A DNA stretch of 64,000 nucleotides from a virus. Under the pieces are notes generated by a model. The model did no database searches. It was given only the letters and a program-made list of their open reading frames with translations, and had not been told where the DNA came from. The translations under genes and the position numbers were made by a program. Position 1 is the stretch's first letter, and each line of letters begins with the position of its first letter. The DNA is taken from positions 1 to 64,000 of IMG/VR virus record IMGVR_UViG_3300019458_000032. The stretch is one strand, 5' to 3'. Positions 1 through 64,000 of this stretch are shown here, piece after piece.

Positions 1-51
1 ATCCTGGAGTATTATAGGATTAGGATTTTGGGAGAGTTTTTATATGAGTGA
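1..51 (+). other. possible 3' end of an upstream gene, cut by window edge
   Basis: Reading frame 1 is open from the window edge to a TGA at 49-51, overlapping the ATG at 44 by 8 bases. This stop-start overlap style is common in this arm, so it may be the tail of an upstream gene. Only 16 codons are visible and nothing can be said of function. The frame of the gene at 44 is also open back to base 2, so the evidence is weak. Confidence 0.25.
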
Positions 52-460
52 TAATCTTAAAAAAGAAATTCATATCCTTGATAAGATAAGAATGAATGTA
101 TTAGATGAAGACCCTTCTCATTATGGAACTCTATATACTGGAATCAATGGTTTTTTTAATATAGAAGAACAAAAATATAATGCATTTAGAAATGCATATA
201 TGAACGTAATTGAGGAAATAATACCACCACCATATGATTATCAAGATATGGTAGAACGACAACAAATTATTATATATAATCAACGTGAAGCAGCTATTGC
301 TCAACAACAAATAAACATGGGACATCATACAGTATTAATTCCACAAGATATGGAAATAGTTCATCATCCTGGCAATGTTGGATATGTAGTTAGACCAACT
401 CCACCAGAAAATAATCACATTAAAAATCTATTCAATAAACTAAAATCTTTACTACCGTAG
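44..460 (+). CDS. hypothetical protein, 138 aa
   Basis: The ATG is preceded by a strong GGGAGAG Shine-Dalgarno element about 6 bases upstream, which decides this start although the frame is open to the window edge. The product is soluble, rich in Asn, Gln, Ile and Pro, with a Gln/Ala-rich helical stretch around residues 70-90 and a proline-containing segment near residue 117. No family is recognised. It ends in TAG, one of few amber stops in this arm. It lies 8 bases before the phosphoesterase gene, probably in one operon. Confidence 0.75.
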   Translation: MSDNLKKEIHILDKIRMNVLDEDPSHYGTLYTGINGFFNIEEQKYNAFRNAYMNVIEEIIPPPYDYQDMVERQQIIIYNQREAAIAQQQINMGHHTVLIPQDMEIVHHPGNVGYVVRPTPPENNHIKNLFNKLKSLLP

Positions 461-468
461 GAGTATAT

Positions 469-1173
469 ATGTTCAAATTAATAACTAGATATTTTTCAAA
501 ACCTAAAAGATTCTTCACATCCGACTTGCATTTCGGACACAAGAATGTTATTCCTTATTGTAATCGTCCATATAAAGATGTAGAAGAAATGCATAAAGCT
601 ATTATTAAGATGTGGAATAAAACTGTTAGAAAGAAGGACACTGTATATGTACTTGGGGATTTCTCTCTTAATCCAAAATGGAGTAAAGAAATTATTCCAT
701 TACTTAACGGTAATAAGATACTTATATCTGGAAATCATGATGCTACTTTTCTATTTCCTGCTAAGGAAAACACAAAATCAGCTATCGAAGGTGCAGAACG
801 AAGACACAAAAAGATGTGTGAACGATATATACAAGATGGTTGGAAATCTATTCATCAAATACTCTCACTCTCTCTCAAGAGTGGCCACAATGTTCTTCTT
901 TCACACCTTCCTTTTGCGCCTAAAGATAAAGAAGAATTCGACACTAAGTATTTAGATTTACGTCCTAAAGATGAAGGACAATTACTTCTGTGTGGACATT
1001 TACATGGTATATTTATTAAATACAATAATATGATTGATGTTGGTATAGATGCTCATGAAATGAAACTTATATCAGAGGATGATGTTATTAAATTAATTAA
1101 CGATGAAAGAAATTATATTCCTTCTAAACTTACTGAATATTATAAAACTAAGGAGAATAAATATGACGGCTAA
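469..1173 (+). CDS. calcineurin-like metallophosphoesterase (first of two)
   Basis: This 234-residue protein carries the dinuclear metal-binding motifs of the calcineurin-like phosphoesterase superfamily in order: SDLHFGH (Asp19, His21), GDF (Asp64), GNHD (Asn89, His90), then SHLPF and GHLHG near the C-terminus. All expected metal ligands are present, so the enzyme is probably active. Phage members may act on phosphomonoesters, phosphodiesters or cyclic nucleotides; the substrate cannot be read here. It starts after a GGAG site and overlaps the next gene by 11 bases. A second, divergent phosphoesterase is at 5555-6265. A role in RNA-end repair is inference only. Confidence 0.9.
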   Translation: MFKLITRYFSKPKRFFTSDLHFGHKNVIPYCNRPYKDVEEMHKAIIKMWNKTVRKKDTVYVLGDFSLNPKWSKEIIPLLNGNKILISGNHDATFLFPAKENTKSAIEGAERRHKKMCERYIQDGWKSIHQILSLSLKSGHNVLLSHLPFAPKDKEEFDTKYLDLRPKDEGQLLLCGHLHGIFIKYNNMIDVGIDAHEMKLISEDDVIKLINDERNYIPSKLTEYYKTKENKYDG

Positions 1174-1492
1174 AATGTGGTCTAAGAAATATGGAGTTAA
1201 ACCATATAAAACTCTAACAAGTGGTACAATTGGATGGTATAAGTGGTGTTCTAAACAAGGTCGTAGAACCTATCTAAAACGCTCTAGAATTAAGTATAAG
1301 AGGTTTATGAGAACCAACCCTAGTGATCTATCATTTAGGGTGTTTAAGAGCCTTGTATTGAGTAATAAAAGGGTATCCCCAACTCTTATGTTAAAGTTTA
1401 AAAGATTGATTAGTAAGACAGGTAGTGTTAAGCTGGGGTATAAATATAGAAACTTAACCCCTCAGCAACTCTATAATAAGATGAAAGGGTAA
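1163..1492 (+). CDS. small basic hypothetical protein, 109 aa
   Basis: The start chosen is ATG 1163, 6-7 bases after AAGGAG; a longer reading frame from 1103 lies inside the phosphoesterase and lacks a ribosome site. The product is very rich in Lys and Arg and in aromatic residues (several Tyr and Trp near the N-terminus), a composition suggesting nucleic-acid binding. No domain is recognised. Confidence 0.7.
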   Translation: MTAKMWSKKYGVKPYKTLTSGTIGWYKWCSKQGRRTYLKRSRIKYKRFMRTNPSDLSFRVFKSLVLSNKRVSPTLMLKFKRLISKTGSVKLGYKYRNLTPQQLYNKMKG

Positions 1493-1497
1493 TTTAT

Positions 1498-1719
1498 ATG
1501 AAAAAAGAAAAATGTTTAACAAAGAAAGAAGTTAATGGAGTATTCTGGAGTAACATTGCTAATATAACAATTACTACTTTAATTTTATATGGTGTATATC
1601 ATAGCTATGGTTTTGTATATGATCTAGGTAAAGATGAAAAACAACATGAAGTAAATAATTCATGGTATGAAGGTTACAAACATTGTAAAGAAGTTTATAA
1701 AGTTGGAGATAAGAAATGA
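1498..1719 (+). CDS. small single-pass membrane protein, 73 aa
   Basis: A charged N-terminus (Lys-rich, about 13 residues) is followed by one hydrophobic segment, about residues 17-40, and a polar tail with two aromatic/His-rich patches. Function is unknown. The stop overlaps the next start as ATGA, so translation of the pair is probably coupled. Confidence 0.65.
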   Translation: MKKEKCLTKKEVNGVFWSNIANITITTLILYGVYHSYGFVYDLGKDEKQHEVNNSWYEGYKHCKEVYKVGDKK

Positions 1720-1958
1720 GTAGAATTAAATCAAGTTTTTGGGATGAAGCTAGAATGGTATATTTTATGATTTTTTCTATTATTTATTGTTTATTATTTT
1801 GTATGAGTTTATTCAATGGATTTACAACTCAATATAAATGTGAATCTCCTGTAACAAAAGGTGATATAGTTATGCCAGGATTTAGATTAGGTTGTTGGCT
1901 TGCAACTCCATTAGTGGAACCCAAAGAATCTTGTGTACAGAAAGAGGTAACTCAGTGA
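1716..1958 (+). CDS. small membrane protein, 80 aa
   Basis: One strong hydrophobic segment, about residues 13-37, rich in Phe, Ile, Leu and Tyr, is followed by a short extracytoplasmic-like part with Cys residues (CESP, GCW, SCVQ) that could form disulfides. Coupled by ATGA to the gene before and by GTGA to the gene after. Function unknown. Confidence 0.65.
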   Translation: MSRIKSSFWDEARMVYFMIFSIIYCLLFCMSLFNGFTTQYKCESPVTKGDIVMPGFRLGCWLATPLVEPKESCVQKEVTQ

Positions 1959-2218
1959 AAAGACTATTATTTGAAAAGAATACAGATGGATCTGTATACA
2001 CCTGTAAAGAAATGTTAGCACGAAATATTGTAGTTAATGCTAATATCCTTGTTAAAGATGATGGATATATGTATATGATTACAAATCTAGGTAATGGAGT
2101 AGTACTCTTAAATGGTACAACAAAACGTCTAACAGACGCTAAGAGACTTGTTAAAGAAAGACTTAAGGATTTGGGTGTAGTATTCCAAGATGAGGTCAGA
2201 AAGAAGGTTGTTGTATGA
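1955..2218 (+). CDS. hypothetical protein, 87 aa, GTG start
   Basis: The GTG at 1955 overlaps the previous stop as GTGA and follows AGAGG, so it is preferred over a longer frame starting at 1892 inside the upstream gene. The predicted product is a compact alpha/beta protein with a conserved-looking centre (DDGYMYMITNLGNG) and a basic C-terminal helix. It sits directly upstream of a HicA-like toxin remnant, where a HicB antitoxin could be expected, but no HicB fold is recognisable. Confidence 0.65.
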   Translation: MKRLLFEKNTDGSVYTCKEMLARNIVVNANILVKDDGYMYMITNLGNGVVLLNGTTKRLTDAKRLVKERLKDLGVVFQDEVRKKVVV

Positions 2219-2404
2219 AACGTAAGGATATTGACCGCCTATTAAAAGAGAATGGATTTCATGTTGTAAGAGTTACAAAGCATATAAATCTATTCTAATG
2301 GGACAAGACATATCTCTATTCCTAATCACAAAGAAGTTAATGATATGATTATGAGAAGACTATTTAAAGAAAATAATTTACATCATCTACTTGACGGACA
2401 GTAA
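2215..2404 (+). pseudogene. HicA-like mRNA interferase gene interrupted by a +1 frameshift
   Basis: The ATG at 2215 overlaps the previous stop (ATGA). The first 27 codons read MKRKDIDRLLKENGFHVVRV then THINLF-type residues before a TAA at 2296-2298. Skipping one base near that stop opens a frame to TAA 2402-2404 reading NGTRHISIPNHKEV and onward. Together they follow the HicA layout: helix, a valine-arginine strand, the His-containing strand, then I-P-N-H and a C-terminal helix. HicA toxins are small RNA-cleaving proteins with a double-stranded-RNA-binding-like fold. The frame break may be a real mutation, a sequencing indel or recoding at TTC-TAA. No clear HicB partner is adjacent. Confidence 0.6.
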
Positions 2405-2484
2405 AAAATGTGCTACCCTAAATACTCGTATGTATTAACTGACGATAAGTCAGCGTATGTACTAGTTCTTGTAAGGACAAAGAT

Positions 2485-2760
2485 ATGTATTCTGAAATAC
2501 CAAAAGAAAAGATTATTCAATATCTTATAGATAATAAACAAGTATTACAGGATGTTATAAAGGATCTTCAAGTTAATAAGGATGATCTATTAAAAGAACA
2601 TGATCATTCTTTACATGAGGATATAGAGATTGAATTCTATAAGGTAGCAAGACTTATATGTGCAGAAAGAATTGGCACAGATATTGCAGAATCTCCTGAA
2701 GAGATTCTTTATATATTAGAATGTATTGGATTAGATTCTTTTAAGGAGTATCTTAAATGA
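2485..2760 (+). CDS. hypothetical acidic helical protein, 91 aa
   Basis: Starts after AAGGA about 7 bases upstream. The product is almost all helical in appearance and rich in Glu, Asp, Ile and Leu, without membrane segments or recognisable motifs. The 80 bases before it hold a short CTGAC/GTCAG stem-loop near 2440-2454. It ends in ATGA overlap with the secreted-protein gene that follows. Confidence 0.65.
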   Translation: MYSEIPKEKIIQYLIDNKQVLQDVIKDLQVNKDDLLKEHDHSLHEDIEIEFYKVARLICAERIGTDIAESPEEILYILECIGLDSFKEYLK

Positions 2761-3281
2761 AATGGAATATTATTATATATACAATACTATTTATTCTAAC
2801 ACTTTGTAGTACAAGTTATTCAGATTCTTTGGAATATGTAGTAACTTCTGTTACAACACATCCTTTTGTGGAACCTGATGTAGGTGAAAGATTTGCTAAT
2901 AAGATTGCATTGAATGGTAGAGTTAATCATACACATATGTCAGGACTTGTATATGTAGATGAATCTAAATACTTTTATAATAGTTACAAAGGATTTTTTG
3001 GACTTAATTCTATTGGATTACCTATGACAGGATTAGCTTATTCAATTGGATTAAGGGATTGGAATTCACAATTAGGCGTAGTATTAGGTGGATATATACA
3101 AGACTCTAATGAGTTTAGAAAACGTGATATAGATCCTGGAGTAGGTGGGGATGTAATGCCAGTTGTTGGTATAGAGTATAATTACAAGTGGTATATATCC
3201 AAAGATGAGTTTATTAAGTTGAATAATTTATTTACACCCATTATAACAAATCATTCTATTGCTATAGGAGTGGATTTTTAA
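2757..3281 (+). CDS. exported small beta-barrel-like protein, 174 aa
   Basis: Residues 1-22 form a classical signal peptide (hydrophobic core followed by STSYS, cleavage before DS). The mature part alternates polar and hydrophobic residues in strands separated by Gly-rich turns: GLVYVDES, YKGFFGLNSIGLPMTG, LGVVLGGYIQDS, MPVVGIEYNYKWYI, HSIAIGVDF with a terminal aromatic Phe. This is the appearance of a small outer-membrane barrel, and related exported proteins occur in phages of Gram-negative bacteria. Its job could be envelope remodelling or superinfection exclusion; that is inference. It is coupled by ATGA to the gene before. Confidence 0.65.
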   Translation: MKWNIIIYTILFILTLCSTSYSDSLEYVVTSVTTHPFVEPDVGERFANKIALNGRVNHTHMSGLVYVDESKYFYNSYKGFFGLNSIGLPMTGLAYSIGLRDWNSQLGVVLGGYIQDSNEFRKRDIDPGVGGDVMPVVGIEYNYKWYISKDEFIKLNNLFTPIITNHSIAIGVDF

Positions 3282-3282
3282 T

Positions 3283-3588
3283 ATGAATAATCCAAGATAT
3301 AAAATGACAGGGTATGATTCTTCATGTCCATATCATCCAAAATGTGAAACAAATTGGGAATGGTCTGATTTGTTTTGTCAATATGTTCCTAGCCCTTGTA
3401 TACAATGTATAAAAGATTCTGAAGATAAATATAATGCTCTTCCTCAAGAAGAGAAAGATAAAATTATAGCTCAATCTAGATCGTATTATGCAGCTTTAAA
3501 AGAAATATATGATTATAAAGATCTAGTGCCAGAAAGTGTTAAAATGTTAAATGGGACATTGAAAAGAAATACGGAAGGTAAGACATGA
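3283..3588 (+). CDS. Cys-rich hypothetical protein, 101 aa
   Basis: The N-terminal half has clustered cysteines (CPYHPKCE, FCQYVPSPCIQC) that could bind one zinc ion; the C-terminal half is a charged helix. The product is otherwise unrecognised. It is packed between neighbours with 1-base and ATGA junctions. Confidence 0.65.
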   Translation: MNNPRYKMTGYDSSCPYHPKCETNWEWSDLFCQYVPSPCIQCIKDSEDKYNALPQEEKDKIIAQSRSYYAALKEIYDYKDLVPESVKMLNGTLKRNTEGKT

Positions 3589-3920
3589 AAAAAAATATAA
3601 TGAAAAAATGGGTTAAAGCTTTAAAATCAGGTAAATATAAACAATCTCAAAATATCCTTGAAAATTATTATGGATATTGTTGCTTAGGTGTATTATGTAA
3701 AGTTGCAGAAAAGAATAAAATTAGAGTTAACAAACATAAATTAGGTGATTTAAAAGGTTCTAGTCTTACTAGTCAAAAAAATGTTTTAAAGTGGTCAGGA
3801 ATGAGAACAGGTTTAGGTGATATAGAAATTGTTGGTACTACATTATCTAGTTTAAATGATAGAGGGAAATCTTTTAAACAAATTGCTAATGTAATTGAAA
3901 AGTATTGGAAAGAATTATGA
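3585..3920 (+). CDS. phage conserved hypothetical protein (GYCCLGVLC family), 111 aa
   Basis: The segment KKWVKALKSGKYKQ followed by YGYCCLGVLCKVAE, and a C-terminal LSSLNDRGKSFKQIANVIEKYW, match a small family frequently seen in phage accessory regions, whose function is not established. The double Cys and third Cys (YCCLGVLC) are the family signature. Coupled by ATGA on both sides. Confidence 0.75.
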   Translation: MKKNIMKKWVKALKSGKYKQSQNILENYYGYCCLGVLCKVAEKNKIRVNKHKLGDLKGSSLTSQKNVLKWSGMRTGLGDIEIVGTTLSSLNDRGKSFKQIANVIEKYWKEL

Positions 3921-4180
3921 AATTAGAAGACTTTGCTAGGATAATTAATAAGACATTAGACATTCATTTTGTTCCTAAAAGGAATCCAGAATGGTATTGC
4001 ACTTTTCAACGTGGAGATGTTAAAGAAGGTGCAATGTTATGTGGAATATTTGGAAATGGTAATTCACCCAATGAAGCATTAAGAGCTTATGCTAAAAAGA
4101 TTAAAGGTACTAAGATGATTTTTAATGCTGGATCTAAAGATTATAGACAGGAATACGAGATTCCAGAGGATATTGAATAA
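3917..4180 (+). CDS. hypothetical protein, 87 aa
   Basis: Start at ATG 3917 overlaps the previous stop; a frame extended four codons upstream is possible but less likely. The sequence resembles a small alpha/beta protein (helix, WYCTF strand, GAMLCGIFGNG strand, helix with NEALRAYAKKI). No confident family. Confidence 0.65.
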   Translation: MKLEDFARIINKTLDIHFVPKRNPEWYCTFQRGDVKEGAMLCGIFGNGNSPNEALRAYAKKIKGTKMIFNAGSKDYRQEYEIPEDIE

Positions 4181-4181
4181 T

Positions 4182-4415
4182 ATGAAACGTATTATAATTT
4201 ATACTGGATTAATTTTATTAGGATATGTCTTAAATATTACCACTAATGAAGTGTGTAATTATGAATGGGAATATTATTATCATAAATCATTAACTGAAAA
4301 TATTCCACCACCTCTTTCTAATAGATTTAAATGGATTAATGAAAATAGAGCATTAAAAGTTTGTCCAATTCTACAATATACACCTGATTTGTATAAAAAA
4401 TTTGAATTCGAATAA
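4182..4415 (+). CDS. small membrane-anchored or exported protein, 77 aa
   Basis: ATG 4182 is preferred over an upstream frame inside the previous gene because the protein then begins with a Lys-Arg N-terminus and a hydrophobic segment (about residues 4-19). The remainder is polar and contains two Cys, which suits an extracytoplasmic domain. It is the last protein gene before the RNA-like region. Confidence 0.6.
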   Translation: MKRIIIYTGLILLGYVLNITTNEVCNYEWEYYYHKSLTENIPPPLSNRFKWINENRALKVCPILQYTPDLYKKFEFE

Positions 4416-4419
4416 GAGT

Positions 4420-4515
4420 TTGTATAGCGGTTACGAGCACTAACACTTTCTAGAAGTGAGTGGATTAGCGTGACTATAAGGGTATGAGAGTGAGGGTAGC
4501 GACTCACCTATACAA
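4420..4515 (+). ncRNA. structured RNA 1, tRNA-like outline
   Basis: An 8-bp terminal stem pairs TTGTATAG (4420-4427) with CTATACAA (4508-4515). Directly against its 3' strand is a 5-bp hairpin GTGAG/CTCAC (4490-4494/4503-4507) with an 8-base loop, placed as a T-arm would be. A hairpin CACT/AGTG (4444-4447/4455-4458) has the 7-base loop TTCTAGA, with CTA in the anticodon position and U at position 33. A short TTA/TAA stem (4431-4433/4441-4443) stands where a D-arm would be. The T-loop consensus TTCRA, D-loop GG and encoded CCA are absent, and about 31 bases separate the second and third hairpins. Either a degenerate or unusual tRNA, or an unrelated small RNA. Confidence 0.5.
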
Positions 4516-4527
4516 TTTATTTTAAGT

Positions 4528-4721
4528 TTGTGTGAGCGGCGTGGTAGATATAGGTATGAAAGGTTTGGGTTTAATCGAGACCACTTGTAACAACCTGGTA
4601 ACACGTGTGGTTAGCCTATTGGAGACACGCAGATGAGATGAGTCGTCAAGTACGTAACCCTTTAATGGGCCAGTATCATCACGTTTAAACTTGAAACAGA
4701 AGTAGTGATCTGTCCACACAA
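4528..4721 (+). ncRNA. structured RNA 2, about 194 nt
   Basis: The ends TTGTGTG (4528-4534) and CACACAA (4715-4721) are complementary. Inside are nested pairs: GCGTG/CACGC, TAGG/CCTA and ACCAC/GTGGT, then a CCC/GGG hairpin (ACCCTTTAATGGG) and ATCAC/GTGAT enclosing GTTT/AAAC. Such multiply nested complementarity in an AT-rich genome is not expected by chance. An AU-rich linker of about 60 bases follows. No known RNA family was recognised by eye. Confidence 0.5.
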
Positions 4722-4781
4722 TTATTTATTATGAGTATTTATTTATGTTACATAATTCTTTTAAAAATGAATAATTTATAT

Positions 4782-4843
4782 ATAGGTGCTCATAGCAGGC
4801 CTGAAGTTCAAAGGTGGAGTTAAATGACCACGAGTCAGCCTAT
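4782..4843 (+). ncRNA. structured RNA 3, about 62 nt with U-run
   Basis: ATAGG (4782-4786) pairs with CCTAT (4839-4843), followed at once by TTTTTT. Inside are the self-complementary CAGGCCTG and a GTGG/CCAC hairpin. It could be a separate small RNA ending in an intrinsic terminator or a domain of a larger transcript. It shares the string TGGAGTTA with RNA 4. Confidence 0.35.
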
Positions 4844-4852
4844 TTTTTTAAT

Positions 4853-4986
4853 TTGTTATAGAGTACTGGAGTTAGTGGCCATGATCGTATACATGGTGTC
4901 AATGACTTAATGTAGGGCTAAGACTTGAGAGGTTGGAATAACACAGTCTAAGATGTGCCGACTTTGTGCCAAAGGCTCTATAACAA
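4853..4986 (+). ncRNA. structured RNA 4, about 134 nt, 11-bp closing stem and U-run
   Basis: TTGTTATAGAG (4853-4863) is a perfect 11-base inverted match to CTCTATAACAA (4976-4986), followed by TTTTTT. Internal hairpins include CCATG/CATGG with an 8-base loop, AGACT/AGTCT and TTTG/CAAA. The closing stem plus U-run could also end transcription of the whole array. The next gene has its own AAGGAG site at about 5001. Confidence 0.5.
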
Positions 4987-5014
4987 TTTTTTAACAAAAT
5001 AAGGAGACATTTAA

Positions 5015-5320
5015 ATGAATTATGATGATTATAAAGAAGCTAAAGAAAGAGTTGCTAAACATAGAGATATTACTTATGATCTTTCTTGTGAAGAAATTGC
5101 TGCTATTGATATCGCTCAACAAATAGGAGGATATGAATGGGCAATCGAAGATGCTCAAAGTAACCTAAAACGTTTATACAAAGCTGCAAAGAAACTACCA
5201 AAACCAAAGAAACAATTGGTTGATGATATAGATCCTCAAATAATTAAAGAAGCTAAATATAAGTTTAGAGGTAAAAGAGATTTACAAAGAAAACTTTACA
5301 TGTATGATGAAATTGAATGA
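5015..5320 (+). CDS. hypothetical helical protein, 101 aa
   Basis: Starts after AAGGAGA about 8 bases upstream. The product is charged and helical, with Lys-rich KLPKPKKQ and RGKRDLQRK segments in its second half. Nothing identifies its function. It is the first gene after the RNA region. Confidence 0.7.
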   Translation: MNYDDYKEAKERVAKHRDITYDLSCEEIAAIDIAQQIGGYEWAIEDAQSNLKRLYKAAKKLPKPKKQLVDDIDPQIIKEAKYKFRGKRDLQRKLYMYDEIE

Positions 5321-5326
5321 GATTAT

Positions 5327-5551
5327 ATGAGTTGTACTTGTGATTCTTTTCAAACAATTGTAAATAGTAAGTGGCAATGTGCTAATTGCGGTGCTGAAGG
5401 TCAGAGTCCATTTATTGCTTATGATGAACAATATGAATGGGTACAAGGATTCCCAGTTAAATTGGGATATAATAAATGTCAATGTGGAGCACATAAAACA
5501 GTTAATATAAACTGTCATAGTTTTTGGTGTCCAATGTATAAGAAGGAATAG
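5327..5551 (+). CDS. small zinc-ribbon protein, 74 aa
   Basis: Paired cysteines CTCDS, CANCG, CQCG and a terminal CP suggest one or two zinc ribbons. It ends in TAG, followed by one codon (TAT) and then, in the same frame, the ATG of the phosphoesterase gene at 5555. Readthrough of this amber stop would therefore yield a zinc-ribbon-phosphoesterase fusion. As separate proteins the two are still probably functionally linked. Confidence 0.7.
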   Translation: MSCTCDSFQTIVNSKWQCANCGAEGQSPFIAYDEQYEWVQGFPVKLGYNKCQCGAHKTVNINCHSFWCPMYKKE

Positions 5552-5554
5552 TAT

Positions 5555-6265
5555 ATGAAAATAATTGCATTGAGTGATACCCATAATCGACATGACGAAT
5601 TAACTATTCCGGAATGTGATCTTTTAATTCATTCGGGAGATTGGACCAACCGGGGTAAAATGGATGAAGTTGAAATTTTTGCCAAATGGTTAAATAAACA
5701 AACTCAATGTAAAAACATTATTGTAATTCCAGGAAATCACGAACTTTATTTTGAGAAATATTTACCTGAATCACGAAACTGGTTTACTGATAATTGCCCA
5801 AAAGCTCATTTGTTAATCGATGAATTAATTGAAATTGATGGTATAAAAATTTACGGATCTCCGGTTACTCCTTTCTTTTGCGATTGGGCCTGGAATAGAG
5901 CAAGTGGAATCGTTAAAGGATATGTAGCTGGTTTCAAGGAATTTTATCCTAAACCAATTAAACCACACTGGGATGCTATACCCAAAGATATAAACATTCT
6001 TATTACTCATGGACCCCCCTATGGTATATTAGACCAAACTACACATATAAATGGTGAATTAAGATCAGATCATTTAGGATGTGAAGAACTTATATCTAGA
6101 ATTAAAGAATTAGATAACTTAGATTTACATATTTTCGGACATATACATTCACCAGGGGGTAATCAAAGACATCAAGATGGAGTTTCATTTTACAATGCCG
6201 CAATTTGTGATGAACATTATATACCTATAAATCCAATAACTATAATTGATTATAGTTTAGAATGA
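5555..6265 (+). CDS. calcineurin-like metallophosphoesterase (second of two)
   Basis: The motifs SDTHNRH (Asp8, His10), HSGDW (Asp29), PGNHE (Asn61, His62), THGPP and GHIHSPGG follow the calcineurin-like order, with the complete metal-ligand set. The sequence around GNHELYFEK and KIYGSPVTPFF resembles the MPPED-type branch, members of which hydrolyse cyclic nucleotides or phosphodiesters. It is clearly not a recent duplicate of the phosphoesterase at 469-1173. Its start follows AAGGAA and lies in frame with the preceding amber stop. The substrate is unknown. Confidence 0.9.
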   Translation: MKIIALSDTHNRHDELTIPECDLLIHSGDWTNRGKMDEVEIFAKWLNKQTQCKNIIVIPGNHELYFEKYLPESRNWFTDNCPKAHLLIDELIEIDGIKIYGSPVTPFFCDWAWNRASGIVKGYVAGFKEFYPKPIKPHWDAIPKDINILITHGPPYGILDQTTHINGELRSDHLGCEELISRIKELDNLDLHIFGHIHSPGGNQRHQDGVSFYNAAICDEHYIPINPITIIDYSLE

Positions 6266-6568
6266 CCAAGTAAGAGTCACTAATGATTCATTCCTATTTA
6301 AATTTAAACGCATATTATCTGCAATAGGTTCAATCTTTGTATTTAATAGAAATTCCTGTTTAACTACAATACTATAAGATGAAACACCAATTGTCCAAAT
6401 TGTTTCCCCTGTTTTGTCTGTAACTTTTTTTTGAATTTTATGTTGCAATTTCTCGACATCTTGTTTAATATGAGTTTGTAGAGATGTTGCAAGTAATGCA
6501 TTATAACAAACAGGTTGATATTGTGGAGATGTGCTAAGACACATAAAGGTTATTATAAATTCGACCAT
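6257..6568 (-). CDS. antisense-oriented hypothetical protein, 103 aa, probably leaderless
   Basis: The only convincing minus-strand gene within the early arm. It fills a stretch with no plus-strand gene and overlaps the end of the phosphoesterase by 9 bases. The protein has a hydrophobic N-terminus (VEFIITFMCLS, maybe a short signal sequence), Cys residues, and beta-rich C-terminal half. Immediately upstream is a sigma70-like promoter, TTGCTT-17 bp-TATAAT with an extended TG, whose -10 box ends 5 bases before the ATG; there is no Shine-Dalgarno site. Function unknown. Confidence 0.6.
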   Translation of the reverse strand: MVEFIITFMCLSTSPQYQPVCYNALLATSLQTHIKQDVEKLQHKIQKKVTDKTGETIWTIGVSSYSIVVKQEFLLNTKIEPIADNMRLNLNRNESLVTLTWSF

Positions 6569-6573
6569 GATAT

Positions 6574-6602
6574 ATTATAACAGAAAGAGGATAATAAAGC
6601 AA
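6574..6602 (-). promoter_or_regulatory. sigma70-like promoter of the 6257-6568 gene
   Basis: On the minus strand the -35 box TTGCTT (6602-6597) and the -10 box TATAAT (6579-6574) are separated by exactly 17 bases, and TGT precedes the -10 as an extended element. The expected start point, 6-7 bases downstream, falls on the ATG at 6568. Confidence 0.6.
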
Positions 6603-6760
6603 TGAAAAAAGAAAAGAAACTGTGGATACTAACAAATACTTGGGGTAAAATCCTATACACCGCAGCAAGGAAAGAATGTTTAAATAATTATAGATCAATG
6701 CATACTGGACCAACATTTAAGATTCTATTAAAAGGTAAATATCTAAAAGGAATGAAGTAA
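6602..6760 (+). CDS. small basic protein, 52 aa
   Basis: ATG at 6602 after AGAGG (about 11 bases upstream); the frame ends at TAA 6758-6760. The product is Lys-rich, beginning MKKEKKLWILTNTWGKI. Short, so only moderately certain. Its 5' end overlaps the minus-strand promoter at 6574-6602, so divergent transcription of the two genes would interfere. Confidence 0.55.
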   Translation: MKKEKKLWILTNTWGKILYTAARKECLNNYRSMHTGPTFKILLKGKYLKGMK

Positions 6761-6809
6761 TTAGTCCCGAAGAGTAGGCATATATTAGTTTTGGGGGAGT
6801 TTTTTAGAA

Positions 6810-6838
6810 TTGACTTTATAATAAATATTATATATAAT
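6810..6838 (+). promoter_or_regulatory. near-consensus sigma70 promoter
   Basis: TTGACT (6810-6815), a 17-base spacer and a perfect TATAAT (6833-6838) stand 19 bases before the ATG at 6858, with AGAAGGA between them. It probably drives the operon starting at 6858. Just upstream, TAGTCCC and TTGGGGGAG followed by TTTTTT (6761-6806) may be a weak terminator of the preceding unit. Confidence 0.7.
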
Positions 6839-6857
6839 TAAAAAAGAAGGAAATAAT

Positions 6858-7025
6858 ATGACAGATTTTGAAAAAGCTTTAAAACAAGTAGAAGATCTTA
6901 CAATTGAGAATAAAAAGCTTAAAGATCGCATAAAGCTTTATGAAGATATTATGGATCGTGATATAATGGAAGATTATGATGATATAGATGATTATTTTGG
7001 ACCCATGGAAATAGATTTAGATTAA
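6858..7025 (+). CDS. small acidic coiled-coil-like protein, 55 aa
   Basis: ATG 6858 follows AAGAAGGA by 6 bases and a strong promoter; the stop is TAA 7023-7025, abutting the next ATG. The first 35 residues form a charged amphipathic helix, the rest is Asp-rich (MEDYDDIDDYF). First gene of its operon; function unknown. Confidence 0.6.
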   Translation: MTDFEKALKQVEDLTIENKKLKDRIKLYEDIMDRDIMEDYDDIDDYFGPMEIDLD

Positions 7026-7250
7026 ATGAAATATTTATTATTAGATGCATTGTATATATTAGGATATTTTTTTATTGGAACATTTTTTGTAGCACTTAAT
7101 AGTAAACTTAGTAAAAATGAAAAAGAAGATCCAAGAATATTATTTCTTTGGCCTATTTATATTTCTGGATATATTATATTTGGTATTTTGTATATCCCAT
7201 ATCTGCTTGAATCATATTTAGGAGATATATTAAAAGGGAATAAAAAATAA
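7026..7250 (+). CDS. small membrane protein, two hydrophobic segments, 74 aa
   Basis: Hydrophobic stretches at about residues 3-24 and 40-60 are separated by a charged loop (SKLSKNEKEDPR). It starts one base after the previous stop and its last base is shared with the next start. No holin family is recognised. Confidence 0.65.
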   Translation: MKYLLLDALYILGYFFIGTFFVALNSKLSKNEKEDPRILFLWPIYISGYIIFGILYIPYLLESYLGDILKGNKK

Positions 7251-7651
7251 TGAAAGAGAAAATATTAATAAAATTTAAAATATGGTTTTGTAAAAAATTT
7301 GGTCATAATAATAGAATGCTTGGGAATAATATTTTAGAAACAACATTATATTGTGATAGATGTGGCAATCGAAAAGAACATAGAGTTCCTTTATATTTAT
7401 ATGTTAATGAAATTGCTAATAAACTACCTGTACTTCGAGATCCTAAATTAGAAATAGAAACTCATTGGATTAGATTAATTGATATTGATAGAATTAAATC
7501 TAGTTATATGATTGATGTTGATAAAGCGTTAAATAGCTATAAGAAATTATTTACAGATTATAATAAAATAGTTGATGATTATATTGAAAAACAAAAAAGT
7601 GAATATATAAAACATAAAGAATGGAACTTGAAGAAAAGATTAGATCTGTAG
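7250..7651 (+). CDS. zinc-binding hypothetical protein, 133 aa
   Basis: The N-terminus (FKIWFCKKFGHN ... LYCDRCGNRKEH) looks like the small phage zinc-ribbon type with Cys-X2-Cys and a nearby Cys-His pair. The C-terminal two thirds are helical and charged. It overlaps the next gene by 31 bases. Confidence 0.65.
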   Translation: MKEKILIKFKIWFCKKFGHNNRMLGNNILETTLYCDRCGNRKEHRVPLYLYVNEIANKLPVLRDPKLEIETHWIRLIDIDRIKSSYMIDVDKALNSYKKLFTDYNKIVDDYIEKQKSEYIKHKEWNLKKRLDL

Positions 7652-8304
7652 TTAATGAAATTCTAGATTCAATTAAAGATAAAAAGATGAGGGATTTAGT
7701 TAAATCAAAGACATTTTTAACTGGCGGTTGTTTTAAAGCGTTGTTTCATAACGAAGAAGTTAATGACTATGATTTTTATTTTGTGGACGAAAAATCTATC
7801 AAACTTTTTGAAAAACTAATACATGATGGTTTATGTAAACCTAGAACAAAAGCATTTACCGATATAAAGAAATTTTATCTTAAAGATTTAAAACATAAAT
7901 CAGAATTCGCTATTACTTTTATGTTAAATAAAACTATTAAAGTTCAGTTTATCACAAAGTATTTTGGATCACCGACTAAAGTTACAAATAATTTCGATTT
8001 TGAACATGTTAAAAATTACTATGTTCCAGCATTGGATGTATTTAATATTAATTATGACGTATTATCTTCTAAAGAATTAATTTTTAATGTGGGAGCATCA
8101 CATCCAATTAATGCCTTAAAACGTATGCAAAAATTTATTAAACAAGGTTGGACAATTAATGATCCAGAAATCATGAAAATTGCCGAATCTATTAATAATC
8201 TCGATTTAGATAGTCCTGGAGAATATAAAGAACAATCGTCTGGAATGTATCTATATACAGAAAGTATAATGAGAGGATATAACTCGAAGAGAAGTGTTGG
8301 TTAA
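7621..8304 (+). CDS. pol-beta-fold nucleotidyltransferase-like protein
   Basis: Residues 33-54 read LTGGCFKALF ... VNDYDFYF, matching the active site of the polymerase-beta nucleotidyltransferase superfamily: a Gly-Gly near residues 35-36 and two aspartates (Asp49, Asp51) in D-x-D. A third carboxylate is plausible further on. CCA-adding enzymes and small phage nucleotidyltransferases share this pattern. The absence of a recognisable RNA-binding tail leaves the substrate open. The start at ATG 7621 lies within the previous gene; no strong ribosome site is visible, so coupling is likely. Confidence 0.75.
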   Translation: MELEEKIRSVVNEILDSIKDKKMRDLVKSKTFLTGGCFKALFHNEEVNDYDFYFVDEKSIKLFEKLIHDGLCKPRTKAFTDIKKFYLKDLKHKSEFAITFMLNKTIKVQFITKYFGSPTKVTNNFDFEHVKNYYVPALDVFNINYDVLSSKELIFNVGASHPINALKRMQKFIKQGWTINDPEIMKIAESINNLDLDSPGEYKEQSSGMYLYTESIMRGYNSKRSVG

Positions 8305-8306
8305 TA

Positions 8307-9302
8307 ATGACAATACCTAATCGTATTTCACATTCGGCGGTTGACAGATACATAGAATGCTCTTTATGTTTTCGTTTACATTATATAGAAAATATTAGAC
8401 CTGTTAGAAAGAAATCAGCTCTATTATTTGGAGCAGCTTTGGATAAGGGTTTAAATCATCTTCTTTTAACGAAGGATTTGGATGAAGCATTAGATATTTT
8501 TAAAGAAGCTTGGGAAAAAGTTGATGTAGAAACTACAGATTTTTCTAAAAGTGATCTCGATGAAGAATTAGTTAATTGGACAGGTGGAATTATATCAACC
8601 AATCGTTCTAAATCTTGGCATTCTTTACACGTTAAAGGTTGTTTATTCATTCAACAATATCATAAAGATATTCTACCTCGCATTAAGAGAGTTATAGTTG
8701 TACAAGAACCTATAAGTCTTAAAAATACTGAAGGTGATGAGATTACTGGAGCATTGGATCTAATTGTAGAATGGGAAGATGGTAAGATCTATTTATTCGA
8801 TAATAAATCATCAAGTGTAAAGTATGCACCAGATAGTGCTAAAATGGGACAACAATTACCTTTGTATTATTACATTAAAAAGGATGAATATAAGCTAGAT
8901 GGTGTTGGATATATTGTAATGTCTAAAAAAATTAACAAAAATAAGGTGAAAACTTGTAAGAAGTGTAATACAATTAATAAAGGTATGCATAAAACTTGTC
9001 CTGAATCTTATGATACTCCAGTTATGAATGGAGAAAATATTAAAGTGGTTTCTAAAAAATGTGGTGGAGAATTTGATATAGTCATTAATCCAACTGTCGA
9101 TATTGAGGTTATTCTTAATACAGTGGATGAATCAGATGAGAAAAGAGTTATAGAAACGTTTGACTATGTAAACAATTGTATTGCAGATGGGATATTCTCA
9201 GATACACATACACAAGAAAGAAATAAGTTTTATCAGTACTGCCCCTACAAGGAGTACACACCAGAAAACGCAGATTTCATTAAAGTGGAGAAAAAAGAAT
9301 GA
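8307..9302 (+). CDS. RecB/Cas4-like PD-(D/E)XK nuclease, 331 aa
   Basis: The opening RISHSAVDRYIECSLCFRLHYIE matches the start of PDDEXK-family exonucleases, followed by a FGAALDKGLN helix with the family histidine replaced. The catalytic core is GALDLIVEW (Asp151) and LFDNKSSS (Asp165-x-Lys167), then Q-x-P-LYYY, as in Cas4, AddB and RecB nuclease domains. An inserted zinc-finger-like segment (CKKC ... CP ... KKCGG) lies at about residues 215-250, and two Cys near each end could support a metal cluster. It probably processes DNA ends in recombination together with the ERF protein at 12499. It is coupled to the next gene by ATGA. Confidence 0.85.
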   Translation: MTIPNRISHSAVDRYIECSLCFRLHYIENIRPVRKKSALLFGAALDKGLNHLLLTKDLDEALDIFKEAWEKVDVETTDFSKSDLDEELVNWTGGIISTNRSKSWHSLHVKGCLFIQQYHKDILPRIKRVIVVQEPISLKNTEGDEITGALDLIVEWEDGKIYLFDNKSSSVKYAPDSAKMGQQLPLYYYIKKDEYKLDGVGYIVMSKKINKNKVKTCKKCNTINKGMHKTCPESYDTPVMNGENIKVVSKKCGGEFDIVINPTVDIEVILNTVDESDEKRVIETFDYVNNCIADGIFSDTHTQERNKFYQYCPYKEYTPENADFIKVEKKE

Positions 9303-9472
9303 AACTTGTTGAAAAAGAACACGAATTATGTGATAATATAGAATGTCAACAATGTTGTAATCACGATGAATTTGATCATGGTATTTGCTTATATTGTGGA
9401 TTGGATATATCTGCTGATTTAGCAGCTAGAATGTATGATAGATATAAAGATATGATGAAATATGGAGAATAA
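9299..9472 (+). CDS. Cys-rich zinc-finger-like protein, 57 aa
   Basis: ATG 9299 overlaps the nuclease stop; the frame ends at TAA 9470-9472. The string LCDNIECQQCCNHDEF ... GICLYCGLD gives two Cys-X2-Cys pairs with nearby His, suited to one zinc site. The C-terminus is an acidic helix. Probably translated with the nuclease and perhaps an accessory to it; that is inference. Confidence 0.65.
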   Translation: MKLVEKEHELCDNIECQQCCNHDEFDHGICLYCGLDISADLAARMYDRYKDMMKYGE

Positions 9473-9475
9473 AAA

Positions 9476-9868
9476 ATGACAAATACTGTAGTAGTTTTAG
9501 GTGTAATAGTTATATTATTTTCTATATTAGGAGGAATGTGGGGCTGTCCACAATATCATGTTTATGAACAAAGACTTTCTGGAGAAGCAGAATTAGCTAA
9601 AGCTACCTATAATAGACAAGTAAAGGTTCGCGAAGCTGAAGCAATAAAAGAAGCTGCATCATTGCTTGCTGAAGCAGAAATTGAAAGATCAAAAGGAGTA
9701 GCTGCCGCAAATAAGATTATTGGAGAATCATTAAAAAATAATGAATCATATCTTAGATGGTTATGGATTGAAGGTCTTAAAGATGGTGGGAATGATGTAA
9801 TCTATGTCCCAACAGAAGCTGGATTACCTATCCTAGAAGCTGGAAAAAGAAAAAAGAACGGAGAGTAA
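9476..9868 (+). CDS. membrane-anchored SPFH/Band-7 C-terminal-like protein, 130 aa
   Basis: One N-terminal transmembrane helix (about residues 4-22) is followed by an Ala/Glu-rich helix (EAEAIKEAASLLAEAEIERSKGVAAANKIIGESL) and a tail DVIYVPTEAGLPILEAG. This pattern corresponds to the coiled coil and C-terminus of prohibitin/stomatin-type (SPFH) proteins, without the SPFH domain proper. Phages carry such short versions, and their role is not established. Possibilities include forming membrane assemblies or titrating host FtsH-associated proteins; both are inference. Confidence 0.7.
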   Translation: MTNTVVVLGVIVILFSILGGMWGCPQYHVYEQRLSGEAELAKATYNRQVKVREAEAIKEAASLLAEAEIERSKGVAAANKIIGESLKNNESYLRWLWIEGLKDGGNDVIYVPTEAGLPILEAGKRKKNGE

Positions 9869-9869
9869 C

Positions 9870-10076
9870 ATGAAAGTGGTTAAACCTTCAGATTTTGAAC
9901 CTTATTTTACATCTAAGACCGACAGAATTGTAGCTGCTGAGAGTGCTAATGCTGCATTAGAGAAGATTTTACGTAGACACCTTGAAGATCCTACAAGACA
10001 AGCTCCAGGACAGTATGCAAAAGGTTATAGAGAAGCGTTGTTGGATTTAAAAGCGGTGTTGTTAGGTGATCTCTAA
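9870..10076 (+). CDS. hypothetical protein, 68 aa
   Basis: Starts one base after the previous stop, with GGAGAG just upstream. Mainly helical, with SANAALEKILRRHLED and YAKGYREALLDLKAVL segments. No known domain. A 93-bp gap follows, containing an 8-bp hairpin. Confidence 0.6.
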   Translation: MKVVKPSDFEPYFTSKTDRIVAAESANAALEKILRRHLEDPTRQAPGQYAKGYREALLDLKAVLLGDL

Positions 10077-10099
10077 GGGTGAAGGTATATATCTAACTG

Positions 10100-10123
10100 T
10101 TTCTATATTATTCTTTATAGAAA
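10100..10123. repeat. 8-bp inverted repeat in a 93-bp intergenic gap
   Basis: TTTCTATA (10100-10107) and TATAGAAA (10116-10123) form a perfect stem with an 8-base AT-rich loop. It may be an operator or an RNA hairpin before the gene at 10170; no U-run follows, so it is not a standard terminator. Confidence 0.4.
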
Positions 10124-10169
10124 GTAATATAGCACTATATCTATTATGGGACATTAGAAGGAAATTAAA

Positions 10170-10457
10170 ATGATTCGTAAAGAACAAGCTGAAGAAGCTG
10201 CTATGACAGAACTTGTAAAGACATATAATGGTACTTCTGTAGATTATTTTGTTATGGGAGTTGAATGGGCAGATAAGAATCCTCAAAATGAAGTTTCATT
10301 TATTTTAGATCTTATTCATCAACGTTCTATCGCATTTGATGAAGCTAAAACTTATAGAGAAAAACTTGAAATTGCAATTGAAGCTTTAAAATATTTAGAA
10401 ATACATATTGACGATGAAGGTGAATATGTTAGAGAAGTTCTTGAGAAACTTAAATGA
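10170..10457 (+). CDS. hypothetical helical protein, 95 aa
   Basis: Begins after AGAAGGAAA. The segment DYFVMGVEWADKNP followed by a helix REKLEIAIEALKYLEIHI is of a type commonly seen in small phage proteins with no assigned function. Coupled to the next gene by ATGA. Confidence 0.65.
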   Translation: MIRKEQAEEAAMTELVKTYNGTSVDYFVMGVEWADKNPQNEVSFILDLIHQRSIAFDEAKTYREKLEIAIEALKYLEIHIDDEGEYVREVLEKLK

Positions 10458-10699
10458 AACGCATTGAAATGATTGATGAAATTATGTGTTGTTTATTAAG
10501 TTATTCAGTTAATTATCCTCAATATCCATTATCTCAATTAAGAATCGCCGCTGAAGAAATTCTTAAAATGCAAGAAGAAGCTGGTATGTTACCACCCACA
10601 TTCTCAGACTATAAAGAAGGAGATGAAGTTCATTCAATTCTATTTGGTGGAGATAAACCAATAAAAAACCCAACTAATGCGTGGGAACCCGATAAATGA
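10454..10699 (+). CDS. small phage protein, 81 aa (paralogue of 24002-24202)
   Basis: The protein begins MKRIEMIDEI and reaches EILKMQEEAGMLPPTF; the gene at 24002 begins MKRSEMILNI and has EIVLNRIEKDGMLPPIE. Same spacing of the conserved MKR-x-EMI and GMLPP blocks indicates a duplicated small family. The C-terminal tail is unrelated. Function unknown. ATGA junctions on both sides. Confidence 0.65.
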   Translation: MKRIEMIDEIMCCLLSYSVNYPQYPLSQLRIAAEEILKMQEEAGMLPPTFSDYKEGDEVHSILFGGDKPIKNPTNAWEPDK

Positions 10700-11142
10700 A
10701 AGCAATTATCCTTGTTGGATTAACTGGATCGGGTAAGAGTACATTCTGTAAGAAGTATCCTAAATTCACTAGAATCAACCAAGATGAACTAGGATCACGT
10801 CAGAAATGTATAACTGCATTAAAAACTGCTATATCACAAAAAGAAAATATCATCATAGATCGCACTAATATCAATAAGATGCAACGTAATCACTTTATTT
10901 CTATCCTAAAGGAATATCCTGAATATGAAATCAATTGTATTTATTTTGACGCAGATCCCGAGCTTTGTGTAAAACGTGTTTCAGAAAGAGAGAATCATCC
11001 TACAATTACTGAAGATTTTTCTCTTGACAAAATTAAAGAAATTGTGTATAGTTTTTATAGAAGCTTGGAGGAGCCAAGTATCTCAGAAGGATTTAGCATG
11101 ATCCTAACTATTAAGGTGAAAGATGAAGAATCTGAAACTTAA
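10696..11142 (+). CDS. P-loop polynucleotide kinase-like protein, 148 aa
   Basis: A Walker A motif GLTGSGKST (residues 8-16) is followed by INQDELGSR (Asp30) and IIIDRTNINKMQR (Asp55, Arg56), the pattern of the kinase domain of T4 Pnkp and related AAA_33 kinases that phosphorylate 5'-OH nucleic-acid ends. LCVKRVSERENHP supplies the lid arginines. It is a kinase domain alone: the HAD-type 3'-phosphatase domain of T4 Pnkp is missing. Together with the RNA ligase at 24819 it may repair cleaved RNA. A small-molecule kinase remains possible. Confidence 0.8.
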   Translation: MKAIILVGLTGSGKSTFCKKYPKFTRINQDELGSRQKCITALKTAISQKENIIIDRTNINKMQRNHFISILKEYPEYEINCIYFDADPELCVKRVSERENHPTITEDFSLDKIKEIVYSFYRSLEEPSISEGFSMILTIKVKDEESET

Positions 11143-11851
11143 TGAAATTTTACTCTTAATTGTCTTTGTTTTATGTATTGTGTGGTATGTTAAAGCAGAT
11201 GCTAAACCAGTGCGTTTTATGGTTATTGACACCGGAGTTGATACTTCACATGAAACAATAAAAAAATATATAAGAGAACCATTTACAGACGAATATGTTG
11301 ATGATATTGGACATGGAACAGCGATAGCATCTTTAGCCTTAAAAGATGTTTGTGAAAGTGTTGAATTAATTTCTTGTAAATATTTTTCTCCAGCAGATTT
11401 TAGATTTAATAGAGCTTTAGTTAATTTTAAAAATTGTTTACGTGAAGCAATTATAAAACAGGTTGATTATATAAATTATTCATCATCGGGACTCTCTTCA
11501 GATAGAGAAGAATATGAATTACTGAAGAAATTAACTGACAAGGGGGTCATAATTACAATTTCTATGGGCAATGAGGGAAGAAATATTTTTTACGGCAATA
11601 AATGTATATATTCATTCCCCGCTTGTTATTTACTACCAAATACATATATAATTGGTAATACAACAGATGGTGGTAAACTTTGGGGTAAAAGTAATTATGG
11701 ATCAACAAAAAATGCTAGATATTTAAATGGAGTTAATGTCTCTGTATTATTACCAAAAAAACAACATGGTAAAACTACAGGCACAAGTGCTTCAACTGCT
11801 AAATATATGAATGAAATTTTAAAACGTAAATGTTGGGAGTTAAGACATTGA
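11123..11851 (+). CDS. exported subtilisin-like serine protease, 242 aa
   Basis: A Lys-containing N-terminus and hydrophobic segment (residues 9-22, then AKADA-like end) form a signal peptide or anchor. The S8 triad is complete: Asp36 in VIDTGVD, His64 in GHGTAIASL, Ser222 in TTGTSAST, with oxyanion Asn150 in SMGNEG. It is short for a subtilase and shows no propeptide, so it may fold without one. Four or more Cys suit disulfides outside the cytoplasm. A periplasmic role such as lysis, envelope processing or blocking superinfection is inference. It overlaps the kinase gene by 20 bases. Confidence 0.9.
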   Translation: MKNLKLNEILLLIVFVLCIVWYVKADAKPVRFMVIDTGVDTSHETIKKYIREPFTDEYVDDIGHGTAIASLALKDVCESVELISCKYFSPADFRFNRALVNFKNCLREAIIKQVDYINYSSSGLSSDREEYELLKKLTDKGVIITISMGNEGRNIFYGNKCIYSFPACYLLPNTYIIGNTTDGGKLWGKSNYGSTKNARYLNGVNVSVLLPKKQHGKTTGTSASTAKYMNEILKRKCWELRH

Positions 11852-12030
11852 AAAATACATATTTATTAAAATTTACAAATGGTGATGATGTTGAATACGT
11901 TATTGAGGCGGCTGATGCTAATACAAGAAACGCATATGCACTCAGGGCTTTTATTCAAAATGAAATTTTAGAGGTTGATAATGTAACATACAATCTATCT
12001 CAATTAGTGAAGTATGTTTTGAAAGATTAA
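11848..12030 (+). CDS. hypothetical protein, 60 aa, TTG start
   Basis: TTG at 11848 overlaps the protease stop (TTGA) and follows GGGAG by 8 bases; the alternative ATG at 11830 has no ribosome site. The small protein looks alpha/beta (TYLLKFTNGDD, then YALRAFIQNEIL). Function unknown. Confidence 0.6.
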   Translation: MKNTYLLKFTNGDDVEYVIEAADANTRNAYALRAFIQNEILEVDNVTYNLSQLVKYVLKD

Positions 12031-12045
12031 AGAAAGGTATCGTAT

Positions 12046-12306
12046 ATGAGCAAAGCAAAAGAATTATTGGATGATGAAAATATTGGAAATAAAGAAGTTA
12101 CTGAACCTGTTTTAACACATGTTATGCTTGGAATGTGTAATGTTCCAGGTGAGGGTTGGTCTTTAACATCAGTTAAATATAATCCAACAACTGGTGAAAC
12201 CGGAAGAGTGGTAAAAGAACATACTGGTGAATCTGGTGATTATATCGCAGAAACTTTAAAGATTCAAATGGTTCGTAAAGGCGTATTTAATAATTGTGGA
12301 AATTAA
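12046..12306 (+). CDS. hypothetical protein, 86 aa
   Basis: Starts after AAAGG. The central part (MLGMCNVPGEGWSLTSVKYNPTTGETG) is strand-rich. No family recognised. It overlaps the following GTG-initiated gene by 11 bases. Confidence 0.6.
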   Translation: MSKAKELLDDENIGNKEVTEPVLTHVMLGMCNVPGEGWSLTSVKYNPTTGETGRVVKEHTGESGDYIAETLKIQMVRKGVFNNCGN

Positions 12307-12502
12307 AAAACATATTTTAATAACTGCCACTGTATTATTATGTGCTCAATTAGCATTTTTTCTGACAATTGTTCATTTTATGCTTGTAGTTTCAGAAAAT
12401 CATGCTATAATGTTATTATTGATTTGGCCTATAATTAAATATAGTGAATGGAATTTGAATAAGTTAATGTTAAGTTTAAAGAAAAATGGAGAAAAAACAT
12501 GA
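12296..12502 (+). CDS. small membrane protein, two hydrophobic segments, 68 aa
   Basis: GTG start within the end of the previous gene. Hydrophobic segments at about residues 5-27 and 30-48 are followed by a basic tail. The size and layout allow a holin-like role, but it lies before the recombination gene rather than near a lysin, so this is speculative. Confidence 0.55.
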   Translation: MEIKKHILITATVLLCAQLAFFLTIVHFMLVVSENHAIMLLLIWPIIKYSEWNLNKLMLSLKKNGEKT

Positions 12503-13134
12503 GTTCACCTTTGATTTATAAGAAAATGTCCAATGTAATGAAAGCAGTTAAAGCTGTAAGTAAAGACCAAAAAAATGAATCACAGGGATTTAAGTTTCGT
12601 GGTATTGATCAGTTTGTAAATGCTTTGTATCCGGCATTAACGGTTGAAGGTGTATTTATGGCTCCTCGTTGTGTGAATTATACACAAGAATTGAAAGATG
12701 TTACACGTGGTAGTGGTAAAGCGGGAGTTGATAAACACGTAGCTATTATGATGGAATATGATTTCTTTGCGGAAGATGGGTCAAAGGTTACAGTGGGTCC
12801 TATTCCCGCCGAAGGATTAGATTCTGGCGATAAAGCAACAAATAAAGCATTATCTGCCGCACTTAAATATGCTTTAATTCAAACATTTAGTGTTCCAACA
12901 GAAGATATGGCTGAAGCAGATAAAGAGAGTCCTGAAATTGGGACAGCTAAAGATAAAAAATCACAACCTGAAACAAAAAGAACACGCTCAAGTTTCGCTA
13001 AAGAAAGCAGTCAAGAACAAGTGGGAAGTACTACTACAGTTCCTGTTTCTGCCACTGCAAATGGTAGTGGTGCTGCATCATTAACCGCAAAAGCGGGACA
13101 AACAACCCCTGTGCCCAATAATGGGTGGAGTTAA
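12499..13134 (+). CDS. ERF-family single-strand annealing protein
   Basis: The N-terminal 140 residues match the ERF recombinase family: helix with NVMKAVKAVSKDQKN, FKFRGIDQFVNALYPALTVEGVFMAPR, a strand with VAIMMEYDFFAEDGSKV, then PAEGLDSGDKATNKALSAALKYAL and FSVPTED. ERF proteins anneal complementary single strands and promote circularisation or recombination of phage DNA. The C-terminal 60 residues are a low-complexity Ser/Thr/Gly/Ala linker, typical of an interaction tail. It probably works with the nuclease at 8307. ATGA coupling to the gene before. Confidence 0.9.
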   Translation: MSSPLIYKKMSNVMKAVKAVSKDQKNESQGFKFRGIDQFVNALYPALTVEGVFMAPRCVNYTQELKDVTRGSGKAGVDKHVAIMMEYDFFAEDGSKVTVGPIPAEGLDSGDKATNKALSAALKYALIQTFSVPTEDMAEADKESPEIGTAKDKKSQPETKRTRSSFAKESSQEQVGSTTTVPVSATANGSGAASLTAKAGQTTPVPNNGWS

Positions 13135-13136
13135 TA

Positions 13137-13583
13137 ATGTCAGAAGAATTGGCACCAGTATTAGAAACCCCTAAAGAAGAAGTTAATATTCTGGACGTAA
13201 TTAATAATCCAGAGAATCCAGCAACGGAAGAGCAAGTTAAAGCTGCTACAGAAGAGTTGGCAGTTAAAGCAACGACTCCTGAACAACAAATTGAGCAAGT
13301 TGCGCAGTTCTTTAAGCTTTATATGCAAGTTTTTAAGAATCAAATCGAAGGTTTGAATAATAAGGCTTTGAAGAGAATTATTACAAGACTTGTAGAATTT
13401 CCTTTACAGGAAGATGAAATTACATGGCCCTTTAAGGAAGAGAAGGAAATTTTTGCAGTAGGTCATAGACTTTTAGAAGCCAAATATGGTATGGCTCAAT
13501 ATGTTTTAAATAATCAAATTCAAGAACTAGGTTCTGAAGATAAAAAAGAAGAAGGAGTTAAAGAAAATGGCGAGCAAACGTAA
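13137..13583 (+). CDS. hypothetical acidic protein of the recombination operon, 148 aa
   Basis: ATG 13137 follows GGTGGAG by about 7 bases; an upstream in-frame ATG at 13125 lies within the annealing-protein gene and lacks a site. The first 45 residues are Glu/Pro-rich and disordered-looking; the rest is helical (FKLYMQVFKNQIEGLNNKALKRII). Position directly after ERF suggests a replication/recombination accessory, but no family is known. Confidence 0.65.
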   Translation: MSEELAPVLETPKEEVNILDVINNPENPATEEQVKAATEELAVKATTPEQQIEQVAQFFKLYMQVFKNQIEGLNNKALKRIITRLVEFPLQEDEITWPFKEEKEIFAVGHRLLEAKYGMAQYVLNNQIQELGSEDKKEEGVKENGEQT

Positions 13584-13830
13584 AGTTATCGGTAGTGTGG
13601 TTAGAGGTAAAGAAGGAAAACCTGATTACATCAAAGTGCGTGGTACACACGTATTGAAAGATGGTCAGTTTTTGAATCTTGAGAGTAAAGATCAGCAACT
13701 TGCAAGTCTTGACGCTGCTGTGGCTAGTAAGAAAGTTTCAGTCGAAACAGCCGCTGGAGTTCGTGAACGCATTAATAAGATTCCAGATTTTGTAAGATTT
13801 GAAATTATTTCCATCGAAAGAAACGATTAA
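13567..13830 (+). CDS. small basic hypothetical protein, 87 aa
   Basis: Overlaps the previous gene by 17 bases, with GGAG upstream. The sequence alternates strands and charged turns (KVIGSVVRGKEGKPDYIKVRGTHVLKDGQ), consistent with a small beta-barrel nucleic-acid-binding protein. Codons are somewhat richer in G and C than neighbours, which may reflect high expression. Function not known. Confidence 0.65.
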   Translation: MASKRKVIGSVVRGKEGKPDYIKVRGTHVLKDGQFLNLESKDQQLASLDAAVASKKVSVETAAGVRERINKIPDFVRFEIISIERND

Positions 13831-13834
13831 TATA

Positions 13835-13990
13835 AAGCTAGCCTTTAGGAACAACTGCCTGGCGGAGTGTAGCTAACATCGGGAGGTGACGAACCCGAGG
13901 ACCAGGAAAGCTTACTTAATTACATTTAGAACAAGGCGGTTCTAGGTAAGGGATAACGGCTCAGGGATGAGAACTTGTCCCTATTTTTTT
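13835..13990 (+). ncRNA. structured RNA with intrinsic terminator, about 155 nt
   Basis: Nested complementary segments are AAGCT (13835-13839)/AGCTT (13909-13913), CCTGG (13858-13862)/CCAGG (13902-13906) and TCGGG (13879-13883)/CCCGA (13894-13898). A second domain is the hairpin TAGAAC (13927-13932)/GTTCTA (13939-13944) with loop AAGGCG. It ends in a terminator. The region is much more G-rich than flanking genes, has no reading frame, and separates the recombination operon from the primase operon. It may be a stand-alone small RNA or a regulatory leader. No known class was recognised. Confidence 0.6.
13963..13990 (+). terminator. Rho-independent terminator ending the structured RNA
   Basis: AGGGA (13963-13967) pairs with TCCCT (13978-13982), possibly extended by wobble pairs into the loop, followed by A and seven T. 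It lies only 13 bases before the start of the gene at 14003, so a control switch between termination and readthrough is possible. Confidence 0.65.
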
Positions 13991-14002
13991 ATTAGGAGTA
14001 AA

Positions 14003-14350
14003 ATGGATATTCAATTTTACCACCATAAAACTGGACCAAGTCGATTCACTGCCTGTGTAGAAGTTCCCGAACGTGAAATGCTCGAAAATCTCATCAGAAT
14101 AGACACCTACAAGAATATCGTTATTCCAATCGGTTTTTCATTTGTACATCCTAATGATAAATATGTTAAAGAACAAGGTCGTCTGTTATCTGGTGATAGA
14201 CTTGTAAATGAATTTTTCAATTTAACCCATGTTGTATACAAAAATGAGCATCAGTGTACGGAACTTCATTTACAAAACGAATCTACTATGGTAGTATTAG
14301 AGTTACATCCTAATAGAAAAAGAGCTTATTTAATAAAGGTAGAAATTTAA
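14003..14350 (+). CDS. hypothetical protein, 115 aa, first gene after structured RNA
   Basis: ATG 14003 follows TAGGAG by about 5 bases; a longer frame from 13967 runs through the terminator and is rejected. The product has an alternating strand/helix look (IQFYHHKTGPSRFTACVEV, VIPIGFSFVHPND) without a recognised family. It is followed 2 bases later by the primase-helicase. Confidence 0.65.
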   Translation: MDIQFYHHKTGPSRFTACVEVPEREMLENLIRIDTYKNIVIPIGFSFVHPNDKYVKEQGRLLSGDRLVNEFFNLTHVVYKNEHQCTELHLQNESTMVVLELHPNRKRAYLIKVEI

Positions 14351-14352
14351 TT

Positions 14353-16317
14353 ATGTCAGAAACAAAATATATTCGTGTTACAAAGGGTTTAAACGATAAA
14401 GGTATTCTGGTTTCACCTGAAGACTATAAAGCCCTGGATTTACAACCCGATCAAGATTATTATTCAAGCATTCATTATTATAATGAACTTCAATTTAGAA
14501 AATTTAAAGAAACTGGATCTATTTCTGGAATTACTGATGTCAAAACTGATAAACTAGTATTTGATTTGGATTATAAAACAGATTTAGAAGTAGCTCGTCA
14601 AGATACTCTAACCATTGTAAAACGTTTAGAAGATATTGGAATCAATAAATCTAAGATTCAATTTTACTTTTCGGGTCAAAAAGGTTTTACGGTTGTTGTG
14701 AATCTTAAACAATATTTGAGCCCTGAACGTCTAGCAAACATCGCTTTAAATGTTATTGGTAAGAACATTAAAACTCTCGATACATCTTTGTATAATGCTT
14801 CAAGACTACTGAGGGTTCCAAATACTCGACATCCTGTTACTGGGTTATTTAAAATTCCTCTAACTTTTAATCAACTTTCTAAACTTAAAATAGAAACAAT
14901 AAAAGAAAATGCAGTTAGACCAGGTTCAACCCCACCTGTTACAGAATCTGTTGAATTATCTGAAGAACTCATTAAAGAAGAATTAAAGGCTGAAGAAAAA
15001 ACTCAATTAGAATCTAGGGCCTATTCTTTAGAATTAACTAAGAAACCTTCTCAATGGAAGAATTGTAAATGGTCATTACTACAAGGTAACTTCGATAGTG
15101 GTGAACGTCATAATGCTCTTATGGTTATCGCAGCAACTTGTCGCGGTTTAGGTTATGACAAAAACACAACATATTATATGTGTAAATCTGCTTTAAAGAA
15201 ACAAGCAGCTAGAACTGGTTATGATGAATTTTCAAAAGAAGAATTATATAAGAACATTATTGAACAATCTGTATTCAAAGATAACTGGGAAGGGGGTCAA
15301 TTTTCCTGTAAAACTTCTGGGTGGTTACAAAGTTATTGTAATCGTTTAGGCGAACATAAATGTAAAGATCGTGAAGTTGAAGACAAACCATGTGTTAATT
15401 TTGACGACATGACTACAAACTTTTTAACATATGCTAAAGACTTTGAGAAGAATGTCATTAGAACCGGAATTAAGGGACTAGATAATCATTTAATTCTTTG
15501 TACTTCAACTCTAAATGGATTGCTTGGAAATCCTGGCAGTGGTAAGACCACAATGGCCTTAAATTATCTACGTAATACGTCTTTAAGCGACATTCCTTCG
15601 GTCTTTTTGAGCTTGGACATGGGTATGCCCCTTGTATACGGAAAACTCATCCAGAAACGTTTGGGGCTGTCTTTTGAGAAGGTTATGGAACTCTTTAGAG
15701 ATAAACCCAGTGATCTTAAAGATGTTGTATCAGATATTAAAAAAGAATATAAGAACGTTGGGTTTAATTTTAGATCAGGTTTAACTGTGCCCGATATTAA
15801 AACGGTTATAAAAGAACATGAAGAAACTTTGGGCGGGAAAAAGGTTAAACTTCTTGTAATTGACTATCTCGAATGTTTAGCTGGACCTTATTCCGATGCA
15901 ACTGCCAATTTTGGATTTATTGCTAATCAACTTAAAGATCTTGCTAATGAAATGGAAATCTGTATTCTATTATTACTTCAAACTCAAAAACATTCTACCC
16001 CCGATATTGCAGATCCACTCTTGAGTTTAAAGGGAGTTAAAGGGTCATCCATTATTGAACAAAGTTGTACAGTGATTCTAACCCTTTGGAGAGAGGGATA
16101 CAATCCAAAACACGTTGAAGATGATAAGTATATTTCATTTGCTATTGTAAAGAATAGATTTGGAAGTCTTTGGAGTGGAGATTTCGGGTGGAATCCTGTA
16201 TCAGGTGATATCACTGGACTTACAGAAGAGCAGAAATGGGAGCTTGAGAACTTTAAAGAACGTAAAGTTAATGAAAAAGCTGAAAATGAAGCAAAAAAGA
16301 AAGAAGAATGGTCATAA
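14353..16317 (+). CDS. primase-helicase fusion (AEP-like primase plus DnaB/RecA-type helicase)
   Basis: The N-terminal part resembles archaeo-eukaryotic primases: LVFDLDYK (Asp71, Asp73), QFYFSGQKGFTVVVN with the Ser-Gly-x-Lys-Gly motif, a further Asp near 143, and ASRLLRVPNTRHPVTGLFKIPL. A middle segment (ERHNALMVIAATCRGLGYD) is a PriCT-like helical domain. The C-terminal part is a RecA-fold helicase with Walker A GNPGSGKTT around residue 395, VFLSLDMG, Walker B KLLVIDYLECL, a sensor LLLQTQKH and a VKGSSIIEQSC helix. The 654-residue enzyme would both unwind and prime at the replication fork. It lies upstream of the AAA+ protein and DNA polymerase. Confidence 0.88.
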   Translation: MSETKYIRVTKGLNDKGILVSPEDYKALDLQPDQDYYSSIHYYNELQFRKFKETGSISGITDVKTDKLVFDLDYKTDLEVARQDTLTIVKRLEDIGINKSKIQFYFSGQKGFTVVVNLKQYLSPERLANIALNVIGKNIKTLDTSLYNASRLLRVPNTRHPVTGLFKIPLTFNQLSKLKIETIKENAVRPGSTPPVTESVELSEELIKEELKAEEKTQLESRAYSLELTKKPSQWKNCKWSLLQGNFDSGERHNALMVIAATCRGLGYDKNTTYYMCKSALKKQAARTGYDEFSKEELYKNIIEQSVFKDNWEGGQFSCKTSGWLQSYCNRLGEHKCKDREVEDKPCVNFDDMTTNFLTYAKDFEKNVIRTGIKGLDNHLILCTSTLNGLLGNPGSGKTTMALNYLRNTSLSDIPSVFLSLDMGMPLVYGKLIQKRLGLSFEKVMELFRDKPSDLKDVVSDIKKEYKNVGFNFRSGLTVPDIKTVIKEHEETLGGKKVKLLVIDYLECLAGPYSDATANFGFIANQLKDLANEMEICILLLLQTQKHSTPDIADPLLSLKGVKGSSIIEQSCTVILTLWREGYNPKHVEDDKYISFAIVKNRFGSLWSGDFGWNPVSGDITGLTEEQKWELENFKERKVNEKAENEAKKKEEWS

Positions 16318-16691
16318 TGAAAAAAGTTATCATAGCTGGTTCTAGAACTTTACTTCCCTCGGTAGGATTTATAGAAAGATCTTTAAGAATGGTAGGATTA
16401 ACTGACAATCAATATCGCATTATAAGTGGAAATGCATATGGTGTAGATCAGGTTGGAGAAGCGTTGGCAAAAGAATCCGGTTGGCCCTTCGAAATCTTTC
16501 CGGCTGATTGGGAAACTCATGGAAAATCCGCCGGTCCTATTAGAAATAAAGAAATGGCTCATTATGCAGATATTTTACTTTTAATATGGGACGGAAAATC
16601 AAAAGGTTCTTTAAATATGAAAAAGAATATGCTTAATTTAGGTAAACCAGTTCACGAAATAATTATCAAAAGAGATTGGAATTTGACATGA
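16317..16691 (+). CDS. SLOG-superfamily (DUF2493-like) nucleotide-binding protein, 124 aa
   Basis: KKVIIAGSRTLLPS, RIISGNAYGVDQVGEALAKE, FPADWETHGKSAGPIRNKEMAHYADILLLIWDGKSKGS are the characteristic blocks of the YspA/DUF2493 branch of the SLOG fold. These bind nucleotides or related ligands, and some are linked to nucleotide-derived signalling. The role in phages is not established. ATG 16317 overlaps the helicase stop. Confidence 0.85.
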   Translation: MKKVIIAGSRTLLPSVGFIERSLRMVGLTDNQYRIISGNAYGVDQVGEALAKESGWPFEIFPADWETHGKSAGPIRNKEMAHYADILLLIWDGKSKGSLNMKKNMLNLGKPVHEIIIKRDWNLT

Positions 16692-16987
16692 CAATATTCA
16701 ATGATACCTTTATTGGAAAAGAAGTTGAGATTGTGACAAATTTTGCTCAAAAAACACACCATGAATCTGAAGAAGGGTCTTATATTGAAGAAGGCCCAAT
16801 TGTATTTCGTGGATTTCTTGTAGGAGTTGATGAGGATCATTATTTGCTAGGAGAAACTCTAGATAAGGTTACAGATTGGATTCCTAAATCAGCATGTTTA
16901 AAAGGTGGACTTTCTAGACAAGAGGAAAGTGGTGCAAATTTAGATGACATTTTTGATAATATGCCAACAGGTGGTGGATTAAATTGA
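16688..16987 (+). CDS. hypothetical acidic protein, 99 aa
   Basis: ATG overlaps the previous stop (ATGA). A beta-rich first half (GKEVEIVTNFAQKT, GFLVGVDEDHYLLGETLDKVTDWIPK) suggests a small SH3/Sm-like barrel; the tail is Gly/Asp-rich. Its place in the replication block suggests an accessory role, not proven. Confidence 0.65.
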   Translation: MTIFNDTFIGKEVEIVTNFAQKTHHESEEGSYIEEGPIVFRGFLVGVDEDHYLLGETLDKVTDWIPKSACLKGGLSRQEESGANLDDIFDNMPTGGGLN

Positions 16988-17301
16988 AATATTTGTTGTT
17001 AATTGCAACATCTTTATTTATTCTTTCTTGTGGTGGACCTCAAGGAGCAACAGGACCACAAGGAGAACCTGGTGTATCTCCCATACCAGAACCAATTAAA
17101 TTTTGTCCAAGTTATACAGGGAAATATCCTGGACCCTTCCCCGAATATGGGATTTGTTTATCAGGTAATATATATGCAGTCTATTGGGATAACAAAAATG
17201 CATGGTTAGCTCAAGTTTATCCAGGTCGTTATAAATCAACTTCAACAAGTGCTCCTTGCACCTTTACAGTTGAACCAAATTGTGTTATAAAGGAAGAATG
17301 A
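16984..17301 (+). CDS. predicted lipoprotein with collagen-like repeats, 105 aa, TTG start
   Basis: TTG at 16984 overlaps the previous stop (TTGA). The N-terminus MKYLLLIATSLFILSC is a signal peptide ending in a lipobox with Cys16 as the lipidation site. It is followed at once by Gly-X-Y triplets (GPQGATGPQGEPG). The mature domain has four further Cys, probably two disulfides (FCPS, ICLS, APCTF, NCVI). This would sit in the inner leaflet-facing or outer membrane of a Gram-negative host. A superinfection-exclusion role is a reasonable guess; phage lipoproteins often do this. It is odd to find it among replication genes. Confidence 0.75.
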   Translation: MKYLLLIATSLFILSCGGPQGATGPQGEPGVSPIPEPIKFCPSYTGKYPGPFPEYGICLSGNIYAVYWDNKNAWLAQVYPGRYKSTSTSAPCTFTVEPNCVIKEE

Positions 17302-17462
17302 AGATACCATTTGGACCATATGAAGACACTGAAGTTAAAGATCTCCCTGTATCATATTGTGAAAAGTTATTAACTAAAATCGATATACGAGATAAAAGAT
17401 TAAGGGCTGAGTTAGAAGAAAGAATAAAAATTCCAAATATAAAGGATGAAGAAAATGAGTGA
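17298..17462 (+). CDS. DUF3820-like small protein, 54 aa
   Basis: ATG 17298 overlaps the lipoprotein stop. The sequence MKIPFGPYEDTEVKDLPVSYCEKLL matches the short DUF3820-like motif (M-x-FG-x-Y ... L-x-DLP-x-x-Y) also seen at the end of some phage exonucleases. It may be a nucleic-acid-binding or protein-interaction module. It overlaps the AAA+ gene by 8 bases. Confidence 0.65.
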   Translation: MKIPFGPYEDTEVKDLPVSYCEKLLTKIDIRDKRLRAELEERIKIPNIKDEENE

Positions 17463-18462
17463 TTCTGTAGAAGATGCTAAAGATTTTGTTGAATTAACTG
17501 AATCTAGATCAAAAACAATATCTAGATTAGACGCCATTTTCGGTAAATCAACTCAACCTTCATTGTCAATACCCAGTGATGAAGAAGATAATGAATCATC
17601 TCCTGGTACACCAGTTCAATATCAATTATATAGAAATGGATATTCTCCCACAAATCAAACTGTTAAAAAACTTCCATCCGGCTGTTATGAAATTACGGCA
17701 GATAATAATTGTGTATATGTTTATCCTGCCCCTAAACCAACTGGACTTCTTTTAGAACTTCCTGAAATGAGATCAGAAGAAGTTATTAACGTGATTGAAA
17801 ATTTTTGGAATTCAGAAAAAGATTATAAAGAAGGAAATGAATTTGTTGTTGGTGGTGCAGCATTTAAGGCGGGCATCATGTTGTATGGTCCTCCAGGATC
17901 GGGGAAAACTTCCGTTATTAAAATTGTCTCTAATAAACTTATTGAAAGAGGGGGGACGGTTTTTTATGCATCTGGAAATCCAAATTTAATTATGGGATTT
18001 CTAGAGAATTTTTCTCAAATTGAAACCAATCGTAAATGTGTAGTTGTTTTAGAAGATATTGATAGTTTAATTATGAATTGGGGAGAAAGTATATATCTTG
18101 CTATGTTGGATAGTGCTAAATCTATAGATAATGTATTATTTATTGCGACCACAAACTATCCCGATAGATTAGATCCAAGAATTTATAATAGACCAGGTAG
18201 ATTCAGTCATGTAATTAAAGTTGGGTTGCCAACAGAAAAAGCTCGCGAAGCTTATTTAAAGGCGATTCTTAAAGATCATCGTGATGTAGAATATATTGTA
18301 AAACATACTGATAATTTTAGTGTGGATCATCTAACGGCTCTTGTTAACTCAACTTATCGAGAAAAAAAGGATCTTAAAAACGAGATCACTAGACTTCGTA
18401 CTCTCTTCAAAGTTCCTAAATCAGAAGAAGATAAAACTATGGGGATAGGTAGTGACATCTGA
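17455..18462 (+). CDS. AAA+ ATPase, 335 aa
   Basis: After a disordered acidic N-terminus and a small beta-rich domain (to about residue 95), the AAA+ core has Walker A GPPGSGKT (145-152), Walker B VVVLEDID (196-203), sensor 1 ATTN (231-234) and a second-region NRPGRF (245-250) containing candidate arginine fingers. The core is of the Bcs1/FtsH/katanin type rather than a clamp loader or DnaC. ATG 17455 is chosen after GGATGAAG. It overlaps the DNA polymerase gene by 11 bases, so a remodelling function in replication is likely but not shown. Confidence 0.85.
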   Translation: MSDSVEDAKDFVELTESRSKTISRLDAIFGKSTQPSLSIPSDEEDNESSPGTPVQYQLYRNGYSPTNQTVKKLPSGCYEITADNNCVYVYPAPKPTGLLLELPEMRSEEVINVIENFWNSEKDYKEGNEFVVGGAAFKAGIMLYGPPGSGKTSVIKIVSNKLIERGGTVFYASGNPNLIMGFLENFSQIETNRKCVVVLEDIDSLIMNWGESIYLAMLDSAKSIDNVLFIATTNYPDRLDPRIYNRPGRFSHVIKVGLPTEKAREAYLKAILKDHRDVEYIVKHTDNFSVDHLTALVNSTYREKKDLKNEITRLRTLFKVPKSEEDKTMGIGSDI

Positions 18463-20626
18463 ACATGATTTAATCTACGGTAAAGCTTCCGTGGATCGAA
18501 TTGTTAATATTGAAGTCACTGACGATGTTGCAGAGATTTATCGTGAATTAGAAGATGGTTCTATAAATGTCACTGTAGTTCCTAATAAATTTTGGATATT
18601 AGCTAATCAGCAATTGGATAGAAATTTTGTAAGACTCAAGGGTGATCTTCATTATAAATGGGGTCGTCAATTTTCAGAACGTAAACAATTCTCTCAATTC
18701 AGATATTTTACTAAACAACGTGATGAGGATATATTTTCTGTATATGATGCGAAAGAAGCTTTAATGCTTAAAGATGGTTATACATATTATAAAAATATGA
18801 GACCACAAGATGTATCAATTCTATCATTCGATATTGAAACAACATCATTAGATCCAAATATTCCAGAAGCCACAGTTCTTCTTATTTCTAATACACTTAG
18901 AAAGAATGGAAAGATTGAGAAGAAATTATTTTCTTTTGAAGATTCTGGAAGTGCTGGGCAAATGATAGAGGACTGGTGTGATTGGGTAAGAAAAGTTAAT
19001 CCAGCTATTATATGTGGACACAATATTTTTTCTTTTGATTTACCATATTTAAATTCTATTGCTGAAAAATGTGAAGTCGAATTAAAATTGGGTCGCAATG
19101 GAAATATTGTTAAATTTGATAAGTTTGAATCACAAAAAAGAATAGATCAAACTAGAGATCAGAATTATAAACGTTCTCATATTTATGGTAGAGAAATTAT
19201 TGATACAATGTTTCTTGCGATTGATTATGATATTTCAAAAAAATATGAATCATATGCATTAAAGAAAATCATTGCTCAAGAAGGTTTAGAGAAAAAAGAT
19301 CGTGTATTTTATGATGCCGCTAAAATTAGAGTTAATTATAAAGATCCTGTAGAATGGACTAAAATAAAAGAATATTGTAAAGATGACGCAGATGATGCAT
19401 TAGCACTCTTTGATTTAATGTCTGCACCCTTTTTCTATATGACTCAATCTGTTCCTAAATCATTTGAATTGATGATTCAATCTGCAACCGGATCAAAAAT
19501 TAATTCTGTAATGATGAGAGCTTATTTACAACAAGGACATAGTCTTCCAAAAACAAATCCAGTTGTTGCATATCAAGGTGCAATATCTTTAGGTAAAGAA
19601 AATGCTGGAGTATTTAATAATGTTTGGAAAGTTGACGTTGCAAGTCTATATCCTTCAATTATGATTGAATATGAAGTTTGTGATAAAGCTAAAGATCCAA
19701 ATGAATACTTTAAAACTCTTGTGAGGGTGTTTACGGAAAAAAGATTAGAATATAAAAAGAAAGCTAAAGAGGATAAATATTATGATGATCTCCAGGCCGC
19801 GTTCAAAATATTCATTAACAGTGCTTATGGTTTCCTTGGCACTCAAGGGCTATCGTTTAACTCTCCATCTAATGCGTCGTTTATCACAGAAAAAGGGAGA
19901 GAGATTCTTAACAAGGCAATTGCTTGGGCAGCCGATCAAAACCTTCAACTTGTCAATGCCGATACAGATTCTATTTCTGTTACTGAGAAAGATGGCTCAT
20001 ATATTTCTGTGGATAAACGCAAAGCTTTACTTCAAAGCTTATGTTCTCTATACCCTAGCAGAATCTCATGGGAAGACGACGGATATTATACAAAAGTAAT
20101 TACGGTTGGAACGAAAAATTATATCTTAAAGAAAGAAGATGGTAAAGTAACTATTAAAGGTTCTGCATTAAAAGGTAAAACTCGTGAACCCGCATTAAAT
20201 GAATTCATGAATAAAATGATTGATAAACTTCTAAATAATGATACAAATTATTTATCATTGTATTATGAATATGTTAAAGAAATATTACAAATTAAAGATA
20301 TTACTCGTTGGGTAATGAGAAAATCTATTTCTGAAAATACAATAAAATCTACACGTCTTAATGAAACAAAGATTATAGATGCCATTAAAGGAACAGAATA
20401 TAGAGAAGGTGATAGAGTTTACATGTTCTTTAAATCTGACGACACTCTTTGTTTACTTGAAAAATATGATGGTGATTATTCTAGAGAAAGATTTTTAGAA
20501 AAACTTTATAATACAGTTGAAATATTACATTTGGTAATAGATGTAAATCAATTTCCAGATCTAAGTCTAGCAAAGAAAACTATCATGAAAAGATATCATA
20601 TTGACTTGGATAATTTTACATTATGA
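18452..20626 (+). CDS. family-B DNA polymerase with 3'-5' exonuclease
   Basis: The exonuclease domain has LSFDIETTSLD (Asp127, Glu129), CGHNIFSFDLPYL and YCKDDADDALAL (Exo III). The polymerase domain has motif A KVDVASLYPSIMIEYE near residue 393, motif B KIFINSAYGFLGTQG near 451 and motif C VNADTDSIS near 502. All catalytic acids are present. At 724 residues it is about the size of compact phage PolB enzymes, with no inserted intein or endonuclease. The GTG start is set by GGGGATAGG just upstream and overlaps the AAA+ gene. It is the replicative polymerase of this phage. Confidence 0.95.
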   Translation: MTSEHDLIYGKASVDRIVNIEVTDDVAEIYRELEDGSINVTVVPNKFWILANQQLDRNFVRLKGDLHYKWGRQFSERKQFSQFRYFTKQRDEDIFSVYDAKEALMLKDGYTYYKNMRPQDVSILSFDIETTSLDPNIPEATVLLISNTLRKNGKIEKKLFSFEDSGSAGQMIEDWCDWVRKVNPAIICGHNIFSFDLPYLNSIAEKCEVELKLGRNGNIVKFDKFESQKRIDQTRDQNYKRSHIYGREIIDTMFLAIDYDISKKYESYALKKIIAQEGLEKKDRVFYDAAKIRVNYKDPVEWTKIKEYCKDDADDALALFDLMSAPFFYMTQSVPKSFELMIQSATGSKINSVMMRAYLQQGHSLPKTNPVVAYQGAISLGKENAGVFNNVWKVDVASLYPSIMIEYEVCDKAKDPNEYFKTLVRVFTEKRLEYKKKAKEDKYYDDLQAAFKIFINSAYGFLGTQGLSFNSPSNASFITEKGREILNKAIAWAADQNLQLVNADTDSISVTEKDGSYISVDKRKALLQSLCSLYPSRISWEDDGYYTKVITVGTKNYILKKEDGKVTIKGSALKGKTREPALNEFMNKMIDKLLNNDTNYLSLYYEYVKEILQIKDITRWVMRKSISENTIKSTRLNETKIIDAIKGTEYREGDRVYMFFKSDDTLCLLEKYDGDYSRERFLEKLYNTVEILHLVIDVNQFPDLSLAKKTIMKRYHIDLDNFTL

Positions 20627-21561
20627 AGTTTCCTAGAGAAGAAATTAATTTTATTTTCGACGACGGGGGAGTTGGAGATAACGTGGCGAGAATGCCTTGT
20701 TTACGTTATATCAAGGATCATTTTCCATGGGTTACTCCTTACTTATGGACACCAGATTACTTTCTAGAATTTGCTCGTAATATTGCTCCAGACATTAAAA
20801 TTTATCCTTTTTCTCAAGGGTATAAGAAATTTAAAGATAAAATACCTGGAAGACAAACTACAATGAAACATCATGATACTCTTTCAACACATTTAACAGA
20901 TCATGCATTCCATGTATTAGCTAATAGACAAGTTAAGATTGAAAATAAAAATTATCTACCCTTAAGAAATATAGATGGTATAGATATTACAAGATTTAAT
21001 CTTCCAAAAGAATATGTTGTAATGACAACAGGATTTACTGCTCCTATAAGAGAATTTTTACCCCAAAAGGTTAACACAATTGTACAATATTTAAATGAAA
21101 GAAATATGTCTGTAGTATTTCTTGGAAGTAAGCAAGCAATAACTGGTGGTATGTCTCAAGACATTACTGGTAATTTTAACACAGAAATAGATTATTCTAA
21201 AGGTTTAAATCTTGTTGATCAAACTTCACTTCTTGAAGCTGCTAAAATTATAGCCCAATCTAAAGCAATTATTGGATTGGATAATGGACTTCTACATCTT
21301 GCTGCATGTAGTGATGTACCTATTATAGGTGGATTCACAAGTGTAGATCCATGGCTTAGGAATCCCTATCGTCATAATGAATTAGGTTGGAATTGTTATA
21401 ATGTAGTTCCACCTGACTCTGAACCTGAGAAGTTCTTTCAATCCAGAATGGATTTTCTGTATGAACATGATTATAGATATAGTTTTTATAAAAATAATAA
21501 TTTAATTGAGAGTCTACCAACAGAAGATTTTATTAAATATCTAGAAGAGGTTTTGAAATGA
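20623..21561 (+). CDS. GT9 (heptosyltransferase-like) glycosyltransferase
   Basis: The N-terminal GGVGDNVARMPCLRYIKDHFP resembles the GDxxxTTPxLRxLK-type start of ADP-heptose:LPS heptosyltransferases. The C-terminal Rossmann half has VVMTTGF, VVFLGSKQA and the GT9 signature AKAIIGLDNGLLHLAACSDVPIIGGF. In bacteria GT9 enzymes add heptose to the LPS core. In a phage it could alter host surface glycans or glycosylate a phage product. It starts the sugar cassette immediately after the polymerase gene (ATGA overlap). Confidence 0.8.
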   Translation: MKFPREEINFIFDDGGVGDNVARMPCLRYIKDHFPWVTPYLWTPDYFLEFARNIAPDIKIYPFSQGYKKFKDKIPGRQTTMKHHDTLSTHLTDHAFHVLANRQVKIENKNYLPLRNIDGIDITRFNLPKEYVVMTTGFTAPIREFLPQKVNTIVQYLNERNMSVVFLGSKQAITGGMSQDITGNFNTEIDYSKGLNLVDQTSLLEAAKIIAQSKAIIGLDNGLLHLAACSDVPIIGGFTSVDPWLRNPYRHNELGWNCYNVVPPDSEPEKFFQSRMDFLYEHDYRYSFYKNNNLIESLPTEDFIKYLEEVLK

Positions 21562-22112
21562 GAAATGTTGGTGGGGAGAGTCGTAAGACTTATCAACAGA
21601 AATTAGATTCAGGCTTCTTCACTAAATGGATGTCGGGTGTAGGAATTGACATAGGCTACAAAGGTTACGAACAAAATGTTGTCTCAATCCTAGAAACGGC
21701 CCAAGGCATTGATATGGACACACCAGGCTATGACGGTAAAACTCTTCCATTTCTTGACAAATCTATGGATTATGTGTATAGTAGTCATACATTAGAACAT
21801 ATCCTTGATTATAAACAAGCTATACAGGAGTGGTTCAGAGTTATAAAAATTGGTGGATATATAATCACAGTTGTACCGCATCAATGGTTATACGAAAAAA
21901 AGAAAGAACTCCCAAGTCAGTTCAACGGAGACCACCGTCGCTTCTATTTGGCATCATCGCTTCTCAAAGAATTTGAAGATTCATTAGAAGTTAATAGTTT
22001 TAGAGTTAGACATTTAAGAGAAAATGATGAAGGTCATAATTATAACGATCCTCCCGAAGTACATGGTAGATGGTTATATGAAATTGAACTTGTTATAGAG
22101 AGGATAAAATGA
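21558..22112 (+). CDS. class I SAM-dependent methyltransferase, 184 aa
   Basis: Motif I GVGIDIGYKG (residues 27-36), AQGIDMDTPG (acidic end of strand 2), LPFLDKSMDYVYSSHTLEHILD (motif with post-strand 4 His-Glu-His) and EWFRVIKIGGYIITVVPH form a standard UbiE/small-molecule type Rossmann methyltransferase. The HTLEH string is typical of sugar or lipid O-methyltransferases. Lying between two glycosyltransferases, it may methylate a glycan. ATGA junctions on both sides. Confidence 0.85.
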   Translation: MRNVGGESRKTYQQKLDSGFFTKWMSGVGIDIGYKGYEQNVVSILETAQGIDMDTPGYDGKTLPFLDKSMDYVYSSHTLEHILDYKQAIQEWFRVIKIGGYIITVVPHQWLYEKKKELPSQFNGDHRRFYLASSLLKEFEDSLEVNSFRVRHLRENDEGHNYNDPPEVHGRWLYEIELVIERIK

Positions 22113-22558
22113 AAATATTTCCTTGGTTAGTAATTGGCAAATGGGTTAATGTTGTTTTTGGGTCTGGATATTTAAAACGACTAATAATTTTTGAATGTAA
22201 ATATTTATTCAGTATTTATTTAAATATTTGAAAAACAATTGAACATGATAGATTCCATACACATGCATTTTCATCCATTAGTTTTATGATGATGGGAGAA
22301 TATGATGAAGAACGTCTTTTAGAAAATGGAAAAATTATAAAATATACTATAAAAGCTCCATTTATTCGTTTTATCAGTCGTAGTAATAATCATCGTATGT
22401 TAGAGGCCAGAGGATTAACGATTTCAATGTCAATTACTGGACCTTGGGACAAAATATGGTCTGAAACTTTAATTAAAGATAAAAATAAAAGATTTTTAAC
22501 ATGGGGACGTAAAGTATTATTTGAAGAAAAACCAAATGACAAAAGAATTACAGGATAA
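22109..22558 (+). pseudogene. cupin-like gene interrupted by one in-frame TGA
   Basis: ATG 22109 follows GAGAGG and overlaps the methyltransferase stop, so it is the natural start. The frame runs 40 codons to TGA 22229-22231 and then continues, in the same frame, for 108 codons to TAA at 22558. The downstream part has KTIEHDRFHTHAFSSISF, MMMGEYDEE, and SITGPWDKIW, matching cupin-fold proteins with the H-D-x-x-x-H metal motif found in sugar-related operons. The upstream YLKRLIIFECKYLFSIYL matches the family N-terminus. TGG to TGA (Trp41) is the simplest explanation. A truncated product from ATG 22286 is possible but would lack the first metal-binding residues. Confidence 0.7.
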
Positions 22559-22560
22559 AT

Positions 22561-23154
22561 ATGAATAGAGTTATTATACGTTATAAAAGAGCTAAAAATA
22601 TAATAGGAAAAAGATATAATAGATTGGTAGTTTTAGAACAAAATGGTTGGAAAGAATTAACAAATAATAGAACCGCAATATGGAAATGTCTATGTGATTG
22701 TGGAAATATTGTTGATGTACCATTAACTTATTTAAATGTAGAAAGTACAGGAAGTTGTGGATGTTTACAAAAAGAAGTTGCCGCCAGAAATGGAAGGGCT
22801 AATTTTAAAGGTGATGAGATCTCTGGTTTTAATAAAATTAAAGGTGAATATAAAAAAAGAGCAAAACTTAAAAATATGGATTTCGATTTAACGGATGAAC
22901 AAATAAGAATTTTATTTACAGATAAATGTTATTATTGTGAAGCTGAACCAAAACAAATATCTAGAGTTAATGCTATTGAACAAAGAGGTTTATTTCTATA
23001 TAATGGTATTGATAGAGTTGATAACACTAAAGGGTATACTTTAGAAAATTCAGTTAGTTGTTGTAAATATTGTAATACTGCTAAACATGATTTAACCGTT
23101 GAACAATTTATAAATCATATGAAATTAATTTTAAAAACTTTGGAGTCAAAATGA
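22561..23154 (+). CDS. HNH endonuclease with N-terminal zinc finger, 197 aa
   Basis: The first 85 residues (GKRYNRLVVLEQNGW, WKCLCDCGNIVDVPLTYL, STGSCGCLQKE) form the Cys-rich DNA-binding module frequent in phage HNH homing endonucleases. The C-terminal half has CYYCEAEP, YNGIDRVDN and SCCKYCNTAKHDLTVEQF, an HNH-type nuclease with two Cys-X2-Cys zinc pairs. Such genes are mobile; its place inside the sugar cassette directly after a broken gene suggests insertion there. Confidence 0.85.
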   Translation: MNRVIIRYKRAKNIIGKRYNRLVVLEQNGWKELTNNRTAIWKCLCDCGNIVDVPLTYLNVESTGSCGCLQKEVAARNGRANFKGDEISGFNKIKGEYKKRAKLKNMDFDLTDEQIRILFTDKCYYCEAEPKQISRVNAIEQRGLFLYNGIDRVDNTKGYTLENSVSCCKYCNTAKHDLTVEQFINHMKLILKTLESK

Positions 23155-24005
23155 ACAGGTCTGCGTTCATTTGTATTTGCACTGCTGAATACCTAAATCA
23201 CTACATTGAACTCTATAAGAGTTTACAAGAACATGCTCCAGGTGAGAAACAAATTCTCTATTATATTAAAGCAAAAAAAACAATAGATGAAATAAAAGAA
23301 GAACATGGATTCGACGAAATAGTTGATTTAACTTCAGAATTTTATACATGTAATCCTTCATACAATATTCTAGAACGTATATGTTCTCTTAGAGCTAGAG
23401 TTGTATTGGATGCTTTCGAGAAGGGATATACAAATGTTGTATTTCTTGGAGCTAAAGTTGAGTTCTTTAGCAGTCCTCATCATCTAATTAGCCCTTTAAA
23501 TGCCTTTATTGCGCCCTATAAGGCTGTTGTAACCCCTCATATCCTAGAACCCTTACCAGATGATGGAAAGTTTCCTTCTAACGCTTCTGTGAGCTTTACA
23601 GGCCATATATCTACAGATGTTGTAGCTTTTAGAAATGACCCAGAAATCATAAAATTTCTTCAATGGCAAGATGAAATTATGAAAACTCAATGTAAAACTA
23701 CAAATAACACATATTTAGATCAATCCTGGCTTAATTTTCTTCCATTCTTTGTTAATAATGTTTACATTCTAAGACATCCAGGTTATAATGTAGCTTATTG
23801 GTGCTATAAACAAAGAAATATGGAAAAATGTATGGATGGTCGTTGGATGGTTTCAAATAAAGATGAAAGAGATTTTCTAACATGTTTTCAATATTCAGGA
23901 TTAGATTTAAATAACCCTGAGAATATAAGTACACATCAGAATAGATATAAAGCAGAAGGTGATTTTTTAGAATTTTTAAAAGATTATGCTAAGAGAGTGA
24001 AATGA
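23151..24005 (+). CDS. glycosyltransferase-like protein, 284 aa
   Basis: The pattern FICICTAEYLNHYIELYKSLQEHAP at the N-terminus, NVVFLGAKVEFFSSP in the middle (in place of the usual DxD), TDVVAFRNDPEIIKFLQWQD and YLDQSWLNFLPFFVNNVYILRHPGYNVAYW towards the end follows a glycosyltransferase-A type family common in capsule and LPS loci. The apparent lack of D-x-D in the visible GAKVEF segment may affect metal use. ATGA coupling to the HNH gene. Confidence 0.75.
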   Translation: MNRSAFICICTAEYLNHYIELYKSLQEHAPGEKQILYYIKAKKTIDEIKEEHGFDEIVDLTSEFYTCNPSYNILERICSLRARVVLDAFEKGYTNVVFLGAKVEFFSSPHHLISPLNAFIAPYKAVVTPHILEPLPDDGKFPSNASVSFTGHISTDVVAFRNDPEIIKFLQWQDEIMKTQCKTTNNTYLDQSWLNFLPFFVNNVYILRHPGYNVAYWCYKQRNMEKCMDGRWMVSNKDERDFLTCFQYSGLDLNNPENISTHQNRYKAEGDFLEFLKDYAKRVK

Positions 24006-24202
24006 AAAGAAGTGAGATGATTTTAAATATAGCATCAGAATTAATACATGAACATACAAATCTTATACCATTTGACAAAGCTCAAGATTTAGCTGAAATT
24101 GTTTTAAATAGAATTGAAAAAGACGGAATGTTACCACCAATTGAACCATATCGTCGTGTTGAAGATTTAGATTTGGGTGTTCCAGAATGGGAAGAAGAAT
24201 GA
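24002..24202 (+). CDS. small phage protein, 66 aa (paralogue of 10454-10699)
   Basis: Shares MKR-x-EMI, the central AEIVLNRIEKDGMLPP block and length with the gene at 10454. The C-terminus is acidic. It is coupled by ATGA to both neighbours inside the sugar cassette. Function unknown. Confidence 0.65.
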   Translation: MKRSEMILNIASELIHEHTNLIPFDKAQDLAEIVLNRIEKDGMLPPIEPYRRVEDLDLGVPEWEEE

Positions 24203-24822
24203 AAGTAATAATCCCAGCATGCGGCTACGGAATCAGGATGGGGATGCAACCCAATGAATCTAAAGAGATGCTCATTGAAGAAATGCCTCATCCTGCTATG
24301 AAAAATTACAATCAACCAATTATTCAATATTCATTGGATATTTGTGAGCAATATAATTTAGATCCTATTGTAATAACTAGACCTCACAAGGAAGATCTTA
24401 TAGAATATCTTCATAAACACAGAATTGAAGTTATGATTCATCAACCCAAAGACGGTGAAGAGTGGGCATTAACAGTATTAGCTTCACAAAGACATTGGGA
24501 AGAGAATAATTTATTATTACTACCCGATACAAGATTTCATAGCACGGGTATTGTTTTAGATATTGAAGAGGGTTTAAAATTGGGCAATAATGCAGTATTT
24601 GCATTACATAACGTAGATGATCCTCATAACTGGGGAATTATTAAAGATTATAATTTAATTGAAAAACCCAAAACCCTTAGTGTTGGAAGATATTGGGCTT
24701 GGGGGTTAATTGCGTTTAAAGATTATTATGGAGAAGAACTATTTTCTTCAAAACAATTAACTTTAAAAGATGTTGGATTTTGTTATTTAGATCACTTTAG
24801 AGATATTACGAGAACTAAATGA
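24199..24822 (+). CDS. sugar nucleotidyltransferase-like protein, 207 aa
   Basis: The start MKVIIPACGYGIRMG with SKEML at residues 21-25 matches the nucleotidyltransferase signature (G-x-G-x-R-[ML]-G ... K-x-[LM]). LLLLPDTRFHS gives the metal-binding Asp, and NAVFALHNVDDPHNWGIIKD and VGRYWAWGLIAF follow the glucose-1-phosphate thymidylyltransferase-like order. ATG 24199 is chosen for its ATGA overlap; a frame four codons longer is less likely. It would supply an activated sugar for the two transferases. Confidence 0.85.
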   Translation: MKVIIPACGYGIRMGMQPNESKEMLIEEMPHPAMKNYNQPIIQYSLDICEQYNLDPIVITRPHKEDLIEYLHKHRIEVMIHQPKDGEEWALTVLASQRHWEENNLLLLPDTRFHSTGIVLDIEEGLKLGNNAVFALHNVDDPHNWGIIKDYNLIEKPKTLSVGRYWAWGLIAFKDYYGEELFSSKQLTLKDVGFCYLDHFRDITRTK

Positions 24823-25886
24823 AAGATAACTTTGGATTTTATTATTACGATATTTCCAAATTTGAAGAACTTGTAGAACAGAAGTATATAAGAAAATCTG
24901 AAACAGATGATCTTGTTTTATACACATATACAGAACAAACAACTTATGAAAAATATTGGAATGACTATACAAGAGCCGCCAGAGGTTTAATTCTAGATAA
25001 ACACACAGGAGAACTTGTTGCTAAACCTTTTCCTAAGTTTTTTAATTTAGGCGAAATGCCTGAAGTATATTTAACAAATCTTCCTTCTCTTGAATATACT
25101 GTATCCGAAAAAGTTGATGGTTCATTGGGTATTATTTATTTCTATAACAATAAATGGAATGTTGCAACAAAAGGTTCATTTGCTAGTGAACAATCAATTA
25201 AAGCTGAAGAAATATTAAAAAAATATGATTTAACTAAAATTAACACTAAAACAACTCTACTAGTTGAAATTATTTATCCTGAAAATAGAGTAGTTGTAGA
25301 TTATAACAACGAAGAAAAACTTGTTTTAATCGGTGCTTATAATAATGTAACCGGTAACGAATTTATAGATTTAGATGTCTATTCAAATTTAACTGGTTTG
25401 CCATTAAGAAAAACATATTCATACACAATCAATGAAATGATAAAGTTACAAAAAACTATTCCCAAGAATCAAGAGGGATTTGTTATTCGTTTCTCATCTG
25501 GATTAAGAATTAAAATTAAAGGCGAAGAGTATTTAAAAATACACAAAATTATATCTAATTTATCACCATTAAGTTTCTGGGAAGTTATGGAAAATGGAAA
25601 AGTTCCTATTAACTATATTCAACAAGTACCAGAAGAATTTCTTGACCAATTTGAACCAATTGTAATTGAGTTAGAAAAACGATATATTCAAATTAAAAAA
25701 GAAGTTGAAGAAGAATTTCACACTTTGCCAAATAAAGAATCTAGGAAAGAAGTAGGATTGCATCTTAAAAAATTTACATATAATCATGAATCCGCAATGT
25801 TTCCTATGTTACTTGATAAAAAAGATGTTGTAGACAAATATATAATGAAACAAATTAGACCAAAGGGTAATAGCTTTAATTTATAA
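24819..25886 (+). CDS. T4 Rnl1-like RNA ligase, 355 aa
   Basis: Motif I SEKVDGS supplies the AMP-accepting Lys98. RAARGLILD precedes it, as in Rnl1. Motif III LLVEIIYP, motif IV EGFVIRF and motif V RIKIKGEEYLKIHK follow in order. Length and the C-terminal helical domain fit T4 RNA ligase 1, which reseals tRNA broken by host anticodon nucleases with help from polynucleotide kinase. The kinase-like gene is at 10696, so the pair is dispersed here. ATGA overlap with the nucleotidyltransferase gene. Confidence 0.9.
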   Translation: MKDNFGFYYYDISKFEELVEQKYIRKSETDDLVLYTYTEQTTYEKYWNDYTRAARGLILDKHTGELVAKPFPKFFNLGEMPEVYLTNLPSLEYTVSEKVDGSLGIIYFYNNKWNVATKGSFASEQSIKAEEILKKYDLTKINTKTTLLVEIIYPENRVVVDYNNEEKLVLIGAYNNVTGNEFIDLDVYSNLTGLPLRKTYSYTINEMIKLQKTIPKNQEGFVIRFSSGLRIKIKGEEYLKIHKIISNLSPLSFWEVMENGKVPINYIQQVPEEFLDQFEPIVIELEKRYIQIKKEVEEEFHTLPNKESRKEVGLHLKKFTYNHESAMFPMLLDKKDVVDKYIMKQIRPKGNSFNL

Positions 25887-25888
25887 AT

Positions 25889-26113
25889 ATGGACAACATA
25901 CACGATATTACAAAAATTAAAAAAGCCAAGTTAATTGTTAAAGAACTAGAAATGGCTTTACAGGTAATTGAACTATCTATAGTGGGATTAAAACCATTTA
26001 AAAAATATACAGGAATAAAAGAAACAATTTATTCATTAAACGATAATAAAGAAACTCTTAATTTTCATTTAGAAGAATGGACAGAAATCTTAAATTCTAA
26101 AGGTAAAACATGA
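25889..26113 (+). CDS. small helical protein, 74 aa
   Basis: Starts 2 bases after the ligase gene and ends in ATGA overlap with the peptidase gene. Two amphipathic helices (KAKLIVKELEMALQVIELSI; KETLNFHLEEWTEIL) make a coiled-coil hairpin likely. Function unknown. Confidence 0.6.
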   Translation: MDNIHDITKIKKAKLIVKELEMALQVIELSIVGLKPFKKYTGIKETIYSLNDNKETLNFHLEEWTEILNSKGKT

Positions 26114-26499
26114 GTGAAATAAAATATTATAAAAATACATTATGGCTTAAACCTTTTGTGGATAGCGTAAAGTCATTGGTGGATCACGATAAAATAAAGC
26201 TCATCAGAGGGTATAGTGTTCAACCTGGTAAAGAAAGAACACAATATGGGTCTATTATTCGTTATAATGATGACACTTATACAATAAACTTAAAACTATA
26301 TTCCTATAATAAAAATTTAAAGAAACAAGTTCCTGATGATTATGAAATTATTCTATGTACGTTAGCGCATGAATTAGCACACACAAAGCATTGGATACAT
26401 AAACCCGAACATTTTAAGCTTTTTTCGTTGATTTTACTACGTTTTTGTCGTATAATGAAGAAATTGAATATAAAGGATACAAATCAAGCTTGGAAATAA
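26110..26499 (+). CDS. SprT/WLM-type zinc metallopeptidase-like protein, 129 aa
   Basis: The motif ILCTLAHELAHTKHWIHKPEHFKLF carries HExxH followed by a third His, as in gluzincin-type SprT and WLM minimal peptidases. The fold before it (YTINLKLYSYNKNLKKQVPDDYEI) fits the strand preceding the active helix. SprT proteins cleave DNA-bound proteins in eukaryotes; the phage role is unknown. No signal peptide, so it acts in the cytoplasm. Confidence 0.8.
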   Translation: MSEIKYYKNTLWLKPFVDSVKSLVDHDKIKLIRGYSVQPGKERTQYGSIIRYNDDTYTINLKLYSYNKNLKKQVPDDYEIILCTLAHELAHTKHWIHKPEHFKLFSLILLRFCRIMKKLNIKDTNQAWK

Positions 26500-26515
26500 C
26501 AACTATATGTATTCA
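26497..26515 (+). promoter_or_regulatory. weak plus-strand match to the late motif
   Basis: ATAACAACTATATGTAT resembles the minus-strand late motif TTTTAACAACTGTATATG but lacks two to three central bases. It lies about 20 bases before the gene at 26535. Low confidence as a promoter. Confidence 0.25.
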
Positions 26516-26534
26516 ATAATATTACAGGAGTAAT

Positions 26535-27332
26535 ATGAAAAATAGAAAAAATGGTCCAAAAATTCTAACATTAGACATAGAAACATTTGGATATGTAGTT
26601 GAAACATGGGGAATTTGGGATCAAACTATACAACCGGATCAAATTATTAAAGATTGGTGTGTTGCAAGTTGGTCAGCTAAATGGATAGATGATCCCCCGG
26701 AAAAGATTATGTATATGGATAATAGAGATAGAAAAGACCCCAGAAATGATGAAAAAATTATTAAAGCAATGCATAAACTTTTAAATGAAGCTGATGTTAT
26801 TGTAACTCAAAACGGAAAATCTTTTGATATTAAGAAGTTAAATGCTCGCTTTGCTTTTTACGATTTAACTCCAACCAGACCATATAAACATTTTGATACA
26901 AAACAAGCAGCTAAAACTAAATTCGGCTTTACATCCAATAGTTTAAAACATCTTTGTGAATATCTTCATATTAAATATAAAAAATCTGACCATAAAAAGT
27001 TTCCAGGACGTGAATTATGGAGACAATGTGAGGCTAAAAACTTAAAAGCCTGGAAAGAAATGGAAAAATACAATAAAATCGATGTATTAGCTACAGAAGA
27101 AGTTTATAAAAAATTAGAACCCTGGACTAATACTCTTAATTTGGCAATTTTCACCGATTTAAATGAAGTAACTTGTAATTGTGGAAGTACAAAATTTCAC
27201 AGTAGAGGGTCTGCAAAAACCAAGACTTGTATTTATAAAAGATATCAATGTCAAGGATGTGGAACTTGGGTACAAGGAAAAAAAATACCTTTAACTAAAG
27301 AACAAAAAGAAAATCTTAGAAAAAAAGTTTAA
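26535..27332 (+). CDS. DnaQ-fold 3'-5' exonuclease with C-terminal zinc ribbon, 265 aa
   Basis: LTLDIETFG (Asp14, Glu16), VTQNGKSFDIKKLNAR, and YNKIDVLATEEVYKKL are the Exo I, II and III blocks of the DEDD exonuclease fold, of the YprB/RNase-H-like branch. The last 65 residues have CNCG and CQGCG pairs, an added zinc ribbon that could direct nucleic-acid binding. The substrate (DNA or RNA) is not evident. It begins after CAGGAG. Confidence 0.85.
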   Translation: MKNRKNGPKILTLDIETFGYVVETWGIWDQTIQPDQIIKDWCVASWSAKWIDDPPEKIMYMDNRDRKDPRNDEKIIKAMHKLLNEADVIVTQNGKSFDIKKLNARFAFYDLTPTRPYKHFDTKQAAKTKFGFTSNSLKHLCEYLHIKYKKSDHKKFPGRELWRQCEAKNLKAWKEMEKYNKIDVLATEEVYKKLEPWTNTLNLAIFTDLNEVTCNCGSTKFHSRGSAKTKTCIYKRYQCQGCGTWVQGKKIPLTKEQKENLRKKV

Positions 27333-27353
27333 TTATTAACCGTGAGGTAAATT

Positions 27354-27608
27354 ATGTCAGATGGTAATGCAAAGTATGTTTCTAAAGCTTCAGATTTACA
27401 GGTAATTCTTGATTATCTGTCAAAGAAGACTGTAGCTGATGCAATCCAAGATTCAGGTCTTTGGGAAGCGGTAAGTGCTTTAAGACGCGCCATTCCTCTT
27501 GAATTAGAATTGAAGCTTAAGGCCGAACAAGACGTTAGAGACCTTGTAAAAGCTTCAGAGGCTGGAACAGCAGGTCCTGCCGAAACAACGTCATCCCAGG
27601 CCGTTTAA
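27354..27608 (+). CDS. hypothetical protein, 84 aa
   Basis: Starts after GTGAGG. Helical, with a low-complexity Thr/Ala/Ser/Gly tail. The codons are richer in G and C than neighbours, perhaps reflecting high expression. Related small proteins are unrecognised; role unknown. Confidence 0.65.
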   Translation: MSDGNAKYVSKASDLQVILDYLSKKTVADAIQDSGLWEAVSALRRAIPLELELKLKAEQDVRDLVKASEAGTAGPAETTSSQAV

Positions 27609-27622
27609 AGAGGAAATAACAC

Positions 27623-28048
27623 ATGTTTAATGACGACTCTAACCCTAAAGCTCAACTAGAAAGAATGAGAATGAGGGGTGAAGGCGGTGCTCCAACCAGA
27701 GCAAGCTCTTTGCCCTCTGACCCTGCTTCCAGAAAGAACTATCCTATTGCTACGGGAGTTCTAGACTACTTTCCAGATGCATTAGCTGCATTGGCTCAAA
27801 TCTCTAAAGCTGGAAATGATCAACATAATCCAGGACTTCCCTTACGTTGGACTAGAAGTAAATCTGGAGATGAATCAGATACATGTATGAGACATTTCCT
27901 ACAAAGAGGTACAATAGATACCGATGGTATGAGACATACAGCCAAAGCTGCTTGGAGAATGCTAGCCCTTTTACAGAAAGAAATTGAACAAGAACAAGAT
28001 AAACAGTTGACAATTAAAGAAGATCCTGATAATATAGAAAATAGTTAA
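27623..28048 (+). CDS. dATP/dGTP diphosphohydrolase-like protein (DUF5664 family), 141 aa
   Basis: The core RKNYPIATGVLDYFPDALAALAQISKAGNDQHNPGLPLRWTRSKSGDESDTCMRHFLQRGTIDTDGMRHTAKAAWRMLALLQ is nearly a signature of this MazG/all-alpha NTP-pyrophosphatase-related family. Some members purge dATP or dGTP in phages that use modified purines. The carboxylates and His residues of the active helices are present. No PurZ or 2-aminoadenine-type polymerase is in this window, so ordinary nucleotide-pool control is as likely. Confidence 0.85.
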   Translation: MFNDDSNPKAQLERMRMRGEGGAPTRASSLPSDPASRKNYPIATGVLDYFPDALAALAQISKAGNDQHNPGLPLRWTRSKSGDESDTCMRHFLQRGTIDTDGMRHTAKAAWRMLALLQKEIEQEQDKQLTIKEDPDNIENS

Positions 28049-28057
28049 AGGATTATT

Positions 28058-28669
28058 ATGACCACCTATTTTAGTGATGTTAAATATATTGAAATAGAAC
28101 CTCTATTGGAAGAATTAAATGAAATCTTCTTAGAATCTGAAGAAGAGTTAAAAAAACTTAATAGAGTCTATAATTTACAAGAAACTGGTCCCCATGCTGT
28201 AGTTCCCGATCAATTTAAATATCATGGAACTATCACAAGAATTAGAAATGATGGAACAATCGCATTTCAACTAAAACAACCACCTGGTGCTATTTCTCTA
28301 TCTTATAAAAATATTGAATCTGATATGTATTTAGATAGAGTACATTTAGATCCCTTTGATATTCAGAATATTTTGAAGGATAAAGATAGTTCTAAAAAAA
28401 TTATTAATAAACTTGTAAATGATATGTTAGAAAATCTTAAAAAACATAAACAATTAGATATTTCTAAAAAATATATTGGAAAAACAATCGCAACTATGGT
28501 AAGACCTGGTACACAAAGTAGGATTGTTACAAATTATCAGGATGAATTTATAGAAATTAGACTTTATTCTGATGCAACTGAGATTTCTCAAGGAGAAAAA
28601 AATGACTCTACCACAATTAATTCTACAGAAAGCTCAACAAGCGGAACTACAACAAACATTACCGATTAG
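28058..28669 (+). CDS. hypothetical protein, 203 aa
   Basis: Starts after AAGGATT. An N-terminal acidic helix is followed by a beta-rich middle (YHGTITRIRNDGTIAFQLKQPPGAIS) that looks OB- or SH3-like, and a Ser/Thr-rich tail. It ends in TAG and its last 68 bases overlap the next gene in another frame. Function not recognised. Confidence 0.65.
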   Translation: MTTYFSDVKYIEIEPLLEELNEIFLESEEELKKLNRVYNLQETGPHAVVPDQFKYHGTITRIRNDGTIAFQLKQPPGAISLSYKNIESDMYLDRVHLDPFDIQNILKDKDSSKKIINKLVNDMLENLKKHKQLDISKKYIGKTIATMVRPGTQSRIVTNYQDEFIEIRLYSDATEISQGEKNDSTTINSTESSTSGTTTNITD

Positions 28670-28799
28670 AATATCTAATAAAGATTATAATATCATTACA
28701 GATAGTTATGCTATTATTAAAGAATTAGAAGATGCTGGATTTCATGTAGAAACGTTTACAGAACGTTTCTCTAAGACATATGGATTGGTTATTTCTTGA
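28602..28799 (+). CDS. small protein overlapping its neighbour, 65 aa
   Basis: ATG 28602 follows AAGGAG by 7 bases, an excellent site, so this is preferred to a longer frame from 28572. Its first third overlaps the previous gene by 68 bases in a different frame, where that gene encodes low-complexity Ser/Thr residues. The end is coupled to the TTG of dut. Confidence 0.6.
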   Translation: MTLPQLILQKAQQAELQQTLPIRISNKDYNIITDSYAIIKELEDAGFHVETFTERFSKTYGLVIS

Positions 28800-29239
28800 A
28801 CATAAAGATTAAAAAATTACATCCTGATGCCGTAATACCATCATACGCCAAACTTGGTGATGCTGGATTAGATTTAACTGCTATATCTATGGAATATAAT
28901 AGATTACATTCTGGAAGTAAATTTATAACATATGGAACTGGATTAGCTATAGAGATTCCAGAAGGATATGTAGGTTTAATATTTCCCAGAAGTTCAATTT
29001 CTAAAACATATTTAGATTTATCAAATTCTGTAGGTGTTATTGATAGTGGTTATAGGGGAGAAATACTGTTTAAATTTCGTATAGATGCTGGTGCTAGACC
29101 CAACAAGGAATGTTATAAAGTTGGCGATAGAATTGGACAATTAATCATCATTCCTTATCCTAAAATTGAATTTGAAGAAGTTACAGAATTATCTCAAACA
29201 GATCGTAATACTAATGGATTTGGGAGTTCTGGATTATGA
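28796..29239 (+). CDS. dut: dUTP diphosphatase (dUTPase)
   Basis: All five trimeric dUTPase motifs are present in order: GDAGLDLTA (residues 21-29), PRSSIS, GVIDSGYRGEI, GDRIGQLIII and a C-terminal TNGFGSSG arm. At 147 residues it is of normal length. It hydrolyses dUTP to dUMP and keeps uracil out of DNA. The TTG start at 28796 overlaps the previous stop. Confidence 0.95.
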   Translation: MNIKIKKLHPDAVIPSYAKLGDAGLDLTAISMEYNRLHSGSKFITYGTGLAIEIPEGYVGLIFPRSSISKTYLDLSNSVGVIDSGYRGEILFKFRIDAGARPNKECYKVGDRIGQLIIIPYPKIEFEEVTELSQTDRNTNGFGSSGL

Positions 29240-29502
29240 AATATCACGAATGTGGTAAATGTGAAATATTTTTTGATTTTTGTAGATGTGAAGAAATAAC
29301 TCGAAAAAAATTAGATGAATTACCAGGTGCATCAATTGATGAGATAATTAAACACGCCGGTGAATATATAAATAATTGGATTGACAAAAAATATGGGAAA
29401 ACAAAAACTAAAGAACCATCGTCCAGACGAACATCTTCTAGGGCAAATAAGAGAACTAAAATGTCAAATAAGAAAACTAAGTCAAGAAAATCGAAGACTT
29501 GA
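29236..29502 (+). CDS. Cys-rich protein with basic tail, 88 aa
   Basis: The N-terminus YHECGKCEIFFDFCRCEE has four Cys for a likely zinc site. The last 30 residues are Lys/Arg/Ser/Thr-rich and overlap the next gene in another frame. ATGA overlap with dut. Function unknown; the basic tail suggests nucleic-acid binding. Confidence 0.55.
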   Translation: MKYHECGKCEIFFDFCRCEEITRKKLDELPGASIDEIIKHAGEYINNWIDKKYGKTKTKEPSSRRTSSRANKRTKMSNKKTKSRKSKT

Positions 29503-29674
29503 AAAACTATTAGGTTATAATCAAAATACTATTAGAGAGATAATAGAAGAACAATTACCTGACTGCGAGAACTGTGGAAAAGGTTTTTTAAGAGAGATAA
29601 TTGTTTTGGATAGAAGAATTAAGCTTTGTAATGTATGCGACTGGAGAAGTAGGGCGGTTAAAATTCATGGATGA
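29393..29674 (+). CDS. coiled-coil zinc-finger protein, 93 aa
   Basis: A leucine-zipper-like helix (LGQIRELKCQIRKLSQENRRLEKLLG) precedes a CENCGKG ... LCNVCDW zinc finger. ATG 29393 is chosen; a TTG at 29381 in the same frame is the alternative, neither with a strong ribosome site. It shares about 110 bases with the previous gene in another frame, one of the largest same-strand overlaps here. Possibly a DNA-binding regulator. Confidence 0.6.
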   Translation: MGKQKLKNHRPDEHLLGQIRELKCQIRKLSQENRRLEKLLGYNQNTIREIIEEQLPDCENCGKGFLREIIVLDRRIKLCNVCDWRSRAVKIHG

Positions 29675-30104
29675 TGTAAAAAAAGATAAAGATATTATAG
29701 TTTTACCAGATGGTACAAAAGTTAATCGTAAAACTTGGCTAACATCGGGTCTTAGACGCATGAGCTATCGCTGGAGACCTCGTAATGAAGCCGAGAGACA
29801 AGCTAGAGTTGATCGTGGTCTGTATAAATGTGCATATTGTGAACAATCCTTTAGAAATGGTCAATATGCAATAGATCATATTATCCCAATCATTAATGTA
29901 AAGACTGGATGGACAAATTGGGATGATTTCTTGGAAAAGCTCTTTTGTGACGTAGATGGATTTCAGATTTTATGTCATGCATGCCACGAAAATAAAACCT
30001 CCACTGAGGACCTATTAAGAACTCATTATAATCAACAAAGAAAAGAAGATGAAAAGCCCTTGACAAAACGTAAGAAACGTAGTAAAGTGATTAAAGATGA
30101 GTAA
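29667..30104 (+). CDS. HNH endonuclease, 145 aa
   Basis: CAYCEQSF, AIDHIIPI and LCHACHENKTSTED give the complete HNH (McrA-like) site with zinc Cys pairs. The N-terminal part is short and basic with RRMSYRWRPRNEAERQARVDRG. HNH proteins of this kind can be homing enzymes or packaging partners; no terminase is adjacent in this window. Start ATG 29667 overlaps the previous stop by 8 bases. Confidence 0.85.
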   Translation: MDDVKKDKDIIVLPDGTKVNRKTWLTSGLRRMSYRWRPRNEAERQARVDRGLYKCAYCEQSFRNGQYAIDHIIPIINVKTGWTNWDDFLEKLFCDVDGFQILCHACHENKTSTEDLLRTHYNQQRKEDEKPLTKRKKRSKVIKDE

Positions 30105-30423
30105 GTTATTAGAAATTTGGGATAGATGGTCAACGACGGGCATTAAAATGCCCTTCCTTCATGATCCTGAAACAGGTAAACCTTCAGAAACATTGCTTTT
30201 CTATAAAGCAACCACTACAATCACAATTTGTTCTCTATTAGCGTTACATTTTAAAGTAATAACTCCAGGAACAACATTCACAACAGCGGTGGTTAATTTA
30301 TTGGCGTTTGTTTGTTATAGAATGAGAAAATTGGATAAAGTAAAATTGGATCTTGACGATCAGTCGATTGAACTAGATAGTGATGATAATAATGATGATA
30401 AACAAGAAAAGGAAAAAGAATGA
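30097..30423 (+). CDS. membrane protein with acidic tail, 108 aa
   Basis: Two hydrophobic segments (about residues 38-54 and 58-76) are followed by a strongly acidic C-terminus (DDQSIELDSDDNNDDKQEKEKE). A holin-like role is possible because the next genes encode exported and membrane-anchored proteins, but no holin family is recognised. Coupled by ATGA to the ClpP-like gene. Confidence 0.65.
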   Translation: MSKLLEIWDRWSTTGIKMPFLHDPETGKPSETLLFYKATTTITICSLLALHFKVITPGTTFTTAVVNLLAFVCYRMRKLDKVKLDLDDQSIELDSDDNNDDKQEKEKE

Positions 30424-31355
30424 AAAAATTTGTACTAGGTTTAACTTTATTGGCGGCTGTGGGTTCAGCTAATGCGTCTGGAACAAAGACAACAGCACCT
30501 TCTAATGGAACACCTAAAGTAACTCTCACTAAAGATAATATGCTTCTATTGTCAACATATATTGATGAACAAAGTGTTGCTAAAACCGTTAAAATTGCTA
30601 AAGAGATGGACGCTAGACTTAAAAGTAATGAACCTATGTACTTCGTTCTTAATTCTGGTGGTGGTAGTATTGACAGTGGTTTAGAGATGATTGAAAATCT
30701 TCAAAGTTTGAATCGTCCAGTTCATACTATTACAATTTTCTCGGCATCTATGGCATTTCATACCGTTCAAGGACTTGGTAATCGTTATATCCTAGCGAAT
30801 GGCACACTTATGACTCACAAAGCTAAAGGTGGATTTGAAGGTGAATTCCCTGGACAACTAGATTCTAGATATGGCTATTATCTTAAACGTATCTTCAGGA
30901 TGGATGAACAAGTAGTTGCTCGCACAAAGGGTAAACATAACAAAAAATCATATGCAGATCTTTATGAAAATGAATACTGGTGTGATGGTCAAGAATGTAT
31001 TAAACAAGGATTTTCTGATCTTGTAATTAAAGCTCAGTGTGATAAGAGTCTTGATGGCACTCGTGATGAAGTTGAAAAATTGATTTTTATGGGTATGCCT
31101 GTAGAAATTACTCTAGTATTTGATAAATGTCCTTTGAATACTGGTCTTCTTGATGTTAAAGTTGCAATCAATGGTGAACAATTGTTTTCAGTTGATAAAG
31201 AAAAACCTGTTCAAAAAACAAAAGTTGAAGACAGAAGTTATTATTACTCTAGTCGTGATCACGACTGGGATAAAGAAGATCTTGTAAAACTTAACGAAGC
31301 AATTCAGGCTAAAATTAAAAAAATCACTAATCGTGAAGTTATTAAGGGATATTAA
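30420..31355 (+). CDS. exported ClpP/SppA-like serine peptidase-fold protein, 311 aa
   Basis: A clear signal peptide spans residues 1-19 (VGSANA then S). The ClpP-type core has YFVLNSGGGSIDSGLEMIENLQS (oxyanion glycines), ITIFSASMAFHTVQG with the candidate nucleophile Ser110, and TLMTHKAKGG with His133. NEYWCDGQECIKQGFSDLV matches the segment before the third catalytic residue. A Cys-containing C-terminal domain of about 100 residues is added. Cytoplasmic ClpP lacks a signal peptide, so this is a periplasmic SDH-type peptidase. Its target is unknown; lysis or envelope protein cleavage is inference. Confidence 0.85.
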   Translation: MKKFVLGLTLLAAVGSANASGTKTTAPSNGTPKVTLTKDNMLLLSTYIDEQSVAKTVKIAKEMDARLKSNEPMYFVLNSGGGSIDSGLEMIENLQSLNRPVHTITIFSASMAFHTVQGLGNRYILANGTLMTHKAKGGFEGEFPGQLDSRYGYYLKRIFRMDEQVVARTKGKHNKKSYADLYENEYWCDGQECIKQGFSDLVIKAQCDKSLDGTRDEVEKLIFMGMPVEITLVFDKCPLNTGLLDVKVAINGEQLFSVDKEKPVQKTKVEDRSYYYSSRDHDWDKEDLVKLNEAIQAKIKKITNREVIKGY

Positions 31356-31357
31356 TA

Positions 31358-31642
31358 ATGACTAGCGTATTAATAATGATGGTTGTTGCACTGGTAGTCT
31401 TACTGGTGCATCAACATTTGAAAAAGAATAGTGCAGAAGCTTTAAACGACAATCTCGAATCAAAAGAAAAGGTTCTTGAAAAAGAGAAAGAGATTGCTAA
31501 AAATGAAGGTTTAATTACTGCCGAAGAAGAAAAACGTAAACAAATTGAATCAGATTTAGAGAAAAAGAAAAATGAAGAAGTTTCTAAAGACAACCTTTTG
31601 GATTTTTTTAATAATCGCAGTTCCGACAACGATAGTAAATGA
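31358..31642 (+). CDS. membrane-anchored coiled-coil protein, 94 aa
   Basis: One N-terminal transmembrane helix (residues 3-20) is followed by a long Lys/Glu-rich coiled coil. The topology is like an inner-membrane spanin (Rz) with periplasmic coil, and a second small gene overlaps its end in another frame as Rz1 does with Rz. No direct sequence match supports this. It starts 2 bases after the ClpP-like gene. Confidence 0.6.
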   Translation: MTSVLIMMVVALVVLLVHQHLKKNSAEALNDNLESKEKVLEKEKEIAKNEGLITAEEEKRKQIESDLEKKKNEEVSKDNLLDFFNNRSSDNDSK

Positions 31643-31781
31643 CGATAGATTTTTGAGATATCTAAAAGTTATGCAATGCACTAAAGATATAGTTAATATA
31701 ATCGATAAGAATTATCTTTATTATAGCAACGTTAGAAATATTGTTACCTGGTGTGAAAATCATGTTGATGAAATATATTAA
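31572..31781 (+). CDS. small exported or anchored protein overlapping its neighbour, 69 aa
   Basis: The ATG at 31572 lies within the previous gene, in another frame, after AAAAAGAAAA. The product starts MKKFLKTTFWIFLIIAVPT, a signal-anchor, then a polar part with two Cys. It is the only candidate covering 31643-31768. No lipobox Cys exists, so it is not a standard o-spanin. Confidence 0.5.
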   Translation: MKKFLKTTFWIFLIIAVPTTIVNDDRFLRYLKVMQCTKDIVNIIDKNYLYYSNVRNIVTWCENHVDEIY

Positions 31782-32157
31782 TGTATTTGTAATTTTATCA
31801 CTTATTGGAAATCTATGCTACGCTGAAGATGTTACTTTTCTCAATCAAGGAGACAAGGCTCCATACACCGGATATCTTTTTACTGAATCAAAAACAAAAG
31901 AAGTTAGAATTCAACTATTAGAACGTGATTCCTATAAAGCACTTAATGATTCTTATGAAAAAACAAATGTGTGGCTTAAACAGAATATTGATCTTAAAGA
32001 TCAACAAATAACTATTGTATCTCAAAGAAATGATGATTTAGCTAAAGCTCTTAGAGAAGAGAAAACCGCTAATAATTGGGAAAGAATATTTTACTTTGCA
32101 ATTGGAGTACTTGCTACCTCAGCAGCCGTGTATGGTGTTAAGAAAATCACCCAATAA
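31768..32157 (+). CDS. exported coiled-coil protein with C-terminal membrane helix, 129 aa
   Basis: Residues 1-20 form a signal peptide (LIGNLCYA then ED). The segment VTFLNQGDKAPYTGYLFTE is followed by a long charged coiled coil (LLERDSYKALNDSYEKTNVW ... SQRNDDLAKALREEKTANNW) and one C-terminal hydrophobic helix (about 107-125). Proteins of this build occur in many phages of Gram-negative hosts near lysis or packaging genes and may span the periplasm. ATG 31768 is chosen; ATG 31762 in the same frame is an alternative. Confidence 0.65.
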   Translation: MKYINVFVILSLIGNLCYAEDVTFLNQGDKAPYTGYLFTESKTKEVRIQLLERDSYKALNDSYEKTNVWLKQNIDLKDQQITIVSQRNDDLAKALREEKTANNWERIFYFAIGVLATSAAVYGVKKITQ

Positions 32158-32851
32158 TGTATCTACAGAAGAACTTCTAAAACAGTTAAAAACAACTGAA
32201 GAAATTCCTGAAGAACAATTAATAAAAGAAGAAAATGAACAGTCTAGTATTGATTTTATTAGATTCTTTAATCTTAAACCTGGCAACGAAAGAATAGGTA
32301 GTCACGACCTTTATAAATTGTATAGTTTGTGGTACAGAGGAAATGAAAAACTGCGTTCTCTTCAATTCTCGGTTCAAGTTGGTAAATATTTACCTAGATA
32401 TACCGGTGATGGTAAAAGTTGGTATTTAATCGACGAAAAATTAATAGATTTACATGAACGTGCATTTAAATTAATAAAAAAAGAAAAGAAAAGATACAAA
32501 AGTCCAAATGTTAAAGCTGATTTTGATAATTATCTAAAGAAGTATAATATATCTAAAGGAACAAAATATAATTTCACGTGGATAGCTGGAGAAGTTCTAT
32601 ATTCATTATATGATGAGTATGCGTATGGAATAAAAAAGAAGAAACCACTATCTGAACAACAATTTTTAAAACTTTGTAAGATATACTTCCCAGACTATAA
32701 AAGGGACGAGAAGATATTATGGTTTAATATTCATGATTCCATTTCAAATATCATGACAGCGGAAAGGATTTCCGCAATAATGACAGGGAGAAGTCAACGT
32801 CGTGCCAAAGAAAAAAAGCAGAAGAAGCAATACAGAGCATCCAGCTCTTAA
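32132..32851 (+). CDS. hypothetical protein, 239 aa
   Basis: The start is uncertain: ATG 32132 lies inside the previous gene without a clear ribosome site. A Glu-rich N-terminus precedes a helical core with many Trp/Tyr (YSLWYRGNEKLRSLQF, WIAGEVLYSLYDEYAYGIKKKKPLSEQQFLKLCKIYFPDYKR). This could be a winged-helix or terminase-small-subunit-like protein, but I cannot support that. The C-terminus is basic and overlaps the next gene by 50 bases. Confidence 0.65.
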   Translation: MVLRKSPNNVSTEELLKQLKTTEEIPEEQLIKEENEQSSIDFIRFFNLKPGNERIGSHDLYKLYSLWYRGNEKLRSLQFSVQVGKYLPRYTGDGKSWYLIDEKLIDLHERAFKLIKKEKKRYKSPNVKADFDNYLKKYNISKGTKYNFTWIAGEVLYSLYDEYAYGIKKKKPLSEQQFLKLCKIYFPDYKRDEKILWFNIHDSISNIMTAERISAIMTGRSQRRAKEKKQKKQYRASSS

Positions 32852-33278
32852 ACCTAGTTTAAATCTAAAAACAAGATACGAAGAAATAGAAGATTTATCT
32901 AGTTATGCCAATAGAACTGATATAGATACTCTAACTTTGTCCGATGAAGATCGTGATTGGCTTAATAAGTTTGCCGAAGAGTATGTAAATGATAAATTAA
33001 ATAGGAAAAATCTAAAGAAAAATATACATAATACAGAAAAATTAAAGAAAACTTGTGATGATAGAAACAATGCCAGAAATAGAGATATTCTGACTCAAGT
33101 GAAGGCATATGGAAAACTTGTAGATATTAATAGTATTAGTGAATTTGAGCTTGTTTCTGAAGATATTGAAGATTTAATTATAGAGAAAATAGAAAGAGAT
33201 AGATTAGAGGAGCTTAAGAAGTCTAAGAAGCTCAAGAAGCGCGGCAAGACCAAGAACAAGACCAATGGCTCCCTTTAA
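32802..33278 (+). CDS. hypothetical basic protein, 158 aa, GTG start
   Basis: The GTG at 32802 follows GGGAGAAG and lies inside the previous gene. The central region (LSDEDRDWLNKFAEEYVNDKL ... TCDDRNNARNRDILTQVKAYGKL) resembles small proteins found beside phage packaging genes, without assigned function. The Lys-rich C-terminus overlaps the convergent minus-strand gene by 75 bases. It is the last plus-strand gene. Confidence 0.65.
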   Translation: MPKKKSRRSNTEHPALKPSLNLKTRYEEIEDLSSYANRTDIDTLTLSDEDRDWLNKFAEEYVNDKLNRKNLKKNIHNTEKLKKTCDDRNNARNRDILTQVKAYGKLVDINSISEFELVSEDIEDLIIEKIERDRLEELKKSKKLKKRGKTKNKTNGSL

Positions 33279-33536
33279 TTTCCAATTATCTTTTTTTAAA
33301 GGTTCTAGTTCTTCTTTAATAAGTTTAAATTCTTCTTTATTATCTTCTTTTTGACGTTTTAAATCTTCTTCTAATAAATTTGTACGATAAATATGAATTC
33401 CAATGTCTTCACGCATCTCGTGTTGACTATCTTTTATCCCAGAAATATCTTTTTGCATCTCTTTAGTGGATTCTTTAACTTCTTTTAAAGAATCTTTAAT
33501 AGCTTCTAAAATTTCGTAGAATTCTTGTTTATCCAT
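33204..33536 (-). CDS. coiled-coil protein with C-terminal membrane helix (XhlA-like), 110 aa
   Basis: About 85 residues of charged coiled coil are followed by a hydrophobic tail (LKGAIGLVLGLAALLELLRLLKLL), the layout of haemolysin XhlA-type cell-surface proteins and some holin-associated proteins. It is the last gene of the late transcript and its final 75 bases are antisense to the end of the plus-strand gene. Possibly part of the lysis functions; inference from topology only. Confidence 0.7.
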   Translation of the reverse strand: MDKQEFYEILEAIKDSLKEVKESTKEMQKDISGIKDSQHEMREDIGIHIYRTNLLEEDLKRQKEDNKEEFKLIKEELEPLKKDNWKLKGAIGLVLGLAALLELLRLLKLL

Positions 33537-33539
33537 ATA

Positions 33540-34046
33540 TTATTTGTTCATCATTCTTCTTTTAGCGTCTTCATGAGCCCATTCACTAAATTTTTCCCAA
33601 TCTTCGTTACTTAATTGACCTTCACTTGTAATATCTTCATAAGCTTGTCCCCTAGCTTCAGGATCATCTGGAAGACTATTCATGTATTCGATTGCTCTAT
33701 TTAATGATTCACTGGATCTATTAGCTTTAAATTCTTGTTCAGCAGGATTTTCAATAATTTTTAATTCACTTTCGGAATCAGGTTTTCTAGTATTTTTATT
33801 TTGTTCTTTTAATTTATTGATAAATTGTTGAACTCTTTCTTTACTATCTTTTGGTTTTTCAGGATTATTTAAAGCTGCGTAATCCACTGGTTCTTCTGCC
33901 GTAGAAGAAGGAGTTCTAAATCTAACGTTCTTACCAGTTTGACCAAATACAGGTCTATCTGTCTCTATGATTTCTTTTCCACCTTGTTTAGCTAAAGAAG
34001 CTTCTGCTAATTTTTTTAATAATTCTTGACGTTGTAATTCATCCAT
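33540..34046 (-). CDS. hypothetical late protein, 168 aa
   Basis: Polar, rich in Glu, Lys, Asn and Pro, without membrane segments. Located 3 bases downstream of the 673-aa internal-protein candidate in the late operon, so probably a virion or assembly protein. No family recognised. Confidence 0.7.
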   Translation of the reverse strand: MDELQRQELLKKLAEASLAKQGGKEIIETDRPVFGQTGKNVRFRTPSSTAEEPVDYAALNNPEKPKDSKERVQQFINKLKEQNKNTRKPDSESELKIIENPAEQEFKANRSSESLNRAIEYMNSLPDDPEARGQAYEDITSEGQLSNEDWEKFSEWAHEDAKRRMMNK

Positions 34047-34048
34047 AA

Positions 34049-36070
34049 TTATTCATTTTCTCCAGATTGTTGTTCACCATTTATCTTAAGACGAGCTAAA
34101 GGATTTTGCATAATTGAGAATATGGCAGCATTAACTGCTGCTTGATCTTTATTATCTAAACCTTTTAATAACGCATTACCAAGGTTTTCTAAACCTGGAA
34201 CATCTGAAATCTTAGATGCAATAGATCTAATTTCATGTTCAGGAGCATTTAATAGTTTTTTTGTAATCTCAACTGGAGTTCGAGTGATAGTATCTTTATA
34301 CAAACCATATTTATTGGCCACATTTATCACGGAACCTTTACCAAATAAAGATCCTTTTGCTGCGGTTTGAAGACTTTCTTGTGGATTAACTCTCCAAGCA
34401 TGTTGAATCATTGCAGATTGATCGGCTTTATCTCTAACCATTTTTTCAATTGATTTAGATTGAGAATCAGTCGAATCAATCATTTTGGGTGTACTTTCCT
34501 TTTTAATTAAACCTTGTTTAACTCTTTGGGCTTCACTTGTCTCAAATTGTTTTAAACCTTTAATAAAATTACTAAAGGTTTCAGCATCTTTAGAAGAACC
34601 AAAACCAGGATTTTGAGATCCTTGAATCATTTTTCTTGTACTATCGAAAAGTTTACCTTCTTGATTCTTAATATTACTGAGCTTAACACCGCTAATATCT
34701 ACAGGAGTTGAACCTGAAATAATAGTTTCTGGCACTAAACGTCTAAATTCTTCAAATCTATTTGCCGCAATTTTATATTCAGGAACTGCTTCTTTTAAAA
34801 TAGAACCAATTCGATATTGAAAATCATATCCCATATTTGCAATATAAGGATCTTTAACTTTTATAGAATCAGCTAAATCAACTACATCACTTCTTAAAGA
34901 TTGTAGTTCTTTAGGAGTCATTTCGGTTTTATTTTTTAATTGAAATAATGTATCATATAGTTTTTTAGCTTTAGGATTTGCAGAAATTGTTGCATCTTTT
35001 TGCGCAACATCTGCGAATTGTTGTGCCATTCCTATGAGTTCATCACTCATGTCAATAATTTGACCAGAATCGGTTGCTTTATTAATTGATTCACCGACAG
35101 ATTTACCTAATTGATCATCAACTTTATAAATTCTATCTACAAGATCTCTAGAAGCTTCTGTATCAGCATGTAATAATCCAGATTTTAATTTAGGTCCTTC
35201 TTGTCCAGGAGTTAAAATATCTGGTGATCCAAATTTAGCTTTATCACTATAAATATTAACGCCTTCTTCACCGAGTTCTTTAGCTTTTCTAACTTGTCTT
35301 AAAAATGGAGTATCTTCTATAAAATCTGTCATTTTAGATTGAATTTTTTCTTTAGCTGCTCCACCAAATCCTTTAACTGCTTGACCAATTCCCATAAGTG
35401 TAGCACCAGCTACACCGCCAGTTAAAGCACCTTCTGCTGTATCTTTAATTAATTGTTCTTTTTCTTCGGGAGTTGCGCCCAAGATCTTACCTTCAGATTT
35501 TCCTGCCCCATAAATTGCACCTTCGGGGGCAGCAATTAAAGCGGCGGTTCCTGCTCTTTTAGCTAATTCCTTAAGAGCGGCCTTCTTACCTTGTTCTTTT
35601 AAGATTTGTTTTAACCCAACTTTAGCAATAGCCGGAGCTGTTGCACCTGCGGTTAATAGAGCTGGAGCAATGGCACCACCAATTTCACCAATTGTTGATA
35701 AATAAGGACTTCTTTCTTCAGATTCTTTGAGTTTTTGCTGTTCAAGTTCATGATATTTTCTATAAAGTTCTTTATAATCATCTCTTGTTTTATCACCAAG
35801 AGCTATATCAGAACCCGCTTTCAATGCTGCCAAAGCTTCATCACTAAATCCTAATGACAAACCTTGACCAACTCCACGTGCTAAGTCAGTTCCAGTTTCA
35901 AATGTACCTTTACCAAGATCTCTTAAGCCTGTTTTAACTGAACTACCTAAATCTTGAACTTTTTGAGATAAGATTTGACTAGTTGTAGGAGTTAATGGAA
36001 CGTTCTCAAATCCCTCGTCTAGAGGAACTTCTTGAAACCCATCATCTAAATTTAAATCTTTTTTAGCCAT
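34049..36070 (-). CDS. large internal/ejection-type virion protein candidate, 673 aa
   Basis: After a short acidic N-terminus the protein has Gly/Ala-rich amphipathic segments (LARGVGQGLSLGFSDEALAALKAG; PYLSTIGEIGGAIAPALLTAGATAPAIAKVG) that resemble the membrane-active parts of phage DNA-ejection proteins. The rest is helical and soluble. It is one of four adjacent large genes downstream of the nozzle, the place where podoviruses encode internal core or ejection proteins. No exact family is recognised. Confidence 0.7.
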   Translation of the reverse strand: MAKKDLNLDDGFQEVPLDEGFENVPLTPTTSQILSQKVQDLGSSVKTGLRDLGKGTFETGTDLARGVGQGLSLGFSDEALAALKAGSDIALGDKTRDDYKELYRKYHELEQQKLKESEERSPYLSTIGEIGGAIAPALLTAGATAPAIAKVGLKQILKEQGKKAALKELAKRAGTAALIAAPEGAIYGAGKSEGKILGATPEEKEQLIKDTAEGALTGGVAGATLMGIGQAVKGFGGAAKEKIQSKMTDFIEDTPFLRQVRKAKELGEEGVNIYSDKAKFGSPDILTPGQEGPKLKSGLLHADTEASRDLVDRIYKVDDQLGKSVGESINKATDSGQIIDMSDELIGMAQQFADVAQKDATISANPKAKKLYDTLFQLKNKTEMTPKELQSLRSDVVDLADSIKVKDPYIANMGYDFQYRIGSILKEAVPEYKIAANRFEEFRRLVPETIISGSTPVDISGVKLSNIKNQEGKLFDSTRKMIQGSQNPGFGSSKDAETFSNFIKGLKQFETSEAQRVKQGLIKKESTPKMIDSTDSQSKSIEKMVRDKADQSAMIQHAWRVNPQESLQTAAKGSLFGKGSVINVANKYGLYKDTITRTPVEITKKLLNAPEHEIRSIASKISDVPGLENLGNALLKGLDNKDQAAVNAAIFSIMQNPLARLKINGEQQSGENE

Positions 36071-36072
36071 AA

Positions 36073-38112
36073 TTATTTACGACCTTGTACAATTTCTTTT
36101 GTTCCATCAGAATATACAAATTGTGTTTGATTTGTTGTTGGGTTATAACCCTTTTTAATTATAGTTTTTTTAGCTTTAGCACTATCTGGTGCTTCTTCAG
36201 AACTACCTTCATTATCTAACATGAAACCCAAACCATGCGGATCTAAAATGTTTCTAGCGGATTCAGGTCTTCTTCTTAAAGTTTCAATATAAGGACCCAT
36301 AATCTTTTTCTGGGTTTTCATAATTTGTTCTTTAGCTAGTTCTTTTTCTCTTTCCACTGTTTCCATTGTTCTCTTAACGAATTCACCTTGAGCTGCACCT
36401 TTTGGAATATTTGTAATATATTCTACAATTTTTGCTAAATCTCCAGAATAAGTATTAGGTATTAAATGTGCAGTACCAGTAATTGTGCCTTGGCCACTAG
36501 ATAATAGAGTGTCTAATGAACGAGCCAATTCGTAAACTTGACGAGTATCCAATTCACCTTTATCTTTATATTGATTAGCGAGAGCTTCAATTGCCTCTGC
36601 TGAACGTATATTATTAGCAGCTTTACCAAATGCTGATCTAGAAGATCCAATTTCAGATGTTAAACGTTTACCAAGATCATCCAAACGTTTTGTATCCATT
36701 TGATCTTGTTTTTCTTCAATTTTAATTTGTGTCATCGCTTTACGATTTTCAGCAGCTTCTTTAGCGGCTTGAATTCTAGCTTTTCTGTTTTCTTCTGCGG
36801 TAAATTCTCTAGATTTACGATTCTCTTCGGCAATTTTCTGATCAGACTCATTCTTTTCTTTAGATTGTTGAGCACGAGCTTCTTGAGCAACTTTAGCTTC
36901 AAAGTCTTTAAATACAAGAGGAACGATTTTACTGCCAGTTTCCGCTGACATATCTCCAGAAACTTTAACGCCCATTTTAGCTAGATATGCTTTAAATGCT
37001 TTAGAAGTTTGACTATGGGGATCATTTCCTTCTTGGGCCATTCTATCTTTTACATCTTGAACTTTTTGATCAGCTTGTTTAATATTAGAGTCATATACAT
37101 CACCATATAGAGGTTTAAAGCCCCCAATAGCCGCTGCACCACGTTCTGAAATCTTACCTAGGTTGTTCCAAAGGATTTGCATATCGCGGGCTTCTTGAGC
37201 CTTATTAAGAGCATCTACAACATCATAATTTTGTTTTCCAAGATCCATTTCAAATTCTGGAGCTTTGGTGCCCCCTTCTTCAGAAGCTGATTCATTTGCA
37301 ACAAAATCTTCATTCTGCATAGTTTGCTCTAAAGATTTATCGTCGGCATTTTCTTCAGAAACGTTTTCAATTGTTGAAGGTTTACCTTTTTTAGGTTCAC
37401 TTAGAATTTTTTTATTAGCTTTATAAGGATTTTTAGCTTTCTCTGTTTTTTTAGGTTCTTCTTTAGGAGGTTCTGGTGTTTCTAAAGGTTGTTCTTTATT
37501 CTGTATTTCTTCAGATCCATCGGTTAATAAACCTAAAGCACCAATTCCGGCAAGACCCAAACCAATATTGCGAGAAGTATTAGATTTTTTAGGAATAACA
37601 GGTGTAATATCTTTAACTTCTCTATATACAGCATCTTCAATAATTTCTTCTGGAGATGCATTTTTCATCAAAGATTTTTCACCTTGAACGGTAGCATTTC
37701 TTCCCATAGATGTTGAAGGAAGATTAGGATTTCTATATGGATTACCTTTTAATATAAAGTTAGGATCTTTATTTATATATGGTTCGCCCTTTAAAATGAA
37801 ATTCGGATCTTGATTCAATTTTACAGTATCGGCAGCTTTTGTGATTTGTCCAGGTATTGGGGCATCGCCCATTTTACCAGAAGCTCTAGCCGCGTTTTCA
37901 ATTTCTTGTAAAGGACTGATACTCATTGCTGGTTTTGGAGCACCTAAACGAGCCTGTTGTTCAATTGCTTCTCTGGCCATTGAAGGAGATAATTTAAAAA
38001 TATCATGTGCCGCTTCAGCCTCTTCTTTTGATAGTTTTCTACCAAAAGCTTTACCTTCAGCACTTTCTGTACTTTTTACAAGTTTTTTAATAATGTTATT
38101 AAGTTGAGACAT
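36073..38112 (-). CDS. large coiled-coil internal virion protein candidate, 679 aa
   Basis: A Pro/Asn repeat segment (KDPNFILKGNPY, repeated with NQDPNFILKGEPY) in the N-terminal third is followed by a Lys/Pro/Glu-rich linker and a long coiled coil (EARAQQSKEKNESDQKIAEENRKSR, then ENRKARIQAAKEAAENRKA). The C-terminal domain is helical. The direct repeat of DPNFILKG at about residues 97-124 is visible. Likely an internal or ejection protein by position and composition. Confidence 0.7.
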   Translation of the reverse strand: MSQLNNIIKKLVKSTESAEGKAFGRKLSKEEAEAAHDIFKLSPSMAREAIEQQARLGAPKPAMSISPLQEIENAARASGKMGDAPIPGQITKAADTVKLNQDPNFILKGEPYINKDPNFILKGNPYRNPNLPSTSMGRNATVQGEKSLMKNASPEEIIEDAVYREVKDITPVIPKKSNTSRNIGLGLAGIGALGLLTDGSEEIQNKEQPLETPEPPKEEPKKTEKAKNPYKANKKILSEPKKGKPSTIENVSEENADDKSLEQTMQNEDFVANESASEEGGTKAPEFEMDLGKQNYDVVDALNKAQEARDMQILWNNLGKISERGAAAIGGFKPLYGDVYDSNIKQADQKVQDVKDRMAQEGNDPHSQTSKAFKAYLAKMGVKVSGDMSAETGSKIVPLVFKDFEAKVAQEARAQQSKEKNESDQKIAEENRKSREFTAEENRKARIQAAKEAAENRKAMTQIKIEEKQDQMDTKRLDDLGKRLTSEIGSSRSAFGKAANNIRSAEAIEALANQYKDKGELDTRQVYELARSLDTLLSSGQGTITGTAHLIPNTYSGDLAKIVEYITNIPKGAAQGEFVKRTMETVEREKELAKEQIMKTQKKIMGPYIETLRRRPESARNILDPHGLGFMLDNEGSSEEAPDSAKAKKTIIKKGYNPTTNQTQFVYSDGTKEIVQGRK

Positions 38113-38115
38113 TAT

Positions 38116-39666
38116 TTATTTACCTTTATTATGATTATCAATTTCTGTCATTAGTTCATGATGATTTTGCATCAATTTTAAAAGTTTTTTACCGATTGTA
38201 CCTTGAGCAATAGTTTTAGGTACTACAATTTCTCCAGGACTCACCATTGCATGAACTGTATCATTGGCTGGATGATCACCCGGAACCACTTCTTGCCCGT
38301 GAACTTCACCACCATGAGTATAGTCTTCGGCCATTATTCTACCGCCATCGGCGTAACCTTCGTCGAAATTTCTACGATTTTGTTTTCTAATACGTTCATA
38401 TTTTTCTTGTAAAGTTTCTTCGTGTACTGGTTCTTTAGGTTTTTCAAAAGCTTTTTCTAAACTTTCAACAAATTCATCAAATGAATAAGGTCTTTTAACT
38501 TTTCCACCTTCTGCATAACCAACTAGATTTTTTAATTTATCAAAAGTTGAAGCTTGATTGGCCATTCCAGTTCTAATTTTATTATATTCAGATTCACGAT
38601 TATCTTTTTTATAATCTTCGTTGAAGTCTTTTTTAACTTCTCCACCATCTGAATAACCTGAAATTTCTCCACCTTCCCATTTTTTATTTTTTTCATCTTT
38701 TAAATTAAGAAATCCACCAATTGTTGATAGTCCAGATCCAACCATTTGCCAAGGAGCAGCAGCTTGTGCAGCAGCATTTTGTCCTTCAGCCGTTAATGCA
38801 GCAGCTCTTTGTTGTTGAGCACCCGATCTCATTTGTTGACGTTGGGCTTGATCCTGCCAATATGTACGTTGTGCTTCATTTTGACGTAAACGTTCTTGAT
38901 TTTCCATTCCAATATTAGCGTTTGAAATATTTTGAGCGGCATTTAAATTAGCTTCTTGGGCAGCATTTCTAGCACCGACATTTCTTTGCTGTACATTGCT
39001 TCTATTTTGAACGTTAAATTGTTCTAATGCATCTTGGGCAGCAGCTCTTGCACTATTTACATCAAAATCTTGTCCTCTAATTGAACCGCCCAATGTTCCA
39101 GCTTGATTGATAGCATTTAACGCATTAGCTGAAGACATTGCTGCTAATCTATCACCTTCTTGAGAAGCTTGATTGGTACCACTTTGAGAAGCTTGTAAAG
39201 CTGCGATTAATTCAGCACCTGATCCACCTTGACCACGGGCTTGAAAATTTTGCATAATTTGTTGACGTTTTGCTTCTGTATCACGAGCTATTTCATTTCT
39301 TATTTGATTTAAGGCAGCACGATCTTCAGGTGTTAACCCGCCTTTACCACGCTGTTGAAGAAGTTGTAAAGCTTCTTTTTGAGTATCTCTTAAACTAGCA
39401 TCTTCTGTAATTTCACCAACTTTGGAAGGACCGGCAAGTATTTCTGTTTCAAGTTCTGGAGTTAAAATTCCAGCTTGTTGAAATTGTTCAAATATAATTT
39501 TCTTAGATAAATCAGGCGGCATCCCAATTCTATTGAGTTCTTCTTGGGCCTCAATCATTGCATTGCGTGCTTCACCTAAAGCTCCACGAGATGCTTCTCT
39601 AGCAGCAATCCCACCTACGAGATTTGCAGCAACACCTGCTCCACCAAACATTGATTCTAGTGCCAT
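38116..39666 (-). CDS. Ala/Gln-rich virion protein with Y-x-x-G-G-x-V repeats, 516 aa
   Basis: The N-terminal 300 residues are an Ala/Gln/Asn-rich helical region (Gln and Asn dominate), with a Gly-rich start resembling glycine-zipper membrane segments. From about residue 330 four short repeats occur: GYSDGGEV, GYAEGGKV, GYADGGRI and YTHGGEV. The tail HGQEVVPGDHPANDTVHAMVSPGEIVVPKT is a recurring signature of phage structural proteins (G-D-x-V-x-A-M-x-S-P-G-E-x-V-x-P). Probably a virion internal protein. Confidence 0.75.
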   Translation of the reverse strand: MALESMFGGAGVAANLVGGIAAREASRGALGEARNAMIEAQEELNRIGMPPDLSKKIIFEQFQQAGILTPELETEILAGPSKVGEITEDASLRDTQKEALQLLQQRGKGGLTPEDRAALNQIRNEIARDTEAKRQQIMQNFQARGQGGSGAELIAALQASQSGTNQASQEGDRLAAMSSANALNAINQAGTLGGSIRGQDFDVNSARAAAQDALEQFNVQNRSNVQQRNVGARNAAQEANLNAAQNISNANIGMENQERLRQNEAQRTYWQDQAQRQQMRSGAQQQRAAALTAEGQNAAAQAAAPWQMVGSGLSTIGGFLNLKDEKNKKWEGGEISGYSDGGEVKKDFNEDYKKDNRESEYNKIRTGMANQASTFDKLKNLVGYAEGGKVKRPYSFDEFVESLEKAFEKPKEPVHEETLQEKYERIRKQNRRNFDEGYADGGRIMAEDYTHGGEVHGQEVVPGDHPANDTVHAMVSPGEIVVPKTIAQGTIGKKLLKLMQNHHELMTEIDNHNKGK

Positions 39667-39669
39667 ATA

Positions 39670-40965
39670 TTATCCTTGACTTTCTTCGTCAGTGGTTATA
39701 TTACCTAAATAATTTTTATTCATATCATTAAATCTTTGCTGAGCATTTGCTAAATTAGTTCTTGCCCATAGTAAATTTTGTGTATCAGATCCACCAACAG
39801 CACCTGGGGCAAAAGCTGCGATCTCTGCTCTAGCCGCATTTCCCCATCCTTTTTTACCACTATTAATATGTTTATCATATACAGCTTGAATTCTTTGTGC
39901 CATTGCTAAATCACCTTCCACTGGAGCTAATTTAGCACGATTTGCGGCAATTGCCTGATTCAAACCTTCTTTATCATAAGCTAATTGACCTTGTTCGTAT
40001 CCACCAACTTTTGTAGGATCATACCCTTGTAAATCACTACCCATTAAACGTTTTAAATTACTAAATCTTTGAAATTGTTCTTGGTTCATTAATTCTTCAG
40101 GTCTAGCGGCTTCATTGAGTCCACGGCCTTGAAAACGAACAACGTCGCCTAAATTAACACCATATGTACGATCACCGGCCTGTAATCCCAAGGCCTCTAA
40201 TGCTTGTCTTGATAAATAATTTTCAGATGATCCACGTTGTCTTTCTTGTTCAGCTTGTGTTCTTAATGAAGCATCTCTTTCATTTGCAAGTTTTGCGGCT
40301 TCTTGGGCGGGAGTTAATACAGTTTGAGCACCCTCACCTGCACGTTGAGCAACGTTTCTTCCAAATCCTTGAGCTTGACTCTGATATTGTTGTCCAACTT
40401 CTTGAGCCCCTTGTTGTGCAGATTGAGCTTGTTGTCCAAGACCACTAACTGATCTACGAGCACTTTTTAAATCTTTTCCACCAGTTGCACCTAAAAGAAG
40501 ACTATCCAGTCTTTGTTGACCAGCTTGATATTGATTAGGACCAGCAGCATAACGTTGAAGGAGAGCTTGTCTACCACCAGCGGTTCCAACTTGTTGACCT
40601 AAATTTTGAGCTTCTTGAGCTTGTCCTGTTACAGATCCAGCATTTTTAAGACCTAAAGGACCAGTATATCCACCAGCTCTAAATCTATCGAAATCTTTAA
40701 AATCTTGTTCATTAACATCATCTGGACGACTTAAAACGTCTTCTACACGTTGTCTATTGGCATCGGTATCTAATCTACCAGCCTCTGATTGTTGATTAAA
40801 CTCGCTCTGAGCCTGTTGTAATCCTTGACGAGCCTGTTCACCCGTTTCCTGAATTCCTTGACCCACAGCTTGTCCTAAACGCGTACCACGATTTGCATTC
40901 ATAATTCTCTGCAAATTGGTAAAGCCGGACCCTTGTGGTTTTGGTTTATTTATATTAGTTGCCAT
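39670..40965 (-). CDS. Gln-rich virion protein candidate, 431 aa
   Basis: Very rich in Gln, Ala, Gly and Arg; helical with repeated RQGLQQAQSEFNQQ-like heptads and GQQVGTAGGRQALLQRYA. It is the first of four large genes following a copy of the 19-bp late motif, whose end lies 16 bases before the ATG. The composition suggests an elongated core protein. No family recognised. Confidence 0.7.
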   Translation of the reverse strand: MATNINKPKPQGSGFTNLQRIMNANRGTRLGQAVGQGIQETGEQARQGLQQAQSEFNQQSEAGRLDTDANRQRVEDVLSRPDDVNEQDFKDFDRFRAGGYTGPLGLKNAGSVTGQAQEAQNLGQQVGTAGGRQALLQRYAAGPNQYQAGQQRLDSLLLGATGGKDLKSARRSVSGLGQQAQSAQQGAQEVGQQYQSQAQGFGRNVAQRAGEGAQTVLTPAQEAAKLANERDASLRTQAEQERQRGSSENYLSRQALEALGLQAGDRTYGVNLGDVVRFQGRGLNEAARPEELMNQEQFQRFSNLKRLMGSDLQGYDPTKVGGYEQGQLAYDKEGLNQAIAANRAKLAPVEGDLAMAQRIQAVYDKHINSGKKGWGNAARAEIAAFAPGAVGGSDTQNLLWARTNLANAQQRFNDMNKNYLGNITTDEESQG

Positions 40966-40981
40966 ATAAAGACTTCTCTAC

Positions 40982-41000
40982 TATAACAGTTGTTAAAATA
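40982..41000 (-). promoter_or_regulatory. late motif copy 1
   Basis: On the minus strand TATTTTAACAACTGTTATA is followed by GT, creating TG-T-TATAGT, an extended -10-like element. It stands directly upstream of the 39670-40965 gene and is identical over 19 bases to copy 2 at 51414-51432. Confidence 0.6.
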
Positions 41001-41018
41001 TTGATATAATTCAGCATA

Positions 41019-41435
41019 TTATGTTCCATAAGCCACTACAGTTATTAAATACTGTTGATCAGATTGTAACCCTGTAATATGATTAATATTTACGATATTG
41101 GAGTTCTGCCCAAATGAAATAAATGGAGAAGAAGTGGGATAACTAGTTGATATCGTTTGATTAATTACTTTTAATACGTTACAACCCAAAACTCTCATAT
41201 TTACGTTATCTAGTTGAAAACTGGCACTATTTTTAGGAATTCCATTGGCATCAACGATTATAATTACATCCTTGACTGTGCAAAATAAATTATCTTTTAA
41301 CGAAAGTTTACGATTTAAAGCTTCATAAAGAGGATCTAAATCGTTATTTATAGTAAACGCTAATGTTTCTATTAGATCCTGATCTTCATCTTTGAAATTC
41401 TGTTTTTCTAATCTTTTTAATCCAGGTAAACGCAT
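41019..41435 (-). CDS. hypothetical tail-associated protein, 138 aa
   Basis: Follows the nozzle gene with a one-base overlap and precedes the gap holding late motif copy 1, so it ends that operon. An N-terminal amphipathic helix (GLKRLEKQNFKDEDQDLIETLAFTI) is followed by a beta-rich domain. Possibly a tail needle or plug partner by position; not shown by sequence. Confidence 0.65.
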   Translation of the reverse strand: MRLPGLKRLEKQNFKDEDQDLIETLAFTINNDLDPLYEALNRKLSLKDNLFCTVKDVIIIVDANGIPKNSASFQLDNVNMRVLGCNVLKVINQTISTSYPTSSPFISFGQNSNIVNINHITGLQSDQQYLITVVAYGT

Positions 41436-44400
41436 TAACGATAAGCCCTTGAACTTTGACCTGTTTCTGCAACAAGTGTAATTCCATATATCTTATAAAA
41501 TTCTCTAGCTATTCCATGTTCAAATTTAACGACAATATAACGACATCTAACATTATCTCTTGGTATATAACTTCTAAAGGGTGCAGCGTGTGAACCTCCA
41601 CCAAAGAAACCTTCTCCAAAATTCATAAACCCGAATATACCATTGCCATCACCACTAAAAGGAACACGATTAAATTTGGGTTTTAAATCTGAAGCAAAAC
41701 TAATTGTTGCCGATGTGAAGGATTTATCTTTAAACATCATGGTAAATTCTCTAACCTGCTTTAAAGACAAAGGATCGTCAAAAGTTGATGGAGAATATAT
41801 AAAAGATGTTTTAATACTATTAAAGATAATCATTGGCCCTTGAATATAGGGCAAAGTCAAATTAACAGTTAATTCTTTTGTAATTTTATTCACTCTAGTG
41901 ATTACAGATTCTTGAACAGTTGTTCCAACTGAAGGTTGATAATTACTAAAATTAACTCCAACATCAAGATTTAATTTCTCAATAATTACATTATAACACG
42001 TTTGAATATCCCTAAAATCAGTATCAATAGTTGAGAAACTTCCTGTAGTTCCTGCCGTTAAATTAACATTGACTGGAACACTAAAAGTTGTCGGACTTAT
42101 AACTGTTACAGGATATGTATCATTGATTGGAGGATTAGAATTTGTTCCTGATATAGTTACAATTCTACCAGTATGTAATTCATGGGGTGTGGAAGTAGTG
42201 ATAATAGTTGGATTTGAAATACTAACTGCCGTTATTGTTCCACTCTTTGTATCAATATTATCGAAATAATTCGAATCAGCAATGCCGGTATCTGCATCTA
42301 ATTTTTGGGCTAATTCAATTATTTTTGTTCTTAAACTAACTCCGCCAATTGCTTCTAGAGTTGAAAAATAATCAGTATCATTAACACTTGTATCAGTATC
42401 CAATTTCTTTAAAGTTTGATTATATTGATAAATAGTTAATAATTGATTTTGAACTAAAACATCGCCTTCAAATGTATCATCCACTTGAAAAAATTTCAAT
42501 AATGTGTCAAAATAACTATTAGGTGCTAATTCATTAGAAATTTCTCTATCGGCATAATCATAACGATTAAATTGTTTACGTTCTTGTTCAATTGCGTTTG
42601 TATCACCTGGACCGGCGTATAATCTACCATCAGAATTAATAACCCCACATCTATAATCTTTATCTATAGAAGTCCAAGTTCTGGTGATTTGGTCGTATCT
42701 ATATCCAATTTCAGCATCTTCATCTGTTGTGGTTTTTACAGTATAAACAATATATGAGTTGTCTGCTTCATACCCAACTCCCCATGTTGCTGTTTTAAAA
42801 TCAGGATAATTATCAGAACCTAAACGTAAGAAAATATCATCTAGATTTTTTGTAATAACATCTGTACCAGATTCTGTAATGATAGAGATTCCATGGGTTG
42901 TCCAACCGTAGATAACATTGTTCACAACTGCCAGTGAATCAGGTGGAATGAGTATACAACTACTATCAAATAATGCTGTAACAAACGGTGCAATTTCTCC
43001 CGAAATCCTGTATAACCCATCTTCTTTAAATACAAATAAACTATCGCGCAAAGGAAATATCCTTAAGATTTCTTTATCTTGAGAACCAACATCTAAGAAA
43101 TTGACGATAGGCACAGCTTCTGGTTCTTGAAATTTTGAATAATAAATTCTATTTGGTTTTTCTTCATTATCAGAAAAAACTGCATTACTAGCGATAACAA
43201 ATGAACCCATTGTTCCAGCAACCGTAACATTTACAGGTATACTAAAAGTCGTTGAAGTTACATATGTAATAGAATACAAACCATCAATAGAAGGAGTGGA
43301 ATTAGAATTAATAATAACAACTTGATCTCCATTCTCCATCCCATGAGGACTGGCCGAGGTAATAACGGTTGGATTTGCTACAGAATTTGAAACTATATAA
43401 TTTTCAGGTCCAATATCGGGATTAAAAGATAAACCAGTATTGTCATTATTACCCAATATATAAACTATTCCACTAGATAAATCTAATGATTCCAAAAGAA
43501 TTTGTCCAGGAACACCACCGGCAGTTGACAGATAATAAGCGGCAACGATTTCAGAAGAATTTTTATTTATAACTCTTACTAAACTACGAGCCGTTTCATC
43601 AACCGCTTGACCAACAGATACTAGATTAGATAGTAACACTTGATTCTGAGATGCATCTTCTCCAATACCTTGTGTTAGTACAGAGACTGTAAATCCTGAT
43701 GTTTCAGCAGTTGCATCTGTTGTATAACCAGATAGAATATTTGTCACGGTAAAAGTATTTGTTGAAGATACTACACTAAAATCTGCGATGAAAGTAGATA
43801 ATTTATTGGCACTTTTTTCAGCAATTTGAGCGTCGGTTTCTGACCCATCAAATACAATTGGAATACTTATTCTTCCAGGAATGTTAGGATCTGTTGTTAC
43901 ACCATTACTATACCACGGGGTATAAAGTTTACCATCGTTGGCCGAATTTAAAAAGAAATAACTTCCTTCTCCCACTAAATTCAATAAAGATCCGGCAATA
44001 GTTGTGAACTGAGTTTGTTCATAAGTTCCAACTACAAATTTATAAACATTTGTCGTTGTTCCATTTGTAATAACAATTTGGGGTAATTGATTTTTTACTG
44101 TGTGCGTTCCAGTTCCACCTGAAGTTATATCTACAGGAGAACCATCCTTTTCTAAAGAAATTTGAAACGTGTTTGCGGTTGCATTTAAAATATAATAAGT
44201 AACACTTTGAGTTATTCCACCAGGTAAATTAGAAGGGATAGCATTACTAAATTCAACAGATTGACCATCTAAATAACCGTGTGCTGTATTTGTAATAACA
44301 TCGGTTGTTGTATTTACATCAACGCTTGTGAATGTATTACTGTTTAAGCCCGATCCATAATCAAGAACCATATTTGTTACCCCTAGAAGAGATAACTGTT

Positions 44401-46006
44401 TACGATGACGAGTTTGTGTATTGGCGTAAAATGTATAATTTTTAAATGTATTTATATCTTTGGCCAAAGGAGGAATATCATTAGCTTGAGTAATTCCTTC
44501 ACCAGTTGCTTCATTTGTGTAAAGATTTGCACCCCTAAATTCATCGGGCGTTATATCTTCAATTATAATTTCTTTAGCAGCTAATTCGGCAGTGGTTGGA
44601 AATGCCTCATAAACAAGTTTCATTTCATCGTCTGGCACTAAATCACTTAGAACAGTTGTTCCGGTAGCCTGTGCAATATCCGAACGATAAACTTGAAAAA
44701 AATCATTAGATGTTACATTTTGAGGTATTGTTATGTTTAGTTTTGTATGAACTGTTGTTGTTATATCTAAAACATCAATATATTGAGAAGCTAAGGAATT
44801 TGAAATTACATCTTCGGGTTCTGATTGCAATCTAGTAATGATACTTTGTAGATATGTTTGTATTTCCACTAATTGAGCATTGGTTGTTGGTGTACTTGGA
44901 ATTGAAGGTTGTGTTATAGATCTATATTCATTAGATCTAATAAAAGCAGATCCTGAAACTGTTCCAGCACCATCTGGAGCCGTTTTATTAAAAGAAATAG
45001 TTGTAGCAGTTACAGCAGATAATGAATATGTTCCATCTAAAGAATTTGTTGCACTATCTGAAAATCCTGATATTTCAATTTTACTTCCAATTATAAAATA
45101 ATCTGTCGGATCGCCAGTAGAAAATGTAATTGTAACAACATTACTAGTAACACTAACTGTACTAATATCTAAAGGATAAGATCCAGGGGTTGTTTCGTCT
45201 GCATATTTAATATCAAAATCTAATTTAGCTGCTAATGCTATAAGATTTGTTCGAAGTTCAGAAGCCGAAGCTGTTATAGGAAGTTTTAAAGTTTCAACAT
45301 AATCACCATCAGTTATTAAACTTCCGGTTTGATTAATATCATCTAAAGCACCTAAAATAAAATTAAAATCTTGAAGTTCTAAGGCTAAAAGTGAATTATA
45401 AATTTCAGATCTTTGACTAGGTGTTCCACGAATCAAATTGTTGTTATTATCTCTTTTGAGCCATAAAATTCTATATGCAACAGCACTATCTTGAGGTAAA
45501 AATGAAGTTTGATCACCTAATTCATAAACAATTTCTGAAGTTAAATCTACAGCTTTAATTCCACCAGCATCAACAATATATCCAGAATCTGTGGTTAATT
45601 GAGAAGCATTTTTAGCTGAAATCTTTTTTATACCATCATTTGTTGTAAAATATAAGTTACCATTGGCTTCAATACTTTTAATACGAAGTCCTGGTTCAGT
45701 TTCTGTATATGAGCCAGAGAATTCATTAAAAACTTCTACACCACTTGTAGTTTGTGTTCCGGCATCAAATTCTAATTTATCTGAATAATGGCGAATAATA
45801 CGATCACGATAGCTAATTAATTGTTTAGCTCGATCGGAAGATGTTCCAAATGTTTCCCCGAAGATTTTCATTCCTCTACGAGGTTCAATAACATTTTCAT
45901 CTCTAATAATTATATTTTTAGCTTCTATCATGCTCCCAGGTGGTGTTTCCAACTGATTTATTGCGGTATTTAAACCGAGAGCTTTAAGAAGAATACTAGC
46001 TGGCAT
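41435..46006 (-). CDS. giant tail-nozzle-like protein with inserted beta domains, 1523 aa
   Basis: The N-terminus LGLNTAINQLETPPGSMIEAKNIIIRDENVIEPRRGMKIFG is the typical opening of podoviral tail nozzle (tubular protein B / P22 gp10-type) proteins, and WRPVNN-type beta-propeller strands with NVIYGWTTHGISIITESGTD and YRYDQITRTWTSIDKDYRCGVINSDGRLYAGPG occur in the middle. The C-terminal VKFEHGIAREFYKIYGITLVAE fits the propeller end. Three or four Ig-like insertions share HG-x-x-x-G-x-x-V-x-I ... V-T-x-TTFSIPVNV. It is far longer than usual nozzles. It would form the hexameric tail tube end. Confidence 0.8.
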   Translation of the reverse strand: MPASILLKALGLNTAINQLETPPGSMIEAKNIIIRDENVIEPRRGMKIFGETFGTSSDRAKQLISYRDRIIRHYSDKLEFDAGTQTTSGVEVFNEFSGSYTETEPGLRIKSIEANGNLYFTTNDGIKKISAKNASQLTTDSGYIVDAGGIKAVDLTSEIVYELGDQTSFLPQDSAVAYRILWLKRDNNNNLIRGTPSQRSEIYNSLLALELQDFNFILGALDDINQTGSLITDGDYVETLKLPITASASELRTNLIALAAKLDFDIKYADETTPGSYPLDISTVSVTSNVVTITFSTGDPTDYFIIGSKIEISGFSDSATNSLDGTYSLSAVTATTISFNKTAPDGAGTVSGSAFIRSNEYRSITQPSIPSTPTTNAQLVEIQTYLQSIITRLQSEPEDVISNSLASQYIDVLDITTTVHTKLNITIPQNVTSNDFFQVYRSDIAQATGTTVLSDLVPDDEMKLVYEAFPTTAELAAKEIIIEDITPDEFRGANLYTNEATGEGITQANDIPPLAKDINTFKNYTFYANTQTRHRKQLSLLGVTNMVLDYGSGLNSNTFTSVDVNTTTDVITNTAHGYLDGQSVEFSNAIPSNLPGGITQSVTYYILNATANTFQISLEKDGSPVDITSGGTGTHTVKNQLPQIVITNGTTTNVYKFVVGTYEQTQFTTIAGSLLNLVGEGSYFFLNSANDGKLYTPWYSNGVTTDPNIPGRISIPIVFDGSETDAQIAEKSANKLSTFIADFSVVSSTNTFTVTNILSGYTTDATAETSGFTVSVLTQGIGEDASQNQVLLSNLVSVGQAVDETARSLVRVINKNSSEIVAAYYLSTAGGVPGQILLESLDLSSGIVYILGNNDNTGLSFNPDIGPENYIVSNSVANPTVITSASPHGMENGDQVVIINSNSTPSIDGLYSITYVTSTTFSIPVNVTVAGTMGSFVIASNAVFSDNEEKPNRIYYSKFQEPEAVPIVNFLDVGSQDKEILRIFPLRDSLFVFKEDGLYRISGEIAPFVTALFDSSCILIPPDSLAVVNNVIYGWTTHGISIITESGTDVITKNLDDIFLRLGSDNYPDFKTATWGVGYEADNSYIVYTVKTTTDEDAEIGYRYDQITRTWTSIDKDYRCGVINSDGRLYAGPGDTNAIEQERKQFNRYDYADREISNELAPNSYFDTLLKFFQVDDTFEGDVLVQNQLLTIYQYNQTLKKLDTDTSVNDTDYFSTLEAIGGVSLRTKIIELAQKLDADTGIADSNYFDNIDTKSGTITAVSISNPTIITTSTPHELHTGRIVTISGTNSNPPINDTYPVTVISPTTFSVPVNVNLTAGTTGSFSTIDTDFRDIQTCYNVIIEKLNLDVGVNFSNYQPSVGTTVQESVITRVNKITKELTVNLTLPYIQGPMIIFNSIKTSFIYSPSTFDDPLSLKQVREFTMMFKDKSFTSATISFASDLKPKFNRVPFSGDGNGIFGFMNFGEGFFGGGSHAAPFRSYIPRDNVRCRYIVVKFEHGIAREFYKIYGITLVAETGQSSRAYR

Positions 46007-46009
46007 ATC

Positions 46010-47242
46010 TTACCAACCTCTTAAATTGTTGCGTTTTCTCGAAATTAATTTTAAGAAAGTATGACGACCAATAACTTTTTGAGGACTTCCCTCTGATCTA
46101 TTATCAATTAATTTAGCTTGATTTGCTTCCATTTCTTGAATTTTACTCATACTTGATTGTAAACCTTGTTGATCACCCAAAGCCGATAATATCCTAGCCG
46201 AAGTTCTTTCAGCTAAAACATTGTGTAGATCTGGAGGAATTTGTGGTATAATACATTCGTTGGATAAACAAATATAATCACCAACTATTAGATCTTCTGG
46301 TATATCACCAGCACCAAATTCAATGTTTGAACCAGAAATTCCAGTTATTGGAACTTGTACGTCAAAACTAATAATTTTATGACCAGGTTTAGTTTGTAAA
46401 AAATCTATTAAATCACCATTGGTAATATTGTCAGGAATTTCATTAAATTCAATTCCACTTGTAGAAGCCACTATGAATCCAGATGAATTACTAACTTCAA
46501 TATCATATTCTTGATTTAGGAATTTTAAAGTTGCAGTATCGGTAGAAGGAGTTCCATTAACTGCAATAGTTATTCCATTTGTATTAATTGCACCTACCAA
46601 ATTTGTTGCTGTATCTATAGATGTTGCACCAATTTGAAATTCATCAACTCCAGGAGCACCAGCGGTTGCTGTGAAAATTTCATCGTTAATTGTTACAGTA
46701 TCACCCGCAACAACCGAAGTATTTACAATTTGAATTGATTCTGTAAAGTAATTAACAATAGCTGCTCTATCGTTTTTAACTAATTGATTTACTCTAAGAT
46801 AATATATAAAGTGTAAAGATCCAGTGGGTTCTGATCCAATATCTGGAATCAAAACAACATCGTTTCCTTCTAATTTATATTTATACGGAGGAGTTCCTGA
46901 ACTAGCACCTGTACTGAACATATCATCATTTCCCGTAACTCTAGTCATTTCGAAAAGATTACCGGAAACATCTTTAAAATAAAGATCTCTAAATTTCATC
47001 CCAATTGCTCTATCGGGAATAGCGTATCTACTTCTATTAGTTTTTAAAGGAATATCTTTGGTTGTAACAAGATATTCTTCATGAAACTGTAGTATACTTG
47101 GAATCTGAGATGAAGCCATTTCTTCATTAGCGAAAGCTAAAATATCTTCTTCAGAAAAAGTAGATTGATCTGTTGGGAACATAATCTTACGTTTTACAGA
47201 TTCAATTAGATCGTCAGATGTGAGCCATGGTTTAGCGGCCAT
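46010..47242 (-). CDS. head-tail adaptor / tail tubular protein A-like with inserted domain, 410 aa
   Basis: The N-terminal half (TSDDLIESVKRKIMFPTDQSTFSEEDILAFANEEMASSQIPSIL, then YAIPDRAIGMKFRDLYF, and LHFIYYLRVNQLV) matches podoviral adaptor-type proteins with a helical bundle plus platform. Between about residues 165 and 260 an extra beta domain (GDTVTINDEIFTATAG ... TATNLVGAIN) is inserted. The helical C-terminus (NVLAERTSARILSALGDQQGL) completes the bundle. It lies immediately upstream of the nozzle gene, as expected for the portal-adaptor-nozzle stack. Confidence 0.75.
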   Translation of the reverse strand: MAAKPWLTSDDLIESVKRKIMFPTDQSTFSEEDILAFANEEMASSQIPSILQFHEEYLVTTKDIPLKTNRSRYAIPDRAIGMKFRDLYFKDVSGNLFEMTRVTGNDDMFSTGASSGTPPYKYKLEGNDVVLIPDIGSEPTGSLHFIYYLRVNQLVKNDRAAIVNYFTESIQIVNTSVVAGDTVTINDEIFTATAGAPGVDEFQIGATSIDTATNLVGAINTNGITIAVNGTPSTDTATLKFLNQEYDIEVSNSSGFIVASTSGIEFNEIPDNITNGDLIDFLQTKPGHKIISFDVQVPITGISGSNIEFGAGDIPEDLIVGDYICLSNECIIPQIPPDLHNVLAERTSARILSALGDQQGLQSSMSKIQEMEANQAKLIDNRSEGSPQKVIGRHTFLKLISRKRNNLRGW

Positions 47243-47253
47243 TACTTTTATCC

Positions 47254-47694
47254 TTAGCTATTTTTAAGCATTTCTTCTTTTTTAGCTTGCAATTTTTCCA
47301 TGAGTCTGTCAACATCTTCAGGAGATTTGCAATCTTCAGCGGTCATAATTTCAGCATCTTCGGGAGATTCACCCTCGTCACTATCATCATGTTCGGGTTC
47401 TGATTTCATTTCTTCTGGCATACCTTCAGGTTCAGCATTGGGATCTCCGTTATTAACGTTCTCATCGTTTTGGTTGAGCATTTTTTGTGCTTCACCAATA
47501 CCATGTTTAAGACCTTCTTCAGTATTAGAAGCTACACTAACCTTTTTCAAGCCTTTAACTTTACTTCCAAGCATTTCATTGGCCATGTCTCTCATACCAT
47601 GAATTGCTTTCATCTTAGCTTCTTTGTCAGAATCAGAAAGATTTTTACCCTCTTTCTTTTTCTTCATTAGCATTTTCATCATTTTATCGTTCAT
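47254..47694 (-). CDS. acidic hypothetical late protein, 146 aa
   Basis: A Lys/Met-rich N-terminus (MNDKMMKMLMKKKKEGKNLS) leads to a helical part and then an extremely acidic, Pro/Glu/Asp-rich stretch (EPEGMPEEMKSEPEHDDSDEGESPEDAE). Such proteins can be assembly chaperones or minor virion proteins. Start follows AGAAGGAG. Function unknown. Confidence 0.65.
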   Translation of the reverse strand: MNDKMMKMLMKKKKEGKNLSDSDKEAKMKAIHGMRDMANEMLGSKVKGLKKVSVASNTEEGLKHGIGEAQKMLNQNDENVNNGDPNAEPEGMPEEMKSEPEHDDSDEGESPEDAEIMTAEDCKSPEDVDRLMEKLQAKKEEMLKNS

Positions 47695-47714
47695 TTTATT
47701 TTTCTCCTTCTATA

Positions 47715-50700
47715 TTAATTATTAACTTTTGTTATTCTAAAATAATTTCTAGCATCATCAGCATAACCACCACCTGTTCCAAAATGTGGTCTAATTATGT
47801 CGCCTCTAAATAATTCTAATGTTATAGATGTAGAATCTGGATTAGCTGCCCCTTGTGGAGTAGTTAATGCAATTCTATCAGTTCTTGTAATTGTCGCAAT
47901 GCTAGTTGTTAACTGTGAAGAATTCCTACTTAGACCTATATAATTGGCACCAGAAGTTACTTCATCTGTTACTGTTATAAAATATAATCCATCTTCATTA
48001 ATAGAGAAAGATGCACCTAATGTTGCAGAATCTGCGTATGTAATAGCGGTTCCGGTGTTTTTATTAATATTTGTATATCTACGAATAACATCGTTCGTTG
48101 ATCCAAAACCATTACCTGTATCTAACCATACTTCACTACGATTTGATGAGCTTTGAACAGGTACAATAGATTCTGAAACTATAATATCAAAATAACCATC
48201 TCCAATTCCACCCGTTGCATCATTTTCTCCAATAGAACGACTGGTATTGGTTGCTAAGTCATTACTACCAGCATTAATAGTTAAAACTCCGGTTGTGGGA
48301 TCATAGGACCAAACTGTACCAGATGAGCTAGTTGAAGAAATAATTCTTAAATCTGTATATACTAACCCAGTTCTTCCTGAATTAGAATAAAATTGCATAG
48401 AATATTGTTTATTTTTACCAATAAAAATATCCCATAAAGATATTAATCCAGAAGTTTGTGCTGAAGTATAGTCAGCCGCATGTAATCTAATACCATTATC
48501 ACTAGATGGAAGAGTTGTTGGAACTTGATCACTAAATGTATTACTTGTTGCAGTATCTTTTGAACGAGAACGATATTCACCTAAAACTGTTGGAGTTGTT
48601 GTAACTCTAGTTCCATTGGCAATTATATTAGAAATTCTAAAAGTACTAGAATTGGAATTTAAAACATTTGTTGACCAGCCAGAAATCGGAACAATTGCTT
48701 CAAATGAATAACTTGTATCAGTATTAGCAATACTAATATTGCTACTACCAATTAAATCTGCATTTGCTGAAGAAAATCCACCAACAATTGCTAAATTTGT
48801 TGTATTGTAAATTTTTACATAACCCCATTCTTCTGCACCGGAGGTCCAAGCAGAAGCGGCTCCTACAACATTTTGAGAACCAGTCGTTGAAATATCTATC
48901 TTTGTTGTATCAATTGAATACCCCGAAGGAAGTGGAAATAAATAATCACCCGATCCACCAGAACCTGCGGAACTTTGTTCAAAATCAAAGCGAATGTGCA
49001 TATCGCTTCCAACACGTCTCCAATAAGCATTTTTTCTAACGATTGTACCAGGAGTTGGAGCAGTAGTTACTGCACCAATTGTTAAAGTATATGATTGCCA
49101 ATCAGACATTGCTGGACCAAAAGATACATCCTGAGGACCCACAAAAACATCATCAAATGAGAATGTTACTGCGGTTGTGGAAGTTGATGCGAAATGAAAT
49201 CCAAATCTAATTTGAGTACAATTGGCCGGAACATCAAAAGTCATTCTAAGAGTTGATGTATTAACAACGTCATTATTAAACGGGGTAATTACTTGAGAAT
49301 TTGTTACATCATATACAAAAGATTTTAAATCCCCTGCTACAAGACTACCTGAAATAATTTTTAGAGGAACTTCAATTGTTGTTGGTTTTCCTCTATATCC
49401 AAGAGGAATATTGGCAATACAAGAAGCGCCTTCACCTTGTTCGTTAGCGGCACCCTTTGTTACTTTTAACGAGCCAGAACCATCTAGAACTTCTCCACCA
49501 GTAGTTGTTCTAACTATTGTAATACTGGGACTTCCACCAGTCATATCAACCGGAGTAGATCCAGCAGCATCGGCGTAAACAATCCAATTTCCAATACTGG
49601 CTTCAGCATTAAAATTATCTTGATTTACGGGTTGGAAGGTTGTATCGAGAGTGATAAAATTAACTCCACCCCCACCGCCTGATCCAATTGGAATTAAAGT
49701 AGATCCATTATCAACATAAACTCTTTGTTGATCGGTTGCATATGCAATAACTGCTTCAACTCTAGTTAATGCATCTAATGCACTTTTTGTTCCTTTGGGG
49801 AGAATTAATTTTCTACCATCAGTCATTGTGCTAAAATCAATTGCTTTATTCGTCAATGTTTGAGGGTAATCATTACCAACAAGTGTTGTATTTCCATCGG
49901 GCAATGTAATACTTCTTGTTGTACCAACAGTAATTCCAGAAGCTAATAATCTAGCTTTTTTCGTAGGATCTGTTGTATTAACGATTAAATTATTTGTATC
50001 ATCTAATTCTTTATTTTGAACTCTATTGGCACCAGAGTCTGTAGAAATTCGAGTAAGAATTTGATCATTAAGATCGGGAACAGTTAATGTTCTAGTTGTT
50101 GCAGTTGTTATGTTAGCAACATCAAATTGTAATCTTTTTGTATTATCACCATTGTCAATAATGTATGTAGAATTATCAACAAGACTCTTATTGGTTAATG
50201 TCTGTGTACCAGTTTCTGTAACAGTTCCGCTAGCACCAGCAGGAACTGCCCATGTGCCATCTGCTTTTAAAAATTTCAATGCTGCCGCATCGCCAGAGGC
50301 TGGAGCTGGCACTAATCCTTTTGTTCCACCTGATCCAGAATCACCAACAAAATCATTTAATTCGGCAGTTAATTGTGTAGAAGTTAGATCCAGTGGATCG
50401 CCAGTTGAACCAGTATTATTACCTTTAAACGTATGTGCTGCCATATTGGCAAGCTTTGCGTTTGTAACAGCATCGTTTGCAATGGTTGCGGGAACTGATC
50501 CTGGACCAGTTGCTGTAACATCTCCAGTTAAAGCCGTAATAGCAGATCCAGATACGGCATCTATTTGAGCTTGAATTGGACTTGTAACACCAATTAAATA
50601 ACTAAGTTCTGTAGTTGATACGGCAGACGCTGTTAAAAACCCTGAACTATCAAATTGTGCAGCTTTACTTGCACTAGCTAGAATAAAATTTGAAGAGGTT

Positions 50701-50885
50701 GAAATTGTTTTGTTTGACATGGAAGCAGTGTGAGATTCTGTTAATACCGCCGATGAATCTGTTCCATTATGAAATAATACTTTACTTAGAACTGCGGAAA
50801 CTTGAATTTCACCTAGTTTATCTAGGCTCATTGTTGATTCAGGAACAACTCTTAAACCATGTAGATATTGAAATATATTAAGCAT
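47715..50885 (-). CDS. long tail fibre / appendage protein, 1056 aa
   Basis: The N-terminal 230 residues contain repeat-like fibre modules (SGSAITALTGDVTATGPGSVPATIANDAVTNAKLANMAAHTFKGN; ALKFLKADGTWAVPAG). Then come repeated LTNKSLVDN / LTVPDLNDQILTR segments typical of phage fibres. A carbohydrate-binding-like jelly-roll (about 410-580) precedes C-terminal domains of C1q/TNF-like look (TGTAITYADSATLGASFSINEDGLYFITVTDEV). It would form a trimeric receptor-binding fibre. The module TGDV-x-A-x-GPGSVPAT also occurs in 59734-61626. Confidence 0.85.
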   Translation of the reverse strand: MLNIFQYLHGLRVVPESTMSLDKLGEIQVSAVLSKVLFHNGTDSSAVLTESHTASMSNKTISTSSNFILASASKAAQFDSSGFLTASAVSTTELSYLIGVTSPIQAQIDAVSGSAITALTGDVTATGPGSVPATIANDAVTNAKLANMAAHTFKGNNTGSTGDPLDLTSTQLTAELNDFVGDSGSGGTKGLVPAPASGDAAALKFLKADGTWAVPAGASGTVTETGTQTLTNKSLVDNSTYIIDNGDNTKRLQFDVANITTATTRTLTVPDLNDQILTRISTDSGANRVQNKELDDTNNLIVNTTDPTKKARLLASGITVGTTRSITLPDGNTTLVGNDYPQTLTNKAIDFSTMTDGRKLILPKGTKSALDALTRVEAVIAYATDQQRVYVDNGSTLIPIGSGGGGGVNFITLDTTFQPVNQDNFNAEASIGNWIVYADAAGSTPVDMTGGSPSITIVRTTTGGEVLDGSGSLKVTKGAANEQGEGASCIANIPLGYRGKPTTIEVPLKIISGSLVAGDLKSFVYDVTNSQVITPFNNDVVNTSTLRMTFDVPANCTQIRFGFHFASTSTTAVTFSFDDVFVGPQDVSFGPAMSDWQSYTLTIGAVTTAPTPGTIVRKNAYWRRVGSDMHIRFDFEQSSAGSGGSGDYLFPLPSGYSIDTTKIDISTTGSQNVVGAASAWTSGAEEWGYVKIYNTTNLAIVGGFSSANADLIGSSNISIANTDTSYSFEAIVPISGWSTNVLNSNSSTFRISNIIANGTRVTTTPTVLGEYRSRSKDTATSNTFSDQVPTTLPSSDNGIRLHAADYTSAQTSGLISLWDIFIGKNKQYSMQFYSNSGRTGLVYTDLRIISSTSSSGTVWSYDPTTGVLTINAGSNDLATNTSRSIGENDATGGIGDGYFDIIVSESIVPVQSSSNRSEVWLDTGNGFGSTNDVIRRYTNINKNTGTAITYADSATLGASFSINEDGLYFITVTDEVTSGANYIGLSRNSSQLTTSIATITRTDRIALTTPQGAANPDSTSITLELFRGDIIRPHFGTGGGYADDARNYFRITKVNN

Positions 50886-50893
50886 TTATTACC

Positions 50894-51385
50894 TTAACTT
50901 TGTAAAATAGATTGAGCGACAAATGTTAATTTTCCCGAATGACTAGAACCACTTAATGCGGTCGTTGAAAATCTAATTTGTCCAGCATCTGTAATATTAA
51001 ATGAAATTTTACTTTCACTATCACCTAATATTCTTTGAGCTAATTGCCATTTATTATTAACAGGACCATTGGGATTATATAGAATTAAGATTTCACCAGA
51101 TTCTTCAGATTGTTCCAATGTAGTTGTTCTAAAGACCGCATAACGTATAAAAGCCGATCTAACGGTCGATGTGGGGAAGGATAGAGCAGTTATATCAATA
51201 TTTGTTCCAGGATTGTAAGGATCGAGTATTAGAGCTTGTGGAGCCACATCAAATGCTCCTACCACAGCAGCTAATGCTGCTTCTACAGCTAAACCGAATT
51301 GAACCATGGCTTCTGCCCAATTAGGGGATTCAGCAGATTCTGGAAACTCTATTAAATTGCCTTGAATATTTATTTCGATAGACAT
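50894..51385 (-). CDS. structural protein, 163 aa
   Basis: Beta-rich with a helical Ala/Val segment near residues 25-45 (WAEAMVQFGLAVEAALAAVVGAF). The C-terminal ESKISFNITDAGQIRFSTTALSG resembles virion-appendage strands. It is the first gene after late motif copy 2 and sits directly upstream of the long fibre, so it may anchor the fibre; that is inference. Confidence 0.7.
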   Translation of the reverse strand: MSIEINIQGNLIEFPESAESPNWAEAMVQFGLAVEAALAAVVGAFDVAPQALILDPYNPGTNIDITALSFPTSTVRSAFIRYAVFRTTTLEQSEESGEILILYNPNGPVNNKWQLAQRILGDSESKISFNITDAGQIRFSTTALSGSSHSGKLTFVAQSILQS

Positions 51386-51413
51386 GAATATCCTATAAAG
51401 ATGGTATCTTACA

Positions 51414-51432
51414 TATAACAGTTGTTAAAATA
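51414..51432 (-). promoter_or_regulatory. late motif copy 2
   Basis: Minus-strand TATTTTAACAACTGTTATA, identical to copy 1, here followed by TGTAAG. It lies 28 bases before the ATG at 51385 and downstream of the HNH gene, exactly where a new operon would begin. Confidence 0.65.
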
Positions 51433-51468
51433 AGGCTAATTTAACAGAAAGAAAGTTTAATGTTATAA

Positions 51469-52074
51469 CTATTGAATTTTATTGGATTTTTTCATCTTTA
51501 TAACATGGGTATCTTTTATAGATTTGATATCGTGTTCTGCAATTAAAAGAGGTCTTAAGTTAGTATAATGACAAAGTTTATAAAAATCCTCTTCTATATC
51601 AGATTTACCCAAAGGTATAATATGGTCTATTTCCCAATAGAGAGCATAGTTTTCCCAAGTCATTCCGGGTTCAAATCTCTGTTCTATATACGTTTTAAGT
51701 TCTTCATATGTACATCCTAGATATTGTTCAGTTTTATTGGTTTTATTCCATCTTTTAGATTTTAAAGCTCTATTAATTCGACTTCTCATACACTTTTTAA
51801 GACGAAATAATTCATCGTTATAATATCTAAATTTATCTCTTTTTCTGCTAGAATCTCTAGCTTTTTCAGATCTTTTATATTCTAATTGTCTTTTTTTAAC
51901 TTCTGGACGTTGGCGATATTCTCTGCCGTACTCTTTGTTTTTTCCTAATCTATTAGAATTAATACATTTATTACAAGTTCCACGTCTATATACTTTATCT
52001 TTATAATAAGCACATTTTTGAAATTCTTCTATTTCTTTAGTAAGTTTACATGTTTTACATTTTTTTAATATCAT
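51469..52074 (-). CDS. HNH endonuclease inserted in the late region, 201 aa
   Basis: An N-terminal zinc module (CKTCKLTKEIEEFQKCAYY ... CNKCINSNR), a basic helical linker (RPEVKKRQLEYKRSEKARDSSRKRDK) and a C-terminal nuclease (YWEIDHIIPLGKSDIEEDFYKLCHYTNLRPLLIAEHDIK) make a typical phage homing HNH enzyme. It has its own sigma70-like promoter and follows the capsid terminator, so it is transcribed separately from the late operons. No ribosome site is seen; the message is probably leaderless. This fits a mobile gene inserted between head and fibre modules. Confidence 0.88.
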   Translation of the reverse strand: MILKKCKTCKLTKEIEEFQKCAYYKDKVYRRGTCNKCINSNRLGKNKEYGREYRQRPEVKKRQLEYKRSEKARDSSRKRDKFRYYNDELFRLKKCMRSRINRALKSKRWNKTNKTEQYLGCTYEELKTYIEQRFEPGMTWENYALYWEIDHIIPLGKSDIEEDFYKLCHYTNLRPLLIAEHDIKSIKDTHVIKMKKSNKIQ

Positions 52075-52080
52075 GATAAG

Positions 52081-52109
52081 ATTATAACATATATATTTTT
52101 AGAAATCAA
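52081..52109 (-). promoter_or_regulatory. sigma70-like promoter of the HNH gene
   Basis: On the minus strand TTGATT (52109-52104), 17 bases, and a perfect TATAAT (52086-52081) with TGT before it. The -10 ends 6 bases before the ATG at 52074, so the predicted start point coincides with the start codon. Confidence 0.65.
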
Positions 52110-52138
52110 GTTTCAAGAATTGCGCAAAATTTTTATGT

Positions 52139-52171
52139 AAAAAAAAAGGCCTGTTTAATTAAAAACAGGCC
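52139..52171 (-). terminator. Rho-independent terminator after the capsid gene
   Basis: On the minus strand GGCCTGTTT (52171-52163) pairs perfectly with AAACAGGCC (52156-52148) across a 6-base loop, followed by a run of nine T. It lies 21 bases beyond the major capsid gene stop. Confidence 0.85.
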
Positions 52172-52191
52172 CTTCTAAATACTCGTTTTTA

Positions 52192-53421
52192 TTAAGTATT
52201 AACAATTCCAGTTAAGATAACGTTGCGCCCAGGTGCAGCGCAGAACAAAGCTTGATCTGTGTACAGACGAAGCTCGTAAGCAGCGGCGTTCTCAGAATCT
52301 TTAAAGAACTGATCACCTTGACCAGGACGTTTAAAGGTAATGTCACTTGAACCTACTCTTGACCATTCACTAAGATCGAGCATATAGGCATAACCTTCTT
52401 TAACGTAAATGGAAGGTTGAATTTCAATCTCACCATTTTGCGAAAAGAATGTCAATGCACGAGAACCGTTTTTGGCTCTTTCTGTGCTATAGCTTGAATC
52501 ATATTGACGAAGAGCAGCTTGGTCGTTGTTAAGATTTGCCCATCCGCGAGGATTAACAAGCAATAACAATTTACCTTCTTGACCTTTTTCAACTGGGCGA
52601 GCAGCAGCAGAGATGATTTTAGCAAAGCTAAGAGCACCAGCAACTGAATAGCTGTTACCTTTGAAGATATTAAATGCGGCGACATCAATACCAAACAAAG
52701 AACCAGAAGATTGAGTCAAAATTTGATGAATACCAGGGAACTCATTTCCATAAGCTCCACCATGCCAAAGCACATCACCGGCAACGATGCCAGGAATAAC
52801 TGATTCGAGAGTAACAGTTTTAGCATCCAAATCAACTTGTTTAACTTTAGCTTCACCGCGAGAAACTGCACCAGAAGAATCTCTAACTTCTACAGGCATT
52901 TTTTCAGCACCAACCCAAATACCAGGAGCCCATTCGGCTGTAGTAATTGTGATTGTAGCACTTGAAGAAGAAGCAACTGTTGCATAGCCAACTTGACCAT
53001 AGAACATTTCAGCTTCCAATTTCTTTGTCATGGATCTAAGCATATTGCCTACAACATATTTTGTTGCATCCATGAAAGCTTGTTTACTACCTTGTGAACG
53101 ACTTACAGCGGCAATACCGATTAAGCCTCTCAAAAGAGCAGAATTACCTTTAATTGTGGCATCTTTAATAACGCCACTGATTGCAGGACGAAGATTAAAT
53201 GCATCTTCATCGCTTGAAGCAAAAGTAATACCATGCTCAAGACCAAGAACAACAGGTTGGTGGTAGCTATTACCAGGCTGTTTATCTTTCGACATAAAGT
53301 CGATCATATTTAAAACTTTAACACCATCAGGGATAAGTTCTTTTACCTTATCGGCATAGACTTCCTTGAATAGTGCATTCATATCGCCATATTTATTTGC
53401 GGCAGCAGTTGCAGAACTCAT
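52192..53421 (-). CDS. major capsid protein (HK97-fold), 409 aa
   Basis: Length, position after scaffold, a following strong terminator and marked G/C-richer codons (high expression) all point to the major capsid protein. Sequence features fit podoviral HK97-type shells: an N-terminal helix ALFKEVYADKVKELIPDG, the long GLEHGITFAS ... LRGLIGIAAVSRSQGSKQAFMDATKYVVGNMLRSMTKKLEAEMFYG backbone helix, an inserted beta domain (MPVEVRDSSGAVSRGEAKVKQVDLDAKTVTLESV) and a C-terminal AAAYELRLYTDQALFCAAPGRNVILTGI strand. It forms the icosahedral shell around the scaffold. Confidence 0.85.
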   Translation of the reverse strand: MSSATAAANKYGDMNALFKEVYADKVKELIPDGVKVLNMIDFMSKDKQPGNSYHQPVVLGLEHGITFASSDEDAFNLRPAISGVIKDATIKGNSALLRGLIGIAAVSRSQGSKQAFMDATKYVVGNMLRSMTKKLEAEMFYGQVGYATVASSSSATITITTAEWAPGIWVGAEKMPVEVRDSSGAVSRGEAKVKQVDLDAKTVTLESVIPGIVAGDVLWHGGAYGNEFPGIHQILTQSSGSLFGIDVAAFNIFKGNSYSVAGALSFAKIISAAARPVEKGQEGKLLLLVNPRGWANLNNDQAALRQYDSSYSTERAKNGSRALTFFSQNGEIEIQPSIYVKEGYAYMLDLSEWSRVGSSDITFKRPGQGDQFFKDSENAAAYELRLYTDQALFCAAPGRNVILTGIVNT

Positions 53422-53431
53422 ACATTACTCC

Positions 53432-53920
53432 TTATGCTTGTTCGTCAACAGCGTATTCAACTTCTAAACATAGGTTGTGTGTACCTGATGTTAGAGCAGC
53501 AGAGCTGTCAATGGTTAAAAGAATTTTATCTCCAATTGCATCTAAACCATCAGCATCACCCAACGAAACGTTGAATGTATTACCTGACTCAGATTGAGTT
53601 GTAGATTGGCGAGAACATGAAGCTCTCAAAACTTTTTTAACGGGTTCACTAATTTTCACTAAACAATTCATGATACCAGTTGCATCAGAGGGAGCATCTG
53701 TATAAGTAGGTGCTGTTTGACCAGGATCTAATGCGCCAGAGGCTTCTGAGATATCATCTTGACCAGTTCCTTCCAAACGTAAAAATAATACGGCTGGATC
53801 GTCTACTGATCTTGTTTTACTAGCAGGGGTAGCATTGCCGACAACTTGGAACTTCAATACAAGCCTTTGGGCTTTCAACTGAACGTTCTGTACGACGCTG
53901 CTTTGTGCATCATAAGACAT
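53432..53920 (-). CDS. capsid decoration-like protein, 162 aa
   Basis: The gene lies 10 bases upstream of the capsid gene and shares its transcript. It encodes a beta-rich protein (RLVLKFQVVGNATPASKTRSVDDPAVLFLRLEG ... NLCLEVEYAVDEQA). Similar small proteins beside capsid genes decorate or stabilise heads in podoviruses, but no named family is certain. AAGGAG-like site TAGGAG precedes the start. Confidence 0.65.
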   Translation of the reverse strand: MSYDAQSSVVQNVQLKAQRLVLKFQVVGNATPASKTRSVDDPAVLFLRLEGTGQDDISEASGALDPGQTAPTYTDAPSDATGIMNCLVKISEPVKKVLRASCSRQSTTQSESGNTFNVSLGDADGLDAIGDKILLTIDSSAALTSGTHNLCLEVEYAVDEQA

Positions 53921-54072
53921 TTTTTTTCTCCTAAATTAATTAAATTACACTTCTAAAACGTTACTTTTCGATAAGCAAAGTCATAAATGTGTCTATAATC
54001 TTTTTAAGATATCTACGCCCTATGAAAGGTAACGTGGAGTCCACTAAAGCAGACAATTATACTTTTCTATCA

Positions 54073-54090
54073 TATACAGTTGTTAAAATA
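54073..54090 (-). promoter_or_regulatory. late motif copy 3 (one base shorter)
   Basis: Minus-strand TATTTTAACAACTGTATA differs from copies 1 and 2 by loss of one T before the terminal ATA. It stands 152 bases before the decoration/capsid operon. Confidence 0.6.
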
Positions 54091-54142
54091 ATGCATTTTT
54101 TATGCCAAAATTTTTATTAATATATAACTATTTGATTTTATT

Positions 54143-54171
54143 AAAAAAAGGGCCAGCTTCATGGCCAGCCC
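54143..54171 (-). terminator. Rho-independent terminator after the scaffold gene
   Basis: On the minus strand GGGCTGGC (54171-54164) pairs with GCTGGCCC (54157-54150), 8 pairs including two G-U, followed by seven T. It separates scaffold from capsid transcription. Confidence 0.75.
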
Positions 54172-54176
54172 TCTAA

Positions 54177-54234
54177 ACTCTACCACCTTCGCAAGTGATA
54201 GAGGTTGCACTCTAATAGTATTTTAAGCTATTAG
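54177..54234. repeat. two short inverted repeats around the scaffold stop
   Basis: CTCTA/TAGAG (54177-54202, with CAC/GTG inside) and CTAATAG/CTATTAG (54212-54218/54228-54234), the second covering the scaffold stop codon. They may protect the 3' end of the scaffold message or slow ribosomes; function not established. Confidence 0.4.
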
Positions 54235-55247
54235 AAGCCGAAATACTTCTTATAATCAATTTTAGCAACTTCTTTGGGTTGAGCACTCTTTCCGCCAGCA
54301 TCTTTAATTGACGACGCGTGTGTAGGAGCTGGAGAAGCTTTAGCTTTAGCTACATGTTTCTTTCTCATACGATCAAAGAGTTCTTTTTTAAACATTTCCT
54401 CGATTACATCTTCAGGGGCAGAGTTGATAAATTCTCTAATTTCGGATTTAATATCTTCTCTAACCAATGGAAGAACATCATCGGGTGTAATATCGATATT
54501 ATTTTCAACACCTAACAATAGGTAATCACTCATCTTTTTAACAATATATGGAGTAGGTTTTTTAAATTCTGATTTCTCCAAAGCTTGAGTCATGAGATTA
54601 TCATATTTAATAATTTCATTCTGAAGAGCAGTTTCTTTGCGTTCTTTTTCTCTTTCAGCCGCTAATTTATCTTTTTCATCTTTAAGCGACTTAAGTTCTG
54701 CTTCCATTGCCTCTTTAGCTCTTTGCTCTGGACTCTTTTCCATATCAGCCAAACGTTTTTCGACATAGCCTTTAACCAAATCGTCTACGTTCATTCCTAA
54801 TCCACCCTCGGAATCGGCTAAAACTCCCAATGGATCGCTTGTAAGTCTTTGAATTAACTCAGAAACTTCTTTTTTGAGCTCAGAATATTCGGCCATTCTT
54901 TTTTGAGCAGCACGAGATAATTGAAGATGTTTTTTAACCTCTTCTTCATTATCCAAATCAAGTTCTAAATCTTCTTCTTTTTGATCAACCTTGATTTTAT
55001 ATTTTTTCTTATTAGCCTTTTTAGCTGCTTCTTTTTTCTTTTCTTCTTTTGAAGATTTCTCACTAGCAGCTTCTATGGACTCAGGTTGTTCATCTGAATT
55101 TTCTTCAGTCTTTTCAGCATCTTCAATATTTTCACTACCATCGGTAGATTCTGCTGTTTCTAATACTTCGGTATTTTCAGTATTAGTAGATTCAGCGGCA
55201 GGTGCTGAACTTTCTGGGGCAGGCGTTGAATTTGTTGCTTCGGACAT
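54231..55247 (-). CDS. capsid scaffolding protein, 338 aa
   Basis: A disordered Ser/Thr/Glu-rich N-terminus (to about residue 55), a Lys-rich block, a long charged coiled coil (AEYSELKKEVSELIQRL; AKEAMEAELKSLKDEKDKLAAEREKERKE) and a basic C-terminal KIDYKKYFGF tail give the classical scaffold build, with the tail likely to contact the capsid protein. Its position between the lysozyme-like gene and the decoration/capsid operon supports this. Confidence 0.85.
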   Translation of the reverse strand: MSEATNSTPAPESSAPAAESTNTENTEVLETAESTDGSENIEDAEKTEENSDEQPESIEAASEKSSKEEKKKEAAKKANKKKYKIKVDQKEEDLELDLDNEEEVKKHLQLSRAAQKRMAEYSELKKEVSELIQRLTSDPLGVLADSEGGLGMNVDDLVKGYVEKRLADMEKSPEQRAKEAMEAELKSLKDEKDKLAAEREKERKETALQNEIIKYDNLMTQALEKSEFKKPTPYIVKKMSDYLLLGVENNIDITPDDVLPLVREDIKSEIREFINSAPEDVIEEMFKKELFDRMRKKHVAKAKASPAPTHASSIKDAGGKSAQPKEVAKIDYKKYFGF

Positions 55248-55290
55248 ACTATTTTCTCCTATTTACGCGCATTTAAGCGTGGTTAATAAT

Positions 55291-55320
55291 AGAATCGTCT
55301 TCACCATGAAGATAGATTCT
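55291..55320 (-). promoter_or_regulatory. hairpin and weak late-motif match before the scaffold gene
   Basis: AGAATC/GATTCT encloses TCTTC/GAAGA (55298-55302/55308-55312), an interrupted 11-bp stem in the scaffold leader. Just upstream on the minus strand, ATTAACAACTATCTTT (about 55319-55334) partly matches the late motif core TTAACAACT. Promoter assignment is uncertain. Confidence 0.4.
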
Positions 55321-55335
55321 AAAGATAGTTGTTAA

Positions 55336-55890
55336 TTATTCATCTTTTAATGAATTCATATAAGCTTTTTTAATTTCTTCATCTAATTCTTCTGGAGTTG
55401 GTCTATTTGGATTTTGTAATAATTGTTGTGAATCTTCTTGAGGTGCCATTAAACTTCTTAAATTTCTATATTTTTGCACATAATTACTATCATCTAAAAT
55501 TTCTGGAGTAATTTGTTCAGGGTTTAAATTATGCCCTTTTAACCAACTATATGCAGCCTTTTCTTCATTTCCTTCTTGTTTTTCAAGTGAATGTTTAGCC
55601 AATTCTTCAGCTAAATGTTGTTCAATATTAGGATTTTTTTCTAAAGTTTGTTTTAATACATCTGGGGAAAGTTTATAAAGTTCTACCATTTCAGGTGTAA
55701 CCTCATTTTTTAATCTTTTTCGACTAATAATTTCTTTTACAGTATTAGGCATTAAACCGTAATTACCAATAGCTCTATCGCCTTTTTGAAGATTATCTAA
55801 AGTAATTTCTGGATGATTAAAATTCTTACCACCACTAGATTCAATTTGTTTTATTCTTTCCAAAAAATCTTTTATCTTTTTATCAGCCAT
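55336..55890 (-). CDS. lysozyme/transglycosylase-like protein, 184 aa
   Basis: The N-terminal part reads IKQIESSGGKNFNHPEI ... GDRAIGNYGLMPNTVKEII, the SLT-type lysozyme-fold signature with Glu16 as the likely catalytic acid (I-E-S-S-G) and the G-x-Y-G-L-M-P block. KAAYSWLKGHN follows as in transglycosylases. The C-terminal 50 residues are Pro/Gln/Glu-rich. With no signal peptide and a place among head genes, it is more likely a virion-associated peptidoglycan enzyme used at entry than the lysin. It overlaps the small membrane gene upstream by 19 bases. Confidence 0.8.
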   Translation of the reverse strand: MADKKIKDFLERIKQIESSGGKNFNHPEITLDNLQKGDRAIGNYGLMPNTVKEIISRKRLKNEVTPEMVELYKLSPDVLKQTLEKNPNIEQHLAEELAKHSLEKQEGNEEKAAYSWLKGHNLNPEQITPEILDDSNYVQKYRNLRSLMAPQEDSQQLLQNPNRPTPEELDEEIKKAYMNSLKDE

Positions 55891-56027
55891 ACAATGGTTC
55901 CAATCATTAAAATATTCAAAAATAAAGATGAATAAAATAATCTTTTATATTTTTTTATGGTATAATTGTCCATAAAACTTCTTTTAATTTTAGGATGATT
56001 AGGATCTTGAAATATGATTTTACCCAT
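55872..56027 (-). CDS. small membrane protein, 51 aa
   Basis: ATG at 56027 follows AAGGAATAAAA on the minus strand and overlaps the end of the upstream gene by 8 bases; the stop is TAA at 55874-55872. The product has a basic N-terminal half (HPKIKRSFMDNYTIKKYKR) and one C-terminal hydrophobic helix (LFLNILMIGTIVWLI). It fills a gap in the late operon and overlaps the transglycosylase start. Function unknown; a holin-like or anchor role is possible. Confidence 0.6.
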   Translation of the reverse strand: MGKIIFQDPNHPKIKRSFMDNYTIKKYKRLFYSSLFLNILMIGTIVWLIKR

Positions 56028-56523
56028 TTTTATTCCTTAAATATTCAGATAATTTTTCATAAATTTCATGTGGTGGAGTAATTGCCAAGTCTATATTTAA
56101 ATCTGGAACAATATTTTCTTCAATTAGACATTTATATACTTCATCACACAAAAACGCGTTATCTTTAGCCCATTTATTCTTTTTAGGAAAAGGAATTTTA
56201 AAAACTTTTTTTAATAACCCTCTCCACGCGAAATAAAAAAATCCTGGATAATCATAATCTCGACTATCGTATTTATCAACAATTCTATCCCAAATTCTAT
56301 CCTCAATTTCAATTGGTAAATTAAGTTCAATTAAATGAACAATTTCAAAAGATTTTTGAGCATTTCTAAAAAATTTTGGATGTGTTCCCATTAAATTAGA
56401 TTCAAACATTAGTCCACCTGCTGGACTATTAAATACTAGAGCAAAATGACTACAATCGGTTTCTAAACCCCATCTAATTATATTACTCAATACTAAATTA
56501 CTTTTTGTCCAAATTAATTTCAT
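56020..56523 (-). CDS. NlpC/P60-like (permuted papain fold, YiiX type) protein, 167 aa
   Basis: CSHFALVFNSPAGGLMFES near the N-terminus holds the likely catalytic His27, and NAFLCDEVYKCL towards the C-terminus the Cys, the reversed order known for the circularly permuted YaeF/YiiX branch of NlpC/P60 hydrolases. Such enzymes cleave peptide or acyl bonds at the cell wall or membrane. It has no signal peptide and lies in the late operon next to the transglycosylase-like gene. Assignment rests on these motifs only. Confidence 0.65.
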   Translation of the reverse strand: MKLIWTKSNLVLSNIIRWGLETDCSHFALVFNSPAGGLMFESNLMGTHPKFFRNAQKSFEIVHLIELNLPIEIEDRIWDRIVDKYDSRDYDYPGFFYFAWRGLLKKVFKIPFPKKNKWAKDNAFLCDEVYKCLIEENIVPDLNIDLAITPPHEIYEKLSEYLRNKNG

Positions 56524-56834
56524 AAACTACTTAATATTTGTATTAAACGATTTTTAAATACTTGTTTTCTCTCTTCAGTTAAAAAGGGAGCCATTTCTGG
56601 TGTGATCTTTATTGATTCAACTGCTTTATATGTTTCCCAAAGAGAACCAGTTGAACCATAATACATTACATCTCTAACAGCATCTACAATTAATTTTGTC
56701 TTTCCGGCAGCAGTTATTTGATCGATTACGTTCTCTCCACCAAATTCATTTATTAAAACTTGAAATCCTTCTTGCGCTTTTTTTATTTTCGAAGCACCAA
56801 TTGCTATTAAATATGGTGGTACATTAATTGTCAT
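56520..56834 (-). CDS. hypothetical late protein, 104 aa
   Basis: Helical, amphipathic, with no membrane segment (YLIAIGASKIKKAQEGFQVLINEFGGENVID). ATGA coupling to the following gene. No family recognised; probably a minor virion or assembly protein. Confidence 0.65.
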   Translation of the reverse strand: MTINVPPYLIAIGASKIKKAQEGFQVLINEFGGENVIDQITAAGKTKLIVDAVRDVMYYGSTGSLWETYKAVESIKITPEMAPFLTEERKQVFKNRLIQILSSL

Positions 56835-56836
56835 AA

Positions 56837-57019
56837 TTATTCAAACACCAAAAAGAATTTACCAGTATCAAAATTCTGTAAAGGAGTTAGGTTTTCTTCC
56901 GCCATGCCTTTTAACCAGTATTTATTTTCACCTACTTTAGAATCTTGAAAACGAATTCCATCGTATGTGTTCCCATCAATCCAATATTTTTGATCACCCT
57001 TGGGATCTACAGCACTCAT
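56837..57019 (-). CDS. small protein with repeated KYW-x-x-G motif, 60 aa
   Basis: Two related segments, KYWIDGNTYDGI and KYWLKGMAEENL, suggest a duplicated short beta-hairpin unit. It is coupled by an ATGA overlap to the beta-helix gene upstream, so it may cap or chaperone that appendage. Function unknown. Confidence 0.6.
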   Translation of the reverse strand: MSAVDPKGDQKYWIDGNTYDGIRFQDSKVGENKYWLKGMAEENLTPLQNFDTGKFFLVFE

Positions 57020-59484
57020 GAATTTACGCTCCAGTCATCTACATTAATCCAACCCGCAGTTCCGTCGCAGTCAACGTAAAATTGAAATACAGCATCGTCT
57101 GTTATAGCAACCGTTGTTCCAGTTAATAACTCAAATGCTCCATTACCAGCCGCCGTTGAAGTCGCAATTACAGTGTCTGAAGTTATCCCAACTGCTGGAT
57201 CTGCTTTTAAAATCAATCTTGGTTGATTACCATTATAAGCAGTGCCATCACCAGCAACAGATTTACGAACATAAACATTTATAACAACAGTTTGTCCATT
57301 AGGTACTGCAACCTTTTTAAGGCTTCCTTGTAATTTATTTGTGGCTTGGGCGTTATTGGGAGTCATTCTAACGGATGGAGAACCCTTATTGAAAATAGTT
57401 GTATCAGGTATAATAACTCCGTATTTTTTTGTTGTTATATGACTCCCAGCAGTTTGTTGGTTTCTAGCTGATGCAATATATGCATTTTCTGTCATATTAC
57501 CAGCATTAGATAATTTTGTAGTAGAACTTCTTAAACAATTTCTCAATGTAACTCTTGGCCAAATTAATACACCTGAAACGTTAACATCTCCGGTAGAATG
57601 TGTTGTTGTTGCGCCAAACGTTGAATTATCTACATAAATCTCATAACAATCACCCGCTATATTTAATCCAATTGGGCAGGTTAAAGTTACTCCAGAATTT
57701 ATTGTCATGTTTTTTAAATAAATGTTTGCACAATCGGTTCCACCAAAACTAACATTTGCTGTCGCATTACCAAATGATGTTACAGTATCAACTATAAAAG
57801 AAAATGCATTCGATAAATTTAAACCATTTGTGGTATTTCTCCAAGTAGTCACATTACTAATTGTACCCATTGGGTTATTCGTGACGCCCAAAAGATTTAC
57901 TAAAGAAACACCAATAGTTGTATTCGAATGTGAAATAAATCCACTTAATGTTCCAAATATTTCAGTTGCGGTCCCAACTGAATCTTGTAATGTTATACCA
58001 GCTCCTGTGGCACTTACAGCAGTTAAATTTGTAATTGTTCCAGTTAAATCAGCGATATTAAAACAAGTCGCTCCGGTTAATATTGCTATATTATTATTTA
58101 TTGTATACGAACTATTAGTTGTTGCCGATTGAATTAATGCACTACTTGCTGTATTGTAAAATACATTATTAGTTATTGTATGATTGTTAGCGGTACCAGA
58201 ATTAATATTTAATCCAATTGAACTGGCAACATTAAAATCGTGTATGGAGCAATTTGTTATTGTTGCACTACCTGTATTTATACCTAAATCTATACCACGT
58301 TTAGATGCTGTTGCAGAACCCATATTATAAAATTCCATTGAATCGAAATTTATAATTGCTGTTCCTAGTATATTAACATATGTTTGATTTGTCGTGCTTG
58401 CACTAAATATTTTAACATTTCTAGTTAAATTTATTAATTCGCCAGCAGTTGGACTAGTTCCAGAATGTGCATTTGTTATAGCGGTGATTGTTAAAGTTGT
58501 ACCAGACGCATTTGCTGTAAGTGCTTTACTTTCAGACTCAGCTTTTGTCCTAGTGGTTGAAGCTAAGGCGATAAGATCTCCATTTAACCACCCCGTACTA
58601 ACATTTGTAGTTAATGATGTGGCAGCAGCGGCAGCATCGGCGGCTAAAAATGCACTATTCGTTATAAGTGCTCCACCACCAGTGCAAGTAGAACCTAATC
58701 TAGATTCAAATCCAAATTGAACGTTTGAACCACAAACAAATTCTAACGATGCTGAACTAGTTGCTGGAACTCTTGTTCCCGCTGGATTTCCCTGTTGATA
58801 TATTGAATTTGTGTATACGGTTAAATTTCCACCTAATTTTAAATAATATGCAGTACTTGCTGTTGTCCCCCAGTCCAATGTTCCTCTACCACATATTTGT
58901 ATATTACCAAACGTGGTTGCTCCGGCATCGGCATTATCCATAGTTACTGTAAAACTATTTCCGGTTGTTGCTCCAGTTCTTTCCCCAGCTACCACTAAAT
59001 TATCTCCAGATGCAGGGGCTTTAGTTGTGGTTGTTCTGAGTAATCTAGACCAATTAGAAGCAGTTGCATCTCTATAAAGAGTAACTTGAGCATTCGTTGA
59101 CGTCTGAACTTGAACTGTATAATTTGTTGCAACTATTAATGATACAGGAGCGGAAAATTTCATAAAAATCCACCCAGTATTTGTCGATCCATTAACTGCG
59201 ATTATATCAGTAACGTTAATTGTTACAGTTGTTCCAATAACTGCTGCGGTTCCATCGTGAAGTCTAACGGAAAAAGTTCCAGTTGGAGCACCACTTCTAG
59301 CACTAACTTTAACGGCTATACCATCAATTATAATTGCTCCAGGGGTAAATGCCGAACTACTAACAAATGCTGTGGTTGTATTAGTTGTATTTGTCTCAGA
59401 ATCTAATAATGACGTTGCATCTACTAAACTCCAAGTTGCCGCAGTTGTAAAATTTCCTGAACTATTATTTAATAAAGTCGCCAT
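57016..59484 (-). CDS. beta-helix appendage/tailspike-like protein, 822 aa
   Basis: After an N-terminal beta sandwich (GIAVKVSARSGAPTGTFSVRLHDG) the central half is a right-handed parallel beta-helix with repeating Asn/Thr turns (NILGTAIINFDSMEFYN, TITNCSIHDFN, HTITNNVFYNTASSA, YTINNNIAILTG). A C-terminal carbohydrate-binding-like beta sandwich ends the protein. Such proteins bind or cleave surface polysaccharides. No catalytic residues can be assigned by eye. Confidence 0.8.
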   Translation of the reverse strand: MATLLNNSSGNFTTAATWSLVDATSLLDSETNTTNTTTAFVSSSAFTPGAIIIDGIAVKVSARSGAPTGTFSVRLHDGTAAVIGTTVTINVTDIIAVNGSTNTGWIFMKFSAPVSLIVATNYTVQVQTSTNAQVTLYRDATASNWSRLLRTTTTKAPASGDNLVVAGERTGATTGNSFTVTMDNADAGATTFGNIQICGRGTLDWGTTASTAYYLKLGGNLTVYTNSIYQQGNPAGTRVPATSSASLEFVCGSNVQFGFESRLGSTCTGGGALITNSAFLAADAAAAATSLTTNVSTGWLNGDLIALASTTRTKAESESKALTANASGTTLTITAITNAHSGTSPTAGELINLTRNVKIFSASTTNQTYVNILGTAIINFDSMEFYNMGSATASKRGIDLGINTGSATITNCSIHDFNVASSIGLNINSGTANNHTITNNVFYNTASSALIQSATTNSSYTINNNIAILTGATCFNIADLTGTITNLTAVSATGAGITLQDSVGTATEIFGTLSGFISHSNTTIGVSLVNLLGVTNNPMGTISNVTTWRNTTNGLNLSNAFSFIVDTVTSFGNATANVSFGGTDCANIYLKNMTINSGVTLTCPIGLNIAGDCYEIYVDNSTFGATTTHSTGDVNVSGVLIWPRVTLRNCLRSSTTKLSNAGNMTENAYIASARNQQTAGSHITTKKYGVIIPDTTIFNKGSPSVRMTPNNAQATNKLQGSLKKVAVPNGQTVVINVYVRKSVAGDGTAYNGNQPRLILKADPAVGITSDTVIATSTAAGNGAFELLTGTTVAITDDAVFQFYVDCDGTAGWINVDDWSVNS

Positions 59485-59486
59485 AA

Positions 59487-59732
59487 TTATTCTTCACCTT
59501 GTTCTTCTTGTTGATCTTCAATTGCGGGTTCTTGTTCAAGTTCAATAAGAATTCTTGAAATTTCTTTTTTAGCTTCTTGATATAAAAATTCTTGATCAAT
59601 TTCATCTGGAGATAATTTAAAAGTTTTTTCAATTCTATAAGTGGGTTTTCCACCTTCTAAATCTTCTAAAATTAGAGTATAATTAGTTTCACCAAATTGA
59701 TAATGTTTATTAATATATCTAGATGTATACAT
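59487..59732 (-). CDS. hypothetical appendage-associated protein, 81 aa
   Basis: ATG at 59732 starts the protein MYTSRYINK; a longer frame runs into the upstream gene and is rejected. The segment YTLILEDLEGGKPTYRIEKTFKLSPDEIDQEFLYQEAKKEI then an acidic Gln/Glu tail resembles a small adaptor or chaperone. It lies 1 base after the stop of the 630-aa fibre. Confidence 0.6.
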   Translation of the reverse strand: MYTSRYINKHYQFGETNYTLILEDLEGGKPTYRIEKTFKLSPDEIDQEFLYQEAKKEISRILIELEQEPAIEDQQEEQGEE

Positions 59733-59733
59733 T

Positions 59734-61626
59734 TTAATTAAATCCTTTAGCAACAGCGACAACGTCCCATTTGGAATCTGTACTATTATATATACAACCC
59801 ATATAATCAACTTTATTTGCGCCCGTAGAAAGAACTAATGCTTCTATATCTAATCCAAATCTAAAAATTGCGTTAAATGCTAAAGTTCTTCCACCTGTTC
59901 CATCTTGTCTAAATCTATATGTTATCTTTTGTCCATTTGTAGGATTTGTTGGAGCACCCAATGTTCTATTAGTCGTTAACGTTACAGTAAATGTATTGCC
60001 CAATGATGCATCTGTTGCAATAGTTGCGGCATCAGTTAATGCTACAGTATTTAATGTGAATCCAGTATTTGTTCCTGATTCTTCACCATGGGTTGCGAGA
60101 GGTCTAACTTCAATAATACCTGTTGTTGCATCTGATTTTAAAACAATACCAATTCTTTGCCATATACTATTAGGAGATGTTGGTTTTGTTGTCGTCAACG
60201 CTCCAGCGGTTGTTGCTGATAAATAAACTCTAGAACCAACAACAAATGCAGATGTGTCAAAATTCGATAGATTACCAATTGATAATACTCTTCCGTATGC
60301 ACCATTAGCAATTGTTTCCATTGCTAAACCAAGTGCTGGAACAGTATTTGATGAATCAGCTTTCGCTAATGCAATTGTCAAAGTATTAGATGTTGGGGAA
60401 TCTGAACCATTTGCATAAACAGCTTGACCTTTAGTGATTGTGGAGCCTGTTGTATTCCTCGCAATAAAAATAGTATCTCTCAGAATAGTATTAACTGTTC
60501 CTGTTTCATCTAGAAAATGAAGTCTAGAAAATCCTTGAGATACATCTAAATAAATATTAGCTTTCGTTGCTGCTGGCGTTGATGGTGTAGAAGTTTGTGT
60601 AAGTTGTAAAAATGTAGTTAAGTTTAAAGCATTAAATGTTGGACTAGAAGACGTTGCAATGTCTTGTGGAGTTGCAAATGTTACCGTACCTACACCGTGA
60701 GTAACAGTAATTTGATTAGCCGTACCCAATAAAGACTTGTATTCACCCGCTGTTGCACCGGCATTAACACCTAATACTTGATTGGCTGTCCCTAATGATG
60801 CAGGCAATTCTGCGTCAATTTTTGCTTTATCTGTTGAACTCATGAATCCATGAGCTAATGATGTTGCTAAAGCGTGTAATGTTGGACTTGTTTGAGCACC
60901 ATGATTATGAACGTGATCAGAAAGAGCAAAACTTGCAGCGGCCCCTTGAACGTTTGCCGTTCCAATTTGAACTGGAACTCCGCTTGGGATATTATGAACG
61001 TGGTCAGACCTAGCGAAACTTGTTGCAACTCCTTCTGCGTTTGATTGATCTGGAGTTTGGGTTACAACGATAGCTGTTGATAATGCATCAGCACCACCTG
61101 GGTTATGACGAGATGCGTGAGCTTGAACTGTAATACCGTTAAATGTTGCTCCAGTTACTGCACCAACCGCATTGATGTCACCACCAGCATTGATATTTTT
61201 TTCTACACCTAAACCACCTTCGGTTACAATTGCTCCAGTATCTTTATCTGTAGATTGTGTAGTTCCTGAAGAAATTAAATTTACTAAAGTTACAGTGGAA
61301 GCTGCAAAATTTCCCGATCCATCTCTTTTTACAATTGTACTTGGAGTATTTACCGCTGTTGCAGCTTGAGTATCATTTACAGATGTTGCAATTTCAAGAG
61401 CAGTTTTTCCACCCACTGAGTTAACTGTAGCTGGAACTGATCCTGGACCGCTGGCAGAAACATCTCCAGTTAAATCGGTTATGGCATCAGGTGTCCCAAT
61501 AGGAACTTCATTACCATCGGAATCTTGAACATATACTACATCATCAGTTTTAGCATAAAGTAAAATAGCTCCAATTGGTGGTGGAGGAGGTGTTGAACTT
61601 ACTTCATCTAATCTTATCTTTGCCAT
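59734..61626 (-). CDS. tail fibre/structural protein with shared fibre modules, 630 aa
   Basis: Contains DLTGDVSASGPGSVPATVNSVGGKTA, a T/S-G-A-rich fibre repeat, SGTTQSTDKDTGAIVTEGGLGVEKNINAGGDINAVG, two FARSDHVHN/FALSDHVHN repeats and a C-terminal Gly/Thr-rich region with NPTNGQKITYRFRQDGTGGRTL as in many phage fibres. HxH repeats (SDHVHN) can bind iron in trimeric fibres, as in T4 long-tail-fibre tips; that is an analogy. It shares a module with the 1056-aa fibre. Confidence 0.8.
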   Translation of the reverse strand: MAKIRLDEVSSTPPPPPIGAILLYAKTDDVVYVQDSDGNEVPIGTPDAITDLTGDVSASGPGSVPATVNSVGGKTALEIATSVNDTQAATAVNTPSTIVKRDGSGNFAASTVTLVNLISSGTTQSTDKDTGAIVTEGGLGVEKNINAGGDINAVGAVTGATFNGITVQAHASRHNPGGADALSTAIVVTQTPDQSNAEGVATSFARSDHVHNIPSGVPVQIGTANVQGAAASFALSDHVHNHGAQTSPTLHALATSLAHGFMSSTDKAKIDAELPASLGTANQVLGVNAGATAGEYKSLLGTANQITVTHGVGTVTFATPQDIATSSSPTFNALNLTTFLQLTQTSTPSTPAATKANIYLDVSQGFSRLHFLDETGTVNTILRDTIFIARNTTGSTITKGQAVYANGSDSPTSNTLTIALAKADSSNTVPALGLAMETIANGAYGRVLSIGNLSNFDTSAFVVGSRVYLSATTAGALTTTKPTSPNSIWQRIGIVLKSDATTGIIEVRPLATHGEESGTNTGFTLNTVALTDAATIATDASLGNTFTVTLTTNRTLGAPTNPTNGQKITYRFRQDGTGGRTLAFNAIFRFGLDIEALVLSTGANKVDYMGCIYNSTDSKWDVVAVAKGFN

Positions 61627-61635
61627 TTTATTTCC

Positions 61636-61947
61636 TTAAATTAATACCAATTCTGAATCGCCCAATAAAATAATATCACCCGTTACTAAATCTATATCTG
61701 TTCCAATAATTGTGTGCTTATCGGGAATAATAACATCATTTAAAATTTCTCTATTAAACACAAAAGCTTGTGCTCTTATATCCCCAGAATCGCCTAATAT
61801 AGCTAAACTATTTTGTATCAGTTTTCCAGTTGTTCCATCAAATCTAGTAATTGCATTATCTGTAGAACTAGCTGGACCAAAAACATCTCCACCTTGATTA
61901 TTCACCAAATCTAGATTGCCGGTTATTGGATTAAATTTAAAAGGCAT
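61636..61947 (-). CDS. small fibre-type protein, 103 aa
   Basis: GDVFGPASSTDNAITRFDGTTGKLIQNS is the common fibre opening module of phage and prophage appendages, followed by one beta-repeat (GDSGDIRAQAFVFNREIL). Probably an appendage subunit or a short fibre fragment. Part of the fibre block. Confidence 0.7.
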   Translation of the reverse strand: MPFKFNPITGNLDLVNNQGGDVFGPASSTDNAITRFDGTTGKLIQNSLAILGDSGDIRAQAFVFNREILNDVIIPDKHTIIGTDIDLVTGDIILLGDSELVLI

Positions 61948-61948
61948 T

Positions 61949-62440
61949 TTATACTACCGCCACATTTAAAATTAAACTTTTCGTTGAATCTGTATAATTA
62001 ACCGTCGCTGTCTGTTGAACTGTTCCAGCAATTCCACCAACTCTAGATGCATAAACTTCTTGGGTTGCGGATGGATATGTTGCTGTTATTGCATCAAATG
62101 GTATTGTGAATAATTGAACCGTTTTTACATTTATACTACCATCTGTATTTATTTCAAGTTCATCACCATCACTGTCGTGTATTGCTAAATTATCTCCATC
62201 GGCAGCATCTACAGATATAGCTAATGAATTAATAACACTAACATCTAAAGCTGTTTTAGGACCAACGGTTGTGGATGTTAAAAAATTTGTTCCATCTCCC
62301 AGTCTAACACTATCAGTTGTATGACTTAAATCAACCGTTATCGACCCAATAGTTACTTCCGCATCCACGCGAATTCTATTGGTGGGTTCGTCATAGATAT
62401 TTTGTATGACTTGTTGAAAGTCTAGTTTAGTGCCAGCCAT
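61949..62440 (-). CDS. beta-rich appendage protein, 163 aa
   Basis: Almost entirely beta-strand in appearance, with a DGDELEINTDGSINVK repeat and Asp-rich turns. It starts MAGTKLDFQQVIQNIYDE. No close family is recognised. It lies between the YadA-like gene and small fibre gene, so it is part of the host-recognition module. Confidence 0.65.
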   Translation of the reverse strand: MAGTKLDFQQVIQNIYDEPTNRIRVDAEVTIGSITVDLSHTTDSVRLGDGTNFLTSTTVGPKTALDVSVINSLAISVDAADGDNLAIHDSDGDELEINTDGSINVKTVQLFTIPFDAITATYPSATQEVYASRVGGIAGTVQQTATVNYTDSTKSLILNVAVV

Positions 62441-62445
62441 TTAAC

Positions 62446-63690
62446 TTACCATGTAGCAGTTGCTACGCGTACCCATGTATCAGTTGCTATACAAACATAA
62501 ATAAATCCGCTATCCCATGCAATTTGTCCAGTAACTCCTGTTGCAGATGCGCTAGCTGGAGTATGAGTTACAGGGGATACTAAGAATCCGGCTCTAGTTA
62601 TATAAAAACCATCAGCTCTTGTACTAGAATCTCCACCAATACCAACCGTAAATAAATGATCAGTTGAAGCTGGTGCGCCAGGTGTTCCAACAACTGTATT
62701 GAATTGCCCAACGGCTAATTGATCATTAGCGGTTGCTATTGTTCCTTCACCCAATGCGGTTGAATTTGTCCCATCGGCAACTGCTTCTAATCCTTGTGCT
62801 AAGGAACTTCCACCATTTGCTTGAGTACTACTACCAAATGTTACAGATCTAAGACCTGATGCAACTGTTAAATTACCAGATGCAAATGAAGAACCCCCAG
62901 ATGCTATATTATCTAAACCTAAATGAAATGAATTAAGACCAGAAGCAAGACCTGTTACGCCTACGCTTGTTGATCTACCAAATGCAGCAGAGTTGATTCC
63001 GGTAGCACTAACTGCTCTACCTGCGGCAAACGACCTATCATTGGATGCGACGGTTTCTGCTCCCAAAGCTGTTGATGCAAATCCTGACGCTAGAGTTAAA
63101 TTCCCTAAAGCGGTTGACTGGTCTCCAGTTGCTTGATTACCCGCTCCAGCGGCAAATGATTCATCTCCAGAAGCTGTATTGCTAGAACCAACATTCAAAG
63201 CATTAATGGAATCGTCAAATGTAAAATTAGAACTTCCAGCGAATGCACCGGAATTATTAAATTGGACTTGATTGCTTGATCCGGCGGCTCCAGTTATAAA
63301 TGTTCCCCATGATGTATTTGTTCCATTTGTTGTTAATGCTTTGCCTGATTGGGATGTTTGTGTTGGTAAAAAAGCATTTAATGCGGCATTAGCGGTTATT
63401 TGTCCAGTTCCACCATTCGAAATTCCTAAAGTTCCAGTGAATGAAATATTAGGAGTGGCTCCACCAGAACTAGCTAAAGGACTAGATGCAGTAACGTTGG
63501 TTACTGTTCCTCCACCGCCTGGAGTTTCCCATGAACTTGTTGAACCATTGGTTGAAAGAAATTTTCCAGCTTGTCCAGTTTGATCTGGCAAGGAACCATT
63601 TTCAATTGCATCAACTACATCATCTCTAGCTTCGGGAGATCCTAGAGAACTTAATAGTAAATCTTTTGTTTCTTGTGATAATGTTGACAT
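62446..63690 (-). CDS. fibre protein with YadA-like head repeats, 414 aa
   Basis: After a fibre-type N-terminus (GKFLSTNGSTSSWETPGGGG) residues 175-310 consist of successive 14-residue repeats (e.g. ASGFASTALGAETV, SNDRSFAAGRAVSA, TGINSAAFGRSTSV), the left-handed beta-roll of trimeric autotransporter adhesin heads such as YadA. A C-terminal domain (TGQIAWDSGFIYVCIATDTWVRV) resembles a phage fibre tip. It implies a trimeric adhesin-like receptor-binding protein acquired from, or shared with, bacterial adhesins. Confidence 0.85.
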   Translation of the reverse strand: MSTLSQETKDLLLSSLGSPEARDDVVDAIENGSLPDQTGQAGKFLSTNGSTSSWETPGGGGTVTNVTASSPLASSGGATPNISFTGTLGISNGGTGQITANAALNAFLPTQTSQSGKALTTNGTNTSWGTFITGAAGSSNQVQFNNSGAFAGSSNFTFDDSINALNVGSSNTASGDESFAAGAGNQATGDQSTALGNLTLASGFASTALGAETVASNDRSFAAGRAVSATGINSAAFGRSTSVGVTGLASGLNSFHLGLDNIASGGSSFASGNLTVASGLRSVTFGSSTQANGGSSLAQGLEAVADGTNSTALGEGTIATANDQLAVGQFNTVVGTPGAPASTDHLFTVGIGGDSSTRADGFYITRAGFLVSPVTHTPASASATGVTGQIAWDSGFIYVCIATDTWVRVATATW

Positions 63691-63693
63691 ATT

Positions 63694-64000
63694 TTATCCT
63701 TGTGGGGGTAATTGTTGACTTGCCGTTACAGGTAAATCGGAAAAAGGTGGAGGAGGTTGAGGTAAACCTGGTTGACCTATATTTTGAATTCCTGGACCAG
63801 AAATTTGTTCACCGGCTTGAGCTTGTCCTTGAACCGGAGACATTTGTTCTGGAATATTATTATCTGCCGATTGTTTATTTGGCATAGGTTGTCCATTATT
63901 TGCCGGAGGCATTGGGGCTCCAGGAAATGGAGGTAATTGTTGTTCACCAATCATTTGTAAAATACCAGGGTCAGTTGTTCTCAAGAAGTCAATATGAGCT
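63694..64000 (-). CDS. probable portal protein, C-terminal fragment (cut by window)
   Basis: The frame is open across the right edge. Its visible end begins with AHIDFLRTTDPGIL and continues as a Pro/Gln/Gly-rich tail (PPFPGAPMPPANNGQPMP), as at the C-terminus of many podoviral portal proteins (H-I-x-x-L-x-x-x-D-P). It precedes the fibre block in transcription order. If correct, the terminase should lie just beyond the window. Only 102 codons are visible, so this stays tentative. Confidence 0.5.
   Translation of the reverse strand, partial: AHIDFLRTTDPGILQMIGEQQLPPFPGAPMPPANNGQPMPNKQSADNNIPEQMSPVQGQAQAGEQISGPGIQNIGQPGLPQPPPPFSDLPVTASQQLPPQG

Follow-up and report, generated by a model that had tools for sequence, protein, structure and literature searches.

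A family of small structured phage RNAs with a constant core and exchangeable inserts

The window, the whole stretch of 64 kb analyzed here from a 76.6-kb uncultivated virus record, carries a gene-free gap in which two consecutive blocks form a tandem pair and belong, on sequence grounds, to a new family of small noncoding RNAs found in phages. That the family is a real structured RNA is virtually certain; as an RNA family it appears to be new, while phage RNAs without an assigned role are, in the broader sense, a kind already known. An invariant core is combined with two insertion sites, the contents of which have, to judge from pairwise comparison of members, been exchanged between phages. 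With roughly even confidence in the explanation as a whole, we read these molecules as discrete trans-acting RNAs with a fixed core and exchangeable recognition inserts.

Four blocks in a noncoding gap

The gap lies between an open reading frame ending at 4415 and one starting at 5015 and, at 599 bp, is the longest noncoding gap in the window. An earlier note on this DNA had described positions 4416–4992 as gene-free, G-richer than the surroundings and built of four blocks with inverted ends, three of them beginning with TTGT and ending in ACAA; it took them for an array of compact structured RNAs. The description bears up well: inspection of reading frames between 4415 and 5015 reveals no plausible gene, the G+C content of the gap is 0.38 as against 0.33 for its own genome, the inverted ends were re-found (8, 7, 5–6 and 11 bp), and the TTGT/ACAA termini are those of blocks 1, 2 and 4. 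We infer that the locus belongs to an early region and that RNA is produced from it. The blocks and their parts are listed below, with bit scores from a covariance model, R1 (see the next section), whose E-values are rough on account of a shortened calibration.

4420–4515, plus strand: block 1, a short family member (R1 31.5 bits, rough E 1.5e-8; filters off, 641 bases)
4420–4427/4508–4515: closing stem P1 of block 1, TTGTATAG/CTATACAA, 8 bp
4429–4435/4469–4475: stem P2 of block 1
4490–4494/4503–4507: 3' hairpin of block 1, loop GGUAGCGA at 4495–4502
4528–4721, plus strand: block 2, a family member (R1 33.8 bits, rough E 3.7e-7 over 64 kb)
4528–4534/4715–4721: P1 of block 2, TTGTGTG/CACACAA, 7 bp
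4539–4543/4626–4630: P2 of block 2, with UGGAGA immediately 5' of 4626
4696–4700/4709–4713: 3' hairpin of block 2, loop AGUAGUGA at 4701–4708
4782–4843, plus strand: block 3, ends ATAGGT/GCCTAT, 5–6 bp (4782–4787/4838–4843), then T7
4853–4986, plus strand: block 4, ends TTGTTATAGAG/CTCTATAACAA, 11 bp (4853–4863/4976–4986)

Block 2 is the sole match to R1 in the 64 kb under a filtered search and represents a variant type, in which GUAGAU replaces RRAAGCU; its exact core, AGCGGCGTGGTAGAT, recurs in the locus L222. Block 1, which the default-filtered search of the whole window missed, is a shortened member in which the RRAAGCU loop is absent. With the filters off, over the same 641-base region, blocks 3 and 4 score −2.4 and −0.2 bits, i.e., no match. 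Block 3 is possibly a small hairpin RNA or a terminator-like element, and block 4, whose closing stem measures 11 bp and whose ends are likewise TTGT...ACAA, is probably a structured RNA. Folding z-scores are −1.5, −1.0, +0.4 and −2.5 for blocks 1 to 4 (2 of 200 shuffles fold as well as block 4) and −0.9 for the whole region; as they are not significant for most blocks, fold energy alone is no proof of structure.

Canonical tRNAs are absent, as the earlier note had said: ARAGORN predicts no tRNA gene in the window, a cloverleaf with an anticodon is not seen, and RF00005 has no match in the window's virus record. Across the 64 kb none of the 4227 families of Rfam 15, ROOL, GOLLD, HEARO and Y RNA among them, is found at its gathering score, and a relaxed search of the window returns only weak matches at chance level; the proposed check against the ROOL, GOLLD, HEARO and tRNA models thus gave no match. 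These results bear on the idea that a single large ornate RNA of the ROOL/GOLLD type runs across all the blocks. The total of about 575 nt does fall in the size range of such RNAs; however, neither gathering nor relaxed thresholds bring up ROOL or GOLLD, blocks 1 and 2 have homologues that for the most part stand alone as units of 100–280 nt, and the z-score of the whole region is unremarkable, making this reading highly improbable. The choice of several compact RNAs over one large molecule is hence upheld for blocks 1 and 2, each with its own P1. It does not extend to blocks 3 and 4, and the picture of four RNAs holds only in part since neither of these has a homologue or a model match.

Recovery of the family

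Searches with the gap itself by blastn yielded nothing significant in 50,697 phage records or in syntenic relatives because its variable regions mask homology, and the 101-aa downstream protein used as bait found zero relatives. Relatives of the window phage were collected via its ERF recombinase and polymerase. Several of them have G-rich noncoding gaps, one of which (L037) has AGCGGCGTG...TGGAGACACGC in common with block 2 and a GGTAGCG hairpin loop in common with block 1. A descriptor consisting of P1 and an abutting hairpin with the GGTAGCG loop, run over 1.3 Mb of relatives, recovered four members outside the window (L042, L069, L077 and L098, the last being the copy already seen in L037). 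The core pattern CGGCGTGRRAAGCTGWG retrieved 96 IMG/VR contigs, of which 62 displayed an additional element of the core and the majority are members. The model R1 was built from other phages without any window sequence, and family members recovered number 87.

Known families do not account for these sequences: in Rfam the best match of L069 is to an unrelated human lncRNA family (10.9 bits, E 4.1), L147 has none, and 12 whole member loci give two ordinary tRNAs and nothing else. A description of the family was likewise not found in searches of open-access literature; a prior description elsewhere is possible.

Other elements were observed in the collected loci. In phages related to that of the window by polymerase, a second, provisional candidate for a structured RNA, 280–290 nt long, lies directly 5' of the start of a gene (L031:3885–4165, L032:3612–3906 and L033:1392–1679); in the comparison of two divergent copies, 16 of 37 predicted pairs are kept via double changes. 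At L008:2577–2828 a G-rich noncoding stretch (GC 0.47 vs. 0.36) has a T-run and a ribosome-binding site after it; it has the look of a structured element and is not an R1 match, and L018 3274–3335 has a marginal R1 score of 14.5 bits. Finally, L003:3364–3448 and L035:1598–1682 hold a tRNA-like gene in which the acceptor stem is lengthened into a closing stem of 14 perfect pairs (CATTACCTGGCGAT...ATCGCCAGGTAATG).

Architecture and covariation

From 5' to 3' the members present a constant order: P1, the dinucleotide CG, P2, RRAAGCU, P3 with its insert, P3', UGGAGA, P2', a second variable region, a hairpin and P1'. The closing stem P1 is 7–8 bp long, free in sequence, and pairs the 5' end with the 3' end. 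Inside it, P2 (GCGUG/CACGC) is separated from P3 by an invariant internal loop, RRAAGCU/UGGAGA; P3 (GNNN) bears a variable insert at its tip. After P2' comes the second variable region of about 30–160 nt, and the terminal hairpin of 5–6 bp, with the loop GUMGCG, adjoins P1'. The unit is mostly 100–280 nt long.

In an alignment of 50 sequences, 95% of the cells at the 23 pairs are paired, with 261 double-change cells as opposed to 73 in shuffles. Covariation in homologues, the lack of which had been named beforehand as refuting the idea, is strong: across the 87 members 20 of the 23 pairs show two-sided changes, with 472 double-change cells vs. 144 in shuffles and 93.6% paired. As the presence of P1 had been required when the 50 aligned sequences were extracted, two unbiased tests were made. 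In the first, a scan with the 3' half only (CTGGAGACACGC...GAGTMGCG) gave 18 new contigs, in all of which the model finds the 5' half together with P1, and there P1 and P3 covary freely. In the second, P1 has at least 5 pairs in 81% of the core-selected members as against 7.5% with swapped partners. The near-invariance of P2 partly follows from its having been part of the search patterns, and as a consequence the case for P2 pairing is made by complementarity, together with a few rare exceptions such as L042 (GCGCG/CGCGC). A conserved hairpin and pseudoknot after P2, which visual inspection of L037 and block 2 had suggested, were not sustained: in 42 members the hairpin is not above shuffles and the loop complementarity for the pseudoknot only slightly so.

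These data also weigh on the most deflationary reading, namely that the blocks are remnants of a gene or of a tRNA array, or inverted repeats that arose by chance. It draws on the insignificant fold energies of blocks 1–3, on the AT-richness and divergence of the window members, and on the want of homologues for blocks 3 and 4. Against it are the strong compensatory change over 87 members coupled with invariant loops, the failure to find a tRNA, and the noncoding nature of almost every member, only 4 of 72 overlapping a predicted gene. We regard it as next to negligible overall, though it is for blocks 1 and 2 only that covariation refutes it.

Exchange of inserts between members

The two insertion sites, at the tip of P3 and in the region after P2, accommodate unrelated inserts of about 20–160 nt. 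Individual pairs of members provide the case for exchange. L117 and L154 are 98% alike in the second variable region and have unrelated P3 inserts; conversely, L117 and L131 are 89% alike in the P3 insert and unrelated in the second region. L152 and L154 have a common P3 insert inside differing P1s, and a common 94-nt cassette occupies differing sites in L042 and L118. At L222:3087–3404 (minus strand) there is a partial tandem duplication, whose two copies of the 5' half have the same core and identical flanks and carry unrelated P3 inserts; it is possibly a snapshot of cassette exchange. Furthermore, paired-stem tRNA T-arms are present in the inserts of four members, where shuffles lead one to expect 0.14.

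Distribution and hosts

Phage records of about 4–165 kb contain one to three members each, some of them in tandem or at multiple sites. The close relatives of the window phage are mostly without a member; hence, the family is readily gained and lost. Short-core searches of the 50,697 phage records, which cover cultured phages, produced only weak, chance-like matches, mostly inside coding sequence, and the covariance model, run on five of these records, gave no match; absence from cultured phages, at the sensitivity used, is therefore likely.

Among 84,980 prokaryote species genomes, the strict pattern found one member, located in a MAG assigned to Dependentiae on a contig that resembles a prophage. 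Dependentiae were considered as hosts and set aside: the neighbors of the MAG member are an integrase and a primase, and the other searched genomes of the phylum (101 in total) have none. For one of the member phages, the cultured phage closest to it by terminase infects Silvanigrella; the Silvanigrella phage record holds no family member.

Genomic context and the alternatives to a free-standing RNA

Apart from the phage terminase, the RNA has no gene family as a regular companion. A downstream gene was called for 66 members, and in 13 of them that gene is on the opposite strand (strand-table count), and six members are reversed relative to both neighbors. We count all three observations toward an independent trans-acting RNA, which we hold to be quite probable. 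Its main competitor, for some members, is a cis-acting 5' leader, i.e., a riboswitch or translational control element whose core would sense a ligand or protein and control the adjacent downstream gene. The core is compact and aptamer-like in look, and in 30 of 51 members a same-strand gene starts within 60 nt, often with the RNA directly 5' of the ribosome-binding site. However, short gaps are usual in phage genomes; P1 joins both ends and leaves no visible expression platform; tandem copies have differing inserts; and the downstream genes are unrelated and of no common class. Since the flanking genes are not conserved and about a fifth of the downstream genes are encoded on the other strand, we consider a simple leader element unlikely.

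Clear promoters precede some members (e.g., L098, L042, L113, L162 and L186), with the −10 element ending about 13 nt before the core, whereby transcription would start at P1. Over all members the mean promoter score is barely higher than in shuffles (8.1 vs. 7.7), and given this weak signal many members are probably co-transcribed. Counted against our explanation as a whole are this near-shuffle mean, the proximity of so many members to a downstream start, the failure to find a partner protein, and the missing RRAAGCU of block 1.

A further possibility is that of a tRNA-like or Y-RNA-like molecule, in which P1 stacked on the 5-bp hairpin mimics the acceptor/T-arm stack, with processing by RNase P and contacts to tRNA enzymes, the ribosome or a Ro-type protein. 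The geometry is apt, with a 2-nt linker after P1 and the hairpin 0–1 nt from P1 in the fashion of tRNAs; tRNA genes occur in 14 of 48 member records, one member (G045) starts 12 nt after a tRNA, and some inserts contain T-arms. Yet those T-arms are in few members, the GUMGCG loop is not a T-loop, a CCA end is not seen, and Rfam gives no Y RNA or tRNA match. A TROVE/Ro protein, which we tried as the partner, is above the cut-off in only 1 of 48 records, the window record not being that one. All told, we deem this account improbable; still, the end stack of 7–8 plus 5 bp points to processing by RNase P, and of the hints at mechanism it is the one that lends itself best to a test.

In one phage record (G043, locus L136) a Ro/TROVE-domain protein (547-aa open frame; contig positions 30286–31152) is found along with a family member. 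The window itself has a T4-type RNA ligase gene at 24819–25883 (PF09511, 3.4e-20); such ligases are not supported as partners, being in only 2 of 45 phages with the RNA.

A proposed mode of action

Returning to the trans-acting RNA, we suggest the following course of action. Each RNA would be a discrete molecule with its 5' end at P1; some phages would transcribe it from a dedicated promoter, and in others it would be released from a longer transcript by cleavage. The constant core would bind a common partner, or supply a common shape, in trans. The exchangeable inserts would recognize changing targets, most likely host or defense factors, with the RNA acting as decoy or inhibitor; such targets would explain both the cassette exchange and the occasional T-arm insert. 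Neither the exchange of cassettes nor an early position is enough to establish a host-directed function, and the decoy or inhibitor role is offered as a tentative suggestion.

Relationship to known RNAs

Nearest in kind are ROOL and GOLLD, large ornate RNAs of phages and prophages with function unknown, which are often near tRNA genes (Nature 2025, PMC12286853). The present family is also an orphan phage RNA that is sometimes near tRNA genes; it differs in its core, in its length of about 100–280 nt as opposed to about 600–800+ nt, and in having no Rfam match where ROOL and GOLLD have their own models. A further trait of ROOL and GOLLD is self-assembly into homo-oligomeric RNA cages. Phage tRNA arrays offer another likeness, in tandem compact RNAs with paired ends, the 7–8 plus 5 bp end stack, T-rich linkers and, at times, adjacent tRNA genes; in contrast, the family lacks the cloverleaf, T-loop and CCA, its inserts are much larger, and there is no tRNA in the window. 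Y RNAs, which are bound by Ro/Rsr, have paired 5' and 3' ends and, in the bacterial YrlA type, tRNA-like modules. The family too pairs its ends, but is without an Rfam match to them and, save in the single record mentioned above, without a Ro/TROVE gene above the cut-off. Phage T4 makes the stable RNAs C and D, which are small, of unknown function, and transcribed with tRNAs; the likeness to these is one of general kind, and core searches of the 50,697 phage records found no family member.

Implications

The spread over diverse phage contigs, the strong covariation and the lack of an Rfam model together define a new class of RNA to which a function has yet to be assigned. Compact, and far smaller than ROOL or GOLLD, it joins the little-understood noncoding RNAs of phages, and the covariance model and member list make it annotatable in any phage genome. 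The opposition of invariant core and swapped inserts renders the proposal testable: (i) the core predicts one shared partner; (ii) the inserts predict varying targets. It is conceivable, if as yet doubtful, that these RNAs constitute a modular platform, in which modules are swapped by recombination around an invariant core so as to bind and block changing host or immune targets. If true, they would be an RNA counterpart of modular inhibitor proteins, widespread in phages.
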